Shown here: in pieces, positions 1 through 64,000 of the stretch
How the letters are laid out: each line of letters begins with the position of its first letter
Position numbering within the stretch: position 1 is the first letter of the stretch
DNA from: Syntrophomonas sp. DTU019
Lineage (GTDB): Bacteria > Bacillota > Syntrophomonadia > Syntrophomonadales > Syntrophomonadaceae
NCBI GenBank assembly: GCA_913757435.1
Contig: CAJYDM010000001.1
Coordinates: forward strand, 806,001 to 870,000
Direction of reading: 5' to 3'
Length of the DNA stretch: 64,000 bases
Program-made: the position numbers and the translations under genes
The notes under the pieces: model-generated
Database searches by the model: none
Told to the model about the DNA's origin: nothing
The model's input: only the letters and a program-made list of their open reading frames with translations

Positions 1-1
1 G

Positions 2-346
2 GTCGGCAGAATCACTTCTGAATACGGGTGGAGAAAGTCGGGCTATCACCATGGGATCGATATCGCCAAAGAGATCGGCACCCCGATCAAAGCGGCAGAT
101 GACGGTACGGTGGTCTTCAGCGGAACCAAGTCGGTTTATGGCAAAACCGTTGTGATTCGGCACAGCGATGGCAAGGAGACCCTATACGCTCATGCGCAGA
201 GCATTCTGGTCAGCAAAAACCAGAAGGTGCGTAAGGGGCAGACCATCGCATTGGTTGGCGTTACGGGCAGAACCACCGGTCCTCACTTGCATTTTGAAGT
301 TAAAATAAATGGCAAGACCATCGACCCTATGAAATACCTGCAGTAA
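2..346 (+). CDS. M23 (LytM-type) peptidase, C-terminal part, 5' end outside window
   Basis: The reading frame is open from base 2 to the TAA at 344-346, giving the last 114 residues of a zinc metallopeptidase of the M23/LytM family, which cleaves peptide cross-links in peptidoglycan outside the membrane. The HxxxD zinc motif (HHGID) and the HLHFE motif near the end, with a GRTTGPHLHF context, are diagnostic. The protein continues left of the window, so any signal peptide, LysM or coiled-coil part cannot be seen. Some family members lack one metal ligand and only regulate amidases, but both motifs are present here. A strong terminator follows, so this gene ends its transcription unit. Confidence 0.9.
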   Translation, partial: VGRITSEYGWRKSGYHHGIDIAKEIGTPIKAADDGTVVFSGTKSVYGKTVVIRHSDGKETLYAHAQSILVSKNQKVRKGQTIALVGVTGRTTGPHLHFEVKINGKTIDPMKYLQ

Positions 347-351
347 AAGAC

Positions 352-374
352 GCCCCCATAAGGGGGCTTTTTTT
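352..374 (+). terminator. Rho-independent terminator after the M23 gene
   Basis: Six-base-pair GC stem (GCCCCC / GGGGGC) with an ATAA loop followed by seven T residues, starting five bases after the stop codon. Confidence 0.9.
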
Positions 375-435
375 ATGGGCAATTATAAGTTAGGCTATTA
401 CTAGTCACAACCGCCAGAGAGGTATTAGTCAGTAT

Positions 436-1692
436 ATGTATTATATGATGTACAGCAATGAGAATGGGGAGTGGATGGAAAACCCACATTACACCATGTT
501 GGGGAGGAGCGGCAACAGTTGGGTGATCCCGGAGCGCAGCGAAATGATGCTTCTGCCCAAAGGATCTTCATTGGTGACCATTCCCGGTTTTTTCCCGGTC
601 GGCTTAGGCACTGACAATCAGGTTATTTGCCTTAATAGTGACCCCTATTCTCCGGGCAAGCGGGCTGATGTTGTGGCCGCTCTGCTTCCTCAGGGTTTTA
701 CCCGCACACTGCTGCCGGCCTGCATTCCCCGTTCACAAGCGCAGCACGTTCCCCTGCTAGGATACACTGCAGTCGGCTTTAAGAGCGGCAAAGTATATGC
801 GGCAGCGGTGCAGAACGACCGCCATCATTCCTGGCACCCGCGCTATTATAATACCGAAAAGCTCAGCAGCCGCATCTATCGCATGTTGAGGAGATTTCCC
901 CGCAACCGCATCCTGAGGCAACTGGCCAAGTGTTCGCTGCAATATGGGTGTTTCACCGCCCAAAACCTTTTTTATCAGCGCTGGGAAGCGGGGATTCCTA
1001 CCACCCCGGTCTGCAATGCCGATTGTCTGGGGTGCATTTCTGAAAAGCACGGTGAAGTTGATTCTCCACAGCACCGCCTCGATTTTATACCCACTTCCGA
1101 GGAGATCGTAGAACTGGCCGTCGATCATCTGCAAAACGCTCCTCAGGCTATCATCAGTTTTGGGCAGGGGTGCGAGGGTGAGCCCTCTCTGAACGCTGCT
1201 CTGCTGGCTCCGGCCATCGGGGAAATCCGCTCCCGGACCGAAAAGGGCACGATCAATATAAACACTCACGGAGGCAATTATCAACAGCTCATCAAAATGT
1301 TTGCTGCTGGCCTGGATGCCATCAGGGTGACCTTATTCTCTGTGGTGGAAGAACATTATCAATTGTACCACCGCCCCAGCAACTACAACCTGAGCCAGGT
1401 GGGCAATACTGTCAAAGCCGCCCTGGACCGCAATATACAGGTTTCGCTAAATCTGCTGGTTCTGCCCGGGTTTACCGATCATCCCCGGCAAATTGAAGCT
1501 TTGTTGAACTTTGTGAGGGAAAATCCTCTGCATATGATACAATTGCGCAATCTCAACATTGACCCCGCAGTGATCGATCGCAACCTGGGGTTCGAAAGCG
1601 GGGCTGTGGGCATTACCACCATGTTAGGAATTCTGCAAAAAGAAGCCCCACAGGTAAAACTAGGTTCATATACCCATGGAGTTAAAAGATAA
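436..1692 (+). CDS. Radical SAM protein of unknown substrate
   Basis: A 418-residue protein with the cluster motif CNADCLGC (CxxxCxxC) near residue 195, which binds the [4Fe-4S] cluster that splits S-adenosylmethionine. A glycine-rich segment (ISFGQGCEGEPSL) follows, as in the SAM-binding part of the family. The N-terminal 190 residues show no motif I recognise. The cluster sits unusually far from the N-terminus, so an extra N-terminal domain is likely. The start is uncertain: ATG codons at 436, 445 and 448 are all in frame, and the nearest Shine-Dalgarno-like sequence (AGAGAGG, 415-421) suits none of them perfectly. It is followed within 25 bases by the YhaM-like gene, so the two are probably cotranscribed. 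Substrate unknown. Confidence 0.8.
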   Translation: MYYMMYSNENGEWMENPHYTMLGRSGNSWVIPERSEMMLLPKGSSLVTIPGFFPVGLGTDNQVICLNSDPYSPGKRADVVAALLPQGFTRTLLPACIPRSQAQHVPLLGYTAVGFKSGKVYAAAVQNDRHHSWHPRYYNTEKLSSRIYRMLRRFPRNRILRQLAKCSLQYGCFTAQNLFYQRWEAGIPTTPVCNADCLGCISEKHGEVDSPQHRLDFIPTSEEIVELAVDHLQNAPQAIISFGQGCEGEPSLNAALLAPAIGEIRSRTEKGTININTHGGNYQQLIKMFAAGLDAIRVTLFSVVEEHYQLYHRPSNYNLSQVGNTVKAALDRNIQVSLNLLVLPGFTDHPRQIEALLNFVRENPLHMIQLRNLNIDPAVIDRNLGFESGAVGITTMLGILQKEAPQVKLGSYTHGVKR

Positions 1693-1716
1693 TGTCACGA
1701 AAGCGAGGTACATCCA

Positions 1717-2709
1717 GTGAGCATCCCCGGGCCGTATAAAAGTAAACAAGTGGGAGAGTTGCCTCCAGGTTCAAAGTTCTGGGGCAAGTTCCTGGTTAGT
1801 GAGAAGAACCAACGCAAGACCCGCAACGGCGGGGAATTAATTAATCTGCGCCTGGCTGACCAGACCGGATTTCTGGAGGTGGTGGTGTGGGACAATTGCC
1901 AGCTGCAAGGGGAGTTGCGCAAAGGGGTTGTGATCGGCATGCAAGCCGACACCAGCCTATATAACAACCGTCAGCAGATCACCGCCAGGCGCATCCGGAT
2001 ATTTGATGAAGACCCCGCTCCCTATATGCAGGTCGCTCCCGTACCACGTGAAACCTTGACTGAAGAACTGCTGCAACTGGTACAGTCAGTCACTGATCAA
2101 CACCTTTCCAGGCTGCTTAAAACCATATTGACCCCGGAATGTATCAGCCAGTTGAGCACCACTCCAGCCGCCAAACGCATCCATCATAATTACCTGGGGG
2201 GGCTTTTGGAGCATACCCTGGCTGTAGCCCGGATGTGTGATAAAGCTGCTCAACAATATCAAGATTTAAACCGCGATCTCCTGATAACGGGAGCCATATT
2301 GCATGATATCGGCAAAATAAAGGAGTTCGAGCTGCAGGTCACCCCGGAATATACTGTGGAGGGAAAACTCCTGGGGCATATCGTGATCGGTTATCAACTG
2401 CTCGACCAGGCTATCGAAAAATTGCGCCGGGAGGGTCACGACTTTCCGCCCCTGTTGGAGAACATGGCTAAACACCTCATCCTCAGCCATCACGGCAGCC
2501 TGGAGTTTGGTTCACCAGTCAAACCACTCTTCCCTGAAGCCTTTTTACTGCATGTGATGGATAACCTGGATGCGAAAATGTTTGTATATTTCGAGAAAAT
2601 GGTTTCAAAGGAAAACATAGAACAATTCGTTACCCCTTATGACAACTTTCACCAGCAGCAATTCTTTACCTACCGCTACCGCGCTAAAGATGAGGCAGGG
2701 CCGCAATGA
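1717..2709 (+). CDS. yhaM: 3'-5' exoribonuclease, YhaM family
   Basis: A 330-residue protein with an N-terminal OB-fold (residues about 10-100, nucleic-acid binding) and a C-terminal HD phosphohydrolase domain. HNYLGGLLEHT supplies the first metal-binding histidines and HDIGK the HD pair; a later HHGSLEFGSP block is typical of YhaM. The family trims RNA, and in some species DNA, from the 3' end with Mn2+ or Co2+. Length and domain order match the roughly 314-residue B. subtilis enzyme. The start is GTG at 1717, 24 bases after the upstream stop codon. Distant relatives (CMP-binding factor 1) share the fold, so the exact substrate is inferred. Confidence 0.85.
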   Translation: MSIPGPYKSKQVGELPPGSKFWGKFLVSEKNQRKTRNGGELINLRLADQTGFLEVVVWDNCQLQGELRKGVVIGMQADTSLYNNRQQITARRIRIFDEDPAPYMQVAPVPRETLTEELLQLVQSVTDQHLSRLLKTILTPECISQLSTTPAAKRIHHNYLGGLLEHTLAVARMCDKAAQQYQDLNRDLLITGAILHDIGKIKEFELQVTPEYTVEGKLLGHIVIGYQLLDQAIEKLRREGHDFPPLLENMAKHLILSHHGSLEFGSPVKPLFPEAFLLHVMDNLDAKMFVYFEKMVSKENIEQFVTPYDNFHQQQFFTYRYRAKDEAGPQ

Positions 2710-2806
2710 GTGTTATTGCTGCTTGTGTTTTTAGATCAGAATTGATATAATCGTTTCTGCAGCTATTAGGGTTGCTACTATCGGTTACCCGAAACGAGGT
2801 GAAACC

Positions 2807-3010
2807 ATGAAAGACAAAATTCATCCCCAGTTTGCGAAAACCACCGCTAGATGTGCTTGCGGAAATGAATTTGAAGTAGGCTCCACCAAGGCCAATATCA
2901 GAGTGGAGGTTTGCTCCAAGTGTCATCCTTTTTACACAGGCAATAAGAGTCGGGTGGTCGACACCACCGGCCGAGTGGATAAATTTAAGAAGAAATATGG
3001 TTTAGGATAA
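2807..3010 (+). CDS. rpmE: Ribosomal protein bL31, zinc-binding form
   Basis: A 67-residue large-subunit ribosomal protein. It has the four-cysteine zinc ribbon of the C+ type (CAC near residue 16 and CSKC near residue 37) and the PFYTG motif of bL31. The ATG is preceded by ACGAGGTGAAACC, a good ribosome binding site. The gene stands alone between the YhaM gene and a terminator. The zinc form is usual in cells with adequate zinc; a zinc-free paralogue is not seen in this window. Confidence 0.97.
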
Positions 3011-3019
3011 TAGCAAGTA

Positions 3020-3047
3020 GCAGAGACGGAGTTCTCTGCACTTTTTT
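3020..3047 (+). terminator. Terminator after rpmE
   Basis: Seven-bp stem GCAGAGA / TCTCTGC with a six-base loop, followed after AC by six T residues. Confidence 0.8.
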
Positions 3048-3054
3048 ATGTCAC

Positions 3055-3078
3055 ATCAGAGCCAATTGAGGCTCTGAT
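3055..3078 (+). other. Hairpin between rpmE and the DUF1385 gene
   Basis: A perfect nine-bp stem (ATCAGAGCC / GGCTCTGAT) with a six-base loop lies eight bases beyond the rpmE terminator. There is no clear T tract, so it could be a second terminator-like stem or an mRNA 5' structure for the next gene. Confidence 0.5.
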
Positions 3079-3110
3079 TCTGTTCTCAGCAAGGCCAGGT
3101 GGTATTAAAA

Positions 3111-4022
3111 ATGGAAAGAAAATTCCCCTATGGAGGGATGGCGGTAATCGAAGGGGTAATGATGCGGGGTCCTGCCAAAACCTCTATTGCTGTACGCAAA
3201 AGCGATGGCAGCATAATATTGGACGAACAGCCCAATAGTGATTGGTCCAAACGCTTCCCCTTTCTCAAGTGGCCGTTTATCCGCGGCACCTTTGTTATGA
3301 TCGAGTCGCTGGTAGTAGGCATGAAAATGCTCAATTACTCAGCTAATATGGCCTTGGATGAGGATGAGGAAGAACTGAGCTTCTGGGAGATCCTGATCAC
3401 TATGGTGGTCGCTTTCGGATTAGCCATACTGCTATTCATGGTCTTGCCTACTGCCATCGTGCATTATCTGCACGGCTATCTGACCGGACCCTGGGTGCAG
3501 AACCTGGTTGAAGGCTTTATCCGCATTGCCTTTTTCTTCCTGTATGTGGCCGCCATAGCCAGGATGCCTGACATCACCAGGGTATTCATGTACCATGGTG
3601 CAGAGCATAAGACCATCTTTGCCTATGAAGCCGGTAAAGCGCTCACCCTGGATAATGTGAGACAGCATTCTACGCTGCATCCGCGTTGTGGCACTTCATT
3701 TCTGCTCATAGTTATGGTCATATCGATAGTGGTTTTCGCGCTTCTGGGCGAAGGCACTTTGTGGTATCGCATATGGTCGCGCCTGGCCGTCCTGCCGGTG
3801 GTGGCCGGTCTCGGTTACGAATTCTTAAAACTAAGCGGAAGATATTATGGACAGGGGTGGCTCAATTTTCTGATAGCCCCGGGATTATGGATGCAGCGCC
3901 TGACTACTCGTGAACCCGATGATGGTCAGATAGAAGTAGCTATCGCCGCCTTGCAGCGCTTGCTGGATGAGGATTGTCAAAGCTCGCTGCCTAAACCGCA
4001 GGTGGGCGGCGTGGTAGGATAA
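3111..4022 (+). CDS. DUF1385 membrane protein (YqhQ-like)
   Basis: A 303-residue integral membrane protein of the DUF1385 family (B. subtilis YqhQ type); its biochemical role is not established. Visible hallmarks are the N-terminal GGMAVIEGVMMRGP motif, the central YHGAEHKTIFAYE histidine-rich motif and HPRCGTSF, with four to five hydrophobic segments between residues about 90 and 250. ATG 3111 is preferred because CAGGTGG lies nine bases upstream; a GTG at 3099 in the same frame overlaps that site. In many Clostridia this gene lies beside rpmE, prfA and prmC, exactly as here. A metal-dependent function is suggested by the conserved histidines, but that is inference. Confidence 0.85.
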   Translation: MERKFPYGGMAVIEGVMMRGPAKTSIAVRKSDGSIILDEQPNSDWSKRFPFLKWPFIRGTFVMIESLVVGMKMLNYSANMALDEDEEELSFWEILITMVVAFGLAILLFMVLPTAIVHYLHGYLTGPWVQNLVEGFIRIAFFFLYVAAIARMPDITRVFMYHGAEHKTIFAYEAGKALTLDNVRQHSTLHPRCGTSFLLIVMVISIVVFALLGEGTLWYRIWSRLAVLPVVAGLGYEFLKLSGRYYGQGWLNFLIAPGLWMQRLTTREPDDGQIEVAIAALQRLLDEDCQSSLPKPQVGGVVG

Positions 4023-4054
4023 ATATAGCATAGCTTTCTTCAGGAGGTATGAGT

Positions 4055-5122
4055 GTGCTTTCCAAGCTGGATAACCTGGAAGATAAATATAACCAACTAA
4101 CTGAACTGCTCAGCTTGCCTGAGACCATTTCTGACCAGCAGAAATATCAGAAAATAGCCAAGGCTCATGCTGACCTTACCGAAATCGTCTCAGCTTATCG
4201 GCAGTATAAATCGGTTTGTTCCCAATTGGCGGAGGTCCAGGAGCTGCTTGGCGAAGAACACGATCAGGAATTTCAAGCCCTCTTGGAGAGTGAACTGGAA
4301 GAACTCAAAACAGCCCAGACCGAACTGGAAGATGCATTGAAAATCCTGCTACTCCCCAAGGATCCCAATGATGACAAGAGCGTTATCATGGAAATTCGGG
4401 CAGGAACTGGTGGAGAAGAGGCGGCTCTGTTTGCTAATGACCTGTTCCGTATGTACAGCCGTTTTGCCGAGGAACAGGGCTGGAAGATAGACATCATGGA
4501 TTCGCATTATACCGACATCGGCGGCATTAAAGAACTAATTTTTGTAATTGATGGGCAGGGAGTGTACAGCAAACTGAAATATGAATCCGGAGTGCACCGC
4601 GTACAGCGGATACCTACCACAGAATCGGGGGGGCGCATCCATACTTCGGCCGCCACAGTGGCGGTTTTGCCCGAGGCTGAGGACGTAGAGGTGAACATTG
4701 ATCCCGCCGAAATCAGAGTGGATGTGTACTGCTCCAGCGGACCGGGAGGCCAGTCGGTCAATACTACTCAGTCTGCGGTGCGCATTACCCACCTTCCTAC
4801 CGGTTTGGTTGTGACCTGCCAGGATGAGAAGTCTCAGCACAAGAATAAGGCCAAGGCTCTAAGGGTTTTGCGCGCCCGGCTCAAAGAGATGCTGGAGGAA
4901 GAAAAGAACGCTGAATACGCCGGCACCCGCAAAAACCAGGTGGGAAGCGGAGACCGCAGCGAGCGTATCAGAACTTATAATTTTCCCCAGGGCAGAGTCA
5001 CCGATCATCGTATCAACCTCACCCTGCACAAATTGGACATTATTTTACAAGGACAGCTCAAGGAGATCATTGAGGCCTTAGTCGCACACGACCAGGCTGA
5101 ACGCTTGAAACAGGTGGAATAA
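4055..5122 (+). CDS. prfA: Peptide chain release factor 1
   Basis: RF1 recognises UAA and UAG stop codons and releases the finished protein from the ribosome. The GGQ motif that reaches the peptidyl transferase centre is in the context [13 protein letters not shown]. The switch region and the [20 protein letters not shown] segment are standard for class I release factors. GTG 4055 is chosen as start: the strong AGGAGGT at 4042-4048 lies six bases before it, while an in-frame ATG at 4049 directly abuts that site and would be too close. The resulting 355 residues match the family. The next gene, prmC, encodes the methylase of its GGQ glutamine and begins at the first base after the stop codon. 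Confidence 0.95.
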
Positions 5123-5998
5123 GTGGCCCAGGAATGGACAATCCAGCAGCTATTATCTTGGACCACCCGGTATTTTCAGGACCGGGGCATCGCCGCAGCT
5201 CGTCTTGAGGCCGAGATTTTGTTGGCTTTGGCCCTGGGGGAAGACCGGGTTTTTTTGTATACTCATTTTGATGCCCCGGTAAACCAGGTGGAAAGGGAAA
5301 GGTTTCGCAGTTTCATCCAAAGACGGGCAGCTCATGAACCTCTGGCTTATATCACCGGCCAACGGGAATTCATGTCCCTGAGTTTTTGGGTCGGGCCGCA
5401 GGTTCTGATACCGCGGCCGGAGACGGAATTGCTGGTCGAGACCGCTATTGCCTGGTGTGGCGACCGGGATGTGCGCATATGTGATATGGGGACTGGCAGC
5501 GGGGCTATCGCGGTCAGCCTGGCCTATTATCTACAGCCCAGACAGGTGATTGGTGTTGATATTTCCACGGCCGCGCTGGAAATGGCCCGGCGCAATGCGG
5601 AGCGGCATGGGGTTAAGGTTGAATTGCACTGCAGCGACCTTTTCAATGACATTGACCCCTATTGGGACTTCGACCTCATCACCGCCAACCTGCCTTATAT
5701 ACCAGAAGAGGAATATATCACCCTACCGGAGGATGTTCGTGCCTATGAGCCCAGACAGGCACTGTTGGCAGGTGGGGACGGTCTCGATATTTACCGGCGG
5801 CTACTGCCACAGGCCATAAAACGCCTTAGGCGGGGAGGATGCCTTATGTTGGAAATAGGCGCAGGGCAGGGATCTGCTGCTGTCAAACTAACCCAGGAGT
5901 TCGGTTCCAGCCAGTTGGTGACTGACCTGGCCGGAAGGGACCGCCTGCTCATCATCAGAAAGGAAAACCAGCATGGAAACCAAGCGCTGGATAATTGA
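5123..5998 (+). CDS. prmC: Release-factor glutamine methyltransferase, NLPY variant
   Basis: PrmC (HemK) transfers a methyl group from SAM to the GGQ glutamine of RF1 and RF2. The N-terminal helical domain (residues 1-80) binds the release factor; the Rossmann domain carries DMGTGSGAIAVSL for SAM. The usual active-site motif NPPY is NLPY here (residues 189-192), followed by the normal IPEEE. That is a change in the substrate-binding loop, although the fold and the position behind prfA leave little doubt about identity. GTG 5123 follows the prfA stop without a gap, so translation is coupled. The 3' end overlaps ywlC by 26 bases. Confidence 0.93.
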   Translation: MAQEWTIQQLLSWTTRYFQDRGIAAARLEAEILLALALGEDRVFLYTHFDAPVNQVERERFRSFIQRRAAHEPLAYITGQREFMSLSFWVGPQVLIPRPETELLVETAIAWCGDRDVRICDMGTGSGAIAVSLAYYLQPRQVIGVDISTAALEMARRNAERHGVKVELHCSDLFNDIDPYWDFDLITANLPYIPEEEYITLPEDVRAYEPRQALLAGGDGLDIYRRLLPQAIKRLRRGGCLMLEIGAGQGSAAVKLTQEFGSSQLVTDLAGRDRLLIIRKENQHGNQALDN

Positions 5999-6947
5999 TA
6001 AAGATTCTCCCCAGAAAGAGTTTATCGATGAGGCGGCTGCCCTGCTTAGCAGGGGAGAACTGGTGGCTTTTCCTACCGAAACAGTCTATGGCCTGGGGGC
6101 TTGTGCCTTTAACCCCGAAGCGGTAATGCAGATTTTCGAGGTAAAAGGTCGTCTGCCGCAGAGCCCGCTCTTAGTTCATGTCAGCAATCAGACTCAGGTC
6201 AAGACATTGGTTACCGCGATCCCGGCCCCAGCAAGACTATTGATGGAGCACTTTTGGCCCGGCCCCCTGGCCTTAATACTGCCAGCCTCGGCTCAGGTTC
6301 CCGGTGCGGTGCTGGGGGGCAAGACTACCGTGGGCCTGCGCATGCCAGCCCACCCGGTGGCCCTGGCTCTTATCGAAAAGGCCGGACCGATAGCCGCCCC
6401 CAGCGCCAATTTGAGCGGCCGGCCCAGTCCGGTTTCTGCCCAGCATGTACTGGATGACTTGGGAGGCATGATTGCTGCCATACTAGATGCAGGACCTACT
6501 GGAGCGGGGCTGGAATCAACTATTATCGACCTCAGCCTGGACAGGCCTGAAATACTGCGCCAGGGAGGGTTGCCGGTAGAAGAATTGGAAGCACTGCTGG
6601 GATGCGGATTGAAGGCTTGGTCCAGTGCTAAACCGGCTTATAAGACCGGGGACATGGAGATCATCCTGGGCGAAGATGGAGGGCTATGGATGAGCTTGAT
6701 GACGGAAGCAGACCGGGATGAGACGGCAATAGTGCATTATGGAGAAATCCCTGCTCTGGGTATGGCACATAGTATCAAAACATATACATTGAATTTAGAG
6801 GGGCAGGGCCAAAACCTATTTGCCATAATCCGTGAAGCCGAAGCAAAGGGGTATAAAAAACTGATCTTTGCCCCGCTGCCGTCCGCTCTGAGTGGAGTTG
6901 GCCGCGCTTTGGCAGAACGCATCAGGCGCGCTGCAGGAAGACAATAA
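5973..6947 (+). CDS. ywlC: L-threonylcarbamoyladenylate synthase (Sua5/YwlC type)
   Basis: This enzyme makes threonylcarbamoyl-AMP from threonine, bicarbonate and ATP, the first step of t6A formation at position 37 of tRNAs reading ANN codons. The N-terminal YrdC domain shows AFPTETVYGLGA, the KGR motif (EVKGRLPQSPLLVHV) and the SANLSGRPSP block. The 324-residue length and C-terminal extension mark the Sua5 class rather than the short TsaC class. It overlaps prmC by 26 bases and lies in an operon with prfA and prmC, which is common in Firmicutes. Confidence 0.93.
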   Translation: METKRWIIDKDSPQKEFIDEAAALLSRGELVAFPTETVYGLGACAFNPEAVMQIFEVKGRLPQSPLLVHVSNQTQVKTLVTAIPAPARLLMEHFWPGPLALILPASAQVPGAVLGGKTTVGLRMPAHPVALALIEKAGPIAAPSANLSGRPSPVSAQHVLDDLGGMIAAILDAGPTGAGLESTIIDLSLDRPEILRQGGLPVEELEALLGCGLKAWSSAKPAYKTGDMEIILGEDGGLWMSLMTEADRDETAIVHYGEIPALGMAHSIKTYTLNLEGQGQNLFAIIREAEAKGYKKLIFAPLPSALSGVGRALAERIRRAAGRQ

Positions 6948-6970
6948 TTTTACATAAGGAACGGTAGATT

Positions 6971-7552
6971 ATGGCCGAGCAATTCGTCACCGTGGCTTTA
7001 ATTGCGGTGGTGCTAGGAATGGATGCCTTCTCCCTGGCCCTGGGTTTAGGGCTAAAAGGGGTAAGCTATAGGTATGAAATCAAATTTTCCGCTATAGTGG
7101 GATTGTTTCATATTTTTATGCCGCTTATCGGTTTATATCTGGGAGTGGTGTCAGGCAGGTTTCTAGGTGTATGGGCGCAGCGCTTGGGTGCTGTAATACT
7201 GGTATATATTGGCATTAATTTTTTGCTTAAAGGATTGAAAGAAATCCGTCCCCAGAGTTATTCTTTTTCATCCGCAGCTATGCTGCGCAACCAGGCTGAG
7301 CTCAGCACTATGAATAACATGTGGTTGCTGTGCGGCTCGGTCAGTATGGATGCTCTGGCAGTTGGATTCGGCTTAGGGACCTTTCAGATGCCTCTTCTGG
7401 CCACGGTCCTGACCATGGGCTCTATCGCCGCGGTCATGACCTGGTTGGGGTTTCTGGGGGGGCGGATCTTAAATCTCTTGGTGGGCAGCTACGCCCAGAT
7501 AATAGGCGGCCTGGTTTTGATCGCTTTGGCTGCCAAACTGTTATGGTTCTAG
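6971..7552 (+). CDS. mntP: Manganese efflux pump MntP family
   Basis: A 193-residue protein with six hydrophobic segments arranged as two three-helix repeats. Each repeat carries the family's charged motif: GMDAFSLALGLG near residue 16 and SMDALAVGFGLG near residue 125. The conserved aspartates within the membrane are thought to carry Mn2+ outward. It lies 23 bases after ywlC and 13 before ywlE, so it is probably cotranscribed. Mn export is inferred from the family; no mntP riboswitch is seen upstream. Confidence 0.88.
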   Translation: MAEQFVTVALIAVVLGMDAFSLALGLGLKGVSYRYEIKFSAIVGLFHIFMPLIGLYLGVVSGRFLGVWAQRLGAVILVYIGINFLLKGLKEIRPQSYSFSSAAMLRNQAELSTMNNMWLLCGSVSMDALAVGFGLGTFQMPLLATVLTMGSIAAVMTWLGFLGGRILNLLVGSYAQIIGGLVLIALAAKLLWF

Positions 7553-7565
7553 GGGTGATGAAATC

Positions 7566-8024
7566 GTGAAAATCCTACTGGTTTGTACCGGCAACACCTG
7601 CCGCAGTCCGATGGCAGCGGCAATGCTGCGGCAGATTCTTGAAGAAAGAGGAGCCGATTCAGAACAATACCAGATAATCACTGCCGGGCTGGGAGCGGGG
7701 ACAGGCTGGCCAGCCTCTCCCGGGGCCATATATGCCATGCAGCTTGAAAACCTGGATATAAGTCATCATCGTTCCCAGGCCCTGAACCGTGATATGGTGA
7801 AATCGGCCGACATGGTTCTGACCATGACCGCCATGCAGCGTCAATGCCTGGTGGACAAGTATCCGGACCATATGTTGAAGATAAATACCCTGGCGCAAGT
7901 GGTCGGGGAGCAGGGTACAGATATCCTCGACCCCTTTGGACAAGATGCGGTAAAATATGTGGAGAGTGCCAGGGAAATCAAAAGGCTGTTGCTGAAGTTG
8001 GCCGACTTGGTGGTGGATATATAA
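7566..8024 (+). CDS. ywlE: Low-molecular-weight phosphatase, probable protein-arginine phosphatase
   Basis: The N-terminal CTGNTCRSPMA loop is the CX5R phosphatase signature of the LMW-PTP fold, and DPFG near residue 120 is the general-acid aspartate. The threonine in the loop (GNTCRS) is the residue that in YwlE confers preference for phosphoarginine over phosphotyrosine. The 152-residue length matches. In Firmicutes YwlE reverses McsB arginine phosphorylation, and mcsA, mcsB, clpC and ctsR are present in this window at 30-35 kb, which supports that assignment. The neighbours ywlC and rpiB reproduce the Bacillus ywl gene order. Arginine specificity is inferred from the one loop residue and context. 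Confidence 0.85.
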   Translation: MKILLVCTGNTCRSPMAAAMLRQILEERGADSEQYQIITAGLGAGTGWPASPGAIYAMQLENLDISHHRSQALNRDMVKSADMVLTMTAMQRQCLVDKYPDHMLKINTLAQVVGEQGTDILDPFGQDAVKYVESAREIKRLLLKLADLVVDI

Positions 8025-8039
8025 ACAGGAGATGATGTT

Positions 8040-8492
8040 ATGCAAGTTGTAATAGGCAGCGACCACGCCGGGGTGGAGTTAAAGGCGGACTTGATAAAGA
8101 TGCTTGCTAAGAGCGGAATCGAAACCCACGACTGTGGCGCCTACAGCAGTGATTCAGTAGACTACCCTGATATCGCCGAACTGGCAGCGCATCGAGTATT
8201 GGAATTGAACTGCTTCGGCATACTGATTTGTGGAAGCGGAATCGGCATTGCCATGGCCGCTAACAAGATACCTGGAATTCGGGCTGCCTTATGTCTGACC
8301 CCGGAGATGGCGAAGCTCTCCAGGGAGCATAATGATGCCAATATTGTAACCATGGGGGCGCGCCTGTTAAATGTTGAAACGGCGGAGGAGATTGTAAATA
8401 CATTCTTGTATACTCAGTTTCAGGCAGGTAGACACCAGAGACGGGTAGAAAAAATACATCAATTGGAACAAAAATGCCGAGAGAGGAGCTAA
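8040..8492 (+). CDS. rpiB: Ribose-5-phosphate isomerase B
   Basis: RpiB interconverts ribose 5-phosphate and ribulose 5-phosphate in the pentose phosphate pathway. It begins [15 protein letters not shown], has the catalytic-cysteine region [24 protein letters not shown], and conserved [13 protein letters not shown]. The length of 150 residues is normal. A ribosome binding site (CAGGAGATGATGTT) precedes the ATG. Relatives in the RpiB/LacAB family can isomerise other sugar phosphates, but the position before glyA is the standard one for rpiB. Confidence 0.95.
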
Positions 8493-8497
8493 TCACA

Positions 8498-9745
8498 GTG
8501 GATTATATCGAAAAGTACGTCAAGGAGATTGACCCGGAGATCGCTGCAGCCATCTCTGCGGAGGAAAACCGGCAGGACCAGAAACTGGAACTGATCGCAT
8601 CAGAAAATTTCGTTTCCCGGGCGGTAATGGCTGCTCAGGGATGCGTGATGACCAATAAATACGCTGAAGGCTATCCCGGCAAAAGATATTATGGCGGTTG
8701 TGAGTTTGTCGATGTGGCCGAGGAATTAGCCCGCGAAAGACTTAAAACCCTGTTCGGCTGTGAGCATGCCAATGTGCAGCCACACTCTGGTGCCCAGGCC
8801 AACACTGCGGTATATTTTGCGGCCTTAAAGCCAGGCGATACTGTTATGGGCATGAACCTTAGCCACGGTGGGCATTTGACTCATGGCAGCCCGGTGAACC
8901 TCTCCGGTAAATACTTCCGCTTCGTGGATTATGGCGTTTCACCACGAACTGAGACCATAGACTATGATCAGGTGCGGGAACTAGCCCAACAGCACCAGCC
9001 CAGAATGATCGTAGCCGGGGCCAGTGCCTATCCGCGCAAGCTGGATTTCGCCGCCTTTCGTGAGATTGCTGACGAGGTGGGAGCCTACCTGTTCGTGGAT
9101 ATGGCTCATATTGCGGGCCTGGTTGCCGCAGGCTTGCATCCCTCTCCGGTACCCTACGCCCATTTCGTCACCACCACTACCCACAAAACCCTGCGCGGTC
9201 CCCGCGGCGGTGTCATCTTATGTGGAAAAGAGTGGGCACAAAAGGTGGACAGCGCGGTTTTTCCCGGAATTCAAGGCGGCCCTTTGATGCATGTAATTGC
9301 AGCCAAAGCAGTATGTTTTAAGGAAGCTTTAAGCCAGGAATTCAAAAAATACCAGGAGCAGATCGTTACCAATGCCACTGTTCTGGCCGAGTCGCTCTCC
9401 GCTTACGGCCTGCGGCTGGTTTCGGGCGGCACTGACAACCACCTCATGTTGGTCGATGTCCGGCCCAAAAAACTGACCGGCAAAGCCGCACAGGCTATAT
9501 TGGAAACGGTCAATATAACTGTCAACAAGAATACCATTCCCTTTGACCCTGAAAAGCCGATGGTTACCAGCGGTATTCGTGTCGGTACTCCGGCCGTCAC
9601 CAGCCGGGGGATGGACCACGAAGATATGAAGCTGATTGCTCGGGCCATCGCCATAGCGCTGGAGAAACCCGAGGATGAGAAAACGCTGGACGAGGCTCGG
9701 AGTATTGTGGCTGGACTCTGTCAGAAGTATCCGCTCTATAAATAG
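8498..9745 (+). CDS. glyA: Serine hydroxymethyltransferase
   Basis: GlyA converts serine and tetrahydrofolate to glycine and methylene-tetrahydrofolate using pyridoxal phosphate. The PLP lysine lies in [14 protein letters not shown], and LIASENFVS and [15 protein letters not shown] are conserved substrate-binding blocks. GTG 8498 is preferred: GAGAGGAG (8481-8488) is nine bases upstream and the product has 415 residues, typical of the family. An in-frame ATG at 8474 would overlap rpiB and has no ribosome binding site. It sits five bases after rpiB and 15 before a MazG-like gene. Confidence 0.95.
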
Positions 9746-9760
9746 CGGGGTCCGAGTCAT

Positions 9761-10072
9761 ATGGAAGCGAAAACACTTTCTCTGCCTAAACTGAATCAGC
9801 TTAAACCGACCCTTGAATCCACCGCTCTGAAATTGATGGAAGAAGCCGGAGAGTTGGCCCAGGTTATCGGCAAATTCCGGGGACTGTCCGGGGAGACGGT
9901 TCATCTCGATGAAGAAACCATAGTACGCGAGATTGCCAAAGAACTGTTGGATGTGGCTCAGACTGCGGTCACCATGATGTTTGTAATGGAGGAGCAATTC
10001 GATCTCAATATCGAATCTCTCTTGCAGGAACACTGGCAGAAGATGGAGCGTAAAGGTTACCTCTCGCCTTAG
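9761..10072 (+). CDS. MazG-like nucleotide pyrophosphohydrolase
   Basis: A 103-residue all-helical protein with the MazG-superfamily metal motif: EEAGELAQ near residue 28 followed by EIAKELLDVAQTA near residue 65 (ExxE...ExxD). Such proteins hydrolyse NTPs or dNTPs to the monophosphate, often as a cleaning step. The single-domain size is like MazG-related proteins with unknown substrate rather than full MazG. The stop codon lies within a small hairpin (ACCTCT / AGAGGT, 10059-10076). It probably ends the glyA operon; the ATP synthase leader follows. Confidence 0.75.
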   Translation: MEAKTLSLPKLNQLKPTLESTALKLMEEAGELAQVIGKFRGLSGETVHLDEETIVREIAKELLDVAQTAVTMMFVMEEQFDLNIESLLQEHWQKMERKGYLSP

Positions 10073-10120
10073 AGGTCGAAAAAAATAATAATCCCGAACA
10101 TAAATATTGGGGAGGATTTT

Positions 10121-10141
10121 GTGATAGCAGTCTCGAAATAA
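10121..10141 (+). other. Six-codon mini reading frame in the atp leader
   Basis: GTG ATA GCA GTC TCG AAA TAA follows GGGGAGGA (10109-10116) at four bases' spacing, the best ribosome binding site in the 242-base leader. It would encode a six-residue peptide and stop just before a small hairpin (10150-10166). It may be a leader peptide, a gene remnant or chance. Confidence 0.3.
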
Positions 10142-10149
10142 ATGGATAC

Positions 10150-10300
10150 TTACTGACAGACAGTAACTGAAGATAGAAATACCAGGCCTTCTATTCGTAG
10201 ATGTAAAGATCTGACCCAATCTGGATAAAATTAAAAATGAAAAAGGAATTTGCCTATTAATGACGAATAGAGAAAAAGGATGGTTCGTCTACTTAGGCAA
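10150..10300 (+). promoter_or_regulatory. Structured 5' leader of the ATP synthase operon, with competing stems
   Basis: Four inverted repeats occupy the untranslated stretch between the MazG-like gene and atpZ. TTACTG/CAGTAA forms a hairpin at 10150-10166. TTGCCTA (10250-10256) pairs with TAGGCAA (10294-10300), enclosing GACGAA (10262-10267) with TTCGTC (10284-10289). TCTATTCGT (10190-10198) can instead pair with ACGAATAGA (10263-10271), which excludes the inner stem. The outer stem ends three bases before the atpZ Shine-Dalgarno AGGGAG. A role in control is inference; no match to a known riboswitch class is recognised. Confidence 0.4.
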
Positions 10301-10314
10301 CTGAGGGAGAGCCA

Positions 10315-10581
10315 ATGACAGACAAACCCAAGTATGCATGGGCTAGGAGTCTGAGCGATGCCATCAATCTGGCCACCACAGCAGCTGCTGCAGTAGGTAT
10401 CTGCTTATTTGTAGGCTGGTGGCTTGACCAGCGCTTCGGTACCGAACCCTGGTTCGTAGCTCTGGGAGCCCTCTTGGGGGTGGCAACTGCCATCAAGTCT
10501 ATGTGGGACAAAATGATGAAAAATACCAAACGCCGACAAGGATTAGACCGAAAAGATACACAGAGAGATAGAGAGAACTAA
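10315..10581 (+). CDS. atpZ: AtpZ/AtpI family subunit of the ATP synthase operon
   Basis: An 88-residue protein with two transmembrane segments (residues about 17-38 and 45-63) and a charged C-terminus. The GWWLDQRFGTEPWFVALGALLGV pattern is that of AtpZ/AtpI, small proteins at the head of atp operons that help assemble the c-ring or carry Mg2+. Start at ATG 10315 follows AGGGAG at six bases. The longer, four-helix AtpI protein that usually sits between atpZ and atpB in Firmicutes is not present in the following 178 bases. Confidence 0.75.
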   Translation: MTDKPKYAWARSLSDAINLATTAAAAVGICLFVGWWLDQRFGTEPWFVALGALLGVATAIKSMWDKMMKNTKRRQGLDRKDTQRDREN

Positions 10582-10681
10582 GGCGGTTATAGAACAAAAG
10601 AGATCTGCCTTACATGTGAGTTCCGCATTTCAAGAGAGAAATATAATTCCATTAATAGCATATCCACTAATTGTTAGTATT

Positions 10682-10724
10682 AGTTTTTGAACCTGGCTGA
10701 TCAATCGAACGGCTTTCAAAAACT
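10682..10724 (+). other. Inverted repeat in the atpZ-atpB gap
   Basis: AGTTTTTGA and TCAAAAACT form a nine-bp stem, extended by one A-T pair, with a 23-base loop. The 178-base gap between atpZ and atpB otherwise has no reading frame. Purpose unknown; it may stabilise or process the mRNA ahead of the main operon. Confidence 0.4.
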
Positions 10725-10759
10725 CGACAAATTTAATAAGGGAAGGGGGGAAATAAAGA

Positions 10760-11443
10760 ATGTTATTTGGAATGTGGGATGGTGTCTATTTCCATCTCGG
10801 ACCGATCCCGGTTGATCATCTGGTGGTAACCGAGTGGGCGATTATAGCCCTGGTCGGTATCATCTCCTTTATGGCTACCAGGAAAATGCAGTTGGTTCCA
10901 ACTGGCCTGCAGAACGGTTTTGAAGCCATCATATTGTTCACCTATGATTTCTTCACACAATTGATGGATGAAGAGCATGTGGCCAAGAAGTGGGCACCTC
11001 TGCTTACTTCGTTCTTCCTGTTTATCCTGATCAGCAACTACAGCGGCCTAATACCCGGAGCAGCCCATGTACAAGGTTTCCAGCCGCCAACCAGTAACTG
11101 GAATGTTACCATGACCCTTGCTATAATCACCTTCTTTTCAGTTCATATCGCCGGGTTCTCCGAACATGGAGGACATTATCTTCACCACTTCGTTAGCCCA
11201 AGCCCACTGATGTTGCCATTGAATCTAGTTGAAGAAGTGGCCCACCCATTATCCCTGACAGTCCGTCTTTTCGGCAATATTTTTGGGGAAGAAATGGTTC
11301 TGGCTTTCCTGTTGTTCCTGGCACCATTTATAGTCCCAACCGCAATTATGGGTTTGAGCATGCTGCTAGGAGCAATCCAGGCAGTAGTCTTCACTCTGTT
11401 GTCAGCCAGTTACATAGGGGCGGCAGCAGGCAAAGGGCACTAA
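10760..11443 (+). CDS. atpB: ATP synthase Fo subunit a
   Basis: Subunit a forms the ion half-channels beside the c-ring in the membrane. It has 227 residues and five to six transmembrane helices. The essential arginine lies in SLTVRLFGNIFGEE (about residue 170), the most conserved part of the family. The C-terminal helix (AIQAVVFTLLSASYIG) is also typical. ATG 10760 follows GGAAGGGGGGA. It is the first of eight closely spaced genes encoding the complete enzyme. Confidence 0.97.
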   Translation: MLFGMWDGVYFHLGPIPVDHLVVTEWAIIALVGIISFMATRKMQLVPTGLQNGFEAIILFTYDFFTQLMDEEHVAKKWAPLLTSFFLFILISNYSGLIPGAAHVQGFQPPTSNWNVTMTLAIITFFSVHIAGFSEHGGHYLHHFVSPSPLMLPLNLVEEVAHPLSLTVRLFGNIFGEEMVLAFLLFLAPFIVPTAIMGLSMLLGAIQAVVFTLLSASYIGAAAGKGH

Positions 11444-11493
11444 AAATAGCTCCGATGTAGATATCATTAGAGCTTGAAAGGAGGGAAAATGTA

Positions 11494-11718
11494 ATGGATA
11501 TGTTAGCATTAGGTGCTGGTCTTGCCGTATCAATCTCCGGTATCGGCGGTGGTATTGGTATGGGTATCGCCGGTGGCAAAGCGTTCGAAGCTATTGCACG
11601 GCAGCCCGAGGTAGGTGGAGACGTAAGAACTCTACTCTTCATCACCCTGGCCTTTATCGAAACCTTGACCATTTACGGTCTACTGATTGCATTCATGTTG
11701 GTTAGTAAAATTCAGTAA
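11494..11718 (+). CDS. atpE: ATP synthase Fo subunit c
   Basis: A 74-residue two-helix hairpin that oligomerises into the rotor ring. The ion-carrying glutamate is E56 in AFIETLTIYG; the polar loop is ARQPEVGGD. In Na+-driven rings helix 1 carries a glutamine ligand in the context GQGYAAGK; here the aligned residue is Met23 in GMGIAGGK, so proton coupling is more likely. The AAAGGAGGG site lies about nine bases before ATG 11494. A stable hairpin follows at 11742-11785, before atpF. Confidence 0.96.
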   Translation: MDMLALGAGLAVSISGIGGGIGMGIAGGKAFEAIARQPEVGGDVRTLLFITLAFIETLTIYGLLIAFMLVSKIQ

Positions 11719-11741
11719 TTATACGGTGGACTCAGATTTGC

Positions 11742-11785
11742 GGGCGATGGAGCTTCATTAATTGAATAATTTGGCTTCATCGCCC
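11742..11785 (+). other. Hairpin between atpE and atpF
   Basis: GGGCGATG (11742-11749) pairs with CATCGCCC (11778-11785), with AGC/GCT pairing further in across a mismatch, and an A/T-rich loop. There is no T tract. Position directly after the c-subunit gene suggests an mRNA stabiliser or partial terminator that would favour excess c subunit; this role is inferred. Confidence 0.55.
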
Positions 11786-11825
11786 CAAAAACTATTTGCT
11801 CTAAGAGATTGGAGGTAGCACATCC

Positions 11826-12449
11826 GTGATTAGGAACAGAAGGTATACGTCATTGATCCTCCTTTTTGCCATGATTATGGTAATGGGATTTGCCACCTTC
11901 TGCATGGCCTCTAGTGAAGGACCGGCAGTGCCGGTTCCGGCACCGTCCGGAGCAACACCTGCCTTTGGGAACTGGTATGTGATCGGCTGGTCAGCAGTCA
12001 ACTTTTTAATCCTGCTGGCTTTGATCTACAAATTCGGTTATGGTCCCATCAATGCCATGCTAGAAGAACGTTCGGCAACCATCGAAGGCTCCCTCAAACA
12101 TGCTGAGGAAGTCAAGACCGAAGTAGAACAGATGCGCAAGGAAATGCAGGCCAACCTGCAGGATTCGCGTCGTGAATCCCAGGAGATCGTTGCCCGCGCC
12201 ACCAAGGCGGCTGAAGACGTCAAGAACGAGATGATTGCTAAGGCGCAGGAAGATGCCACCAGCATTAAGAACAAGGCTCATGCCGAAATCGCAGCCGCAA
12301 CCGAGCAAGCCAAGGCGCAGCTTAAGGACTCCGCAGTTGTACTGGCCATTTCTGCGGCTGAAAAGGTTTTAGGTCGGGCTATCAATGAAGACGACCACAA
12401 GCGCATGGTTAAAGATTTTGTCAATGAGGCGGGCGATCTATTATGTTAA
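11826..12449 (+). CDS. atpF: ATP synthase Fo subunit b with N-terminal extension
   Basis: Subunit b is the peripheral stalk linking Fo to F1. The membrane anchor (WYVIGWSAVNFLILLALIYKFGY, residues about 50-72) is followed by a long charged coiled coil to the C-terminus. Unlike the usual b subunit, the anchor is preceded by about 48 residues that include a basic, strongly hydrophobic segment like a signal peptide (residues 7-27) and a Pro/Ala-rich linker. GTG 11826 follows TTGGAGGTAG. The last codons overlap atpH by seven bases. Confidence 0.93.
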   Translation: MIRNRRYTSLILLFAMIMVMGFATFCMASSEGPAVPVPAPSGATPAFGNWYVIGWSAVNFLILLALIYKFGYGPINAMLEERSATIEGSLKHAEEVKTEVEQMRKEMQANLQDSRRESQEIVARATKAAEDVKNEMIAKAQEDATSIKNKAHAEIAAATEQAKAQLKDSAVVLAISAAEKVLGRAINEDDHKRMVKDFVNEAGDLLC

Positions 12450-12991
12450 ATAAGAGCGTCGCTAGGCGCTATGCTGAAGCATTTTTCAGTATTGCCCGGG
12501 AGGCCGGCAAAGTTGATGAGTACCAGCAGGAATTGGAATTGGTGGTACGAACCGTCGATGAGTCCGAACTCTTACAAGAATATTTCGCTCATCTGCTTAT
12601 CCCTGCCAAAGAGAAAAAAGAAGTGGCCAACAAGATTTTTTCCGGAGATATTTCCCAGGCCACACTCAATTTTATTTCCATCATAATCGACAAGAAGCGT
12701 GAAGCCTATTTGGCCTTAATAACTGAACAGTACACTGAAATGGCCGATGAGCAGAGGAATATACTTAAAGCCGAGATGTATTCGGCGCGCGAGATCCCGG
12801 AAAGCGATGTCCAGGATCTGGCCGAAAAACTCTCTGCCTCGACCGGTAAGACTGTGCAATTGAAGCCCATGGTTGATCCGAGTCTATTGGGGGGAATAAA
12901 GGTCCGAATTGGCGACCAGATAGTAGACGCGACGGTTGCCAAAAAGTTGGAAATGTTAAAGAACGCCATGAAACAAGCCAAGATAAGTTAA
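12443..12991 (+). CDS. atpH: ATP synthase F1 subunit delta
   Basis: Delta (OSCP-like) joins the peripheral stalk to the top of F1. The 182-residue protein has the N-terminal helical domain (ARRYAEAFFSIAREAG) and the C-terminal signature LGGIKVRIGDQIVDATVAKKLEML. It overlaps atpF by seven bases and precedes atpA by 21. Confidence 0.95.
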   Translation: MLNKSVARRYAEAFFSIAREAGKVDEYQQELELVVRTVDESELLQEYFAHLLIPAKEKKEVANKIFSGDISQATLNFISIIIDKKREAYLALITEQYTEMADEQRNILKAEMYSAREIPESDVQDLAEKLSASTGKTVQLKPMVDPSLLGGIKVRIGDQIVDATVAKKLEMLKNAMKQAKIS

Positions 12992-13012
12992 ATCGATAGG
13001 GGTGACACATAA

Positions 13013-14527
<1,515 letters not shown>

Positions 14528-14540
14528 GGTGGTGAAATAA

Positions 14541-15425
14541 ATGGCAGGAGCAGGTATAAGAGAATTTAAGCGCAGGATCCGCAGTGTTAAAAACACACAG
14601 CAAATCACCAAGGCGATGAAAATGGTTTCTGCTGCCAAACTGCGCCGGGCTCAAGAAGCCGCCGAAGCTTCACGTCCCTACAACGAGACATTGAGAGACA
14701 CCTTGGCCAGACTGGCAGCGGTCACTTTCGATGTACGTCATCCTCTCTTGGCCAAGCGGGAAGATGTCAAAAAAGTAGGCTATGTTGTCATCACCGCTGA
14801 TCGGGGGCTTTGTGGCGCATACAACACCAACATAATACGCGCTGCTAATGCCGCCATTGAAGAGGATGAAAGAAAGGTCGAGAGTGGTATTGTAGCAGTA
14901 GGCAGAAAAGCCAGGGATTTCTATCGGAAACGTTCTGGTCTGGATGCCGAATTTATCAACCTGGGCGACAATATCTCCTACGCGGACGCAAGAGAAATCG
15001 GTCAGTATATAGTCAATGCCTACGAGAACGAAGAAGTTGATGAAGTATATCTAGTATATGCCAGATTTATCAATGTTCTTCGTCAGATTCCCACGGTAAC
15101 TCAGTTGCTTCCCATCCAGCCTCCGGAAAAGGATGAGGAAGAAAAGGATATCGTGATTGACTATCTGTATGAACCGAGTGCCGATGAGATCCTTTTGGCC
15201 TTGCTGCCGCGGTATATTGGAAGCCAGATATTCAACGCATTACTTGAAAGTAAAGCCAGTGAGCACGGCGCTCGAATGACGGCAATGGGCAACGCCACCG
15301 AAAACGCGGGCGAAATCATTGATAGCCTTACCCTGGCCATGAATAAGGCCAGACAGGCTGCCATAACCGACGAAATACTGGATATTGTCGGCGGCGCCGA
15401 AGCTCTCAATAAAGGAGGAAAATAG
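14541..15425 (+). CDS. atpG: ATP synthase F1 subunit gamma
   Basis: Gamma is the central rotor shaft. The 294-residue protein starts with the conserved coiled-coil helix (REFKRRIRSVKNTQQITKAMKMVSAAKLRRAQ) split here as typical blocks, contains ITADRGLCGAYN, and ends with the ARMTAMGNATENAGEIID C-terminal helix signature. It begins 13 bases after atpA with GGGTGGTGAAATA upstream. Confidence 0.97.
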   Translation: MAGAGIREFKRRIRSVKNTQQITKAMKMVSAAKLRRAQEAAEASRPYNETLRDTLARLAAVTFDVRHPLLAKREDVKKVGYVVITADRGLCGAYNTNIIRAANAAIEEDERKVESGIVAVGRKARDFYRKRSGLDAEFINLGDNISYADAREIGQYIVNAYENEEVDEVYLVYARFINVLRQIPTVTQLLPIQPPEKDEEEKDIVIDYLYEPSADEILLALLPRYIGSQIFNALLESKASEHGARMTAMGNATENAGEIIDSLTLAMNKARQAAITDEILDIVGGAEALNKGGK

Positions 15426-16859
<1,434 letters not shown>

Positions 16860-16862
16860 TCT

Positions 16863-17279
16863 ATGGCAGACAACACCTACATGCTGGAGGTAGTGACGCC
16901 TGAACGCGTGCTTCAATCCAATGAGGTTTCTTTTACGGTCGTGCCCGCTATTGACGGTGAACTCGGGGTAATGAAAAACCACGCCCCCCTGGTGGCAGCT
17001 CTAAACATAGGGGTATTACGCTATGTGGACGCTGCCGGCAGTGAAAAACGCATTGCAATTAGCGGCGGCTTTATTGAAGTCCTGGATAACGAAGGCCGGA
17101 TTCTGGCTGAAACTGCTGAGCACGGTCATGAAATTGATGTACTTCGTGCCAAAGCGGCCCGCGAAAGGGCTGAGAGAAGGCTGGAACAGCGTGCCGAGAA
17201 CATTAATTATGTGCGTGCTGAACAGGCCTTAAAAAGGGCCATCGCCCGCTTGAAAGCGGCCGGAGCTTACTCTGACTAA
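16863..17279 (+). CDS. atpC: ATP synthase F1 subunit epsilon
   Basis: Epsilon sits on the rotor and restrains ATP hydrolysis. The 138-residue protein has the N-terminal beta-sandwich (MLEVVTPERVL, VVPAIDGELGVMKNHAPLVAAL) and the C-terminal helix pair (RAERRLEQRAEN, RAEQALKRAIARLKAA). It is the last gene of the operon and is followed by a terminator. Confidence 0.96.
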   Translation: MADNTYMLEVVTPERVLQSNEVSFTVVPAIDGELGVMKNHAPLVAALNIGVLRYVDAAGSEKRIAISGGFIEVLDNEGRILAETAEHGHEIDVLRAKAARERAERRLEQRAENINYVRAEQALKRAIARLKAAGAYSD

Positions 17280-17302
17280 TACCAGTAAATGGCAACTGGT
17301 AA

Positions 17303-17344
17303 AAGCCGGAAGGCATTATTAAGTGCTTTCCGGCTTATTTTCTT
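17303..17344 (+). terminator. Terminator of the ATP synthase operon
   Basis: AAGCCGGAA (17303-17311) pairs perfectly with TTCCGGCTT (17328-17336), followed by ATTTTCTT. A smaller hairpin (ACCAGT / ACTGGT, 17281-17300) precedes it. Confidence 0.85.
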
Positions 17345-17428
17345 AATATTCGCAGAAGATATTAGTGAGCATTTTGTATAAAATAAAATCATAAGCTATA
17401 GGGTTATAAATAGTTTTGAGGGTGCGCC

Positions 17429-17620
17429 ATGAATGATGTGGTAAGGTTATTGATCATAATAGTCCTGGTCTATTACCTGGTGAAGGGCTTACTTTACCTG
17501 TTATTCTGGCAGGCCGCACTCAGGACTGAGGCACGTGGTCTCGAAATGAAGCGAAAACGCATGGAAGCACGCGAGCGCAAAAAACAAAGGCGGGCCCAGG
17601 AGAGAAATAAGGAAGAATAA
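17429..17620 (+). CDS. Small membrane protein, unrecognised
   Basis: A 63-residue protein with one N-terminal transmembrane segment (residues about 6-29) and a very basic, highly charged tail (EMKRKRMEARERKKQRRAQ) that would face the cytoplasm. The ATG follows GAGGGTGCGCC. It is close to the next small membrane-protein gene (39 bases), so the pair may form a unit. No family recognised. Confidence 0.6.
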   Translation: MNDVVRLLIIIVLVYYLVKGLLYLLFWQAALRTEARGLEMKRKRMEARERKKQRRAQERNKEE

Positions 17621-17659
17621 CTCATCCCCGTCTGTGGTTCGAAAAAAGGGGGTGTCAGG

Positions 17660-17893
17660 GTGTACAGGGCACTGCTCATCATAATTGGTCTAGTATTTAT
17701 ATTGACCTTGGCTTTTGCATTGTTGATATGGTATCAGCTGGGGAAATTTGCGGAAAAGGCCTTGGCGGCCAAAAAAAATCAGGAAGCCTACCTGGCTGAA
17801 CTGAATGCCAAAGATCCCGACCATCCGGCTATTATCAGGACAGACCCAGGCTGGGATGACCCTGATGATGAGGACCGCTCCGGATGGATCTAA
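17660..17893 (+). CDS. Small membrane protein with acidic tail, unrecognised
   Basis: A 77-residue protein starting at GTG 17660 after AAGGGGGTGTCAGG. It has one transmembrane helix (residues 4-26), a short helical linker and an acidic C-terminus (DPGWDDPDDEDRSGWI). No family recognised. Its end is followed by a terminator-like hairpin at 17911-17937. Confidence 0.6.
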   Translation: MYRALLIIIGLVFILTLAFALLIWYQLGKFAEKALAAKKNQEAYLAELNAKDPDHPAIIRTDPGWDDPDDEDRSGWI

Positions 17894-17910
17894 AACGATC
17901 CCAGTTTACC

Positions 17911-17937
17911 AAAAGGAAGCCCATAAGGCTTCCTTTT
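17911..17937 (+). terminator. Terminator-like hairpin before the SprT-like gene
   Basis: AAAAGGAAGCC and GGCTTCCTTTT pair almost perfectly around a five-base loop, with the stem itself ending in four T residues. It ends the small membrane-protein unit and argues that the next gene starts downstream of it. Confidence 0.7.
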
Positions 17938-17973
17938 AAAATGAACCGGGACCAGAATCAGGAGATTTTGACG

Positions 17974-18732
17974 ATGCTACAGGACATAATCACCATTAAG
18001 TATTCGTCTGCGGAAATAAAAAAGCAGCGGGAGCATATCGGCATGCTCTTAATGGACCGGTCATCATCGATCAGTAGCACGGATCTCGGTAAAATAAGTG
18101 TTGCAGACCTAAAAATGTTGTATGAACTGTATGAACAAATATTTTTTAAAGGTTGGATAAAACAACATTGGAAGGGTAAACTGCAGTTCGCCATCTCCCG
18201 CCAAATGACTAAAACTGCCGGAAAAACGGTGTGCTTCAAAAAATCTGCTGACAACTGTGACCTGGCGCTGGAAGTCAGGATAAGCCTCCCTATCATAGCC
18301 AATTATGGAACCATCGAAGGTCACGACCTGGTGGGGGGTATCAAAAGCGGCAGCAGGCTGGAAGCCTTGCAGCTTATTTTTGAACATGAGCTGGTTCATG
18401 TGGTAGAGTTTATATGTTTCGGCAGCTCGAACTGCAAAGGCAAGCGTTTCCAGGCTCTGGCAGAAAATCTTTTCGGACATCACAACAACTACCACCAACT
18501 GCCCACCAATAATGAAATCGTCCGCCATAGGCTCGGGTTGGCACCCGGCGTGTGGGTGGAATTTGATTATCAAGGTGCTGTGCTGAAGGGGATAATCTCT
18601 CACATCCGGAAGCGGGCCGGGGTAATGGTCGAGGACAAAAATGGGGCCTACCAGGACCGCCAGGGCAAGCGCTACAGCAAATACCTGGTGCCCCTGCAGC
18701 TTCTGCGTACGCTCAACAACTTGCAGAAATGA
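17974..18732 (+). CDS. SprT-like zinc metallopeptidase-fold protein
   Basis: The central FEHELVHVVEF motif (HExxH, about residue 138) followed by GKRFQALAENLFGHHNNYHQL matches the SprT/SPRTN zinc-metallopeptidase fold. The N-terminal half (YEQIFFKGWIKQHWKGKLQFAISRQMTKTAGK) is the usual SprT lead-in. The last 60 residues look like a small beta-rich domain (PGVWVEFDYQGAVLKGII...). ATG 17974 is preferred because CAGGAG lies nine bases upstream; the frame is open back to 17884 but that would run through a terminator. SPRTN proteins degrade DNA-protein crosslinks in eukaryotes; the bacterial role is uncertain. Confidence 0.7.
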   Translation: MLQDIITIKYSSAEIKKQREHIGMLLMDRSSSISSTDLGKISVADLKMLYELYEQIFFKGWIKQHWKGKLQFAISRQMTKTAGKTVCFKKSADNCDLALEVRISLPIIANYGTIEGHDLVGGIKSGSRLEALQLIFEHELVHVVEFICFGSSNCKGKRFQALAENLFGHHNNYHQLPTNNEIVRHRLGLAPGVWVEFDYQGAVLKGIISHIRKRAGVMVEDKNGAYQDRQGKRYSKYLVPLQLLRTLNNLQK

Positions 18733-18753
18733 ACCAGCGTGGAGTTGATGATA

Positions 18754-19164
18754 ATGCAATACAAGTTGGATATACAGACCAGCGAACAGGCCCAAATGGT
18801 AGACATTACCCCGCGAATCAGGGAGTTGTTGAGTAAAGCGGGAGTCAGTGAGGGTGTTCTGCTGGTATACTGTCCCCATACCACGGCAGGGGTGACCATT
18901 AACGAAAATGCTGATCCCAATGTGGTCCGCGATCTATTGAATCGCCTGCAAGAGATGGTACCATTCAAACACCCTGCCGACCGTCATGCCGAGGGCAACT
19001 CCGCCGCCCATCTCAAAGCCAGCATGATGGGTTTTTCCCAGTTGATTCCGATAAATATGGGTCGCTTGATGTTGGGAACCTGGCAGGGGATATACCTGTG
19101 CGAATTTGATGGCCCCAGAAGGCGCACCTGCTACATACAGATACACTCCCAAGCCACTGTTTAA
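18754..19164 (+). CDS. YjbQ family protein (UPF0047)
   Basis: A 136-residue protein with the family's signature VYCPHTTAGVTINENADP, the histidine-rich FKHPADRHAEGNSAAHLKASMMG block and the C-terminal GTWQGIYLCEFDGPRRR. Homologues bind a metal through the three histidines and some have weak thiamine phosphate synthase activity; the physiological role is not settled. ATG 18754 lies nine bases after GGAG. Confidence 0.88.
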   Translation: MQYKLDIQTSEQAQMVDITPRIRELLSKAGVSEGVLLVYCPHTTAGVTINENADPNVVRDLLNRLQEMVPFKHPADRHAEGNSAAHLKASMMGFSQLIPINMGRLMLGTWQGIYLCEFDGPRRRTCYIQIHSQATV

Positions 19165-19197
19165 TAGGGATCAGCACCGTCACAAGACGCAGAAGCG

Positions 19198-19229
19198 GCC
19201 CGGTTATGAATACCATTTCATAACCGGGC
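19198..19229 (+). terminator. Terminator-like hairpin after the yjbQ-type gene
   Basis: A perfect 13-bp stem (GCCCGGTTATGAA / TTCATAACCGGGC) with a six-base loop; the downstream sequence TGATCTTATTTG is only moderately T-rich. Confidence 0.7.
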
Positions 19230-19403
19230 TGATCTTATTTGATAGAACCTGCTTGAAGCAGGCAGGGGTATGCAGTGCAATACAAATCTATGATGTTAAT
19301 GCAGAATTTACCTGCACTCTGATAATCCTGCTGAGGGGAATAAATGCTCTCGACTGCGGCAAGAATCATCATAGCACAGCAAGCTTATGGCGGGGGGAGA
19401 AAC

Positions 19404-20138
19404 ATGAAAAAAATTCTGTTTTATGTGATTATTTTTATGGTTTGTGTGGCCTTCTTAGAACAACGCATCGATTATTATACCAGCGGAAGCCTGACTGCGC
19501 GTTCTCCAATTGCACTATCTTTTGCATCATTCGGTGCAATTTCCTTCGAATCTCGGCTGGATAGTTGGGCCAAAATAGATTCAGCAGCTTCTCCGCAGGA
19601 ACTAGAACAGATCACCAAAACCATCCTGAATAACCTTGATTTGAATACTACCAGGGTTAGAAGTGAGGATTCTGCCCAGATTTCTCGCTGGGAATATCAA
19701 GTTGAACAGAAGAACGGCTGGCTTAAGCTGAATGTGGAAGCCGATTATCAAAAAGACCAGACTAGTATAGTCTTTGCTTATAGCAGTGTGGACCCAGAAG
19801 TTCGACTTGATGAATGGGTGCTTAAACTGGAAGCCCTGCCCGACTGGGATTGGCATCATTATTATCTTTACAAGGCTTATTTGCCAGGTACAGTCGATGC
19901 AGCAGGGAGACAAGAATTGGCGGAGAAGGTGATGGCCAAACTTGAGGCTAAAACCAAAGAGGTTTTTACTGATGAAAGGATCGAGACCCGGTCGGGTTAC
20001 AGCAAAGCGCTCAGCCAGATGGCAGACCCGGTATGGGTGGGGAATCACCAGGTGAACGTACAGAGCGCAGTGCGCAGCCAAACTGATGGAAAGACGCTGT
20101 TGCTGGTAGGCAGCCCGTTGATTTTAGGAGATTATTAA
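19404..20138 (+). CDS. YwmB-like protein with signal/anchor segment
   Basis: A 244-residue protein with an N-terminal hydrophobic segment (residues 4-19) that would anchor or export it, followed by a soluble domain with no catalytic motif visible. It lies directly before murA and spoIID, the position and size of ywmB in Bacillus, and resembles that family in its C-terminal GYSKALSQ... region. ATG 19404 follows GGGGGGAGAAAC. Function unknown; assignment rests largely on position. Confidence 0.6.
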   Translation: MKKILFYVIIFMVCVAFLEQRIDYYTSGSLTARSPIALSFASFGAISFESRLDSWAKIDSAASPQELEQITKTILNNLDLNTTRVRSEDSAQISRWEYQVEQKNGWLKLNVEADYQKDQTSIVFAYSSVDPEVRLDEWVLKLEALPDWDWHHYYLYKAYLPGTVDAAGRQELAEKVMAKLEAKTKEVFTDERIETRSGYSKALSQMADPVWVGNHQVNVQSAVRSQTDGKTLLLVGSPLILGDY

Positions 20139-20184
20139 CATGGTAGGAAAGATTGTTTGATGAGTTGATTCGGAGGTTGAAGAT

Positions 20185-21426
20185 GTGAAAATACTGGTGT
20201 CCGGGTCCACCCGGCTGCAAGGCCAAATAGCAGTGAGTGCTTCAAAAAACGCTATACTTCCCATATTAGCCGCCAGTATGCTCAGCAGTGGTACGGTTAT
20301 CGTCCGTCAGGTCCCGGCCATACGTGATGTTCAGATTATTTCGGCCTTGATACACCAAATGGGTTTAAAAGTAGAGCATGAGCAGGATCGGTTGATAATT
20401 AACGGGTGCCCAAGCCATAATGTGCCGGATTATGAATTGTCCCGGCAAATCCGGGCTTCTTTTCTGTTAATGGGTCCGTTATTGGCAAGGCGCGGTCAGG
20501 TGCAGATCTCGCTGCCGGGGGGATGTGCTATAGGAACCCGTCCCATAGATCTGCACCTCAAAGGTTTCGAAGCTCTAGGGGCTAATATCACCATGACTGG
20601 TGGGTGTGTGATTGCCACCGCGCGCCGCCTCAAGGGAAACCACATCTATCTGGACTTCCCCAGTGTGGGCGCCACGGAAAACATAATGATGGCGGCAGCC
20701 TTGGCTCATGGTACTACCTATATTGAAAACGCCGCTCTGGAACCCGAAGTAGTTGACCTGGCCGGTTTTATCAACAGCATGGGCGGACATGTCAGTTCGG
20801 CTGGCAGCAATGTTATAAAAGTAGAAGGAGTCAATTCCCTGGGGGGAACTACCTATACTCCCATTCCTGACCGCATCGAAGCCGGCACCTATATGGTAGC
20901 GGCGGCAGCCTGCGGTGGCGACGTAATCATTAATAATGTCATCCCTGAACACATAAAGGCAACCACCGCTAAATTGCTCGAAACTGGTGCGCGCATTGAT
21001 GAGCAGGCTGATGCGGTTCGCGTTTCGCGCTGGCAAGAGATCAGGCCGGTTTACATCAAAACTTTGCCTTACCCGGGTTTTCCTACAGATATGCAGGCCC
21101 AATTCATGGCCTATTTGTGTGCCGCCCGGGGCAGCAGCATAATTACCGAATCGGTTTTCGAGAACCGCTTTATGCATGTCAACCAGCTCCTGCGTATGGG
21201 CGCACAAATAACCACTGAGGGAAGGACCGCAGTAATAAGGGGCATACCGCAGTTGAGTGGCACCACCGTCAAGGCTACCGACCTACGAGCTGGAGCAGCT
21301 TTGCTAATAGCGGCCATGACTGCCAACGGTGAGACTATCATCGAAGAGAGTGAACACATAGATCGGGGATATGAGAATATAGTCAGCAAATTGAATAACC
21401 TGGGAGCAAAAATTTACCAGCTATAA
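20185..21426 (+). CDS. murA: UDP-N-acetylglucosamine 1-carboxyvinyltransferase
   Basis: MurA transfers enolpyruvate from PEP to UDP-GlcNAc, the first committed step of peptidoglycan synthesis. The 413-residue protein has the N-terminal SASKNAILPILAASML block with the catalytic lysine. The active-site loop PGGCAIGTRPIDLHL keeps the cysteine (residue 114) that fosfomycin alkylates. The start is GTG 20185 after CGGAGGTTGAAGAT. The ywmB-murA-spoIID order matches Bacillus murAA. Confidence 0.97.
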   Translation: MKILVSGSTRLQGQIAVSASKNAILPILAASMLSSGTVIVRQVPAIRDVQIISALIHQMGLKVEHEQDRLIINGCPSHNVPDYELSRQIRASFLLMGPLLARRGQVQISLPGGCAIGTRPIDLHLKGFEALGANITMTGGCVIATARRLKGNHIYLDFPSVGATENIMMAAALAHGTTYIENAALEPEVVDLAGFINSMGGHVSSAGSNVIKVEGVNSLGGTTYTPIPDRIEAGTYMVAAAACGGDVIINNVIPEHIKATTAKLLETGARIDEQADAVRVSRWQEIRPVYIKTLPYPGFPTDMQAQFMAYLCAARGSSIITESVFENRFMHVNQLLRMGAQITTEGRTAVIRGIPQLSGTTVKATDLRAGAALLIAAMTANGETIIEESEHIDRGYENIVSKLNNLGAKIYQL

Positions 21427-21461
21427 GTTCTATTTTTTTAGCCCGGTCATAAGAATAGAAT

Positions 21462-22409
21462 ATGAGAGTATGTGGCCGCAGAATTAGAAATAAAAGGCTT
21501 ATTTTTTTTGCCTTGATAGTCGCGCTTTTGTTAAGCTCCATTATTTTTTTTCAGAAAACCAGGACGCCTGATATAGAGGAAGAACCCCGCATCACACTTT
21601 ACCTCTCTGCTCAACAACGTGTGGTCGAATTAGGCCTGGAGGAGTATCTAACCGGGACAGTAGCAGCAGAGATGCCGGCCGGATTTGGGGTGGAGGCCCT
21701 TAAAGCCCAGGCGGTATGCGCACGTACTTATGCTATACGGAAAATAATCGAAGGGCGCAGCTATCCCGGCGGAGCGCAGCTGTCCGATGATATCAACAGC
21801 TGCCAGGCCTATGTCTCTCCACAGGAGTTTGCCCGTCGCAACCCCTCTCATTATCGCGAACTATGGTCCAAAATAGAGACTGCCGTAAAAGAGACCCGGG
21901 GAATGGTAATGGTTTACCGCGGAGAGCCTATTGATGCCCTGTATCATTCCACCTGTGGCGGTAAAACCGAAAGCGCAGTAGCCACAACCGGCAGGGAGAT
22001 AGCTTACCTGCGTTCGGTTGATTGCGGCTATTGCCAGGCATCCCGCTATTATCAATCGCAACAGGTTTTCAGCCCGCAAGACCTGGCTCCCCTCTTCAAA
22101 TCAAGCTCCCCAGGCCAGAAAATCAACCTCAAAGTGCTGGCCCGCACCGGATCGGGGCGGGTTTCCCGCCTGGAAATAAACGGCCAGTCCTTCTACGCTG
22201 AAACCATGCGCCGCACCCTCAACCTGCCTTCCACCTGGTGGGAGTTGTCTAACCAAAATGGCGACCTGATCATTAACAGCCGCGGATACGGGCATGGACT
22301 GGGATTATGCCAGTATGGGGCTGGGGGTATGGCGTCTCAAGGCAAAAGTTTTGAAAAAATATTAAAGCACTATTATCAAGACATCCAGCTCTTGACATTA
22401 AAGTATTGA
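21462..22409 (+). CDS. spoIID: Stage II sporulation protein D
   Basis: SpoIID is a membrane-anchored lytic transglycosylase needed for engulfment during sporulation. The 315-residue protein has a basic N-terminus, one transmembrane segment (residues 12-29) and the SpoIID domain: EEYLTGTVAAEMPAGFGVEALKAQAVCARTYA with its catalytic glutamate, YHSTCGGKTE, and the C-terminal GYGHGLGLCQYGA block. The ribosome binding site before ATG 21462 is weak. Sporulation control by sigma-E is expected, but I could not identify its promoter elements with confidence. Confidence 0.95.
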   Translation: MRVCGRRIRNKRLIFFALIVALLLSSIIFFQKTRTPDIEEEPRITLYLSAQQRVVELGLEEYLTGTVAAEMPAGFGVEALKAQAVCARTYAIRKIIEGRSYPGGAQLSDDINSCQAYVSPQEFARRNPSHYRELWSKIETAVKETRGMVMVYRGEPIDALYHSTCGGKTESAVATTGREIAYLRSVDCGYCQASRYYQSQQVFSPQDLAPLFKSSSPGQKINLKVLARTGSGRVSRLEINGQSFYAETMRRTLNLPSTWWELSNQNGDLIINSRGYGHGLGLCQYGAGGMASQGKSFEKILKHYYQDIQLLTLKY

Positions 22410-22498
22410 CCGACTGTATTTTTTTACCCTCAGTCCTTTGTTCTCGACCTCTTGACTTGTGAATATACTTTAACAATTCTCTAGTCGGGAGGTTTGAC

Positions 22499-22759
22499 AT
22501 GCAAAACTACATTAGGAAGCGAGCGGTCAAGATAGCACAATACATTCTCCAAACTTCCAGCACAGTCCGACAAGCAGCAGAGGTATTCGGAATCTCGAAA
22601 AGCACGGTGCATAAGGACGTAGCTGAGAGACTACCGCGGATTGACGAAAAGCTGGCTGATCAAGTGAAAGGGGTTCTTGACAAAAACAAGGCTGAAAGGC
22701 ATATCCGTGGTGGAGAAGCCACCCGGCAGAAATACGCCTCCTCGCACCTTAACGGCTGA
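22499..22759 (+). CDS. spoIIID: Sporulation transcription regulator SpoIIID
   Basis: An 86-residue helix-turn-helix DNA-binding protein that adjusts the sigma-E regulon in the mother cell. The HTH is VRQAAEVFGISKSTVHKDVAERL (residues about 23-45), with a basic C-terminal helix (NKAERHIRGGEATRQKY) that also contacts DNA. ATG 22499 follows CGGGAGGT at four to five bases. It lies between spoIID and mbl, as in Bacillus. Confidence 0.97.
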   Translation: MQNYIRKRAVKIAQYILQTSSTVRQAAEVFGISKSTVHKDVAERLPRIDEKLADQVKGVLDKNKAERHIRGGEATRQKYASSHLNG

Positions 22760-22848
22760 TTCTCCTGTAAAATCATAGCAATCCCCGAAGATAACAGTTA
22801 AAATGTTTATAATTGATTATTATTTGCCGTAGGAGGGTATTGCTTTTC

Positions 22849-23883
22849 ATGTGGTTTGCCGGAGAAGATATAGGAATCGATCTGGGTACTGCCAGTGTTC
22901 TGGTTTTTAAAAAGGGCAAAGGGATTGTACTCCACGAACCGTCAGTAGTTGCCATCGACAGAAACACCAACCGCATTATCGCCGTCGGAGAAGAGGCGCG
23001 CCAGATGCTGGGCAGGACGCCTGGTCATATCGTTGCTATCCGGCCTTTGAAAGATGGGGTCATCGCCGATTACGATACAACCGAAAAGATGTTGGCCTAT
23101 TTTATTCGCAAGGTGATTGGCCGCAGGCTGTTTTTTAAACCCCGGGTAATCGTGTGCATACCTACCGGGGCCACGGATGTTGAGGAACGTGCTGCCAGCC
23201 AGGCCACTCTGGCCGCAGGGGCTAAGCAAGCCTATATAGTCGAAGAGCCGCTGGCTGCCGCTCTGGGAGCGGGGGTAAATATAGCGGATGCCACCGGGAA
23301 TATGGTGGTAGACATCGGGGGAGGCACTTCAGATATTGCCGTTCTTTCCCTGGGCGGGATCGTTTGCGATACTTCGCTTCGGGTCGGAGGGGACAAGTTC
23401 GATGAGGCCATCATCCGTTTTGTGAGACGGGAACATAACCTGTTGATCGGTGACCGCACCGCCGAAGACATCAAGATTGAGGTGGGGACTGCATATGTAA
23501 CCCCGCAAAATCAGGACCGGTCTGTGGAAGTGCGGGGCCGAGACCTCTTGACCGGCCTCCCCAAAAACATCACCATCACTTCAAAGGAATGTTACCGGGC
23601 TTTACAGGAGCCTATCGACACCATTGTTGACGGGGTTAAAAAGGTTCTGGAAATAACTCCACCGGAACTGGCAGCCGATATTGTCAATAACGGCATCGTT
23701 ATGACCGGCGGGGGTTCGCTCCTGAATGGCCTGGATGAACTCCTTACCCGGGAGACCAATCTCCCCGTACATGTAGCCGAAGATGCCATATCCTGTGTGG
23801 CCAGAGGCACTGGTAAGGCCTTAGAAGAAATGGCCGCCCTTATAAGAACCAAAAGGGGCCGTGGCCCTAAACGGTTAATGTAG
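22849..23883 (+). CDS. mbl: MreB-family actin-like rod-shape protein (Mbl)
   Basis: A 344-residue bacterial actin that guides cell-wall synthesis along the cylinder. Conserved phosphate-binding blocks are IGIDLGTASVLVF (phosphate 1), VVDIGGGTSDIAVLSLGG (phosphate 2) and VMTGGGSLLNGLDELL (adenosine). The N-terminal MWFAGEDIG and the position after spoIIID identify the Mbl branch. ATG 22849 is eleven bases from AGGAGGG; a TTG at 22840 is too close to that site. Confidence 0.92.
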   Translation: MWFAGEDIGIDLGTASVLVFKKGKGIVLHEPSVVAIDRNTNRIIAVGEEARQMLGRTPGHIVAIRPLKDGVIADYDTTEKMLAYFIRKVIGRRLFFKPRVIVCIPTGATDVEERAASQATLAAGAKQAYIVEEPLAAALGAGVNIADATGNMVVDIGGGTSDIAVLSLGGIVCDTSLRVGGDKFDEAIIRFVRREHNLLIGDRTAEDIKIEVGTAYVTPQNQDRSVEVRGRDLLTGLPKNITITSKECYRALQEPIDTIVDGVKKVLEITPPELAADIVNNGIVMTGGGSLLNGLDELLTRETNLPVHVAEDAISCVARGTGKALEEMAALIRTKRGRGPKRLM

Positions 23884-23961
23884 TAAAGTATATCCCCTCA
23901 CATGCCGATACATTATTAAAGTATGTTGTTACATGCAGTATTGGAGCGGGGGGATGGTTTT

Positions 23962-24702
23962 TTGGTCAAGGGTATTTACAGTGCAGCTTCAGGGATGATG
24001 CTGCAGCTTGCCAAACAGGACGTGGTTGCCAACAATATTGCCAACAGCAATACCAACAGCTTTAAACGCCAGTTAGCCGTCAGCTCTGCCTATCCGGTAA
24101 TGCAGATTTCGAGGCTGGAGGGAAACCGAGCTGAAGCTTTAGGCATTTTGGGCAGCGGTGCCTTGTTGGGCGGAATATACACCGATTTCAGCTCTGGCAG
24201 CATGATACAGACTGGCAATGAGGCCGATTTAGCATTGGCAGCAGAGGTGTTTTTTGTGGTCGAGACCCCGCAAGGGGAGCGTTTTACCCGTAATGGCAGC
24301 TTCAAAGTAAATTTTGACGGACTGCTTTCCACCAACCAGGGTTATCCGCTGTTGGACGAGAATGGGGATTATATATATGTGGAACCCGGCTTTGCGGTAG
24401 ACCGCCAGGGTAATGTTGCCGTGGATGGCATCACGGTACACAAATTGCAGCTAGTGACATTTGATGAAATTGGCGATCTGGTCAAGGATGGGGAAAACCT
24501 ATATACCACCGACGGTAATTATAAAGAGGCCGCTGACCCTCAGTTGATGCAGGGATTCCTGGAACAGTCCAATGTCAAGGCAGTTGAGGAAATGGTGACT
24601 CTGCTGGAAGCGGTGCGGGTCTACGAAATGCTGCAGAAGGTAGTCCAGGCTGAGGATGAATTGACACAGGTGGCCATCGATAAAGTGGGAGCATTAGGAT
24701 AA
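23962..24702 (+). CDS. Flagellar rod/hook-basal body protein (FlgG/FlhO-like)
   Basis: The N-terminus (KGIYSAASGMMLQLAKQDVVANNIANSNTNSFKR) is the flagellar basal-body rod motif, and the C-terminus (LEQSNVKAVEEMVTLLEAVRVYEMLQKVVQ) is the matching coiled-coil end. At 246 residues it resembles FlgF/FlgG or Bacillus FlhO, whose gene likewise follows mbl. TTG 23962 is proposed as the start: GGGGGGA lies seven bases upstream and it gives the usual short lead. An in-frame ATG at 23923 lacks a ribosome binding site. No paralogous partner gene (flhP) follows here. Confidence 0.85.
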   Translation: MVKGIYSAASGMMLQLAKQDVVANNIANSNTNSFKRQLAVSSAYPVMQISRLEGNRAEALGILGSGALLGGIYTDFSSGSMIQTGNEADLALAAEVFFVVETPQGERFTRNGSFKVNFDGLLSTNQGYPLLDENGDYIYVEPGFAVDRQGNVAVDGITVHKLQLVTFDEIGDLVKDGENLYTTDGNYKEAADPQLMQGFLEQSNVKAVEEMVTLLEAVRVYEMLQKVVQAEDELTQVAIDKVGALG

Positions 24703-24715
24703 CAGCAGTACCGGA

Positions 24716-24738
24716 CCCCGCCCTAAGGGCGGGTTTTT
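24716..24738 (+). terminator. Terminator after the flagellar rod gene
   Basis: CCCGCCC / GGGCGGG stem with a three-base loop and five T residues. Confidence 0.9.
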
Positions 24739-24817
24739 CTATTTATGAACTCATGCAGGAATAAACCGACTTTTCTCTAAATACTTAATTGGGCAAGATT
24801 AAGATGGTGAATGAAGC

Positions 24818-25558
24818 ATGACAAAACGTGAAATTAGTATACTGGGTTGCAAGCTCCATACAATCAGCATGGCACAATGCCTGGACATTATCGGTTCACA
24901 TATTACCAAACGCCAGAGCATGCACGTCATAACCCTCAATGCGGAAATGGTCTATCAAGCCAGAAGCGACCCGGAACTGTTAAGAGTGATCAATCAATCC
25001 GATCTGGTCACCCCGGATGGCATCGGAGTGGTATGGGGGGCACGTTATTTGGGGCATACAGTGCCGGAGCGGGTAACGGGAATAGATCTGATGTATAGTC
25101 TGGCGGAAAGAGCAGCCGGGCAGGGATGGGGAATATATCTGCTGGGAGCAGCCCCCGGGGTAGCCCGTGAGGCGGCAAGGCAGTTGCAGCAGCGCTGGCC
25201 GTCTCTTATCGTAACAGGCTATCATGACGGCTATTTCACCGCCGAACAGATACCGCCAATCTTGGACCAGATCAATACCAGTAGTGCCGAGATATTGTTT
25301 GTGGCTCTAGGTGCTCCCAAACAAGAGTATTGGATTAAAGAGCACCGCCAACAGTTGCAGGTACCGGTTATGATAGGAGTGGGCGGCAGTCTGGATGTGA
25401 TCGCCGGAACCAAAAAAAGGGCTCCGCAGTTTTTTATCAGGTTCAACCTGGAATGGCTGTACCGCCTGCTCACGGAACCGAGCCGCTTAAGGCGGCAATT
25501 GGTCCTGCCCCTTTTCGTAATCACTATCCTTCTGGAAGGATTCAAAGCTAAAAAATAA
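24818..25558 (+). CDS. WecG/TagA/CpsF family glycosyltransferase
   Basis: A 246-residue family-26 glycosyltransferase. Motifs: TLNAEMVYQARSDPEL, LVTPDGIGVVWGARYLG (catalytic-aspartate region), VALGAPKQEYWI and IGVGGSLDVIAGTKKRAP. In Gram-positives TagA adds N-acetylmannosamine to the lipid-linked precursor of wall teichoic acid; related enzymes serve capsule or enterobacterial common antigen. The substrate here is not determinable. The C-terminal amphipathic segment (RQLVLPLFVITILLEGF) probably docks it to the membrane. Confidence 0.9.
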   Translation: MTKREISILGCKLHTISMAQCLDIIGSHITKRQSMHVITLNAEMVYQARSDPELLRVINQSDLVTPDGIGVVWGARYLGHTVPERVTGIDLMYSLAERAAGQGWGIYLLGAAPGVAREAARQLQQRWPSLIVTGYHDGYFTAEQIPPILDQINTSSAEILFVALGAPKQEYWIKEHRQQLQVPVMIGVGGSLDVIAGTKKRAPQFFIRFNLEWLYRLLTEPSRLRRQLVLPLFVITILLEGFKAKK

Positions 25559-25588
25559 TGATCCATTACTACACAAAGGATGATTGGT

Positions 25589-27721
25589 GTGGAACAGCAG
25601 ACTATATTTGCTCTGGACATCGGAACACGTAAAATCATGGGCGTGGTCATGCAGAAGCAGGGCGACTGTCTAGAGGTCCTGGACAGCGAAATGATCGAAC
25701 ATAGCACCCGGGCGATGATGGACGGCCAAATCCATGATGTGGATGCGGTTGCACGCACCATCCGCAGAATCACCGACACCCTGGCAGAGAGGCTGCAGAT
25801 CCCGCTGACATCCGCCGCAGTAGCAGCGGCCGGGCGTACCCTGCAAACATCGAGGGGCACGGCGGCTGCCAAGCGCGGATTACTGCAAGAGATTAGCGCT
25901 GATGAAGTACTGGCCTTAGAGATCGAAGCGGTGCAGCAAGCCCGCATTGCACTCTTGCAGGAACAGGCCGATCACGATGGGGCTATGCAATATTTTTGTG
26001 CCGGCTACAGCGTGGTCTACTACCGCCTTGAGGACCAGTCAATTCAGAATCTGGTGGGACAGGTGGGGGGATATATGGAACTTGAAGTTATCGCCACCTT
26101 CTTGCCGCGGGTGGTGGTGGACAGCCTGTTCTCAGCTCTGAAACGCTCTGGTTTGGAGTTGTTGAGCATGACCTTGGAGCCCATAGCAGCACTGTCGGTT
26201 GCTATTCCTCCCGGGTTGCGCCTGCTGAACCTGGCCCTGGTGGATATCGGCGCTGGTACATCTGACATCGCCATTATCAAGGGAGGCAATATCAACGCTT
26301 ATGCCATGGTGCCGATGGGAGGAGATGAACTCACCGAGACCCTGGCTGCTCATTACCTGCTGGATTTCCACCATGCCGAAGAGGTCAAGCGCAAACTGGT
26401 ATTTGAGGAGACCGTACAGGTTGAAGATATATTGAAGAATAAGTATACAGTAGAAAGCCAGATCATGCAGGATGCGCTCCAACCCATGACCAACGAGATA
26501 GCCTTGCAGGTGGCGAGCCAGATTTTAAATCTCAACCAGAAAGCCCCTGATGCTGTAGTGTGTATTGGTGGGGGAAGTCTCACCCCCAACCTGATCCAGA
26601 CTCTAGCCGATTACCTGGAATTGCCCCGCAACCGCGTGGGAATACGCACTGCCGAAGGCTTTGAAGCCATACGCTGCCAACAGCCAGACCTGCAGGGGCC
26701 CCAGGGAGTGACGCCGCTGGGCATCGCCTATCATTCCTTCCTTTTCCCGCCTCTGCCGTTTATCAACGTAACCTTGAATCAAGCCCAGCTCATGCTGTGG
26801 AACGTAGGAGAACTGACTGTCGGCAATGCTTTGCTCAGTTCGGGATCATCATTGGCCAGTATTTACGGTCGGCCTGGTTTGGGCAAAACTATGACCATCA
26901 ACGGCCGCGTCCGGTCTTTTCCGGGTACGCTAGGGACCGCTCCGTTGATCAAGGTCAACGGTGAAGAGGCTGCCCTGGACACCCTGCTGCAGAATGGTGA
27001 TAAGATAGAATTTGTACCCGGTTCTAGCGGTGTGGATGCCCGGGTTTTTGTAAAAGATCTATTCGACCTGGAAGCCGGACAGGTGACAGTCAACGGAAAG
27101 CTATTGCGGCTCAAGCCTTATCTACGGGTCAATGGACAGGAGGCCGACCCTGATATGGAAATACCCGACCGCGCCCTGGTCGATTATCAGCAGTCCAACT
27201 CACTGAAGCACATCCTGCAGGAATATGGGGTCGCCGAGCATCAAATGCAGCCTCGCACTTTCCATTTTGTAGTGGATGATGAACCTGGACAGCTGTACTG
27301 GATGCCTCTCCAGGCTGAAATCGACGGACGGACGGCCCATCTGGATGATGAGGTTCCCTGGGGGGGCCAGGTCAACTTCAGCCTTCTACCGACCCAACCC
27401 ACTTTGCAGGAGGCCTTGCAACATACCGATGCTTTGCGTCTGCCAGTCTATGTCAATGATCAGCCAGTGATAATAAACGCTCAGGGTGCAGGCGTATTTT
27501 TGGACGGTCAGCCGGTGCCCTTGACCCATGAACTAGTCGAGGGCAGCATCATAACCCTGGACCACAGCGCCAGCAATGCGATTTTAAGCGATATATTCCA
27601 GGTTTACGAACTCAAGCCCAATTTATTGGCCAGGCTGGTTTTGAAAGTTAATGGCGATGAAGCCGGCTTCACTACTCCCATTAAGGCCGGTGACCATATC
27701 CAGGTATACTGGGAGGAATAA
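25589..27721 (+). CDS. FtsA-like actin-fold protein with C-terminal beta-rich repeats
   Basis: Residues 1-400 form an FtsA/PilM-type actin fold: IFALDIGTRKIMGVV (phosphate 1), LVDIGAGTSDIAIIKGG (phosphate 2) and VVCIGGGSLTPNLIQTL (adenosine). The remaining 310 residues are not found in ordinary FtsA. They contain at least three similar units with an LxVNGxxA start and a GDxIxxx end, near residues 452 (PLIKVNGEEAALDTLLQNGD), 616 and 684, suggesting ubiquitin-like or similar small beta folds. GTG 25589 is preferred (AAAGGA eight bases upstream); an in-frame ATG at 25580 overlaps that site. It may organise division or the cell envelope; no ftsZ neighbour is present. Confidence 0.75.
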   Translation: MEQQTIFALDIGTRKIMGVVMQKQGDCLEVLDSEMIEHSTRAMMDGQIHDVDAVARTIRRITDTLAERLQIPLTSAAVAAAGRTLQTSRGTAAAKRGLLQEISADEVLALEIEAVQQARIALLQEQADHDGAMQYFCAGYSVVYYRLEDQSIQNLVGQVGGYMELEVIATFLPRVVVDSLFSALKRSGLELLSMTLEPIAALSVAIPPGLRLLNLALVDIGAGTSDIAIIKGGNINAYAMVPMGGDELTETLAAHYLLDFHHAEEVKRKLVFEETVQVEDILKNKYTVESQIMQDALQPMTNEIALQVASQILNLNQKAPDAVVCIGGGSLTPNLIQTLADYLELPRNRVGIRTAEGFEAIRCQQPDLQGPQGVTPLGIAYHSFLFPPLPFINVTLNQAQLMLWNVGELTVGNALLSSGSSLASIYGRPGLGKTMTINGRVRSFPGTLGTAPLIKVNGEEAALDTLLQNGDKIEFVPGSSGVDARVFVKDLFDLEAGQVTVNGKLLRLKPYLRVNGQEADPDMEIPDRALVDYQQSNSLKHILQEYGVAEHQMQPRTFHFVVDDEPGQLYWMPLQAEIDGRTAHLDDEVPWGGQVNFSLLPTQPTLQEALQHTDALRLPVYVNDQPVIINAQGAGVFLDGQPVPLTHELVEGSIITLDHSASNAILSDIFQVYELKPNLLARLVLKVNGDEAGFTTPIKAGDHIQVYWEE

Positions 27722-27745
27722 AAGCAACAGAGAGAGTTATTCCCC

Positions 27746-29083
27746 TCACTTCACCCGATAGGAGATCTGTGCCGCCAGGTTGCCCAATAGACGCATAGGG
27801 ATTATACGAGCCAGCCAAGCAGTCAGTGGCCCGAATTTACGGTAGAGCAGATTAAACAAAAGATACGATTTTCGTTGCGCTCTATGTTGTGGCATACGGC
27901 GTAAGATATTGCGAAATGAATAAAACTCCCTGTAAATCCACAAGTAGCCCTGATACAGTTCGGAAGCTGTCATCCCATGGGGCTGGAATACCACATGGGC
28001 GGTATTGTAATTGGACAGTTCATCGTCGGTGATACGACCGGCATCCAACATTCGTGTATATAATTCTGTGCCCGGGTAAGGGGTGAGAATATGCGAAGTC
28101 AGGGTTTCGATTTTGTTCTTGACCAGCCAGTCAAGGGTTCGGGCAAAAACATCCCCTTTATCCCCGTCCAAGCCAAAGACCATGCTGGCATTGAGCATGA
28201 TCCCCCGCCGGTGGATGTCATTAGCCAGCCTTTCATAATTTTCGAAGTGATTGTCCTTGTTTACCCCCTGCAGAGAAGAATTATTAATGGACTCAAAGCC
28301 GATAAAAAGGCTTTGACAGCCAGCCTCGGCCATCAGATCCAGCAAGTCAGGATGGTCAGCTATTTTGGTTGTCACTGCGGCACTCCATTTCAGATTCATA
28401 CCTCGCAATTCATGAAGGAGTTTTCGGGTGTAAGACGGTACGCCGATAAAATTATCATCAACAAACAGCACATGCCGGGTGTCTAGAGCAGCGATATCGC
28501 TTAATACAGCCTCGATCGGACGGCGAACATAAATACGATTTTGACAACTATTGTAGCAAAAATCACAGCGGTTGGGACAGCCGCGACTGGTGAGGACAAC
28601 ATTGCTGTAAAGATAGCGGTCTTTATCGATCCGCTGGTAGGCCGGGGAAACGATCTCATCCCCACGGAAATCTTGCATATCATGGTAAACCTGCTGCAGT
28701 TTGCCATGTTCCGCGTCTTTGATCAACCGCGCCCATACCCGCTCGGCAGGGCCAATACAAATAGCATCGAAATATCTGCTGCAATTCTGGGGACTGCAGG
28801 TGACGTGGATACCGCCTGCCACAACCGGAATACCCGACCGACGGAAGGTAGCCGCGATCTCCACAGCCCTGGGCAGGACATCCAAAGTGATGGTAATGCC
28901 CACCATCTTCGCATCCCTATGATCACCTATTTCCTCCAGATTTTCATTGATAATGATGACTTCATGGCCCGCAGGGGTGAGACTCACCAAAGTGAACAGT
29001 GCCAGGGAGGGAGACATCCGGGTTTTAAGGTCGGTATCCATGGGCCGCTTATTCATTTTTGGCTGAATCAGTATGATTTTCAT
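27746..29083 (-). CDS. B12-binding radical SAM protein
   Basis: A 445-residue protein. The N-terminal 130 residues are a cobalamin-binding Rossmann-like domain (VIIINENLEEIG, MVGITITLDVLPRAVEIA, GIPVVAGGIHVTCSPQ), though no DxHxxG histidine is present. The radical SAM core begins with SRGCPNRCDFCYN (CxxxCxxC, about residue 165) and continues with HVLFVDDNFIG and GFESINNSSLQGVNK. It resembles BchE-like enzymes that methylate or rearrange lipids and cofactors; the substrate is unknown. It is the last gene of a three-gene reverse-strand operon and overlaps the membrane-protein gene by ATGA. Confidence 0.88.
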   Translation of the reverse strand: MKIILIQPKMNKRPMDTDLKTRMSPSLALFTLVSLTPAGHEVIIINENLEEIGDHRDAKMVGITITLDVLPRAVEIAATFRRSGIPVVAGGIHVTCSPQNCSRYFDAICIGPAERVWARLIKDAEHGKLQQVYHDMQDFRGDEIVSPAYQRIDKDRYLYSNVVLTSRGCPNRCDFCYNSCQNRIYVRRPIEAVLSDIAALDTRHVLFVDDNFIGVPSYTRKLLHELRGMNLKWSAAVTTKIADHPDLLDLMAEAGCQSLFIGFESINNSSLQGVNKDNHFENYERLANDIHRRGIMLNASMVFGLDGDKGDVFARTLDWLVKNKIETLTSHILTPYPGTELYTRMLDAGRITDDELSNYNTAHVVFQPHGMTASELYQGYLWIYREFYSFRNILRRMPQHRAQRKSYLLFNLLYRKFGPLTAWLARIIPMRLLGNLAAQISYRVK

Positions 29084-29550
29084 ATCCTATCCCAACGACA
29101 AACCAGTACATAACCCAGGTCCGCTAGCACCACCGTTGTCCAGTGGATCACGATGAATAGGGTGAATTTTTCGATAATACCATTCGCATCGCTCAATATC
29201 ATAAGGTATAATACGGCAATCGCAGCCAGGGTGAGTATGGTGGCGATTGCCAGGCATTGGATAAGGACGTCCGCATGATACTCATCATAGGGATGTCTGC
29301 GCAACAGCAGCATCATTACAACTAATATCGATATAGCGATGAGACCATAGGCGATGTAAGCATGAGAACCGGAAGCCAGAAAACCGCTCCAGGCGGTCCA
29401 AAAGTACTGGTCAGCCGCTGCCCGGTTGTAATACAACAGACTATTGAACTCTATATGGCCGGAAGTAAAAATAAATATAAACCCATAAAAGGCTGTAAAA
29501 ATGCTAAGCCCCAAGGCGTTTACGACCGGGTTCTTAAGTAAATGCTTCAT
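29080..29550 (-). CDS. Four-helix membrane protein of the Xre cassette
   Basis: A 156-residue protein with four predicted membrane segments (near residues 8-30, 60-82, 95-117 and 128-150). No catalytic motif is visible. Its start overlaps the stop of the Xre gene by ATGA, and its stop overlaps the start of the radical SAM gene the same way. Small Xre regulators paired with a multi-helix membrane protein are widespread in Firmicutes, usually with unknown function. Confidence 0.75.
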   Translation of the reverse strand: MKHLLKNPVVNALGLSIFTAFYGFIFIFTSGHIEFNSLLYYNRAAADQYFWTAWSGFLASGSHAYIAYGLIAISILVVMMLLLRRHPYDEYHADVLIQCLAIATILTLAAIAVLYLMILSDANGIIEKFTLFIVIHWTTVVLADLGYVLVCRWDRI

Positions 29551-29753
29551 TTCCTATCCTCCTCCTTGAATAGAAATAGATCTTCAATGGATACCCCGAA
29601 ATACTGAGCCAAATCGTAAGCCAGCCAGATGGAAGGATCGAACTTGCCCACTTCTATGGCATTGATGGCTTGGCGAGAAACGCCGACTCTTTCTCCCAGT
29701 TCTTTTTGGGTCAGCCCCTGCCCTTCCCGAAGCCGCTTAACCAGGTTTTGCAC
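29547..29753 (-). CDS. Xre-family transcription regulator
   Basis: A 68-residue protein that is nearly all helix-turn-helix: LTQKELGERVGVSRQAINAIEVGKF (residues about 14-38), followed by the conserved DPSIWLAYDLAQYFGVSIEDLF. It resembles short Cro/CI repressors. GTG at 29753-29751 follows GGGAGG. Two similar 16-base palindromes upstream (29774-29789 and 29818-29833) flank the likely promoter and are good candidates for its operators. Confidence 0.92.
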   Translation of the reverse strand: MQNLVKRLREGQGLTQKELGERVGVSRQAINAIEVGKFDPSIWLAYDLAQYFGVSIEDLFLFKEEDRK

Positions 29754-29773
29754 GTTATGGCCTCCCTTTTGGT

Positions 29774-29789
29774 GTAAGGTTTACCTTAC
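29774..29789 (-). promoter_or_regulatory. Candidate Xre operator O1
   Basis: GTAAGGTTTACCTTAC, a palindrome with seven-bp arms around TT. It lies 21 bases before the Xre start and just downstream of the proposed -10 box, covering the expected transcription start. Confidence 0.6.
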
Positions 29790-29793
29790 GCCA

Positions 29794-29822
29794 AGCTTAA
29801 CAAGATAGCCCCGCGGTGTCAA
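29794..29822 (-). promoter_or_regulatory. Candidate sigma-A promoter of the Xre operon
   Basis: On the reverse strand a perfect TTGACA (29822-29817) is followed after 17 bases by TAAGCT (29799-29794), a weak -10 match. O1 lies just downstream and O2 overlaps the -35 box. Confidence 0.5.
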
Positions 29823-29833
29823 GTAAACCTGAC
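29818..29833 (-). promoter_or_regulatory. Candidate Xre operator O2
   Basis: On the forward strand this reads GTCAAGTAAACCTGAC. It matches the reverse complement of O1 at 13 of 16 positions and overlaps the -35 box. Centres of O1 and O2 are 44 bases apart, about four helical turns. Confidence 0.5.
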
Positions 29834-30251
29834 ACGATTCCATATCTTCCTGCCTATAAGCACGTTCAACATGAAGGGAGATGCTTTTCTCCTGCAAAGC
29901 TTGTTTAAGCAAATAGCTCGCTTTGGAATAAAGCCTGCAAAATAGCAGACTATAATCGACAATTGCATCAACCTGGTATTCATCAGCCATACGAAGAATA
30001 TCATTGATACGACCCTGCTTATCGAAAAAACCGGCGCAGTTAGTTTGCATATAAGGGCGCGCCAAGGCCAGGACCTGATTTTTAAAGATCGGTTCCGCTT
30101 TCATCAAACACTTTTTCATAATAGTGGGAAACCGCTACAAGACTCTTCAAATAGCTCTCCTTTGGGTAGTTCTAGGCCTGGTTATGCTATAAAACCGCAT
30201 AAACGGCAACAATAGATTTATCCCACTGTGAACATTTTAGGGAATGGTGAT

Positions 30252-30279
30252 TTGCATTTGGGTTTTGGTGTGTTATTAT
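30252..30279 (+). promoter_or_regulatory. Possible sigma-A promoter of the ctsR operon
   Basis: TTGCAT and TATTAT separated by 16 bases, ending 44 bases before the ctsR start. The match is moderate, but the position directly before the CtsR box fits autoregulation. Confidence 0.45.
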
Positions 30280-30292
30280 AAAAATATCTAAA

Positions 30293-30309
30293 GGTCAATA
30301 ATAGTCAAA
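30293..30309 (+). promoter_or_regulatory. CtsR operator
   Basis: GGTCAATAATAGTCAAA matches the CtsR heptad repeat (RGTCAAANANRGTCAAA) with one mismatch. It lies 14 bases before the ctsR start codon, so CtsR binding would block the early transcribed region of its own operon. Confidence 0.85.
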
Positions 30310-30322
30310 GGGGTAGAAGGCG

Positions 30323-30760
30323 TTGAAAAGAAGCATCAGCGACCGTATTGAACAGTATATTAAAGTACTGATCAGCCGCAGCGATGCGCAGCAGATAGAG
30401 ATACAGAGGGCTGAACTGGCTGAAACCTTTTCCTGCGTGCCCTCTCAGGTGACTTATGTATTGTCGACCCGGTTTAACGGTAAGGATGGTTATATAACCG
30501 AAAGCAGACGGGGGGGCAAGGGGTTTGTGCGCATCACCCGCATCAGTTCGTCTTCGCCGGACTGCACTCGTCTGCAGAACGACCTGGAGGAAATGATCGC
30601 TCATATGCTGGAAGAGCAGCACTTGCAGGAATCAGAGGCTCAATTGATTAATTATCTGCTCTCGGCCTTGTCTGAAGATCTTGACGAGGAACAGCGGCAT
30701 TTGGTTCTGTCCAGGATGGTCAAGGCTATAGCCCGATATAACAGCCTGCACAGTAAATAG
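30323..30760 (+). CDS. ctsR: Heat-shock repressor CtsR
   Basis: CtsR represses clp genes and is inactivated by heat. The 145-residue protein has the N-terminal winged helix-turn-helix (SDRIEQYIKVLI, AELAETFSCVPSQVTYVLSTRF) and the beta-wing ESRRGGKGFVRI with its glycine thermosensor, the conserved RGGGG-like tip reading RRGGKG here. The start is TTG 30323 after AAGGGG. It heads ctsR-mcsA-mcsB-clpC. Confidence 0.95.
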   Translation: MKRSISDRIEQYIKVLISRSDAQQIEIQRAELAETFSCVPSQVTYVLSTRFNGKDGYITESRRGGKGFVRITRISSSSPDCTRLQNDLEEMIAHMLEEQHLQESEAQLINYLLSALSEDLDEEQRHLVLSRMVKAIARYNSLHSK

Positions 30761-30773
30761 GGGGAATTTGACT

Positions 30774-31280
30774 ATGAATTGTGATGAATGTAAACATAAC
30801 CTGGCTACGGTACATTTGACCGAGATGTATAACGGACAGAAGAACGAGATGCATCTCTGTGCCTCTTGTGCCGCCAAAAAGGGGGCTATGATGTTTGATC
30901 CCAGTCAGTTCAACATGCCCAACCTTTTGGGGGGATTTCTGAGTGGACCCCAGGCGGTGCAGGGTTTCGCCAATACCACGCCGATGGCTGCCTGCAAAAC
31001 CTGCGGAATCAGCTTTTTGGACATACGCAATACGGGCAAATTAGGCTGTCCGGACTGCTATCAAGCTTTTGCTGAAGAGCTGGAGTCTTCCTTGAAGAGG
31101 ATACACGGCAACAGCCAGCATACTGGCAAAATACCGTTGCGCAGCGGGGAGAATACTCGGGTGAAGCGGCGCATCGAAGAATTGAAAGAACAGCTGCAGT
31201 CTGCCATCATGGCTGAGGACTACGAAAAAGCTGCGGAAATCAGGGATATGATGAAAGAAATTGAAAAAAAGCTGGATTAG
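30774..31280 (+). CDS. mcsA: McsA, activator of the McsB kinase
   Basis: McsA is a zinc-binding partner that activates the protein-arginine kinase McsB. The 168-residue protein has CxxC pairs (CDEC and CASC near the N-terminus; CKTC and CPDC in the middle) and a C-terminal UVR domain (LKEQLQSAIMAEDYEKAAEIRDMMKEIE), the helix pair that docks on ClpC. ATG 30774 follows GGGGGA; the ctsR stop is 14 bases upstream. Confidence 0.95.
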   Translation: MNCDECKHNLATVHLTEMYNGQKNEMHLCASCAAKKGAMMFDPSQFNMPNLLGGFLSGPQAVQGFANTTPMAACKTCGISFLDIRNTGKLGCPDCYQAFAEELESSLKRIHGNSQHTGKIPLRSGENTRVKRRIEELKEQLQSAIMAEDYEKAAEIRDMMKEIEKKLD

Positions 31281-31293
31281 AGGTGATACCCAG

Positions 31294-32373
31294 ATGGGAA
31301 TCGATCCTTTGTTGTACAGTACCCATGTAGGTTGGATGGAAACTAAAGCCGGAATTGACGCGGATGTAGTCATCAGCAGCCGGGTCAGGCTGGCTAGGAA
31401 TATCGATAACATCCCTTTTCCCCATCTATTGAATGAAAACAGTGGGAAAGGCGTTATCGAGCTGATCACAAAGGCTTGTGAGCAGAGCGGTTACGAGCCG
31501 CTGCGGGCAATGCAGCTGGTGACCTTTGACCAACTCTCCGAACTGGACCGGATGATACTGATGGAAAAGCATCTGATCAGCCCTCAGCATGCTCGTTTTA
31601 ACAGCAGTCATCGCGGGCTGATGGTCAACTCTGACGGGGCTCTGTCAATTATGATCAATGAAGAGGACCACCTGCGCATTCAGGGCTTGCTGCCCGGCCT
31701 CGCCCTGGAGGAATGCAGTCGTCAGGTGCAGACACTGGATGATGAACTGGAAAAACAATTGACCTGGGCTTTCGATGCCCAGCGTGGTTATCTCACTGCC
31801 TGCCCTACCAATGTAGGAACCGGAATGCGGGCTTCGGTGATGCTGCACCTGCCGGGAATGGCGATGACCGCCCAGATCAACCGCATCTTTCACAACATTG
31901 GACAACTGGGCATGACAGTCAGAGGCCTGTATGGAGAAGGTACCGAAGTTCTGGGGAATTTTTATCAGCTTTCCAATCAAGTAACCCTGGGGCTCAGTGA
32001 AGAAGAAATCTGCCATAACCTCTTCCTGATGACCAGGCAGATCATTGAGCAGGAGCGTATGGTGAGGGAGAGTCTCAAGCAGGGCATGATATATCAGCTC
32101 CATGACAGAATCGGCCGTGCTTACGGGCTTTTAAGCCATGCCCGCATTATGAGCTCCAACGAGGCCTTGACCTTGTTGTCCGATTTGCGCCTGGGGGTGG
32201 ACCTGGGGCTTATCACCCACATTCAGGCCAGTGCCATCAACGAACTCATTGTGGCTATCCGTCCGGCTCACTTACAAAAAAGAGCCGGGCAAGATATGGA
32301 TGCCTTTGGGCGCGATATTAAGAGGGCTGAAATCATTAAAGAGATCTTATTTCGAAAAAATACTCAGTCTTAA
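31294..32373 (+). CDS. mcsB: Protein-arginine kinase McsB
   Basis: McsB phosphorylates arginines on damaged proteins and on CtsR, tagging substrates for ClpCP. The 359-residue protein has the phosphagen-kinase fold: [11 protein letters not shown] near the N-terminus for ATP phosphates and [18 protein letters not shown] around the catalytic loop. The C-terminal [10 protein letters not shown] segment is conserved. ATG 31294 is seven bases after AGGTGA; the mcsA stop is 13 bases upstream. Confidence 0.95.
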
Positions 32374-32396
32374 GGCTGATAAAAGGAGGACTAGTG

Positions 32397-34874
32397 ATGT
32401 TCAGGAAATTTACGCAACGTGCCCGCAACGCGGTGCTGCATGCCCAGGAAGAAGCCAAACAGATGAATCACCCCGCCATCGGCACCGAACATATATTGTT
32501 AGGTCTGCTGCGAGAGGGTGAAGGAGTTGGAGCCAAAGCCTTACTCAGTCTGGGTATGGACTTGGATAAATTACGAGAAGAAGTTACGAAAGTGATGGGA
32601 GAGAGCAGTACTGCGCGTGAGCAGCAGGCCGGAGATCTGCCCATCACTCCGCGGGCGAAAAAGGTATTCAACCTGGCCTTTGACGAGGCAAGGTTGCAGG
32701 GGGTCAACTATGTAGGCACCGAACACCTCTTGCTGGCTCTGCTGCGGGAGGAAGAAGGAGTGGCCGGACAGGTTTTGATATCCATGTCGCTAAAGCTGGA
32801 TGAGGTCAGGGAACAGGTGATTATCCTTTTAGGTGGCGAGACTACTTCCAACCAGGGCGGGCCGTCTTACAATGAACAACCCCCCAGCCCGGTTCCACCG
32901 CAGGCCAAAAGAAAGGGCAAGAGCAAGACCCCGACTCTGGACCAATTTAGCCGGGACCTGACCCACGATGCCGGTGAAGGCCGTCTCGATCCGGTAATCG
33001 GCCGCAACCAGGAGATAGAAAGGGTTATCCAGGTTCTATCCCGCCGAACCAAGAACAATCCAGTCTTGATCGGAGATCCCGGGGTGGGCAAGACTGCTAT
33101 AGTAGAGGGCTTGGCTCAGCGCATCATCGAGAACCGGGTGCCGGAGATCCTGGGTAACAAGAGAGTTGTGACCCTGGACCTGTCCTCAATGATTGCCGGC
33201 ACTAAATACCGCGGAGAATTTGAGGATCGCCTCACCAAAATCATCACCGAGATCAAGAGTGCTGGGGATATTATTGTTTTCATCGATGAACTGCACACTA
33301 TCGTGGGGGCCGGAGCTGCGGAAGGTGCCATCGACGCTGCCAACATATTGAAGCCTTCGCTGGCCCGGGGAGAATTCCAATGCGTGGGTGCCACCACCTT
33401 GGATGAGTACCGCAAACACATCGAGAAGGATGCCGCTTTGGAGAGGCGCTTCCAGCCCATACTGGTGGATGAGCCCAGCCAGGAGGAGAGCATTGAGATA
33501 CTAAAAGGTCTGCGCGACCGTTACGAAGCTCATCATGGGGTGAAAATCAGCGACGAGGCCATAGAGGCTGCAGTACGCTTGTCGGCTCGCTACATCACCG
33601 ATCGCTTCCTTCCCGACAAGGCTATCGATTTGATCGATGAAGCCTCTTCTAAGGTAAGGCTGATAAATTACATCGTGCCGCCGGAACTTAAGGATAAGGA
33701 AGCCCGGTTGGAAGAATTGATTAAGGAGAAAGAGGAAGCCATCAACGCGCAGGAATATGAGAAAGCCGCTTTCATGCGCGATGAAGAGCAGCGCCTTAAA
33801 ACTGAAATAGAAAACGATCGCAAGGAATGGGTCAATCAGCGCAACCTTACGGTCGGTTCAGTGGGTGAAGAAGAGATTGCCAGCATCGTTTCCAACTGGA
33901 CCGGGGTGCCGGTGAGCAAACTGGCTGCCGAGGAGAGCGAGCGGCTGGTGCATTTGGAAGAGGTCCTGCATCAGCGGGTGATTGGCCAGGATGAAGCCGT
34001 TGAGGCCATTTCCCGAGCGGTAAGACGCTCCCGGGCCGGATTGAAGAACCCCAAGCGGCCTACCGGTTCGTTTGTCTTCTTAGGACCGACCGGGGTGGGC
34101 AAGACGGAATTGGCCCGGGCACTGGCGGAGGCCATGTTCGGCACCGAAGAGGCCATGATCAGGCTGGATATGTCAGAATATATGGAGAAACATGCGGTTT
34201 CTAGGATGATCGGCTCCCCGCCCGGCTATGTGGGCTACGATGAAGGCGGACAGCTCACTGAAAAGGTGCGTCGCAAGCCGTATTCAGTCATACTCTTGGA
34301 CGAAATCGAAAAGGCTCACCCGGATGTTTTCAACATTCTGCTGCAGGTCCTTGAAGATGGGCGCCTTACCGACGGACAGGGCCGCACCGTGGACTTTCGC
34401 AACACTATTCTTATCATGACCTCCAATGTGGGGGCACAGATGATCAAGAGTGGCAATAAGGTAGGGTTTAGCACTGCTATTGATGAAGCTGAAAACTATA
34501 ACCGCATGAAAGACCGTATTATGGAGCAGCTTAAACACACTTTCCGCCCCGAGTTCATCAACCGGGTCGACGAGTTAATAGTGTTTTCAAGCCTATCCGA
34601 AGAAGAATTGCGGCAAATCGTAGAACTGCTCCTAAAGGACTTCTTTAAGCGGGTGGAGGAGAACGGATATCAGATGCAGATCAGCGATGAAGCCAAAACC
34701 ATTATTATGAAAGAAGGCTTCGACCCTGCTTATGGAGCCCGCCCTTTGAAAAGGGCTTTGCAGAGGCTTATTGAAGACACCGTTTCCGAGGAGATCCTGA
34801 AAAAGACGGTAGAGCCCGGGGATACCATTCTCATCGACGCCGAAGACGGCCGTATAGTGGTCAAAAAGCTATAA
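32397..34874 (+). CDS. clpC: AAA+ unfoldase ClpC
   Basis: ClpC unfolds proteins and feeds them to ClpP. The 825-residue protein has the double N-domain repeat ([40 protein letters not shown]), AAA-1 with [15 protein letters not shown], a middle domain with a UVR-like segment ([22 protein letters not shown]) that marks ClpC, and AAA-2 with [19 protein letters not shown] 32397 is six bases after AAGGAGGA. Last gene of the ctsR operon. Confidence 0.97.
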
Positions 34875-34881
34875 ATATTGT

Positions 34882-34907
34882 GGCCGGGGAGCATGGTTTT
34901 CCCGGCC
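34882..34907 (+). terminator. Probable terminator of the ctsR-clpC operon
   Basis: GGCCGGG / CCCGGCC seven-bp stem with a 12-base loop; no strong T tract follows, so termination may be partial. Confidence 0.55.
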
Positions 34908-34994
34908 TATACATAAAAATAGCGCCTGCTGCAGCGTCCCTCTTTATACTGGTACGAATTGGTATATAATATTTCTGTAAGGAGCGTTCGTACT

Positions 34995-36341
34995 TTGAAA
35001 ATATCAAACCTTTATATATGCAGCAATTGCGCCTATGAAAACAGCAAATGGCTGGGGAAGTGCCCATCCTGCGGGATGTGGAATACTCTGCAGGAAGAGA
35101 TCCGCACCAATAAGCCAGTCTCTTTGGCCAGAACCGGCGTGGAGGCAGTTTCTCTGCAGGACATTCCCCTGGAAGAGGTCAGGAGGACCGGCAGCGGGAT
35201 CGGTGAGTTGGACCGGGTACTGGGAGGCGGCATGGTGCCGGGTTCGGTGATATTGCTGGGTGGCAACCCTGGCATCGGCAAATCCACTCTGCTTTTGCAG
35301 GTGGCTCAGGCTATCGCCCGACAGGGGGAGAAGGTGCTCTATCTGTGTGGAGAAGAATCCTTGCAGCAGATCAGGCTCAGGGCTATACGCCTGGGGGTGG
35401 ACAGCCCGGCTATTTTCCTGGTGGCAGAACAGAACATCGAGCTCCTGGCAGGATACATTGAGAAGATAAAACCTTCCACAGTAATAATAGATTCTGTACA
35501 GGCGGTATACTGCAATGAGGTTTCATCCATACCGGGCAGTATAGTGCAACTGCGGGAATGCACCGCCCGCATCACTGAAATCGCCAAGAGGCGCGGCATA
35601 ACCTTTTTTCTGATCGGCCATGTGACAAAAGAAGGAGTAATCGCCGGACCCAAGGTGTTGGAACATATGGTGGATGTGGTGCTGTCCTTTGAAGGGGAGA
35701 AGAGTTTCTCTTTCAGGATACTGCGAGGGGTGAAAAACCGCTTTGGTTCTACAGACGAGGTTGGCCTTCTGGAAATGGGTGCGGACGGTTTAAGTGAGGT
35801 CTTGGATCCTGCCAGCATATTCCTCAGTGCTGAGGCGGTGCTAACCTCAGGGACGGCTATCACCACCAGCGTAGAGGGCAGCCGGCCTTTATTGATCGAG
35901 GTGCAGGCCCTGGTTAGCGCCTCCGGGCCTGGTTATCCCAAACGCATGGCGGCTGGCATCGACCAGAATCGATTGGCCCTGATCACGGCAGTACTGGAGA
36001 AACGCCTGGGGTTCCATCTATCCGCTTGTGATGTGTTTCTCAAAATTACCGGCGGGGTTTTTCTGCGAGATCCATCGATAGATTTCGGCATTGCCGCAGC
36101 CATAATATCCAGCCATCTGGATTTGGTTATACCGGCACATACCGTTTTTATAGGGGAATTGGGGCTTTCCGGGCAGATTCGGCCAGTGCCCTGCCTGGAA
36201 CTGCGTTTGAAAGAGATCGCCAAAATGGGTTACTCCCGGGTGGTGATCCCCAAACAGGGGCGGATACCGGCAATGGCTGATCTGAGTTGCATTGAAGTGC
36301 AGACCATAGAAGAGATCCTGGAGCTGATAAGGGAAGGATGA
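34995..36341 (+). CDS. radA: DNA repair protein RadA
   Basis: RadA helps process recombination intermediates as a branch-migration helicase. The 448-residue protein has an N-terminal zinc finger (CSNC...CPSC), a RecA-like ATPase (GGNPGIGKSTLLLQ), the RadA-specific KNRFGSTDEVG motif and a Lon-protease-like C-terminal domain (GDVF-like block ACDVFLKITGGVFLRDPSIDFGIAAA as family text). TTG 34995 follows AAGGAG at ten bases and gives the normal N-terminus; a GTG upstream lacks a site. A TATAAT at 34969 region marks a probable own promoter. The stop overlaps disA by ATGA. Confidence 0.95.
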   Translation: MKISNLYICSNCAYENSKWLGKCPSCGMWNTLQEEIRTNKPVSLARTGVEAVSLQDIPLEEVRRTGSGIGELDRVLGGGMVPGSVILLGGNPGIGKSTLLLQVAQAIARQGEKVLYLCGEESLQQIRLRAIRLGVDSPAIFLVAEQNIELLAGYIEKIKPSTVIIDSVQAVYCNEVSSIPGSIVQLRECTARITEIAKRRGITFFLIGHVTKEGVIAGPKVLEHMVDVVLSFEGEKSFSFRILRGVKNRFGSTDEVGLLEMGADGLSEVLDPASIFLSAEAVLTSGTAITTSVEGSRPLLIEVQALVSASGPGYPKRMAAGIDQNRLALITAVLEKRLGFHLSACDVFLKITGGVFLRDPSIDFGIAAAIISSHLDLVIPAHTVFIGELGLSGQIRPVPCLELRLKEIAKMGYSRVVIPKQGRIPAMADLSCIEVQTIEEILELIREG

Positions 36342-37417
36342 TGGGGTTGGAAGACATTTATCAAGGAGCGTTCAAGAAATACCTGGAGATGCTGGCGCCG
36401 GGGACGGTGTTTCGCATCGGGGTGGAAAACATCCTCCAGGCCAACACCGGAGGGCTGATCGTGATGGGAGATTCTCCCGAATTGATGGCCATCGTTAACG
36501 GTGGATTCCATATTGACTGCGAATACAGCCCGGCTCGCATCTACGAGTTGGCCAAAATGGATGGTGCCATTATTACTAATCATGATGCCTCCCGGATACT
36601 TAAGGCCAATGTACAGCTTTCTCCTGATTCCGCTCTGCCCTCCAATGAGACCGGCATTCGCCACCGCACTGCGCAGCGGGTGGCCCGGCAGACCGGCGAA
36701 TTGGTGGTAGCCATCTCCCAGCGGCGCAAGCAGGTTACCCTTTATCAGGGCAACATCACCTTCCGCCTGCGCGACCTGAACTCCATCCTGGTCAAGGCTA
36801 ACCAAGCCTTGCAGACCCTGGAGAAACACCGTAATGTTCTGGGGCGGGAACTGCACCGCTTAAGCGGTCTGGAATTTGAAGATATGGTAACCGTTACTGA
36901 AGTATGCGAGGTCTTGAAACGCGCTATAAAGGTCTTGCGCATCGCGCGGGAGATCGAGTGTTACATCGTGGAATTGGGCGTGGAAGGACGATTGGTAAAA
37001 ATGCAATTGGATGAGATGGTGGCCAATGTTGCCGAAGAGGCGGTTTACATCGTACAGGATTACTACCATCATCTGGGCAAATCTCCCCGCGACATTGTGG
37101 CCGATTTGCGCAGAGCTTTTGAGGAAGATCTCTCCGATACCCTGTATATAGCGCGTGTCCTGGGGTTGGGCAGCGCCAGCAGCCATCTTGAGCAGCAGGT
37201 GGCACCGCGCGGCTACCGCATGCTGCAACGCCTGCCGCGCATCCCCGGTTCGGTCATAGCCAACCTGGTCGAGCGTTTCGAACTATTATCCAATATATTG
37301 CGGGCTACCATTGCCGAACTGGATGATGTTGAAGGCATCGGCGAGGTGCGGGCGCGCTACATCAAAAGCGGCTTGAAGCGCATGCAGGAACAGCTCTTAA
37401 TGGAATACATGGTATAA
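36338..37417 (+). CDS. disA: Diadenylate cyclase DisA, DNA integrity scanner
   Basis: DisA makes c-di-AMP from two ATP and senses branched DNA. The 359-residue protein has the DAC domain with the DGA motif (KMDGAIITN) and the RHR motif (GIRHRTAQR), a helical spine, and a C-terminal helix-hairpin-helix domain (LDDVEGIGEVRARYIKSGLKR). It overlaps radA by four bases, so the two are coupled. RadA is a known DisA partner. The REP-like palindrome and IS1182 element follow directly. Confidence 0.96.
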   Translation: MMGLEDIYQGAFKKYLEMLAPGTVFRIGVENILQANTGGLIVMGDSPELMAIVNGGFHIDCEYSPARIYELAKMDGAIITNHDASRILKANVQLSPDSALPSNETGIRHRTAQRVARQTGELVVAISQRRKQVTLYQGNITFRLRDLNSILVKANQALQTLEKHRNVLGRELHRLSGLEFEDMVTVTEVCEVLKRAIKVLRIAREIECYIVELGVEGRLVKMQLDEMVANVAEEAVYIVQDYYHHLGKSPRDIVADLRRAFEEDLSDTLYIARVLGLGSASSHLEQQVAPRGYRMLQRLPRIPGSVIANLVERFELLSNILRATIAELDDVEGIGEVRARYIKSGLKRMQEQLLMEYMV

Positions 37418-37426
37418 AAAGCGGCC

Positions 37427-37488
37427 CGGAGGCATGGGGACGGTTCTTTTGCCTTGTTTTTCAACGAAAAACAAGGCAAAAGAACCGT
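37427..37488. repeat. REP-like palindrome, left part (split by IS1182)
   Basis: A left arm (37427-37461) and most of its right arm (37467-37488) are separated by CAACG. The inner 23-bp stem (37439-37461 with 37467-37489) is perfect. The missing 13 bases of the right arm, plus a copy of CCGT, occur beyond the IS at 39115-39131. The core GGGGACGGTTCTTTTG is of the kind dispersed in several clostridial genomes, as I recall. Position 10 bases after disA. Confidence 0.7.
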
Positions 37489-37569
37489 CAGACTGTGTGA
37501 AAACTAGTCCGCAGAAAAAGGAAAAAAACATATAAAAGTCGAATGATAGGGTGATAGCGAGGTGGAATA

Positions 37570-39009
37570 ATGGCCTACATTAAGGGCGAAGACCGCATGC
37601 AGATCACCCTTTTTCCTGAAGCGGTCGATGACTATATATCAACTGATAATCCAGTTAGGGTAATTGAAGCATTCGTTAATTCGTTGTACATGAAGGACCT
37701 CGGGTTCCAAAAAGCGGAGCCGAAAAATACTGGTAGACCTCCATATGATCCTAGGGACTTGTTAAAGCTCTACTTGTATGGTTATCTAAATCGGGTTAGA
37801 TCATCTCGGAGGCTAGAGACCGAAGCCGGTCGGAATCTTGAGTTGTTATGGTTATTACGGAAGCTAAAACCCGACTTTAAGACAATAGCTGATTTTAGGA
37901 AAGATAACCCCAAAGCCCTAAAAGGAGTCTTCAAACAGTTCACCCTGTTATGCAAAGACTGGGACTTGTATGGCAAAGAGGTCATAGCTATCGATGGTTC
38001 CAAGTTCCGAGCCAGCAATTCCAAGCGCAATAATTACAACCAAAAGAAGTTACAAAGACACTTAAAATATATTGACGAAAAAATTAACGGCTACTTTAAT
38101 GAATTAGATAGCAACGACCAGGACGAAGCCGATATCCATATCCCCAGTGCTGAAGAGATCCAGAGGCGCATAGAAGAACTAGAAAGCCGTAAAGGTAAAT
38201 ATACCGCCATGAAACAGCATATGGAGCAAACCGGGGCTACAGAAGTATCGACCACTGATCCAGATGCTCGGCTAATGGCTGTTAATAATAACGGAGTAGA
38301 AGTCAGCTACAATGTACAAACGGCGGTAGACCAAAAGCATAAGCTAGTGGTAGACAGTGAAGTCATAAACAATCCAGCTGACCAAGGGCAGCTAAGCAAT
38401 ATGGCTAAGCAGGCCAAAGAAGTATTGGAAGTAGACCAAATTAAAGTATTGGCCGATAAAGGATACTACTCAACCAATGATCTAATCGAATGCGAGAAAA
38501 ACCACATAGAGACCTATGTAGCCAAGCAGAGATTTACCGGTAATATAGCCAACACCGACTTTCAAGCTGACAAATTCCAATATGACCAAGAGCAAGACGT
38601 TTACCTATGCCCCGCAAAAGAGATTCTCTATCCAGGCAGAATAAGAGAAGTCAACGGAGTAAAATATCGAACCTACAAAAACTACCGGGCCTGTAAGGGC
38701 TGCCCCTTAAAGGATCAATGCACCAAAGCCCAGAAGGGCCGAACAATTAGCCGCAACCTAGCCCAGCCATTACTGGATGAAATAGACCGCCGGACCAAGG
38801 AAAATCGAAAACTGTATGTACAAAGGCAAATGATCGTAGAACACCCATATGGAACCGTAAAAAGGGGCTTGGGTTATAGTTACTTTTTAACCAGGGGATT
38901 AGTGTCTGTAAATACGGAAAACAAGTTACATATGTTGGCCTACAACATGCGAAGAGTAATCAATATTCTGGGAGTTGAAGAAATAGTAAAAAGGCTGGCC
39001 TCAGCATAA
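37570..39009 (+). CDS. IS1182-family transposase
   Basis: A 479-residue DDE transposase. The N-terminal domain (YDPRDLLKLYLYGYLNRVRSSRRLE; IADFRKDN) and the first catalytic aspartate in IAIDGSKFRA are typical. A second is in VLADKGYYS, and the glutamate in MIVEHPYGTVKRGLG. A zinc-like cysteine group (CPAKE...CKGCPLKDQC) precedes the end. The frame is intact, so the element may still move. Confidence 0.93.
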   Translation: MAYIKGEDRMQITLFPEAVDDYISTDNPVRVIEAFVNSLYMKDLGFQKAEPKNTGRPPYDPRDLLKLYLYGYLNRVRSSRRLETEAGRNLELLWLLRKLKPDFKTIADFRKDNPKALKGVFKQFTLLCKDWDLYGKEVIAIDGSKFRASNSKRNNYNQKKLQRHLKYIDEKINGYFNELDSNDQDEADIHIPSAEEIQRRIEELESRKGKYTAMKQHMEQTGATEVSTTDPDARLMAVNNNGVEVSYNVQTAVDQKHKLVVDSEVINNPADQGQLSNMAKQAKEVLEVDQIKVLADKGYYSTNDLIECEKNHIETYVAKQRFTGNIANTDFQADKFQYDQEQDVYLCPAKEILYPGRIREVNGVKYRTYKNYRACKGCPLKDQCTKAQKGRTISRNLAQPLLDEIDRRTKENRKLYVQRQMIVEHPYGTVKRGLGYSYFLTRGLVSVNTENKLHMLAYNMRRVINILGVEEIVKRLASA

Positions 39010-39029
39010 ACTGCACCAGCCTGTTTTTT
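38992..39029 (+). terminator. Terminator of the IS1182 transposase
   Basis: AGGCTGG (38992-38998) pairs with CCAGCCT (39016-39022), followed by G and six T residues; the stop codon lies in the loop. Confidence 0.75.
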
Positions 39030-39114
39030 ATCAAAATATCACTAGTAATACTAAATGACCAGTAAAACCTATCACGTAGTTTTGGGATCTCATCGAAAGT
39101 TCTCACACGGTCTG

Positions 39115-39131
39115 CCGTCCCCATGCCTCCG
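39115..39131. repeat. REP-like palindrome, right outer part
   Basis: These 17 bases are the exact reverse complement of 37427-37443 and complete the right arm interrupted by IS1182. The first four bases are the duplicated target CCGT. Confidence 0.7.
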
Positions 39132-39138
39132 CCTCGGT

Positions 39139-39537
39139 CTAGGTCATATTAAATACCCCCAGGGTGTTGGCCTTTTTATATTCCTTGAGAAAAACATCGT
39201 ACATATTGAGGTTGAGGGTGTTGCACAGAGCGGCGGAGTAGAAGAAGAGCTTGCCCAGTTCGGTAGTGATAACATCTTCGCAGTTGGCACAGAGTGAACC
39301 GCGCAGGTGGTTGTCGAGGTATCCTTTTAAATCGTCGAAGGATTCGATACAGTCTGGTAGATTCAATTTGTTAGCCTCAATAGAAACACATCCACAATCA
39401 GTAACGGATTTGATGAGAGCCCGGTTTACCCGACATGAAGACTCGGAAAGCTTGGAGAGGATATCGCATATGCTGCGGTGTCTGATCAACAAATCCCCCA
39501 CAACATTCTGGAATTCATCACAAATCAAGTCCTTCAC
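39139..39537 (-). CDS. Conserved protein of unknown function, MazG-like helical fold possible
   Basis: A 132-residue protein starting with GTG at 39537-39535 after AAGGGGG. It begins KDLICDEFQNVVGDLLIRHRSICDILSKL and ends ELGKLFFYSAALCNTLNLNMYDVFLKEYKK, a pattern that recalls the helical core of MazG-like proteins but without the full metal motif. Several cysteines are conserved-looking (CGC, CANC). Similar genes lie beside disA in other Clostridia as I recall. A strong reverse-strand promoter precedes it (39603-39574). Confidence 0.65.
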   Translation of the reverse strand: MKDLICDEFQNVVGDLLIRHRSICDILSKLSESSCRVNRALIKSVTDCGCVSIEANKLNLPDCIESFDDLKGYLDNHLRGSLCANCEDVITTELGKLFFYSAALCNTLNLNMYDVFLKEYKKANTLGVFNMT

Positions 39538-39573
39538 AATGAGACTTGCCCCCTTCTGTTTGTGATTTGTTTA

Positions 39574-39603
39574 ATTATAGACCGACTCTAAAATGTATGT
39601 CAA
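39574..39603 (-). promoter_or_regulatory. Strong sigma-A promoter of the 132-residue reverse-strand gene
   Basis: On the reverse strand TTGACA (39603-39598) and TATAAT (39579-39574) are both perfect, 18 bases apart. The start codon of the gene lies 37 bases beyond the -10 box. The 232-bp duplication begins exactly at the last base of this -10 box. Confidence 0.8.
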
Positions 39604-39805
39604 TGCGGCCAAATCAAAGCCTGCGGGGCTTTAAGCTAGAAGAAATTTCTAACTGCCGTATAAATCACCTCCTGGCATATCAGAATAAGAATATGGAGGT
39701 GAAGAATATGTATAGAAAACCAAAAATTAACACCGCCACCTTAATTGCCGCACTTTTGGCAGTCATTTGGACGGTTCAGCTGGCTGGCCTGTGGAACCGG
39801 GGCTC
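39574..39805. repeat. 232-bp direct repeat, copy 1 (target duplication of IS B)
   Basis: Identical over all 232 bases to 43841-44072. It covers the divergent promoter, the yacL leader, Shine-Dalgarno and the first 32-33 codons of yacL. It immediately precedes the left end of IS B, so it is read as the left target duplication. Confidence 0.9.
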
Positions 39806-39815
39806 GGGTCTTTGA
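39708..39815 (+). pseudogene. Truncated 5' fragment of yacL
   Basis: The first 33 codons of yacL, with its complete ribosome binding site GGAGGTG, run into the left end of IS B and stop at TGA 39813-39815. The resulting 35-residue peptide would hold just the first transmembrane helix. It is a by-product of the target duplication, not an independent gene. Confidence 0.85.
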
Positions 39816-39866
39816 CAGTTGAATAGTAGAAAAAGGTTAGAGAAGCCCGAAAAGGGCTAATTTTTT
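39722..39866. repeat. 145-bp direct repeat, copy 1 (target duplication of IS A)
   Basis: Identical to 41809-41953. It consists of 84 bases of yacL (39722-39805) and the first 61 bases of IS B (39806-39866), so IS A inserted after IS B. Confidence 0.9.
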
Positions 39867-41808
39867 CCTGACTTTTGCAAAATAGAGGAAGAAGAAAGCT
39901 CTCCGCGCCCCTAGATGATAGGCAATTGAGAGCTTTTCTTTTAATTGTAGGATTGTATATCTAAGCTTTGCGGATGTCTTTCAGTTTACCATACGGTAAG
40001 ATTTCAGGAAGTTGTAAAGTACTTAGGATTGCCGAAAAGTCTTCATTTGATTGGTTCTTTAGATAATATGAGCTGTTGCTTTTTGCATCATCAATAACAG
40101 TAAGATTAGCACTTCGAAGAGCATCTTGGATCTTTTCGGTAGACAACTCAAGTTTTTCTTTTCTGAGTTTGTATTCTAGATACCGCTGGATTACCAAAGC
40201 CAGGTAGCACATTACGAAATGGCCGCGAATACTCGATTCTGTCCAAACAAAGATGGGTCTGGCCTCTAAATTGCTTTTCATAACCCTGAAGCTCTCCTCA
40301 ATCTTCCAAAGGCCTTGATAGATCCCTATCACCTGCGCCGCTGACAGGCTTTTGTCCGAGCTTTGAATTCCATAATATCCATCGAATTGTGCATCCATTT
40401 CAACCTGATTTTCGTTGAATGAAACGTGATCGTCATCAAAAATGGCCAGTTGCACATACTTTTTGCCACCCTTTTTCATTTCTGCTTTGAGACTGGATTT
40501 GGAGTCCACAAGGCGCCGGGACTTCTCTATCAATCGTTCGCGGTCTCTACGGTCTTTCTCAGCACGTTTAGCTGACCAAGTTATCACCATATTGTCATCG
40601 AGCAAGACTTTTTCGCCATTAATCTTAACACTGTTCTGAAAATTGCAGACCTTCCATTTAAATTGCGGGCTCTCCACAGTGTAGCCCTCGTCCCCAAGAA
40701 CTAGGTTCTTAATTGCTTTACTTGCAGATCGGATTTTGTATGCCATGACATAATCAAAACCTTTTGACCTGAGGTAGGCCAGGTTCTGTTTAGAATTTAG
40801 CCCACGATCAGCGGTTATTATAATCTTCTTTATGCCATAGGTTTCCCGTAAGTATTCCATAACTGGCACCAGCGTCTTAAAATCATTGGTATTTCCGGGG
40901 AACAGTTCATAGCTAATTGGGATGCCCTCATCGTCAATTAAGAGCCCCATTACGACTTGGACCTGATTTACTTTGTTGTCTTTAGAATAACCGAACTTCT
41001 TAAGTTCATCGGCTCTGACTGACTCAAAGTAATAAGTGGTAACATCGTAGAAAGCAACTCCAAGGTTGCGTGTCATTTTAAGTGATAGCTGCTTGTTCAA
41101 GTGCCTTTCCAGAGATTTCTTTTCATTGGCAAGAAAAGAAAGACTCCGGTATATTTGTTCTAAATTCATTTCCTTGGAGTTGATAAAGAACTCCTTTTGT
41201 TCAAAGCTCTTTTTCTTTGATGCCGGTTTTAGCAGCCGGAAGTAAACGAGCATAGATGTCGTATCTTTGACTTTGAACTTAAGGTTGGAATCACGCTTCT
41301 GGCGATAATCGAAGAAGTAATCAAGTTTCAATTCATCCCAGATACTCTCGTATACCTTAACGCCGTAATTACGAATAGGAAAGCCTTTAGCAGCGTCGTT
41401 ATCAGATCCTTCCAGGTAATGCTGGATATCTTTAAATATTGCTTCTTGTTTAAGACTCTCGTTGAAAGCCCTGGACTCCCGGCATTCTCTGCGCAAACGA
41501 TTCAGAATTCCAGGCTCCTGCGCTTCCAATTCGTCTGCACGCCCTAATACCTTAAGTACCCTGGTCTTGGGCTTCTTATTAACTGGATCCCGATAAGACT
41601 CCACGATTCTCACATATTTGATCCCTCGGCTGTTATATACCTGTAGACTGCTCATGCCTGCACCCCTCGTATGAACCAAGTATAGTATAACCATATTATA
41701 ACATACATACGTTAGATATACAGTAGAGGGATATAAAAAATACCCGATAAATACTAATATTACAGCATTTACACGGGTATTCTTTTCAGCTTATCTGCAA
41801 AAGTCAGG
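39867..41808 (-). mobile_element. IS A, IS1634-type insertion sequence
   Basis: A 1942-bp element bounded by the 13-base perfect inverted repeat CCTGACTTTTGCA (39867-39879 and the complement at 41796-41808). It is flanked by a 145-bp perfect direct repeat. Elements of the IS1634/IS1549 group are known for unusually long, variable target repeats, which agrees. It holds one intact transposase gene on the reverse strand. Confidence 0.85.
39961..41655 (-). CDS. IS A transposase (IS1634-type, DDE)
   Basis: A 564-residue transposase. Catalytic-core motifs: AFYDVTTYYFES (first aspartate), IITADRGLNSKQN (second aspartate) and GLWKIEESFRVMKSNLEARPIFVWTE cut here as the E region with its YREK-like motif. 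The ATG at 41655-41653 follows GAGGGGTG on the reverse strand; an upstream in-frame start would overlap the IS end region without a ribosome binding site. The frame is intact. Confidence 0.9.
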   Translation of the reverse strand: MSSLQVYNSRGIKYVRIVESYRDPVNKKPKTRVLKVLGRADELEAQEPGILNRLRRECRESRAFNESLKQEAIFKDIQHYLEGSDNDAAKGFPIRNYGVKVYESIWDELKLDYFFDYRQKRDSNLKFKVKDTTSMLVYFRLLKPASKKKSFEQKEFFINSKEMNLEQIYRSLSFLANEKKSLERHLNKQLSLKMTRNLGVAFYDVTTYYFESVRADELKKFGYSKDNKVNQVQVVMGLLIDDEGIPISYELFPGNTNDFKTLVPVMEYLRETYGIKKIIITADRGLNSKQNLAYLRSKGFDYVMAYKIRSASKAIKNLVLGDEGYTVESPQFKWKVCNFQNSVKINGEKVLLDDNMVITWSAKRAEKDRRDRERLIEKSRRLVDSKSSLKAEMKKGGKKYVQLAIFDDDHVSFNENQVEMDAQFDGYYGIQSSDKSLSAAQVIGIYQGLWKIEESFRVMKSNLEARPIFVWTESSIRGHFVMCYLALVIQRYLEYKLRKEKLELSTEKIQDALRSANLTVIDDAKSNSSYYLKNQSNEDFSAILSTLQLPEILPYGKLKDIRKA

Positions 41809-41953
41809 AAAAATTAACACCGCCACCTTAATTGCCGCACTTTTGGCAGTCATTTGGACGGTTCAGCTGGCTGGCCTGTGGAACCGGGGCTCGGGTCTTT
41901 GACAGTTGAATAGTAGAAAAAGGTTAGAGAAGCCCGAAAAGGGCTAATTTTTT
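41809..41953. repeat. 145-bp direct repeat, copy 2
   Basis: Identical to 39722-39866. It supplies a second copy of the left end of IS B (41893-41953) and an internal piece of yacL without its start codon. Confidence 0.9.
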
Positions 41954-42027
41954 TGTCAATTGTTACACTTTTGTATTGAGTACTTTTGAGTAATGTGTCA
42001 TAATATAGGGGATGGGAGGTGTTTTCT

Positions 42028-43740
42028 ATGCGGCTAAAAATCTCTAGGTCAAAAAATGCTGCTTCGCTTTATGTCATAAAGTCCACCTATGTCAATGGCG
42101 TTCATTCTTCCAAGATTGTTGAAAAGCTTGGTACATATGATGAACTTAAGAAAAAATTGGGCGGGCAAGACCCGATCGAGTGGGCCAAGGAGTATATTGC
42201 CAAACTTAACGAGGAGGAAAAGCTTAACAAACGCGATGTCCTAGTTAAGTATTCCCCGATCAAGACTATTGATAAAGGCCAGCAGCGCTTATTCAACGGC
42301 GGATACCTCTTTTTGCAGAAGATATATCACGAACTGAAGCTTGATAAAATGTGCAGAGCTATCTCTAAGAAGTACAAGTTTTCTTACGACCTGGACTCCA
42401 TCCTATCCAGACTTATCTACGCCAGGATTATCTACCCTTCCTCTAAGCTTTCTACATTCCAACTTTCCTCAAGGTTCATAGAACAGCCATCGTTTGATCT
42501 CCACCAAATCTACCGTGCGTTGGAGATAATTGCCAAAGAGGCTGACTCTATCCAGGCGTCTCTTTATTCCAACAGCCTGGCTGTGTCAGAGCGGAACACG
42601 CGGGTGCTGTACTATGACTGCACCAATTACTTCTTCGAAATTGAGCAGGAGTCAGGCATCAAGCAATACGGCTACTCCAAAGAGCACCGCCCTAACCCCA
42701 TTGTCCAGATGGGGCTTTTCATGGATGGGGATGGGGTGCCTTTAGCCGTATATATTGGCAAAGGCAATACTAACGAGCAACTGACGCTAAAACCGCTGGA
42801 GAAGAAAATACTGTCTGACTTTAACTGCTCCAAGTTCATCGTCTGCACCGATGCAGGGCTCGCTTCCAATAGTAACCGTCAATTCAACAACCAGGGCGAG
42901 CGAGCTTTCATCACTACGCAGTCGGTCAAGAAGCTGAAGAAACACCTAAGAGAATGGGCATTAAGCCCTGAGGGCTGGCGCCTCCCGGGCGATACCTCCG
43001 TATACAGTCTGGACAAGCTTGATGAAAACAAAGACATGGAAAAGACTTTTTACAAGGAGCGTTGGATTGTGGAGGATGGGCTGGAGCAGAAGCTTATTGT
43101 GTCTTTTTCGCTCAAGTACCAAGATTATCAACGCAAGGTCAGGAACGCCCAAATTGAGCGTGCTCGCAAAGTCCTTAACACGAATTTGGGGAAACTTACG
43201 AAGGTGAACCAAAACGACTACAAACGTTTTATCAAGAAAACCAGCATTACCCCTGAGGGTGAGGTTGCCAGCAAGGCGGTATATGAAATCGATAACTCTG
43301 TCATCCAGAAAGAGGAGGCTTTTGATGGTTTCTACGCGGTTTGCACTAACCTTGACGGCGACGCCGCTGCTATCCTTGCGGTAAATAGGAGGCGCTGGCA
43401 GATTGAGGAGTGCTTCAGGATCATGAAAAGCGAGTTTAAGGCTAGACCGGTATACCTTAGCCGCGATGACAGGATAATGGCGCATTTTATTATATGTTTT
43501 ATCGCGCTGGTGATCTACCGACTCTTGAAGAAGACGTTAGGTGAGCAATACACCTGCAGTGAGATCGTTCAGGGGCTGCGTGACATGAATTTCTATGAGG
43601 TCAAAGGGGAGGGTTTCGTCCCCACCTATATGAGAACGGACTTCACGGATAATCTTCATGATGTGTTTGGCTTCCGTACTGACTACCAGATTCTCCCCAT
43701 GCGACAGATGAAAAAAATTTTTAAAGCTACTAAGTCTTAG
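42028..43740 (+). CDS. IS B transposase (IS1634-type, DDE)
   Basis: A 570-residue transposase of the same group as IS A but clearly different in sequence. Motifs: YYDCTNYFFEIE, FIVCTDAGLASNSN and RRWQIEECFRIMKSEFKARPVYL region for the three acidic residues. ATG 42028 is eight bases after GGGAGGT; an in-frame GTG at 42019 overlaps that site. The frame is complete. Confidence 0.9.
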   Translation: MRLKISRSKNAASLYVIKSTYVNGVHSSKIVEKLGTYDELKKKLGGQDPIEWAKEYIAKLNEEEKLNKRDVLVKYSPIKTIDKGQQRLFNGGYLFLQKIYHELKLDKMCRAISKKYKFSYDLDSILSRLIYARIIYPSSKLSTFQLSSRFIEQPSFDLHQIYRALEIIAKEADSIQASLYSNSLAVSERNTRVLYYDCTNYFFEIEQESGIKQYGYSKEHRPNPIVQMGLFMDGDGVPLAVYIGKGNTNEQLTLKPLEKKILSDFNCSKFIVCTDAGLASNSNRQFNNQGERAFITTQSVKKLKKHLREWALSPEGWRLPGDTSVYSLDKLDENKDMEKTFYKERWIVEDGLEQKLIVSFSLKYQDYQRKVRNAQIERARKVLNTNLGKLTKVNQNDYKRFIKKTSITPEGEVASKAVYEIDNSVIQKEEAFDGFYAVCTNLDGDAAAILAVNRRRWQIEECFRIMKSEFKARPVYLSRDDRIMAHFIICFIALVIYRLLKKTLGEQYTCSEIVQGLRDMNFYEVKGEGFVPTYMRTDFTDNLHDVFGFRTDYQILPMRQMKKIFKATKS

Positions 43741-43775
43741 ACAAATAGTACTCACTTTTTACTAACACGTGAAAA

Positions 43776-43820
43776 GCTCGCAACCCCCTTGTTTTAGGAG
43801 TTTACGAGCTTTTTTCTCTT
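43776..43820 (+). terminator. Terminator-like inverted repeat at the end of IS B
   Basis: AAAAGCTCG (43772-43780 region) and CGAGCTTTTTT (43805-43815) pair around AACCCCCTTGTTTTAGGAGTTTA, ending in a run of T residues. It would end transposase transcription before yacL. Confidence 0.65.
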
Positions 43821-43840
43821 CACTAAGTGTCAAAGACGGG

Positions 43841-44072
43841 ATTATAGACCGACTCTAAAATGTATGTCAATGCGGCCAAATCAAAGCCTGCGGGGCTTTA
43901 AGCTAGAAGAAATTTCTAACTGCCGTATAAATCACCTCCTGGCATATCAGAATAAGAATATGGAGGTGAAGAATATGTATAGAAAACCAAAAATTAACAC
44001 CGCCACCTTAATTGCCGCACTTTTGGCAGTCATTTGGACGGTTCAGCTGGCTGGCCTGTGGAACCGGGGCTC
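43841..44072. repeat. 232-bp direct repeat, copy 2, containing the functional yacL start
   Basis: Identical to 39574-39805 and continuous with the rest of yacL. It also duplicates the reverse-strand TTGACA-N18-TATAAT promoter (43870-43841), which now points into the 3' end of IS B. Confidence 0.9.
43932..43969 (+). promoter_or_regulatory. Hairpin that can cover the yacL Shine-Dalgarno
   Basis: TCACCTCC (43932-43939) is an exact complement of GGAGGTGA (43962-43969), the ribosome binding site six bases before the yacL ATG, with a 22-base loop. The same stem is in the duplicate at 39665-39702. If transcription starts upstream of 43932, translation would be restrained until the stem opens. Confidence 0.55.
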
Positions 44073-45090
44073 TACTCTGCAGGTGACTGCATTGTCAGCA
44101 GGCGGGGTATTGGTCTCATACCTGATGTTAAATCGCTTGGTAGGTTATTTCCGCAAAGCCATTCAAAAGTTCAATGAAATGCTGGAGACAACCTCTATCG
44201 ATATCCTGATGGGCGGTGTTGCCGGTCTTATGCTGGGCATTATGGTTGGTGTAATGAGTACTTATCCATTGTCCATGTTGAGAGGCTGGGGTAATTACCT
44301 GATTATTGCTGTATTTCTGGGATGCGGTGCCCTGGGGGTCAAAATTGGTACCAGCCGGGCCAGCGAGTTGATGAGCTTCTTGCCCGGAAGGGTCGCATCG
44401 GCAGCCTTGCCTCTGGTAGAGACTCCGGAGGCGAAAGTTCTGGATACCAGCGCCATCATCGACGGACGTATCTACGATGTCTGCCAAAGCAATTTTCTGG
44501 ATGGCAGACTGGTGGTCCCCACTTTCGTCATTGAAGAGCTGCAGCACATAGCCGATTCGTCAGACAATCTGCGCCGCAACAAAGGCAGGCGAGGCTTGGA
44601 ATTATTGTCGAAAATGCAGAAACACGCACAGATAAAAATTGATATAATTGAAGCAGACATTCCCGAGGAAAGAGATGTCGATGCCAAGCTGGTCAAACTG
44701 TGCAAACGCATTAATGCCAGTATAGTAACCAATGATTTCAACCTCAATAAGGTTTCGGAATTGCAGGGCATCAAGGTGTTAAATATTAACGAGCTGGCCA
44801 ACGCGGTTAAGATGATCGTCTACCCCGGGGAAAATATGCATATCAGCATAATCAAAGAAGGCAAGGAGTCTGGCCAGGGGGTGGGATATCTGGAGGACGG
44901 CACCATGGTGGTAGTGGAAGATGCTCAGAATGACATCGGACGCGACCTTGACGTGGTGGTCACCAGTGTGTTCCAGACTGCGGCGGGACGGATGATCTTC
45001 ACCCGCAAGAGCAGGGAAGAACATCAGCATCAGACTCATCAGGTGGAGAATCAGCTTCAGTCAGTACGAGAGGTGAATTTATATGGATAA
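43975..45090 (+). CDS. yacL: Membrane-anchored PIN/TRAM-domain protein YacL
   Basis: A 371-residue protein: four N-terminal membrane segments (residues about 8-130), a PIN nuclease-fold domain starting at VLDTSAIIDGRIYDVC (acidic metal ligands DTS, then E, and IVTNDFNLNKV) and a C-terminal TRAM domain (YPGENMHISIIKEGKESGQGVGYLEDGTMVVVE as separate blocks). It probably cleaves RNA near the membrane; the target is unknown. ATG 43975 follows GGAGGTGA. Although IS elements lie just upstream, the duplicated target restores the full start. It overlaps ispD by eight bases. Confidence 0.92.
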   Translation: MYRKPKINTATLIAALLAVIWTVQLAGLWNRGSTLQVTALSAGGVLVSYLMLNRLVGYFRKAIQKFNEMLETTSIDILMGGVAGLMLGIMVGVMSTYPLSMLRGWGNYLIIAVFLGCGALGVKIGTSRASELMSFLPGRVASAALPLVETPEAKVLDTSAIIDGRIYDVCQSNFLDGRLVVPTFVIEELQHIADSSDNLRRNKGRRGLELLSKMQKHAQIKIDIIEADIPEERDVDAKLVKLCKRINASIVTNDFNLNKVSELQGIKVLNINELANAVKMIVYPGENMHISIIKEGKESGQGVGYLEDGTMVVVEDAQNDIGRDLDVVVTSVFQTAAGRMIFTRKSREEHQHQTHQVENQLQSVREVNLYG

Positions 45091-45781
45091 CAACCTGCGG
45101 GTTGTTATAGCAGCAGCAGGGGTTGGACGCAGGATGGGCGGGGAGATCAACAAACAATACCGGCCGCTTTTATCCCGGCCGGTATTAGCTTATTCCATAG
45201 ATGTATTTGAGGCTCTTGCTTATGTGGACGAGATCGTGGTAGTCGCCCATCCCGATGAAGTAAACTATTGCCAGTCTGAGGTCATTGAGAAATATGGTTA
45301 CCGCAAGGTGAGCAGGGTCATACCCGGCGGAGCCGAGAGGCAGGATTCGGTTTGGGCAGGGTTAAAGAGTCTGGGGCCTGATACCGATTATGTGGCCGTG
45401 CATGACGGCGCGCGCCCTTTAGTGACCCGGAATTTGATCGACCGCCTGCTGGCAGCTGCCTCTGAGTGGGGGGCTGCCATTCCCGGAGTGATGGCTCGGG
45501 ACACGTTGAAAATGGTCGACCGGGATGGATTTGTGGGGCATACTATGGACCGCTCGGTGGTAGCCATGATTCAGACCCCACAAATATTCCAGTATCAGGA
45601 ATTATTGAAGGCTTATGATTGCGCTTACCAGGACGATCTATTAGGAACCGACGATGCCAGTCTTTTTGAAATATACATCGGACGGGTCAAGGTGGTTCCC
45701 GGAGAAGTCAACAACATCAAGATGACTACTGCGGAGGACCTGCTGATCGCTGAAGCCCTGTTGCGGATGATCCGGGTCTGA
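45083..45781 (+). CDS. ispD: 2-C-methyl-D-erythritol 4-phosphate cytidylyltransferase
   Basis: IspD joins MEP to CTP in the non-mevalonate isoprenoid pathway. The 232-residue protein has the nucleotide-binding AAAGVGRRMGGEINKQYRPLL at its start, VHDGARPLV and the GTDDASLFE segment of the family. It overlaps yacL by eight bases and is followed by ispF after 18 bases. Confidence 0.96.
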   Translation: MDNNLRVVIAAAGVGRRMGGEINKQYRPLLSRPVLAYSIDVFEALAYVDEIVVVAHPDEVNYCQSEVIEKYGYRKVSRVIPGGAERQDSVWAGLKSLGPDTDYVAVHDGARPLVTRNLIDRLLAAASEWGAAIPGVMARDTLKMVDRDGFVGHTMDRSVVAMIQTPQIFQYQELLKAYDCAYQDDLLGTDDASLFEIYIGRVKVVPGEVNNIKMTTAEDLLIAEALLRMIRV

Positions 45782-45799
45782 CCATTGGAGGAGGATAAC

Positions 45800-46273
45800 A
45801 TGCGCATCGGTACCGGCTACGATGTCCATCGCCTGGTAACAGGGCGCCAGCTCATTCTGGGCGGGGTGAACATTCCTCACCAGACCGGACTTTTAGGGCA
45901 CTCAGATGCTGATGTGCTTTTGCATGCCATCTGCGATGCGCTATTAGGCGCTGCCGCACTGGGTGACATCGGGCATCATTTTCCCCACGAGGATACAACT
46001 TACAAAGATATCAAGAGCATACTGCTTCTGGCCAAAGTGGGTCAAAAGATTAACATGGCAGGATACCGGGTTATTAATATAGATGCCACCGTAGTAGCGG
46101 AAAAACCGCGCCTTTCCTGCTATATTGCGGAGATGAGGGCGAATATCGCCGCTAGCCTGGGAATAGATCCCGGTCAGGTTAACGTTAAGGCTACCACTAC
46201 TGAAGGGCTGGGGTTCGAAGGCCAGGAACTGGGCATATCTGCGCAGGCGGTGGCATTGCTGGGTGAGCTATAA
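45800..46273 (+). CDS. ispF: 2-C-methyl-D-erythritol 2,4-cyclodiphosphate synthase
   Basis: IspF closes the cyclodiphosphate ring in the MEP pathway. The 157-residue protein begins [12 protein letters not shown] with metal ligands D and H, has [31 protein letters not shown] and the C-terminal [24 protein letters not shown] 45800 follows GGAGGAGGATAAC. Confidence 0.97.
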
Positions 46274-46324
46274 TAATTACCCCCGTTGCGAGGCAAGATA
46301 TTAAAAAATGCCAGGGGGGATTAT

Positions 46325-47230
46325 ATGCATAAAGGGAAAGCGGCGATATTTCTATCGCTGTTATTGCTTTGCAGTGTCATTTTGATAGGTATACTCGGTA
46401 ATCGGCCGGTAGTAATGACCAGTGACGATCCCCGGGTGGTGATAACTCTGGGCCAGGACTTAACCCCCGGACAGCGCCAGGAAGTGGAGGGCTATTTCAA
46501 GGAATGGCAGGGAGACAAACCGGCCCGCTTAATCACCGTCAGCAATGAAGAGGAGCACCACTACCTGGACGGGGTGGTAGATTCGAAACTAATCGGCAGC
46601 AAGGCCATTTCCAGCGCCTACTGTGAATTGCTGGCCAGCGGGCAGGGCATCGAAGTCAAGACCAAAAACATCGAAGCCATAACCCCTTTCATGTATGCCA
46701 ATGCCCTGGCTACAGCCGGAATCGAGGATGCCCGGGTTTTAGCCGCTGCTCCCCTTAAGGTCTCCGGTACCGCAGCCTTGACCGGGATGCTTAAAGCTTT
46801 TGAAGAGGCCAAAGGAGAACCTCTGTCTGAGAAGGGCAAACAAACCGCTCATGAAGAGGTAGCACGGATCTCGGAGTTGGGACAGAAGCTGGGCAAGGGC
46901 AATGCCGAAACTTTGATTTTTGAGGTCAAACGCGAAGTGGTAGGGAAAGACATCACCGACCCGGAAGAGATACGTAAGGTTATATTGAAGGTCAGCGCCG
47001 ATTTGCATGTGGAGCTTGCAGAAGCCGATGTAGAACGACTGGTTCAATTGATGCTCAAAGTGCAGAGTCTGGACTTGAATATCAACCAGCTCTCCAACCA
47101 ACTGCAGAACCTGCATCGGGATGTTTCCGAAGTGCGGAGCACCGGCCGGGTATTATGGAATCTGGTACAAGCATGGCTGGATAAAATACGCTCCGGTTTC
47201 AATGGACTGGGGAGCTTTTTAGGCAGATAA
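46325..47230 (+). CDS. Secreted DUF1002 protein
   Basis: A 301-residue protein with an N-terminal signal peptide (residues 4-24, [14 protein letters not shown]) and a DUF1002 domain. [29 protein letters not shown] and ISSAYCELL are the characteristic parts; a coiled-coil stretch near the end ([20 protein letters not shown]) precedes a short amphipathic tail. The family is secreted in sporeformers but its role is unknown. ATG 46325 follows GGGGGGA at six bases. Confidence 0.8.
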
Positions 47231-47267
47231 ATGGTATGAATATAAACCGCTTTTAGGAGGGAGAATT

Positions 47268-48719
47268 TTGCATCAAATTAAGGTGCGTTTTGCACCCAGT
47301 CCCACTGGACCGCTTCACATCGGAGGAGCACGTTCGGCGTTGTTTAATTACCTCTTTGCCCGGCATTATGGCGGAGTATTTTTGTTGCGCATAGAGGACA
47401 CCGATCTGGACCGTTCCAGACCGGAGTATGAGGATGAAATAATAACCTCACTGCGCTGGCTCGGCCTGGATTGGGACGAAGGGGTGGCAAGTGCAGGGGA
47501 AAACGGTCCGTATCGCCAGACCGAAAGGCGTTCCATATATGAGCAGTATACCCGTGCCCTGCTGGAGCAGGGGGATGCGTATTACTGTTTTTGCAGCGAA
47601 GAGGCCCTGGAGGAAGAGAGACAGGCTCTTATGAGCAAAGGTGAAACCCCGCGTTATTTGGGACACTGCCGCCACCTCAGCGAGGAAGAGCGTGCTGCTT
47701 GCCTGGCCCGCGGAATCAAACCGGTGGTGCGTTTCCGGGTGCCTCCCCGGCAAATATATATGGTCGATGATCTGGTCAGAGGCCGGGTCAGTTTTGAGAG
47801 TGACGAGATGGGGGATTTTATCATCGTCAAGTCTGACGGACTGCCAACTTATAATTTTGCAGTGGTGGTGGATGATGCGCTCATGGGGGTGACCCATGTG
47901 ATACGCGCCGAGGAACACCTCTCCAATACTCCCAGGCAGCTCATGATCTATGAGGCTTTGCGTTTCAAACGCCCGGAATTCGCGCATATTTCACTGATTC
48001 TGGGCAGTGACCGTCAGAAGATGAGCAAGCGCCACGGGGCTACCTCGTTAATGCAGTATCGGGAAATGGGTTATCTTCCCGAGGCCTTGATCAATTTCCT
48101 CAGCCTTTTGGGCTGGTCCCCGGAAGGAGAGGAGCAGATCCTGGATGTGGAGCAGATCATCAGAGCCTTCACCCTGGAACGAGTGGCTAAAAGCCCGGCG
48201 GTTTTCGACCTGGACAAACTGAACTGGATGAACGGGCAGTATATCCGTAAGCTGGATATACAGGACCTGGCGGCAAGGGTCAGGCCCTACCTGATCAACT
48301 CTCCTTACCAGGCCCAGACCGAGGCCCTGAGTGCGGAGCAATACCTGCTGCTGATAGCCATGCTGAAAGACCGCCTGGTATGCTTGCAGGATATAGTCAA
48401 AGAAGCTGCGGTGGTCTTCGAACCGCTGAGTTATTCGAGTGAAGCTGTGGAGGTATTAAAAGGGGAAAACACCTCAGTAGTGCTACAGCATTTCATAGAT
48501 TCACTGTCCCCGGAGATGCAACCGGATGTCATAAAACAGCAGTTAAAAACCATAACCAAAACCAATAAGTTAAAACCCAAGGATGTGTTCATGCCCTTGC
48601 GCTGCGCCCTGAGCGGTCAGGTGCACGGTCCCGAACTACCCAGTCTGATTGCCCTGTGGGGGCGGGAAGAGACTCTGCGCAGAGTACAGCACAGCCTGGC
48701 CATGTTGACAGGTAAATAG
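47268..48719 (+). CDS. gltX: Glutamyl-tRNA synthetase
   Basis: A class I aminoacyl-tRNA synthetase charging tRNA-Glu, perhaps also tRNA-Gln, given that many Clostridia use the transamidation route. HIGH-like [18 protein letters not shown] and the KMSKR motif [11 protein letters not shown] are both present in a 483-residue protein. TTG 47268 follows TAGGAGGGAGAA. No T-box precedes it. Confidence 0.96.
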
Positions 48720-48745
48720 AGGAAAGCAACATTTCGGGACTTCGG

Positions 48746-48774
48746 TTGACATAAAATTTAGTCCTGCATATAAT
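48746..48774 (+). promoter_or_regulatory. Consensus sigma-A promoter of the cysE-cysS operon
   Basis: Perfect TTGACA and TATAAT separated by 17 bases. Transcription would start near 48781, directly before the T-box leader. Confidence 0.9.
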
Positions 48775-48780
48775 TTAGGT

Positions 48781-49030
48781 AATTACAATTATAAATGCTG
48801 GGAATGGGAGAAGTAGAGCCTCGATCGCTGCCAGAGAGAAAAGGTCACCGGCTGAGAGCCTTTTTACAGTATGAAGTTGCTCGAATATGCACCCGGGAGC
48901 AGATACGCTGAAATCACAGTAGGCATATCCGGTTAGAAACCGTTAGCATGAAGAGTGGGGCACTGATCGCCCAACAGGAGTGGAACCGCGGAAGCAAGCC
49001 TTTCGTCTCTATGCAGACGAAAGGTTTTTT
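48781..49030 (+). ncRNA. T-box leader, cysteine-specific
   Basis: A tRNA-sensing 5' leader. The T-box core AGGAGTGGAACCGCG (48976-48990) can pair with the tRNA 3' end in the antiterminator. The terminator (48999-49030) is a ten-bp stem followed by six T residues. AGAGAG and the GGTCACCGGCTG region belong to Stem I. The proposed specifier is TGC at 48888-48890 in GAATATGCACCC, the cysteine codon, which agrees with the cysE-cysS genes downstream. Uncharged tRNA-Cys would allow read-through. Confidence 0.92.
48999..49030 (+). terminator. Regulated terminator of the T-box leader
   Basis: CCTTTCGTCT / AGACGAAAGG with a six-base loop and six T residues, located right after the T-box sequence. Confidence 0.92.
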
Positions 49031-49050
49031 ATTTTTAAGGAGGGGAAAAT

Positions 49051-49761
49051 ATGTTTGCCATGTTGCGTCAAGAGGTGCAGGTGGTATTTGACAGGGACCC
49101 GGCGGCCAGAAGCGTTGTAGAGATATTATTTTGTTATCCGGGCTTTCATGCTATCATCCACCACCGCATCGCCCATTTTTTCTACCGTCATCGCCTGTTT
49201 TTTGTAGCTCGGATGATCTCTCACATCAACCGCTTCCTGACCGGGATCGAGATCCATCCCGGGGCTAAGATCGGCACCGGCTTATTCATCGATCACGGCA
49301 GCGGGGTGGTGATTGGCGAAACTACCGAGATCGGCAATAATGTCACTTTGTATCAAGGCGTTACCCTGGGAGGCACCGGGAAGGAAAAGGGCAAGCGCCA
49401 TCCCACTATCGGCGACAATGTCACTATCAGTACAGGGGCCAAAGTACTGGGGAATATTAAAATTGGCAATAATGTCAAAATCGGCGGGGGTTCGGTAGTG
49501 TTAAAAGATGTCCCCGATAACTGCACCGTGGTCGGCGTTCCAGGCAGAATAGTGGTGCGCGACGGTGCCAAGGTGGATCAGGTCGATCTGGAACACAATG
49601 CCCTGCCCGATCCGGTGGCAGATATGTTTACCATTATGCAGGAAAGAATAGACCTGCTGGAGAAGAGATTAGCTGAGATGGAGAAAGGAGAACTCCCCGA
49701 TGCGCCTTTACAACACGCTAGGCGGGCAAAAGGAAGACTTGCAAACTCTGGAACCGCATAA
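49051..49761 (+). CDS. cysE: Serine O-acetyltransferase
   Basis: CysE acetylates serine with acetyl-CoA to make the precursor of cysteine. The 236-residue protein has the left-handed beta-helix of hexapeptide repeats: [30 protein letters not shown] blocks, [14 protein letters not shown] and [22 protein letters not shown]. Catalytic H in FIDHGSG is present. The C-terminal 20 residues are encoded in the 62 bases that overlap cysS in another frame, a long overlap. AAGGAGGGG precedes the ATG. Confidence 0.95.
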
Positions 49762-51292
49762 GGTCAAGATGTATGTATGCGGCCCCACCACTTACAATTT
49801 CATTCACCTGGGCAATGCCAGGCCCTTGGTGGTTTTTGACACGGTTAGGCGCTACCTGGCTTACCGTGGTTATCAAGTCACTTATGTGCAGAATTTTACC
49901 GATGTTGATGACAAAATAATCAACCGAGCCCGTGAGGAAGGCAGCGACCCGCTGGAATTGGCCCTTCGCTTTATACAGGCATATTATGAAGATGCCGACG
50001 CCCTGAACATTAGGCGGGCTGACGTACATCCTCAGGTCAGCCAGCACATGCCGGAAATCATCGCTGCGGTGCAGGGCCTGGAAGAAAGAGGCTTTGCCTA
50101 CGAAATCGATGGAGATGTTTTTTTCCGGGTAGCCGCCTTTAAGGATTACGGCAAGCTCTCAGGACGTCTTTTGGAGGATATGCTGGCGGGAGCCAGAGTG
50201 GAAGTGGATGAGCGCAAGGAGAATGCGGTGGATTTCGCCCTGTGGAAACAGGCCAAAGCCGGGGAACCCGCCTGGGATAGCCCTTGGGGGCCCGGACGTC
50301 CTGGATGGCACATCGAGTGTTCGGTGATGTCCACCAAGTACCTGGGTGAAAGCTTCGATATACACGGTGGAGGCAGCGACCTGATCTTTCCCCATCACGA
50401 AAACGAGATCGCTCAGGCCGAGGCCCTAACCGGCAAGCCTTTTGTGCGCTACTGGATGCATAATGGCTTTATAACTGTCAATAATGAGAAAATGTCCAAA
50501 TCCCTGGGGAACTTCTTCATTCTGCGGGATATACTGGCTCAGTATCCGGCTGATGTGGTGCGTTTCTATCTTATCAGCACCCATTACCGCAGCCCTCTGG
50601 ATTTTGACGACGGCAAGCTGGAAGAAGCTCGCAAAGCTTTGGGCAGGCTAAAGACCACCTTGCGATTAGCCGAGGAATTCATGGCTGGTGCTTCCTCCGA
50701 AGGCATGGCCAGCTTAGGCCAGGAACCGTTTATCCAGGCGCTTGAGGAGCAACGGAATGAATTTATCAAAGCCATGGATGATGATTTCAACACTGCCAAA
50801 GCCATCGGCAACCTTTTCGAGATGTCTCACTTGATCAACAGCTTTGTGGCCGGGGCTGATAAAAGCGATCCCCTTAAGCAGACTCTGCTGCGGGAGGCGT
50901 ATCAGGTCTACACCGCTTTAGGCGATGTTCTGGGTATATTCATCCAGCCCCAGCATGAAAAGGCGGTGGCCACGGAACAGGTGCTGCAAATTTTGGCCGA
51001 ACTACGCCATCAGGCCAGACAAGACAAGGATTACCAACTGGCCGATCAGATACGGGATTTCTTTGCCAGTATTGAAGTAAAGGTGGAAGACACCCCGTCA
51101 AAGAGCCGCTTCCATTTTGAGCAACCTCCGCAACTGCAGACTCTGGTGGATGAACTTATCAGGCTGCGCACCGCTTTTAAGCAAGGCAAAGCCTTTGACA
51201 AAGCGGATATGATCCGTGACCGGCTCCAAGAAGCCGGGGTAATCCTTGAAGACACCCGGGAAGGAGTTCGCTGGAAGCTTGCTGATGCCTGA
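49700..51292 (+). CDS. cysS: Cysteinyl-tRNA synthetase
   Basis: A class I synthetase of 530 residues, somewhat longer than the usual 465-480. [21 protein letters not shown] contains the HIGH-like HLGN motif and the zinc cysteine, ECSVMS and [15 protein letters not shown] are zinc and substrate blocks, and KMSKSLGNF is the KMSKS loop. AAAGGAGAA precedes ATG 49700 at seven bases; the start lies within cysE. Confidence 0.96.
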
Positions 51293-51686
51293 TGCCATGG
51301 ATGAAAAGGAATTAAGACAGTATTCAGCGGTGGTCCTGGCTTTTGTCGGTGATGCCGTGTTTGAACTGCTGGTGCGTTCGCGGCTGGTGAGTCATGGGCA
51401 GCGCAAAGTCAAAGCACTGCACCAGGATACGGTAGCACGGGTGAAGGCCGCCAGCCAGGCTAAAATGATACAGGGGCTGGAACCTCTGCTTACCGAAGTG
51501 GAAAGAGATGTCTTCCGGCGGGGCCGGAATGCCAAGACCAACCCGCCGCGCAACACCGAGGTATCCGATTACCGCCTCAGCACAGGTTTTGAGGCGGTTT
51601 TAGGATACCTTTATTTAAAAGGCGATATGGAGCGTCTGCAGTACCTGGCTGATATGGCGCTGGGCAGCACAGACCAGCTGTTTTAA
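51285..51686 (+). CDS. mrnC: Mini-ribonuclease III
   Basis: Mini-III matures 23S rRNA ends. It consists of only the RNase III catalytic domain: LAFVGDAVFELLVRSRLV supplies the signature helix, and RRGRNAKTNPPRN and TGFEAVLGYLYL complete the active site with its acidic residues. Candidate starts are ATG 51285 and ATG 51297; the first overlaps the cysS end by eight bases. The cysS-mrnC pairing is the usual one. Confidence 0.93.
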   Translation: MPDAMDEKELRQYSAVVLAFVGDAVFELLVRSRLVSHGQRKVKALHQDTVARVKAASQAKMIQGLEPLLTEVERDVFRRGRNAKTNPPRNTEVSDYRLSTGFEAVLGYLYLKGDMERLQYLADMALGSTDQLF

Positions 51687-51770
51687 GGCTTGTGACAGAA
51701 GGGGAACAATAGGACCACAGACCTTTCAACCGGCCTTACTTATACTATTTAATGGAGAGGAAAGATCAGG

Positions 51771-52460
51771 TTGATTATAGTAAAACCAAAGGTGTTAGTA
51801 CCCTCGGATGCTTTCAGGGGCGAGATTATGAAAAAACTGGAGCGATACGCCCGGGTCTGTTACAAATCCGAACAGCAGATGACCCCGGATGGCGACCCCC
51901 AGTTCCTCAAACGGATTCTGATGAGCGGGCACGAGTCTATTGTGGAACATGAAAAAGTGACAGTGATGTTCATAATCGACCGCGGGGTTTCCCATGAACT
52001 GGTCAGACACCGAGTCGGTGCGGCCTATTCCCAGGAGAGCACCCGCTATTGCCGCTATAGCCATAGCAAATTCGGCAGCGAAATCACGCTAATCGAGCCG
52101 TTTTTCTTCAAGGAGAACGAAGCAGCCTATAAATTGTGGTATGAATCCTGTGCCCTGGCAGAGAGGAACTATATGGCCCTATTAGAGATGGGACGCTCTG
52201 CACAGGAAGCCCGCTCTATTCTGCCCAATTCCCTCAAGACGGAGATAGTGGTTACATATAATATTCGCGAGTGGAGGCATTTCTTCCGTCTGCGTTGCGA
52301 TGCTGCCGCCCATCCCCAAATGCGTCAGGTGAGCATTCCGCTGTTGTTACATTTCCAGACCCATCTGCCGGTTCTCTTCGAAGATATCGCCTATGATAGC
52401 AGATTCCCGGCAGGGCACTATGCCGACCTAGTGGAGAGTGACGAATTGTTCCAGGTCTGA
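51771..52460 (+). CDS. thyX: Flavin-dependent thymidylate synthase
   Basis: ThyX makes dTMP from dUMP with FAD, NADPH and methylene-tetrahydrofolate. The signature reads RHRVGAAYSQESTRY: the RHR...S.R frame is kept, with one residue more than the classical RHRxxSxNExSxR spacing and alanines where that pattern has serine. HESIVEHEKVTVMFIIDRGVSHELVRHR context and the C-terminal EWRHFFRLRCDAAAHPQMR are normal. The start is TTG 51771. It lies between mrnC and rlmB. Confidence 0.92.
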   Translation: MIIVKPKVLVPSDAFRGEIMKKLERYARVCYKSEQQMTPDGDPQFLKRILMSGHESIVEHEKVTVMFIIDRGVSHELVRHRVGAAYSQESTRYCRYSHSKFGSEITLIEPFFFKENEAAYKLWYESCALAERNYMALLEMGRSAQEARSILPNSLKTEIVVTYNIREWRHFFRLRCDAAAHPQMRQVSIPLLLHFQTHLPVLFEDIAYDSRFPAGHYADLVESDELFQV

Positions 52461-52571
52461 TATAGTCAGCCAGGCCATCGGGGCATTATTCCCAGGCGCC
52501 CTTTTCGGGTTAAGGATTGGCTGGCATGAAATTGAATCATCCGGGTATCATGGTAAAAGAGGGGGCGGCCA

Positions 52572-53324
52572 ATGAAAGAAAAGCTGGTGGGAATCAACAG
52601 CATAATGGAAGCCTTGAAAGGGCGCCGCAAAATTCACAAGATATATGTTCAGGAAGGCCGGCAGGGCAAACGCCTTACTGATCTTCTCAATTTGGCCCAG
52701 GTAAAAGGGGTTTTTGTACAAACCGTGGAAAAAAGGCGCCTGGACCATATGTATACCCTGGGTAACCATCAGGGCATAATCGCCAATGTAGACCAGTATC
52801 CTTATGCCAGCGTGGAGGACATGCTCAACCTGGCTGCCGACAATGGTGAGAAGCCATTGCTGTTGGTATTGGATGGTATGGAAGATGCCCGCAATCTGGG
52901 GGCGGTGATTCGCACCGCTGAATGTGTGGGAGTGCATGGCATTATCATTCCCCGCCATAACTCAGCCGAGATCAACGAATACGCGGTACGCAGTTCAGCT
53001 GGAGCGGTGGAACATATGCTCATAGCCCGCGAGACCAATTTGGTCAACACCCTGAAACATCTCAAAAATCAGGGCATGTGGGTGATTGGGGCCGAGGCAG
53101 ATGCCCATGCTTATTATTACCAGACTGACATACCCCTGCCGGCAGTGGTGGTGGTAGGGGGAGAAGGACGGGGCATGCGCCGTCTGGTTAGGGAGCAGTG
53201 TGACTTGTTGCTCAAAATCCCCATGTTCGGCTCCATAAACTCATTAAATGCCTCGGTGGCCGCTGCCCTGATCCTATATGAGATAGTGCGCCAGCGGGAG
53301 GCGACCCCGATAAAAGGGCAATAA
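52572..53324 (+). CDS. rlmB: 23S rRNA 2'-O-methyltransferase, TrmH family (RlmB type)
   Basis: A 250-residue SPOUT methyltransferase. The N-terminal substrate-binding domain (KEKLVGINSIMEALKG) is followed by the knot domain with the three motifs: LDGMEDARNLGAVIRTAECVGVHG, VVVGGEGRGMRRL and IPMFGSINSLNASVAAAL, which bind SAM. RlmB modifies 23S rRNA at G2251 (E. coli numbering); other TrmH enzymes modify tRNA, but the position in the cysS-sigH block favours RlmB/YacO. The usual yacP/rae1 gene is absent after it. Confidence 0.92.
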   Translation: MKEKLVGINSIMEALKGRRKIHKIYVQEGRQGKRLTDLLNLAQVKGVFVQTVEKRRLDHMYTLGNHQGIIANVDQYPYASVEDMLNLAADNGEKPLLLVLDGMEDARNLGAVIRTAECVGVHGIIIPRHNSAEINEYAVRSSAGAVEHMLIARETNLVNTLKHLKNQGMWVIGAEADAHAYYYQTDIPLPAVVVVGGEGRGMRRLVREQCDLLLKIPMFGSINSLNASVAAALILYEIVRQREATPIKGQ

Positions 53325-53374
53325 ACCTGCCAAAATTTTATGGAATTATATGTAAAATGCCGTTATTAACAGTA

Positions 53375-53403
53375 TTGACGATAACATAGGGACTAGCTAT
53401 AAT
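53375..53403 (+). promoter_or_regulatory. Sigma-A promoter of sigH
   Basis: TTGACG and TATAAT at 17-base spacing, 70 bases before the sigH start. Confidence 0.8.
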
Positions 53404-53473
53404 AGAACTGACGCGTCATTAGATAAAGTTATCACAAATGCGGGTGCTCACAACTATTAATGGAGGCGATAGG

Positions 53474-54124
53474 ATGCCTAATTCCGTCGCTGCAAAGAAG
53501 TATTTTCTAACCTATGCCGAAATGCTTGATGAAGACATTGTGGAATTGGCTCAGCAAGGGGAACAATTTGCAGTCGAATTCCTGGTGGACAAGTATAAGA
53601 ATTTCGTGCGAGCCAAGGCCCGGTCCTATTTCCTGATTGGAGCCGATAAGGAAGACATTATTCAGGAAGGCATGATCGGCCTTTTCAAAGCTATCCGGGA
53701 TTACAAATTGGATAAACTTACTTCATTCCGGGCTTTTGCCGAATTATGTATCACCCGCCAGATTATCACAGCGATAAAGACGGCAACTAGACAGAAGCAC
53801 ATTCCTCTCAATTCCTATGTATCATTGAATAAACCGGTCTATGATGAGGAATCCGATCGCACCCTGATAGACATCCTATCTACCACGCGGATTACCAATC
53901 CCGAGGAGATTATTATCAGCAGGGAAGAATTCATATTTATAGAGAAAAAAATGGGTGAAATCTTGAGTTCCCTGGAATGGAAGGTATTGATGGCCTATTT
54001 GGAAGGAAAGTCCTACCAGGAGATTGCGGTCGATCTGAAAAGACATGTCAAGTCGATCGACAATGCCCTGCAAAGGGTGAAACGCAAGCTAGAGAAATAT
54101 TTGGAGGACCGGGGAGAACTATAA
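53474..54124 (+). CDS. sigH: Sporulation sigma factor SigH
   Basis: Sigma-H directs early sporulation and stationary-phase genes. The 216-residue protein has region 2 (EFLVDKYKNFVRAKARSYFLIGADKEDIIQEGMIGLFKAIRDY blocks) and region 4 (LEWKVLMAYLEGKSYQEIAVDLKRHVKSIDNALQRVKRKL) with its HTH. ATG 53474 follows TGGAGGCGAT; the frame is open further left but has no better site. A sigma-A promoter lies upstream. Confidence 0.95.
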   Translation: MPNSVAAKKYFLTYAEMLDEDIVELAQQGEQFAVEFLVDKYKNFVRAKARSYFLIGADKEDIIQEGMIGLFKAIRDYKLDKLTSFRAFAELCITRQIITAIKTATRQKHIPLNSYVSLNKPVYDEESDRTLIDILSTTRITNPEEIIISREEFIFIEKKMGEILSSLEWKVLMAYLEGKSYQEIAVDLKRHVKSIDNALQRVKRKLEKYLEDRGEL

Positions 54125-54230
54125 CCTGTCACCCCTTTCTGCTTTTCACGACACAAAATAAAACCTCATAAAGGTTTCACGTGAAACTATTGACTTTGCT
54201 TGGCCTAGCGTATACAATATTATTTGCTGA

Positions 54231-54305
54231 GCCGAGCTAGCTCAAGGGTAGAGCAGCTGATTTGTAATCAGCAGGTTGCGGGTTCAAATCCTGTGCTCGG
54301 CTCCA
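54231..54305 (+). tRNA. tRNA-Thr (TGT)
   Basis: Acceptor GCCGAGC / GCTCGGC, anticodon stem GCTGA / TCAGC, loop TTTGTAA with anticodon TGT, T-arm GTTCAAATC, encoded CCA. Confidence 0.97.
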
Positions 54306-54316
54306 AGAATCAACTT

Positions 54317-54401
54317 GGAGGGATACCCAAGCGGCCAAAGGGGGCAGACTGTAAATCTGTTGGCTCAGCCTTCGAAGGTTCGAATCCTTCTCCCTCCACC
54401 A
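54317..54401 (+). tRNA. tRNA-Tyr (GTA)
   Basis: Acceptor GGAGGGA / TCCCTCC, anticodon loop CTGTAAA with GTA, long variable arm of the class II type, T-arm GTTCGAATC, encoded CCA. Confidence 0.97.
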
Positions 54402-54408
54402 TAAATGA

Positions 54409-54479
<71 letters not shown>

Positions 54480-54484
<5 letters not shown>

Positions 54485-54591
54485 TAACAATGTTTTCCCG
54501 TAAGGGAATTGAACTCGGGAGTCCCCGCAGGGGGCAACCATAAAAGTGTTTTCCCGTGAGGGAATTGAAATCGGTAGTCCTCGCAGAGGGC
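54480..54591 (+). repeat. Tandem 56-bp imperfect repeat between tRNA genes
   Basis: Unit 1 (54480-54535) and unit 2 (54536-54591) match at 49 of 56 bases. Each starts with a copy of the tRNA 3' end (AACCA) and holds two hairpins: TTCCC-GTAA-GGGAA (GTGA in unit 2) and CCCC-GCA-GGGG. In unit 2 the second stem reads CCTC-GCA-GAGG, a paired C-G to T-A change. Both loops of the first hairpin fit GNRA. Function unknown. Confidence 0.85.
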
Positions 54592-54596
54592 TACTT

Positions 54597-54672
54597 GCCC
54601 TTATAGCTCAGTCGGCAGAGCGCATCCTTGGTAAGGATGAGGTCACCGGTTCAAGTCCGGTTAAGGGCTCCA
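54597..54672 (+). tRNA. tRNA-Thr (GGT)
   Basis: Acceptor GCCCTTA / TAAGGGC, anticodon stem CATCC / GGATG, loop TTGGTAA with GGT, encoded CCA. Confidence 0.97.
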
Positions 54673-54675
54673 TCC

Positions 54676-54752
54676 GGCGGCGTAGCTCAGCTGGCTAGAG
54701 CATACGGTTCATACCCGTAGTGTCAGGGGTTCAAATCCCTTCGCCGCTACCA
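54676..54752 (+). tRNA. tRNA-Met (CAT), elongator
   Basis: Acceptor GGCGGCG / CGCCGCT with a G-U end pair, anticodon stem TACGG / CCGTA, loop TTCATAC, CCA encoded. A tRNA-Ile with lysidine-modified CAT cannot be excluded from sequence alone, but elongator Met is more likely. Confidence 0.93.
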
Positions 54753-54764
54753 TATGCGAATCGG

Positions 54765-54795
54765 AGTGAGAGTTTTCTCTCACTTCTTTTATTTT
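54765..54795 (+). terminator. Terminator of the tRNA cluster
   Basis: GTGAGAG / CTCTCAC with a TTTT loop followed by TTCTTTTATTTT. Confidence 0.88.
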
Positions 54796-54874
54796 ACTTA
54801 CTGATTGGGTAAAATATTGTTGGCTGGTTTAATATGCTATAACCCAAACTGAAAGGGGAAAGGTGAGAGAACAG

Positions 54875-56074
54875 ATGGCAAAGGCTAAATACGAAAGGAC
54901 GAAACCCCATCTAAACATCGGGACCATCGGACACATCGACCATGGCAAGACCACCTTGACGGCGGCGATAACTCTGGTCTTATCCAAAGTCGGGGGCGCG
55001 AAGGCGACGTCGTATGCTGAAATAGACAAAGCCCCGGAAGAAAAAGAAAGAGGTATCACCATCAACACCTCCCATGTGGAATATCAGACCGAGAACCGGC
55101 ACTATGCCCATGTGGACTGCCCGGGTCATGCCGACTACATCAAAAATATGATCACCGGCGCGGCGCAGATGGACGGAGCCATCCTGGTGGTATCCGGTGC
55201 TGACGGCCCCATGCCGCAGACCAGAGAGCACATCCTGTTGTCCAGACAGGTAGAAGTGCCCTACATCGTGGTATTCGTAAACAAGGTCGACATGGTGGAT
55301 GACGAAGAACTGTTGGAACTGGTCGACATGGAAGTGCGTGAACTGTTGAGCTTCTATGAATTCCCTGGAGACGACCTGCCGGTAGTGAGAGGTTCAGCCT
55401 TAAAAGCCTTAGAATGCGGATGCGGGAGCCGTGACTGCGAGTGGTGCGGACGCATTTGGGAACTGATGGACTCAGTAGACAGCTACATCCCCTTACCGGA
55501 GAGAGCGGTAGACAAACCGTTCCTGATGCCCATAGAAGACGTATTCACCATCACCGGACGCGGTACGGTGACCACCGGCAGAGTAGAACGCGGACAGGTC
55601 AAAGTAGGTGATGAGGTAGAGATCGTAGGGATGCGGGAGCAGACCAGAAAGACCGTATGCACCGGAGTTGAGATGTTCAGGAAGCTTTTAGACTATGCTG
55701 AGGCGGGGGACAACATAGGCACCCTGTTAAGAGGTGTGGACCGCAAAGAAGTGGAAAGAGGCATGGTATTGGCCAAGCCTAATAGCATCAAACCATTGAC
55801 CAATTTCAATGCCGAAGTATATGTACTGACCAAAGAAGAGGGCGGAAGGCACACCCCGTTCTTCGGCGGCTATCGCCCCCAGTTTTACTTCAGGACCACT
55901 GACGTGACCGGCATCATCCAGCTGCCCGAGGGAGTGGAGATGGTAATGCCCGGAGACAACGTGCAGATGTCTATCGAACTGATCACTCCCATCGCTATCG
56001 AGCAGGGACTGCGCTTCGCTATCCGTGAAGGCGGCAGGACCGTGGGCGCCGGCGTGGTCACTTCCATCAGTTAA
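54875..56074 (+). CDS. tuf: Elongation factor Tu with a four-cysteine insertion
   Basis: EF-Tu brings aminoacyl-tRNA to the ribosome. The 399-residue protein has the P-loop [10 protein letters not shown], the switch region [26 protein letters not shown] and NKVDMVD of the GTPase, then domains 2 and 3. The loop that is GDAEWEAK in E. coli is replaced by [12 protein letters not shown] (Cys181, 183, 188 and 191), a possible metal site. ATG 54875 is used because it gives MAKAKYER; an in-frame ATG at 54863 overlaps the likely ribosome binding site. It stands apart from rpsG and fusA. Confidence 0.96.
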
Positions 56075-56103
56075 GCTAGAGCACTAACATAAACGCTGTT
56101 AAG

Positions 56104-56134
56104 AGCAGGGGTTCATCCCCTGCTGTCATTTCTA
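56104..56134 (+). terminator. Terminator after tuf
   Basis: AGCAGGGG / CCCCTGCT with a five-base loop; the T-rich tail is short (GTCATTTC). Confidence 0.75.
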
Positions 56135-56151
56135 ACCAAAAGCAGGTATCA

Positions 56152-56180
56152 TTGACACCCCGCTTGCGTTGTGATAGAGT
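56152..56180 (+). promoter_or_regulatory. Sigma-A promoter before rpmG
   Basis: Perfect TTGACA with TAGAGT 17 bases downstream, 40 bases before the rpmG start. Confidence 0.65.
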
Positions 56181-56220
56181 ATTCTAGGATTTTTGTGTAC
56201 CAGGATGGAGGTGTCAAAGC

Positions 56221-56370
56221 ATGAGAGTCGGTATTACCATAGCCTGCACCGAGTGCAAGCAGCGCAATTATACAACCACCAAGAATAAAAAGAAACACAC
56301 CGAGAAGGTCGAAGTGAGAAAGTACTGCAGATTCTGCAATACCCATACCGTCCATAAGGAAATTAAGTAG
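56221..56370 (+). CDS. rpmG: Ribosomal protein bL33
   Basis: A 49-residue protein of the large subunit starting [12 protein letters not shown] and ending [11 protein letters not shown]. Its CxxC pairs (CTEC and CRFC) form the zinc ribbon. GGATGGAGGTGTCAAAGC precedes ATG 56221. It lies nine bases before secE, the usual arrangement. It is too short to appear in many automatic gene searches. Confidence 0.96.
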
Positions 56371-56378
56371 ATCAGGAT

Positions 56379-56630
56379 GTGAAAGTTTTGACTAAGAACA
56401 ACAATCCTGCCAAAAAGGATGACAATGTCAAAGGCAGATGGGACCAGATCAAAGGTTTCATGCAAGGTGTATGGTATGAGCTGAAAAAGGTGCACTGGCC
56501 CAGCCGCCAGCAACTCTTGGCCTATACCGGCGTAGTGCTGGTATCGGTAGCCTTCGTAGCCATACTTATCTGGATCTTCGACATGGGATTGTCATTTGCC
56601 CTGGACAGATTATTTAAAGCCTTTGCTTAA
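56379..56630 (+). CDS. secE: Preprotein translocase subunit SecE
   Basis: SecE is the essential clamp of the SecYEG channel. The 83-residue protein has an N-terminal charged region, the conserved amphipathic ELKKVHWPSRQQLLAYTGVV and one transmembrane helix (residues about 50-72). GTG 56379 is the likely start; TTG 56388 is possible. nusG follows after 14 bases. Confidence 0.95.
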   Translation: MKVLTKNNNPAKKDDNVKGRWDQIKGFMQGVWYELKKVHWPSRQQLLAYTGVVLVSVAFVAILIWIFDMGLSFALDRLFKAFA

Positions 56631-56644
56631 AGGAGGTAGTTCCC

Positions 56645-57241
56645 ATGACCACGCCTAAAATCGAATCCGAATTGCCGGAAGAAATCGGAACTGCCGCTGA
56701 AGCTGTCCCTGAGACCCGGGGAGAATGGTTTGTGGTCCATACCTATTCTGGATATGAAAATAAAATCAAGGTGGACCTGGCTAAAAGAGTAGAATCCATG
56801 AACATGCAGGATAAGATCTTTGACGTCTTGATCCCGGAGGAGAAAGAGGTCGAATATAAGGGCGGCAAGCGCAAGGTCACCAGCAAGCGGGTGTTCCCCG
56901 GATATGTCCTGGTGAATATGATCATGAGCGAGGATTCCTGGTATGTGGTACGCCATACCCCAGGAGTAACTGGATTCGTGGGCAGCGGCAGCAAACCCAT
57001 CCCCCTGCGTGAAGACGAGATCAACAAAATCTTGCGTCAAATGGGCCTGATCGAGAGCAAACCCAAATTTATCGATATAGAGATCGGTGAGAACATCCGG
57101 GTGCGCACTGGTCCGTTTGCCAATTTCGAGGGCGTTGTCAAAGAATTGCTCCCGGATAGAGGCAAAGTCAGGGTCAATATTTCCATGTTTGGCCGGGAAA
57201 CCCCTGTCGAACTGGATTATGAACAAATTGAAAAACTATAA
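56645..57241 (+). CDS. nusG: Transcription termination/antitermination factor NusG
   Basis: NusG binds RNA polymerase and couples it to Rho or the ribosome. The 198-residue protein has an acidic N-terminal extension of about 25 residues, the NGN domain (EWFVVHTYSGYENKIKVDL; PGYVLVNMIM; VRHTPGVTGFVG) and the KOW domain (VRVRTGPFANFEGVVKEL with RGKVRV). AAAGGAGGTAGTTCCC precedes the ATG. Confidence 0.96.
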   Translation: MTTPKIESELPEEIGTAAEAVPETRGEWFVVHTYSGYENKIKVDLAKRVESMNMQDKIFDVLIPEEKEVEYKGGKRKVTSKRVFPGYVLVNMIMSEDSWYVVRHTPGVTGFVGSGSKPIPLREDEINKILRQMGLIESKPKFIDIEIGENIRVRTGPFANFEGVVKELLPDRGKVRVNISMFGRETPVELDYEQIEKL

Positions 57242-57256
57242 GGAGGAGGTGAAAAG

Positions 57257-57682
57257 TTGGCTAAAAAGGTAATTGGCAAGATATCATTACAGATCAGCGC
57301 CGGAAAAGCCACCCCGGCTCCGCCGGTCGGGCCTGCACTAGGCCAGTACGGTGTGAACATCATGGGATTTTGCAAAGACTACAACGCCAGGACTGCTGAT
57401 AAGACAGGTTACATCATACCCGTGGAGATCACCGTTTTCGAAGACCGCTCCTTTACCTTCGTATTAAAGTCGCCACCGGCCTCAGACCTCTTGAAAAAGG
57501 CTGCCGGTGTTGACAAAGGCTCCGGCGAGCCCAACCAGAAGAAGGTCGGCAAAGTGCCCCGGGCCAAGATCATAGAGATCGCTGAGACCAAAAAGGACGA
57601 TCTGAACGCGGCTGACCTGGACTCGGCTATACGCATGATCGAAGGTACCGCTCGCAGCATGGGATTGGAAATAGTCGACTGA
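57257..57682 (+). CDS. rplK: Ribosomal protein uL11
   Basis: L11 binds the 1070 region of 23S rRNA at the factor-binding site. [36 protein letters not shown] are the proline-rich N-terminal domain blocks, and the C-terminal part ([19 protein letters not shown]) is the RNA-binding domain. TTG 57257 follows GGAGGAGGTGAAAAG. Length 141 is normal. Confidence 0.97.
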
Positions 57683-57734
57683 TAGACAATGTGGGAGGAT
57701 TAAATCCGCACTAACCACAAGGAGGTATACCTTA

Positions 57735-58436
57735 ATGAAAAGAGGCAAATCCTATCAGGACTCTGCCCAACAGATTGACAGAACACAATTGTACGAACCG
57801 GCTCAGGCTTTGCAGATAGTCAAAGATATCGCCAAGGCCAAATTTGACGAGACCGTAGAAGTTCACATCAAATTAGGGGTGGACCCCCGCCACGCAGATC
57901 AGCAGGTCAGAGGTACGGTCAGCCTGCCCCACGGAACCGGGAAAACCCGTAAAGTGTTGGTATTTGCTAAAGGAGAAAAGGCTAAGGAAGCCGAGAATGC
58001 CGGGGCTGACTTTGTCGGCGCTGAAGACCTGGCTGAAAAGATTCAGGGCGGCTGGTTCGATTTCGATGTAGCCGTGGCTACGCCGGATATGATGGCGGTT
58101 GTGGGCAAATTAGGCAAAATATTGGGCCCGCGTGGTCTGATGCCTAACCCCAAATCAGGCACTGTCACCTTTGACATCGACCGCACTATCAAAGAACTCA
58201 AGGCAGGACGCATCGAATACCGGGTGGACAAAACCTCCATTATCCATGCCCCGATAGGCAGGGTGTCTTTCGATGTTGATAAGCTGCAGGAAAACCTCAC
58301 GGTGTTTTCCGAAGCCTTGATCAAGGCTCGTCCAGCAGCAGCTAAGGGTCAGTATATGCGTTCGGTCACGGTATGCTCGACCATGGGTCCAGGGGTTAAA
58401 ATCAATCCGCTGGTATTGGCTGCCATGAGCAAATAG
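57735..58436 (+). CDS. rplA: Ribosomal protein uL1
   Basis: L1 forms the mobile stalk at the E site and in some bacteria represses its own mRNA. The 233-residue protein has [29 protein letters not shown] and the signature [15 protein letters not shown]. The AAGGAGGTATACCTT site precedes ATG 57735. A separate L10 leader follows before rplJ. Confidence 0.97.
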
Positions 58437-58459
58437 CCAAATAAACATAAAACTGCAAA

Positions 58460-58600
58460 TCAAAACTGTAGACAGCCGGTGGGAAACCTTAAAGAACGCC
58501 GTTCGCCAGCCGAGGTTATGATCGAATAGATTTTTATCGACTATTGGATAACCTCTGCACAGGCTGCAGAGGTTTTTGATTTGTAGGCCAAATCACGAAA
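58460..58600 (+). ncRNA. Ribosomal protein L10 leader
   Basis: A structured non-coding stretch between rplA and rplJ, in the position of the L10(L12)4-binding leader of Firmicutes. It contains paired segments (GCCGGTGGGAAACC...CGCCAGCC region) and ends with a terminator at 58552-58577. L10-L12 complex binding would favour termination and thus limit rplJ-rplL expression; identification is by position and shape, not by alignment. Confidence 0.65.
58552..58577 (+). terminator. Attenuator terminator before rplJ
   Basis: CCTCTGCA / TGCAGAGG with a five-base loop followed by TTTTTGATTT, 38 bases before the rplJ start. Confidence 0.85.
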
Positions 58601-58615
58601 AGGGGGTGAAGTATA

Positions 58616-59140
58616 GTGCCGAAACTAGAAGAAAAACAAAAAGTGGTTCAACAATTGCAAGAAAGGATCGATAAAGCCGGGCTGATCATTTTCACCGACT
58701 ATCGCGGCTTGAATGTGGAAGAAATGACCACTTTGAGGAATCGATTGCGCATTCCCGGAGTCGAATACCGGGTGGTCAAAAATACTATGATGGAATTCGC
58801 CCTAGAAAACTGCGGATACAATGAGATCGTCAACCAGATCGACGGGCCTAATGCGGTTCTATTCAGCGATGATGACCTGGTGACTCCCGCTAAGACCATC
58901 TATGAGTTCATCAAAGAACGAAAGAAACTGGAGGTTAAGGTCGGAATCGTACAGGGTCAAGTGGTAGCCTCAGACCGTATCAAGGCTTTAGCTGATCTGC
59001 CGCCCAAGGAAGTATTGCTGGCTCAAGTGGTGGGGACCATGCAGGCTCCTATCACCAGCCTGGTTTATGTGCTTAACGCCAACATAACCGGATTAGCCAG
59101 GGCTATTGATCAGATTCGCGAACAGAAAGCGGCCGGCTAA
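58616..59140 (+). CDS. rplJ: Ribosomal protein uL10
   Basis: L10 anchors the L7/L12 stalk. The 174-residue protein has the N-terminal RNA-binding globular domain ([35 protein letters not shown]) and a C-terminal helix for L12 dimers ([23 protein letters not shown]). The start is GTG 58616 after AAGGGGGTGAAGTATA. Confidence 0.96.
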
Positions 59141-59192
59141 CCGATGGCATATATGTTTAAATAATAAAAGAGAAAACAGGAGGTTTGTTTAC

Positions 59193-59564
59193 ATGAGTAA
59201 AGTACAAGAAGTTATCGATATCGTCAAAGGTCTTACGGTTTTGGAGCTTTCCGAACTGGTCAAGGCTCTGGAAGAAGAATTTGGCGTAAGCGCCGCTGCC
59301 CCTATGGCTGTTGCCGCTGCGCCCGCTGCTGCAGCTGAGCCCGAAGAAGAACAGACCGAGTTCGATGTCATCCTGACCTCTTCCGGCGAGAAGAAAGTCA
59401 ATGTCATCAAAGTAGTCCGCGAGCTCACCAGCCTGGGCCTTAAAGAGGCCAAGGACCTGGTCGACGGAGCTCCTAACCCCATCAAAGAGAAAGTCACCAA
59501 ACAGGAAGCTGCTGACATTAAAGCCAAGATCGAAGAAGCCGGCGGATCTGTGGAAATTAAATAG
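59193..59564 (+). CDS. rplL: Ribosomal protein bL12
   Basis: The stalk protein that recruits translation factors. The 123-residue protein has an N-terminal dimerisation domain ([28 protein letters not shown]), an Ala/Pro/Glu-rich hinge and the C-terminal domain ([43 protein letters not shown]). ATG 59193 follows AGGAGGTTTG. Confidence 0.97.
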
Positions 59565-59582
59565 TGCTGGGCAAGTAAAAGA

Positions 59583-59610
59583 GGTGCTGCTGACGGCAGC
59601 ACCTTTTTTT
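59583..59610 (+). terminator. Terminator after rplL
   Basis: GGTGCTGC / GCAGCACC with a five-base loop and seven T residues. Confidence 0.93.
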
Positions 59611-59720
59611 ATTAGGAAATTCGTAATAAGATTATATTAACCCTGCTGGCTGCAGCAATATATTATAGAAAGGTTAAATAATGGGAAGGGTTAACAACGG
59701 GGATAGGGGGATGATTTAAT

Positions 59721-60425
59721 ATGAGGCCTAGTCTGCTTTTTATGATCCTGGTTTTTTTCTTGGTCTGTCCTGCACAGGCATCAGCTGCCGAATACGAATG
59801 GACCCTGACCTGGCAAAACGACCAGGTACTCACTGAGACCATTGTCACCGACCGTCCAGATCTGATCAGTCCAGCGGGCGGATGGGAAAAGACCTCACAG
59901 ACTGACACCTACAGCCGCCAGACCCAGGGCTGGACGACTTACAATCAGCTTCCCGACCGTCTGCCTATCGTGGCCAAAACCAAGGATTACCTGGCGGTCA
60001 AAATCACCAGAATTAATTTGGAATCGACAACCTATCAGGAAGGCACCACCTTTTACGATTTGACCCGGGATGGTTGGGGACAGGTCAAAATCGAAGTTCC
60101 CGGCTTAATAATGAAGGCTAAGCCGGCAGTTAAATCGCAATGGTCACAAGGCTTCACGGCCACTTGGAAAACGGCACCTCAGGCCGAGACTGAAGAGTAT
60201 CGCTTCGCCATGATTGCCATAACCATCGAGATCTTGCCTTCCATCATCAGTCTGCTGGTTATCGGCTGGGGTCTGGTGTGGATGGCCTACAGGCGGCAGG
60301 TCAAGCGTATGGAGCGGCTTATCGATGCCCGCTATTCATTGGATAATATCGTGTTAACTGAGATTCCCACCGTAGAGCAAGCCGAAGCAAATTTAAAAGA
60401 TAATAATGAAGAGACAAAAAATTAA
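59721..60425 (+). CDS. Secreted, membrane-anchored protein, unrecognised
   Basis: A 234-residue protein with a signal peptide (MRPSLLFMILVFFLVCPAQASA, likely cut after ASA), an extracytoplasmic domain of about 140 residues rich in Trp, Thr and Tyr, one transmembrane helix near residue 170-190 (IISLLVIGWGLVWMAY) and a short cytoplasmic tail with RRQVKRMERLIDARY. No family recognised. It lies between rplL and rpoB, a place usually empty or holding a methyltransferase gene, with a terminator before it and a promoter after it. Confidence 0.7.
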   Translation: MRPSLLFMILVFFLVCPAQASAAEYEWTLTWQNDQVLTETIVTDRPDLISPAGGWEKTSQTDTYSRQTQGWTTYNQLPDRLPIVAKTKDYLAVKITRINLESTTYQEGTTFYDLTRDGWGQVKIEVPGLIMKAKPAVKSQWSQGFTATWKTAPQAETEEYRFAMIAITIEILPSIISLLVIGWGLVWMAYRRQVKRMERLIDARYSLDNIVLTEIPTVEQAEANLKDNNEETKN

Positions 60426-60435
60426 TATAAAATCC

Positions 60436-60464
60436 TTGACCTCCGGCATTTCATGTGCTAACAT
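60436..60464 (+). promoter_or_regulatory. Sigma-A promoter of rpoB
   Basis: TTGACC and TAACAT at 17-base spacing, giving a leader of about 127 bases before rpoB. Confidence 0.6.
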
Positions 60465-60472
60465 TAGTAATT

Positions 60473-60496
60473 GCCATTTAGTATAAACTAAATGGC
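60473..60496 (+). promoter_or_regulatory. Hairpin at the start of the rpoB leader
   Basis: A perfect ten-bp stem GCCATTTAGT / ACTAAATGGC with an ATAA loop, lying at the expected 5' end of the rpoB transcript. It may protect the mRNA end or take part in control; no T tract follows. Confidence 0.6.
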
Positions 60497-60597
60497 TTCA
60501 TGGTATAAATGCTTGGGGTAGTTTCGTATAAAGCGAGGTTTTAGATTAGGCCTTGCTTTTCACTCTTTTCGGATTAAAAAAAAGGGGTGAACACTGG

Positions 60598-63500
60598 ATG
60601 GCAAAAGTTGAACAGTATGGTCGAGTCCAGCGGCTTAGTTACTCGAGGATCGACGAACCGATTGAGCTTCCCAACCTGATACAGGTGCAGCTCAGTTCTT
60701 ACCGCTGGTTCATCGAAAAGGGTCTGCGGGAAGCTTTACAGGAAGTATTCCCCATATCTGATTTCACCGGCAATTTGGAATTAGGCTTTATCGATTACAG
60801 CCTGGGTGAACCCAAATACGAGGTTCATGAATGCAAAGAAAGGGATGTTAGCTATCAAGCCCCCTTGAAGCTGAAGGTGCGGCTTACAGATAAAGAGAAC
60901 GGGGAGATCAAGGAATCTGAGGTCTACATGGGCGATCTTCCCCTCATGACCGACAAAGGAACCTTCATTATTAATGGAGCAGAACGTGTTGTGGTCAGTC
61001 AGCTGGTTAAATCCCCCGGGGTATATTTTAATGACCGGGTAGACGTGGCCGGCAACAAGTTGTATGGTGCTACAATTATCCCCAACCGTGGCGCCTGGTT
61101 CGAATTGGAGATGGACAGTGCCGGGGTCATCTATACCCGCATCGACAAGACCCGTAAAATACCGGTGACGGTTCTCTTAAGATGCATCGGCTTTGAGACC
61201 AATGATGCCATTCTCAGTCTGTACGACCAGGAAGAGATCCTTGCCAAAACCCTGGACAAGGATACCACCACCAATAAAAAAGAAGCTTTAATTGAATTCT
61301 ACCGTCGCCTCCGCCCCGGAGAAATGGCTACGGAAGATGCCGCGGAACAGCTTTTGAACAACCTCTTCTTCGATCCGCGACGTTATGACATGGCCCAGGT
61401 GGGACGCTACAAGGTCAATAAGAAACTGGGTCTGGATATTCCGGTGGAAACCAGGCATCTAACCGTAAAAGATATTACTGCTACCATCGGCTACCTGATC
61501 CGCCTCATTCTGGGCGAAGGCAAGACCGATGTTATAGATCACCTCGGCAACCGCCGCTTGAGGTCTATCGGTGAACTGCTGCAGAATCAGTTCCGCACTG
61601 GCCTGGTGCGCATGGAGCGCGTGGTGCGTGAACGCATGAGCATACACGATGTGGAAAGTCTGACCCCGCAGGTCTTAATCAACATCCGCCCCATTACCGC
61701 TGCCGTCAAGGAATTCTTTGGCAGTTCGCAGTTATCGCAGTTTATGGACCAGACCAACCCCTTGGCCGAACTCACCCATAAGAGGCGCTTAAGCGCTCTG
61801 GGGCCAGGCGGTCTGACCCGTGAGCGGGCCGGATTCCAGGTCCGTGACGTGCACCATTCCCACTACGGCAGAATCTGCCCGATCGAGACCCCTGAAGGTC
61901 CCAACATCGGACTGATCGGCTCCCTGGCCACGTTCGGGCGGGTCAATGACTTCGGTTTTATCGAGACCCCCTACCGTAAGGTAGACAAAGAGAGTGGCCG
62001 GGTATTGGAAGAGATAAACTTCCTATCTGCCGACGAAGAGGAAGAATTCGTGGTAGCTCAGGCTAACTCCCCCCTGGATGAAAATGGCTATTTTAAGGGG
62101 GAACGGGTGGAAGCCCGCTTCGCTGAGGAAATCCTTGAGGTGCCGGTAAACCGCGTAGACTATATGGACGTTTCTCCCAAACAGGTTTTCAGTGTGGCTA
62201 CCTCGCTGATTCCCTTTTTGGAAAATGACGACGCCAACCGTGCCCTGATGGGAGCTAACATGCAGCGTCAGGCCGTGCCCTTGATACGCACCCAGGCACC
62301 CATAGTAGGCACGGGACTGGAATACAAGGCCGCCAAGGATTCGGGTGCGGTGGTCTTATCCAAAAAGGCCGGACGGGTGCGTAAGGTCAGTGCCGACCGC
62401 ATCGTCATCGACAATGACGATGGAGGCATAGAAGTCCATAACCTGCTTAAATTTGTGCGCTCCAATCAAGGCACCTGCTATAATCAGCGGCCCATTGTGA
62501 GGACCGGTGACATAGTGGAGGCCAACGAGATTATTGCTGACGGGCCCAGCACCTGCAACGGTGAGCTGGCCTTGGGGCGCAACGTCCTGGTGGCCTTCAT
62601 GCCCTGGGAAGGGTATAACTACGAGGACGCCATCCTCATCTCCGAAAGATTAGTCAAAGAAGATGTATTTACATCCATTCACATAGAGGAATACGAGTGT
62701 GAGGCCCGTGACACCAAACTGGGACCTGAGGAGATCACTCGGGACATCCCCAATGTATCTGAAGACATGTTGAAGAACCTGGATGACCAGGGGGTAATCC
62801 GGGTGGGGGCTGAAGTGCGTGCCGATGATATCCTGGTGGGCAAGGTCACTCCTAAAGGGGAGACCGAGCTGACCCCGGAAGAGCGACTGCTGCGCGCTAT
62901 ATTTGGCGAAAAGGCTCGCGAGGTCCGAGACTCCTCGCTGCGCGTGCCGCACGGTGAGGCCGGTAAAGTTGTAGCGGTGAAACGCTTCTCCAGAGAAAAC
63001 GGCGATGAACTGCCCCCAGGCGTAAACCAACTGGTCAGGGTATACATTGCCCAGAAGCGCAAGATTTCAGAAGGTGATAAGATGGCAGGGCGGCACGGTA
63101 ACAAAGGGGTTATCTCCAGAATCCTGCCTGAAGAGGATATGCCTTTTCTGGAAGATGGCACTCCGGTGCAGATCGTGCTAAATCCCCTGGGGGTTCCCTC
63201 GCGTATGAACATCGGCCAAATTCTGGAATGCCATATGGGCTGGGCCGCCAAGGCTCTGGGCATGAATATCGCCACCCCGGTTTTTGATGGAGCCGATGAG
63301 GAAGACATATTCACCAAATTGAGAGAGGCCGGGCTTCCGGCCAATGGCAAAGCGGTGCTTTATGACGGACGCACCGGGGAGCCTTTTGACCATGAGATAA
63401 CCGTGGGCTATGTTTACATGCTGAAACTGGCCCATCTGGTAGATGACAAGATCCATGCCCGTTCCATCGGTCCCTATTCCCTGGTTACGCAGCAGCCTTT

Positions 63501-64000
63501 GGGAGGCAAAGCCCAGTTCGGCGGGCAGCGTTTCGGGGAGATGGAGGTATGGGCATTAGAAGCCTATGGGGCTTCCTATACCCTGCAGGAGATCCTGACC
63601 GTCAAATCAGACGATGTGGTAGGTCGTTTAAAGACCTACGAATCCATCGTCAAAGGCGATAATATACCCGAGCCGGGTGTACCCGAAGGCTTTAAGGTAT
63701 TGATTAAGGAACTGCAGAGTTTGGCCCTGGACGTTCGTATCCTCTCCGAAGATGATCAGGAGATCACTATCAAGGATATCGACTACGAGGTCAATGAAAA
63801 GGAAAAAGCCCGCGAACTGGGTTTAGAATTGCCTGAAACCACCGTGGCCCGTTCCGCACAGAGCGGCAGTGAATATATAGAAGTGGATGCTGCCGGGGAG
63901 CCGGATGCCGATGACAGTGCCGATCAAACCGACGAAGACCTTTTAGACCCTGAAAATTTGGATGAAGAGGTATTGAACCAGGATATTTTGGACGATGAAG
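60598..64000 (+). CDS. rpoB: RNA polymerase subunit beta, 3' end outside window
   Basis: The frame is open from ATG 60598 (after AAAAGGGGTGAACAC) to the window edge, about 1134 codons. It has [18 protein letters not shown], the rifampicin region [34 protein letters not shown] in wild-type form (D, H and S at the classical resistance positions), [36 protein letters not shown] and [28 protein letters not shown]. The last 60 codons are an acidic tail ([20 protein letters not shown]). rpoC is expected just beyond the edge. Confidence 0.98.

Follow-up and report, generated by a model that had tools for sequence, protein, structure and literature searches.

In the 64,000-nucleotide stretch of Syntrophomonas sp. 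DTU019 DNA analysed here (the window), the gene of a small Xre regulator is preceded by two similar 16-bp palindromes, O1 and O2, which are tied to the elements of its promoter and are conserved upstream of its relatives. Judging from this arrangement, Xre in all likelihood represses its own operon through dimers placed on O1 and O2, with occupancy of the sites blocking transcription and with the membrane protein encoded by the next gene modulating the repression.

Operator pair and promoter of xre

The initial annotation had proposed two 16-base operators at the xre promoter, and both were recovered (Table 1). The computed centres at 29781.5 and 29825.5 reproduce the claimed separation of 44 bp. 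The reported match at 13 of 16 positions holds for the plus strand of O1 against the minus strand of O2; a same-strand comparison gives 11/16. Both are imperfect palindromes, with pairing at 7/8 positions in O1 and 6/8 in O2. A search of the 64-kb window for palindromes of at least 6/8 pairs, alike at 13/16 positions or more and 30–60 bp apart, revealed exactly one such pair, namely O1/O2. At up to three mismatches, O1 was matched three times in the window against 0.26 expected, one of the three being the other strand of O1 itself. The O2 half-site that bears the -35 hexamer diverges from the O1 half-site, so that O2 may be the weaker site.

Table 1. Features of the xre operon and its promoter (positions within the window).
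Feature	Position	Strand	Basis or remark
Operator O1, GTAAGGTTTACCTTAC	29774-29789	.	Sequence, conserved in relatives; overlaps inferred transcription start
Operator O2	29818-29833	.	Sequence, conserved in relatives; one half-site overlaps -35
-35 hexamer TTGACA	29817-29822	-	Sequence; TTGACA in 70/77 scored pairs (window included)
Extended -10 TGT	29800-29802	-	Sequence; directly before probable -10
Probable -10 TAAGCT (weak, 3/6)	29794-29799	-	17-bp spacer, register in relatives
Probable ribosome-binding site GGGAGG	29761-29766	-	Read from sequence
xre, 68-residue HTH_3 regulator, GTG start	29547-29753	-	HTH_3 60 bits, cut-off 23
156-residue membrane protein, conserved YDEY motif	29080-29550	-	ATG overlaps xre stop by 4 bases
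B12-binding radical-SAM protein	27746-29083	-	4-base overlap with membrane protein gene

On the minus strand 5' of xre, GTCAGGTTTACTTGACA is followed by a 17-bp spacer, the -10 TAAGCT, GTAAGGTAAACCTTAC, the ribosome-binding site GGGAGG and the GTG start. The overlap of O2 with a perfect -35 was borne out, five of the six bases of TTGACA being shared with O2. A promoter consensus scan of the window scored none at O1/O2, because the -10 is weak; the hexamer was assigned because relatives keep the same register, the -35/-10 spacer being 17 in 64 of the 77 scored pairs (consensus-scored loci, window included). The start point would then lie about 7 nt past the -10, inside O1. The earlier placement of O1 over the likely start agrees with this position, which derives from the register of the -10, the consensus scan having scored no promoter there.

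An open reading frame of 112 residues on the minus strand (29781–30119) corresponds to the C-terminal part only of the 2-hydroxyglutaryl-CoA dehydratase D-component (HGD-D 249–330 of 342) and looks like a gene remnant. It passes through O2 and terminates inside O1, its tail crossing the xre promoter.

Xre belongs to the XRE/HTH_3 family, with HTH_3 scoring above the curated cut-off over residues 5–59 of 68. The downstream membrane protein has four hydrophobic stretches, and its AlphaFold model (mean pLDDT 91.4) is all helical; W51, D89, E90 and W137 are among the residues invariant in 22 aligned relatives. The protein gave no match in Pfam or NCBIfam, and its model none among PDB folds at E ≤ 0.001. 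The radical-SAM gene is the probable third gene of the operon.

Conservation of the operator pair

As the orthologue set, the best 80 of 379 relatives from one scan of genome contigs were used. Probes derived from the window, i.e., its own O1 and O2 16-mers with up to four mismatches within 150 bp upstream, are independent of the orthologue consensus; they found two separate sites in 74 of the 80 orthologue loci (best 80 of 379; the loci are partly non-independent, L080 and L081 being equal in upstream sequence) and in 0 of 4000 random 150-bp control windows from the same loci. The palindrome, which the initial annotation had expected before homologous xre genes, is present there; retention of a palindrome at the own promoter of the orthologues (best 80 of 379) is what characterises an XRE autoregulator.

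Scoring with a consensus drawn from those same loci gave the pair in 77 of 81 loci (window plus best 80 of 379). Among the four unscored loci, L101 and L106 have the pair further upstream, L086 has O1 alone and the deformylase-linked L078 has neither site, and consensus and inspection together put the pair in 79/81 loci (window included; best 80 of 379). Comparing the 18 loci spaced at 44 bp pairwise gave an identity of 0.84 for O2 and 0.83 for O1, but of 0.29 for the 30-bp flank and likewise for the scored 12 bp of the spacer, which marks a footprint and not general relatedness.

A pair-only pattern, likewise derived from the orthologue loci and so strict that it misses the pair of the window, yielded eight matches in 8 of 398 Bacillota genomes, at least three of which (L133, L137 and L138) are the orthologue loci L036, L034 and L103; the reversed pattern yielded none. 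All eight matches end 14–30 bp 5' of an xre start and go with the recognition helix SRQAINAIE. No match to the strict pair pattern was obtained in viral contigs.

When pairs were scored without a motif against 10 shuffles per locus, the score exceeded 99% of the null in 69/81, 23/29 and 22/29 loci of three sets. Loci scoring above every null value numbered 46, 21 and 6 in these sets, respectively; three members of the third set (L140, L142 and L143) repeat loci of the second. One locus in 30 was dropped from the third set (L165, no helix motif found) and one in 30 from the second (short upstream sequence).

A regulon beyond the own operon was considered and rejected: genome-wide, at up to three mismatches, the O1 pattern was no commoner (21 matches, the own sites among them) than its reversed control (23 matches), in a search that weaker operators would escape. 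Separately, the 16-mer GTGAGGTTTACCTGGC was observed five times in genome G000 (C1:736931, C3:334920, C4:166471, C4:209074 and C8:28951) and perhaps belongs to a repeated element.

Partner genes and the paralogous circuit

A partner was called when a homologue lay within 2.5 kb and in the same orientation. A membrane protein partner was present in 52 of 80 orthologue loci (best 80 of 379), and 17 of these 52 also have a radical-SAM homologue downstream. Peptide deformylase replaces the membrane partner in 25/80 loci (best 80 of 379; L070, L074, L078, L080-L083, L085, L089, L091-L094, L097-L102, L104, L108 and L110-L113), and 3/80 have neither. Xre length follows the partner, with 61–70 residues in membrane-linked loci (68 residues in 45 of the 52) and 77–87 residues in all but one of the 25 loci with deformylase. 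A literature search for Xre together with deformylase gave nothing on point, as judged by title. A third type of partner was observed in L059 and L095, where xre is followed by the gene of a protein of 109 residues that has two or three hydrophobic stretches.

The same genome encodes a paralogue of xre that is 54% identical. This second circuit (L002; G000 C1:680572-683772) comprises the paralogous xre, a membrane protein with the NPYDER motif and an operator pair that differs from O1/O2; its operator is GTAAAGCTAGCTTTAC and its helix SRQTIISLE, in the same 44-bp layout. The operator pair is present in 26 of 30 loci of the paralogue set, the remainder being L003, L004 and L026, which have other helices, and L011, which is cut by a contig end. 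Helix SRQAINAIE goes with GTAAGGT and SRQTIISLE with GTAAAGC, which makes these helices candidate specificity residues; the covariation is an association only, because the two groups are also paralogous branches.

The partners in the paralogue set mostly belong to a second membrane family with an NPYDER or similar motif. Homology between the two partner families was rejected: profile comparison gave a probability of 4.8%, i.e., no link, and neither model had a PDB fold match at E ≤ 0.001 (paralogue partner model, pLDDT 81, pTM 0.54). Against DUF2178 (PF09946), the paralogue partner of L002 scored 16.2 bits, below the Pfam cut-off of 22.8, and the membrane partner of the window had no match; a family search with two partner relatives likewise returned sub-cut-off matches only. 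No literature on DUF2178 together with a regulator was found.

Mode of regulation and known systems

Across the 77 scored pairs, the O1–O2 distance was 39 bp (8 pairs), 41 bp (1), 42 bp (10), 43 bp (3), 44 bp (19), 45 bp (8), 46 bp (23) or 47 bp (5), a range of about 0.76 helix turn. The -35, which was sought within and just past O2, lies at O2 offset 12 in 68/77 and at offset 7 in 9/77 pairs. Measured from where the -10 starts, O1 follows after a step of 7–12, so that its position varies by about 5 bp downstream of this hexamer. In the eight loci with 39 bp, all of them deformylase-linked, O2 is shifted by 5 bp, or half a turn, relative to the -35; the -35 of these scored loci sits centrally within O2, at offset 7. 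A conserved helical phase between the operators, as would be typical of a cooperative two-operator repressor, was not found among the 77 pairs. Variable distance combined with fixed -35 registers fits two independently blocking sites and makes conserved contact on one face of the helix less likely.

We propose that the 68-residue Xre would bind, as a dimer, to both palindromes of its own promoter, O1 and O2. Binding to O2 would cover the -35 and binding to O1 the start point, so that a dimer at either site could block RNA polymerase. Since O1 and O2 keep their places relative to the promoter elements and not relative to each other, blocking by occupancy would be enough and cooperativity unnecessary. 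The genes for Xre, the membrane protein and the radical-SAM protein would be co-transcribed and held at a low, self-limited level. As the same pair precedes xre relatives in many Firmicutes, Xre very probably shuts off its own operon. By analogy with CylR1 and CylR2, the co-translated membrane protein most likely binds Xre and thereby lifts or tunes repression.

The arrangement had been read by the initial annotation as cooperative self-repression. The self-repression part is strongly supported by conservation; the cooperative part is at odds with spacings of 39 and 41–47 bp. Dimers on O1 and O2 that touch each other or loop the intervening 44 bp are rather unlikely. At 44 bp, about 4.2 turns, the sites do lie on roughly the same face in the window promoter, and this spacing is the second commonest among the orthologues (19/77) and prevails in the paralogue set (18/23 pairs above threshold). 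Against this stand the orthologue range of 39–47 bp, which spans about 0.76 turn, the position of the 39-bp group half a turn off the 44-bp group, and the extent of HTH_3, which probably leaves little of Xre for a second interface. Cooperativity may operate at this one promoter.

Xre may also activate rather than repress at O1/O2. Reading the locus as a toxin-antitoxin unit, in which the membrane protein would be the toxin and Xre both the antitoxin and the autorepressor, would account for a small Xre with an overlapping partner gene, and NCBIfam antitoxin models do match, all below cut-off; it is nevertheless improbable, since the partner falls into no known toxin family in Pfam or NCBIfam and is an ordinary enzyme, peptide deformylase, in 25/80 loci (best 80 of 379). 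A separate regulator that binds O1/O2 and controls xre would be in keeping with the occurrence of one operator at both deformylase- and membrane-linked operons. This is very improbable, as operator and recognition helix change together between the orthologue and paralogue sets and as every one of the eight pair-only matches precedes an xre gene. The palindromes could also be chance products of promoter composition and of the end of the open reading frame at 29781–30119, the dehydratase fragment whose 3' end crosses O2 and stops in O1; retention of the pair in 79/81 loci (best 80 of 379 plus window) without retention of the flanks, together with its absence from all 4000 control windows, makes the probability of this negligible. 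Autorepression by Xre itself is therefore the reading we retain.

Among regulators of known structure, the best sequence match of Xre is PDB 9k3w (E 2.9e-15), a 65-residue 'transcriptional regulator, PbsX family', for which no paper naming the entry was found. CylR2 of Enterococcus faecalis (PDB 1utx), with 66 residues, is related to Xre as well, matching query residues 3–64 in phmmer (E 3e-10). According to parts of PMC3709268, CylR2 binds at a promoter, and its partner CylR1, suspected to be a membrane protein and predicted to have three helices, is needed for induction in a way that is not understood. The present locus is CylR1/CylR2-like in layout, with an adjacent small membrane protein, a 4-base gene overlap and an all-helical model. 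It differs in that CylR2 controls a divergent toxin operon, whereas no other target of the O1 pattern was found in the genome; no linked lantibiotic or toxin operon of the CylR1/CylR2 type was present among the five genes scanned around the site (xre, membrane protein, B12 radical-SAM protein, dehydratase fragment and ctsR).

A 2025 study groups the palindromes found 5' of XRE genes into 223 motif clusters and reports gel shifts that showed binding to nine of ten tested palindromes (PMC12565409). These palindromes are of the same kind as O1 and O2 in lying upstream of the own gene and in being bound by a helix-turn-helix dimer; unlike at the window promoter, paired sites locked to the -35 are not described in the parts of the main text covered. 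The operator of the window may already be among the 223 clusters (Table S1 of that study). Among the papers searched, none contains the operator sequence in any of several spellings.

An autorepressed small XRE regulator with a coupled partner is a familiar kind of system, and the arrangement seen here is sound and widespread. As a tentative and somewhat doubtful extension, the locus might represent one branch of a large class of partner-swapping one-component circuits in Bacillota, in which an Xre of 65–90 residues acts at a promoter in which, usually, one operator surrounds the -35 and the other lies on the start. The interchangeable second gene, for a four-helix YDEY membrane protein, a DER-motif membrane protein or a peptide deformylase, would then be the sensor that holds or releases the repressor, so that the membrane state or N-formyl-peptide processing would set the level of the operon without phosphorylation.

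The findings provide a defined operator and promoter layout for widespread small Firmicute regulators whose operators were not found in the literature searched, and reveal one and the same switch in combination with an uncharacterised membrane protein at some loci and with peptide deformylase at others. Sensing by such Xre–partner pairs is now directly testable.
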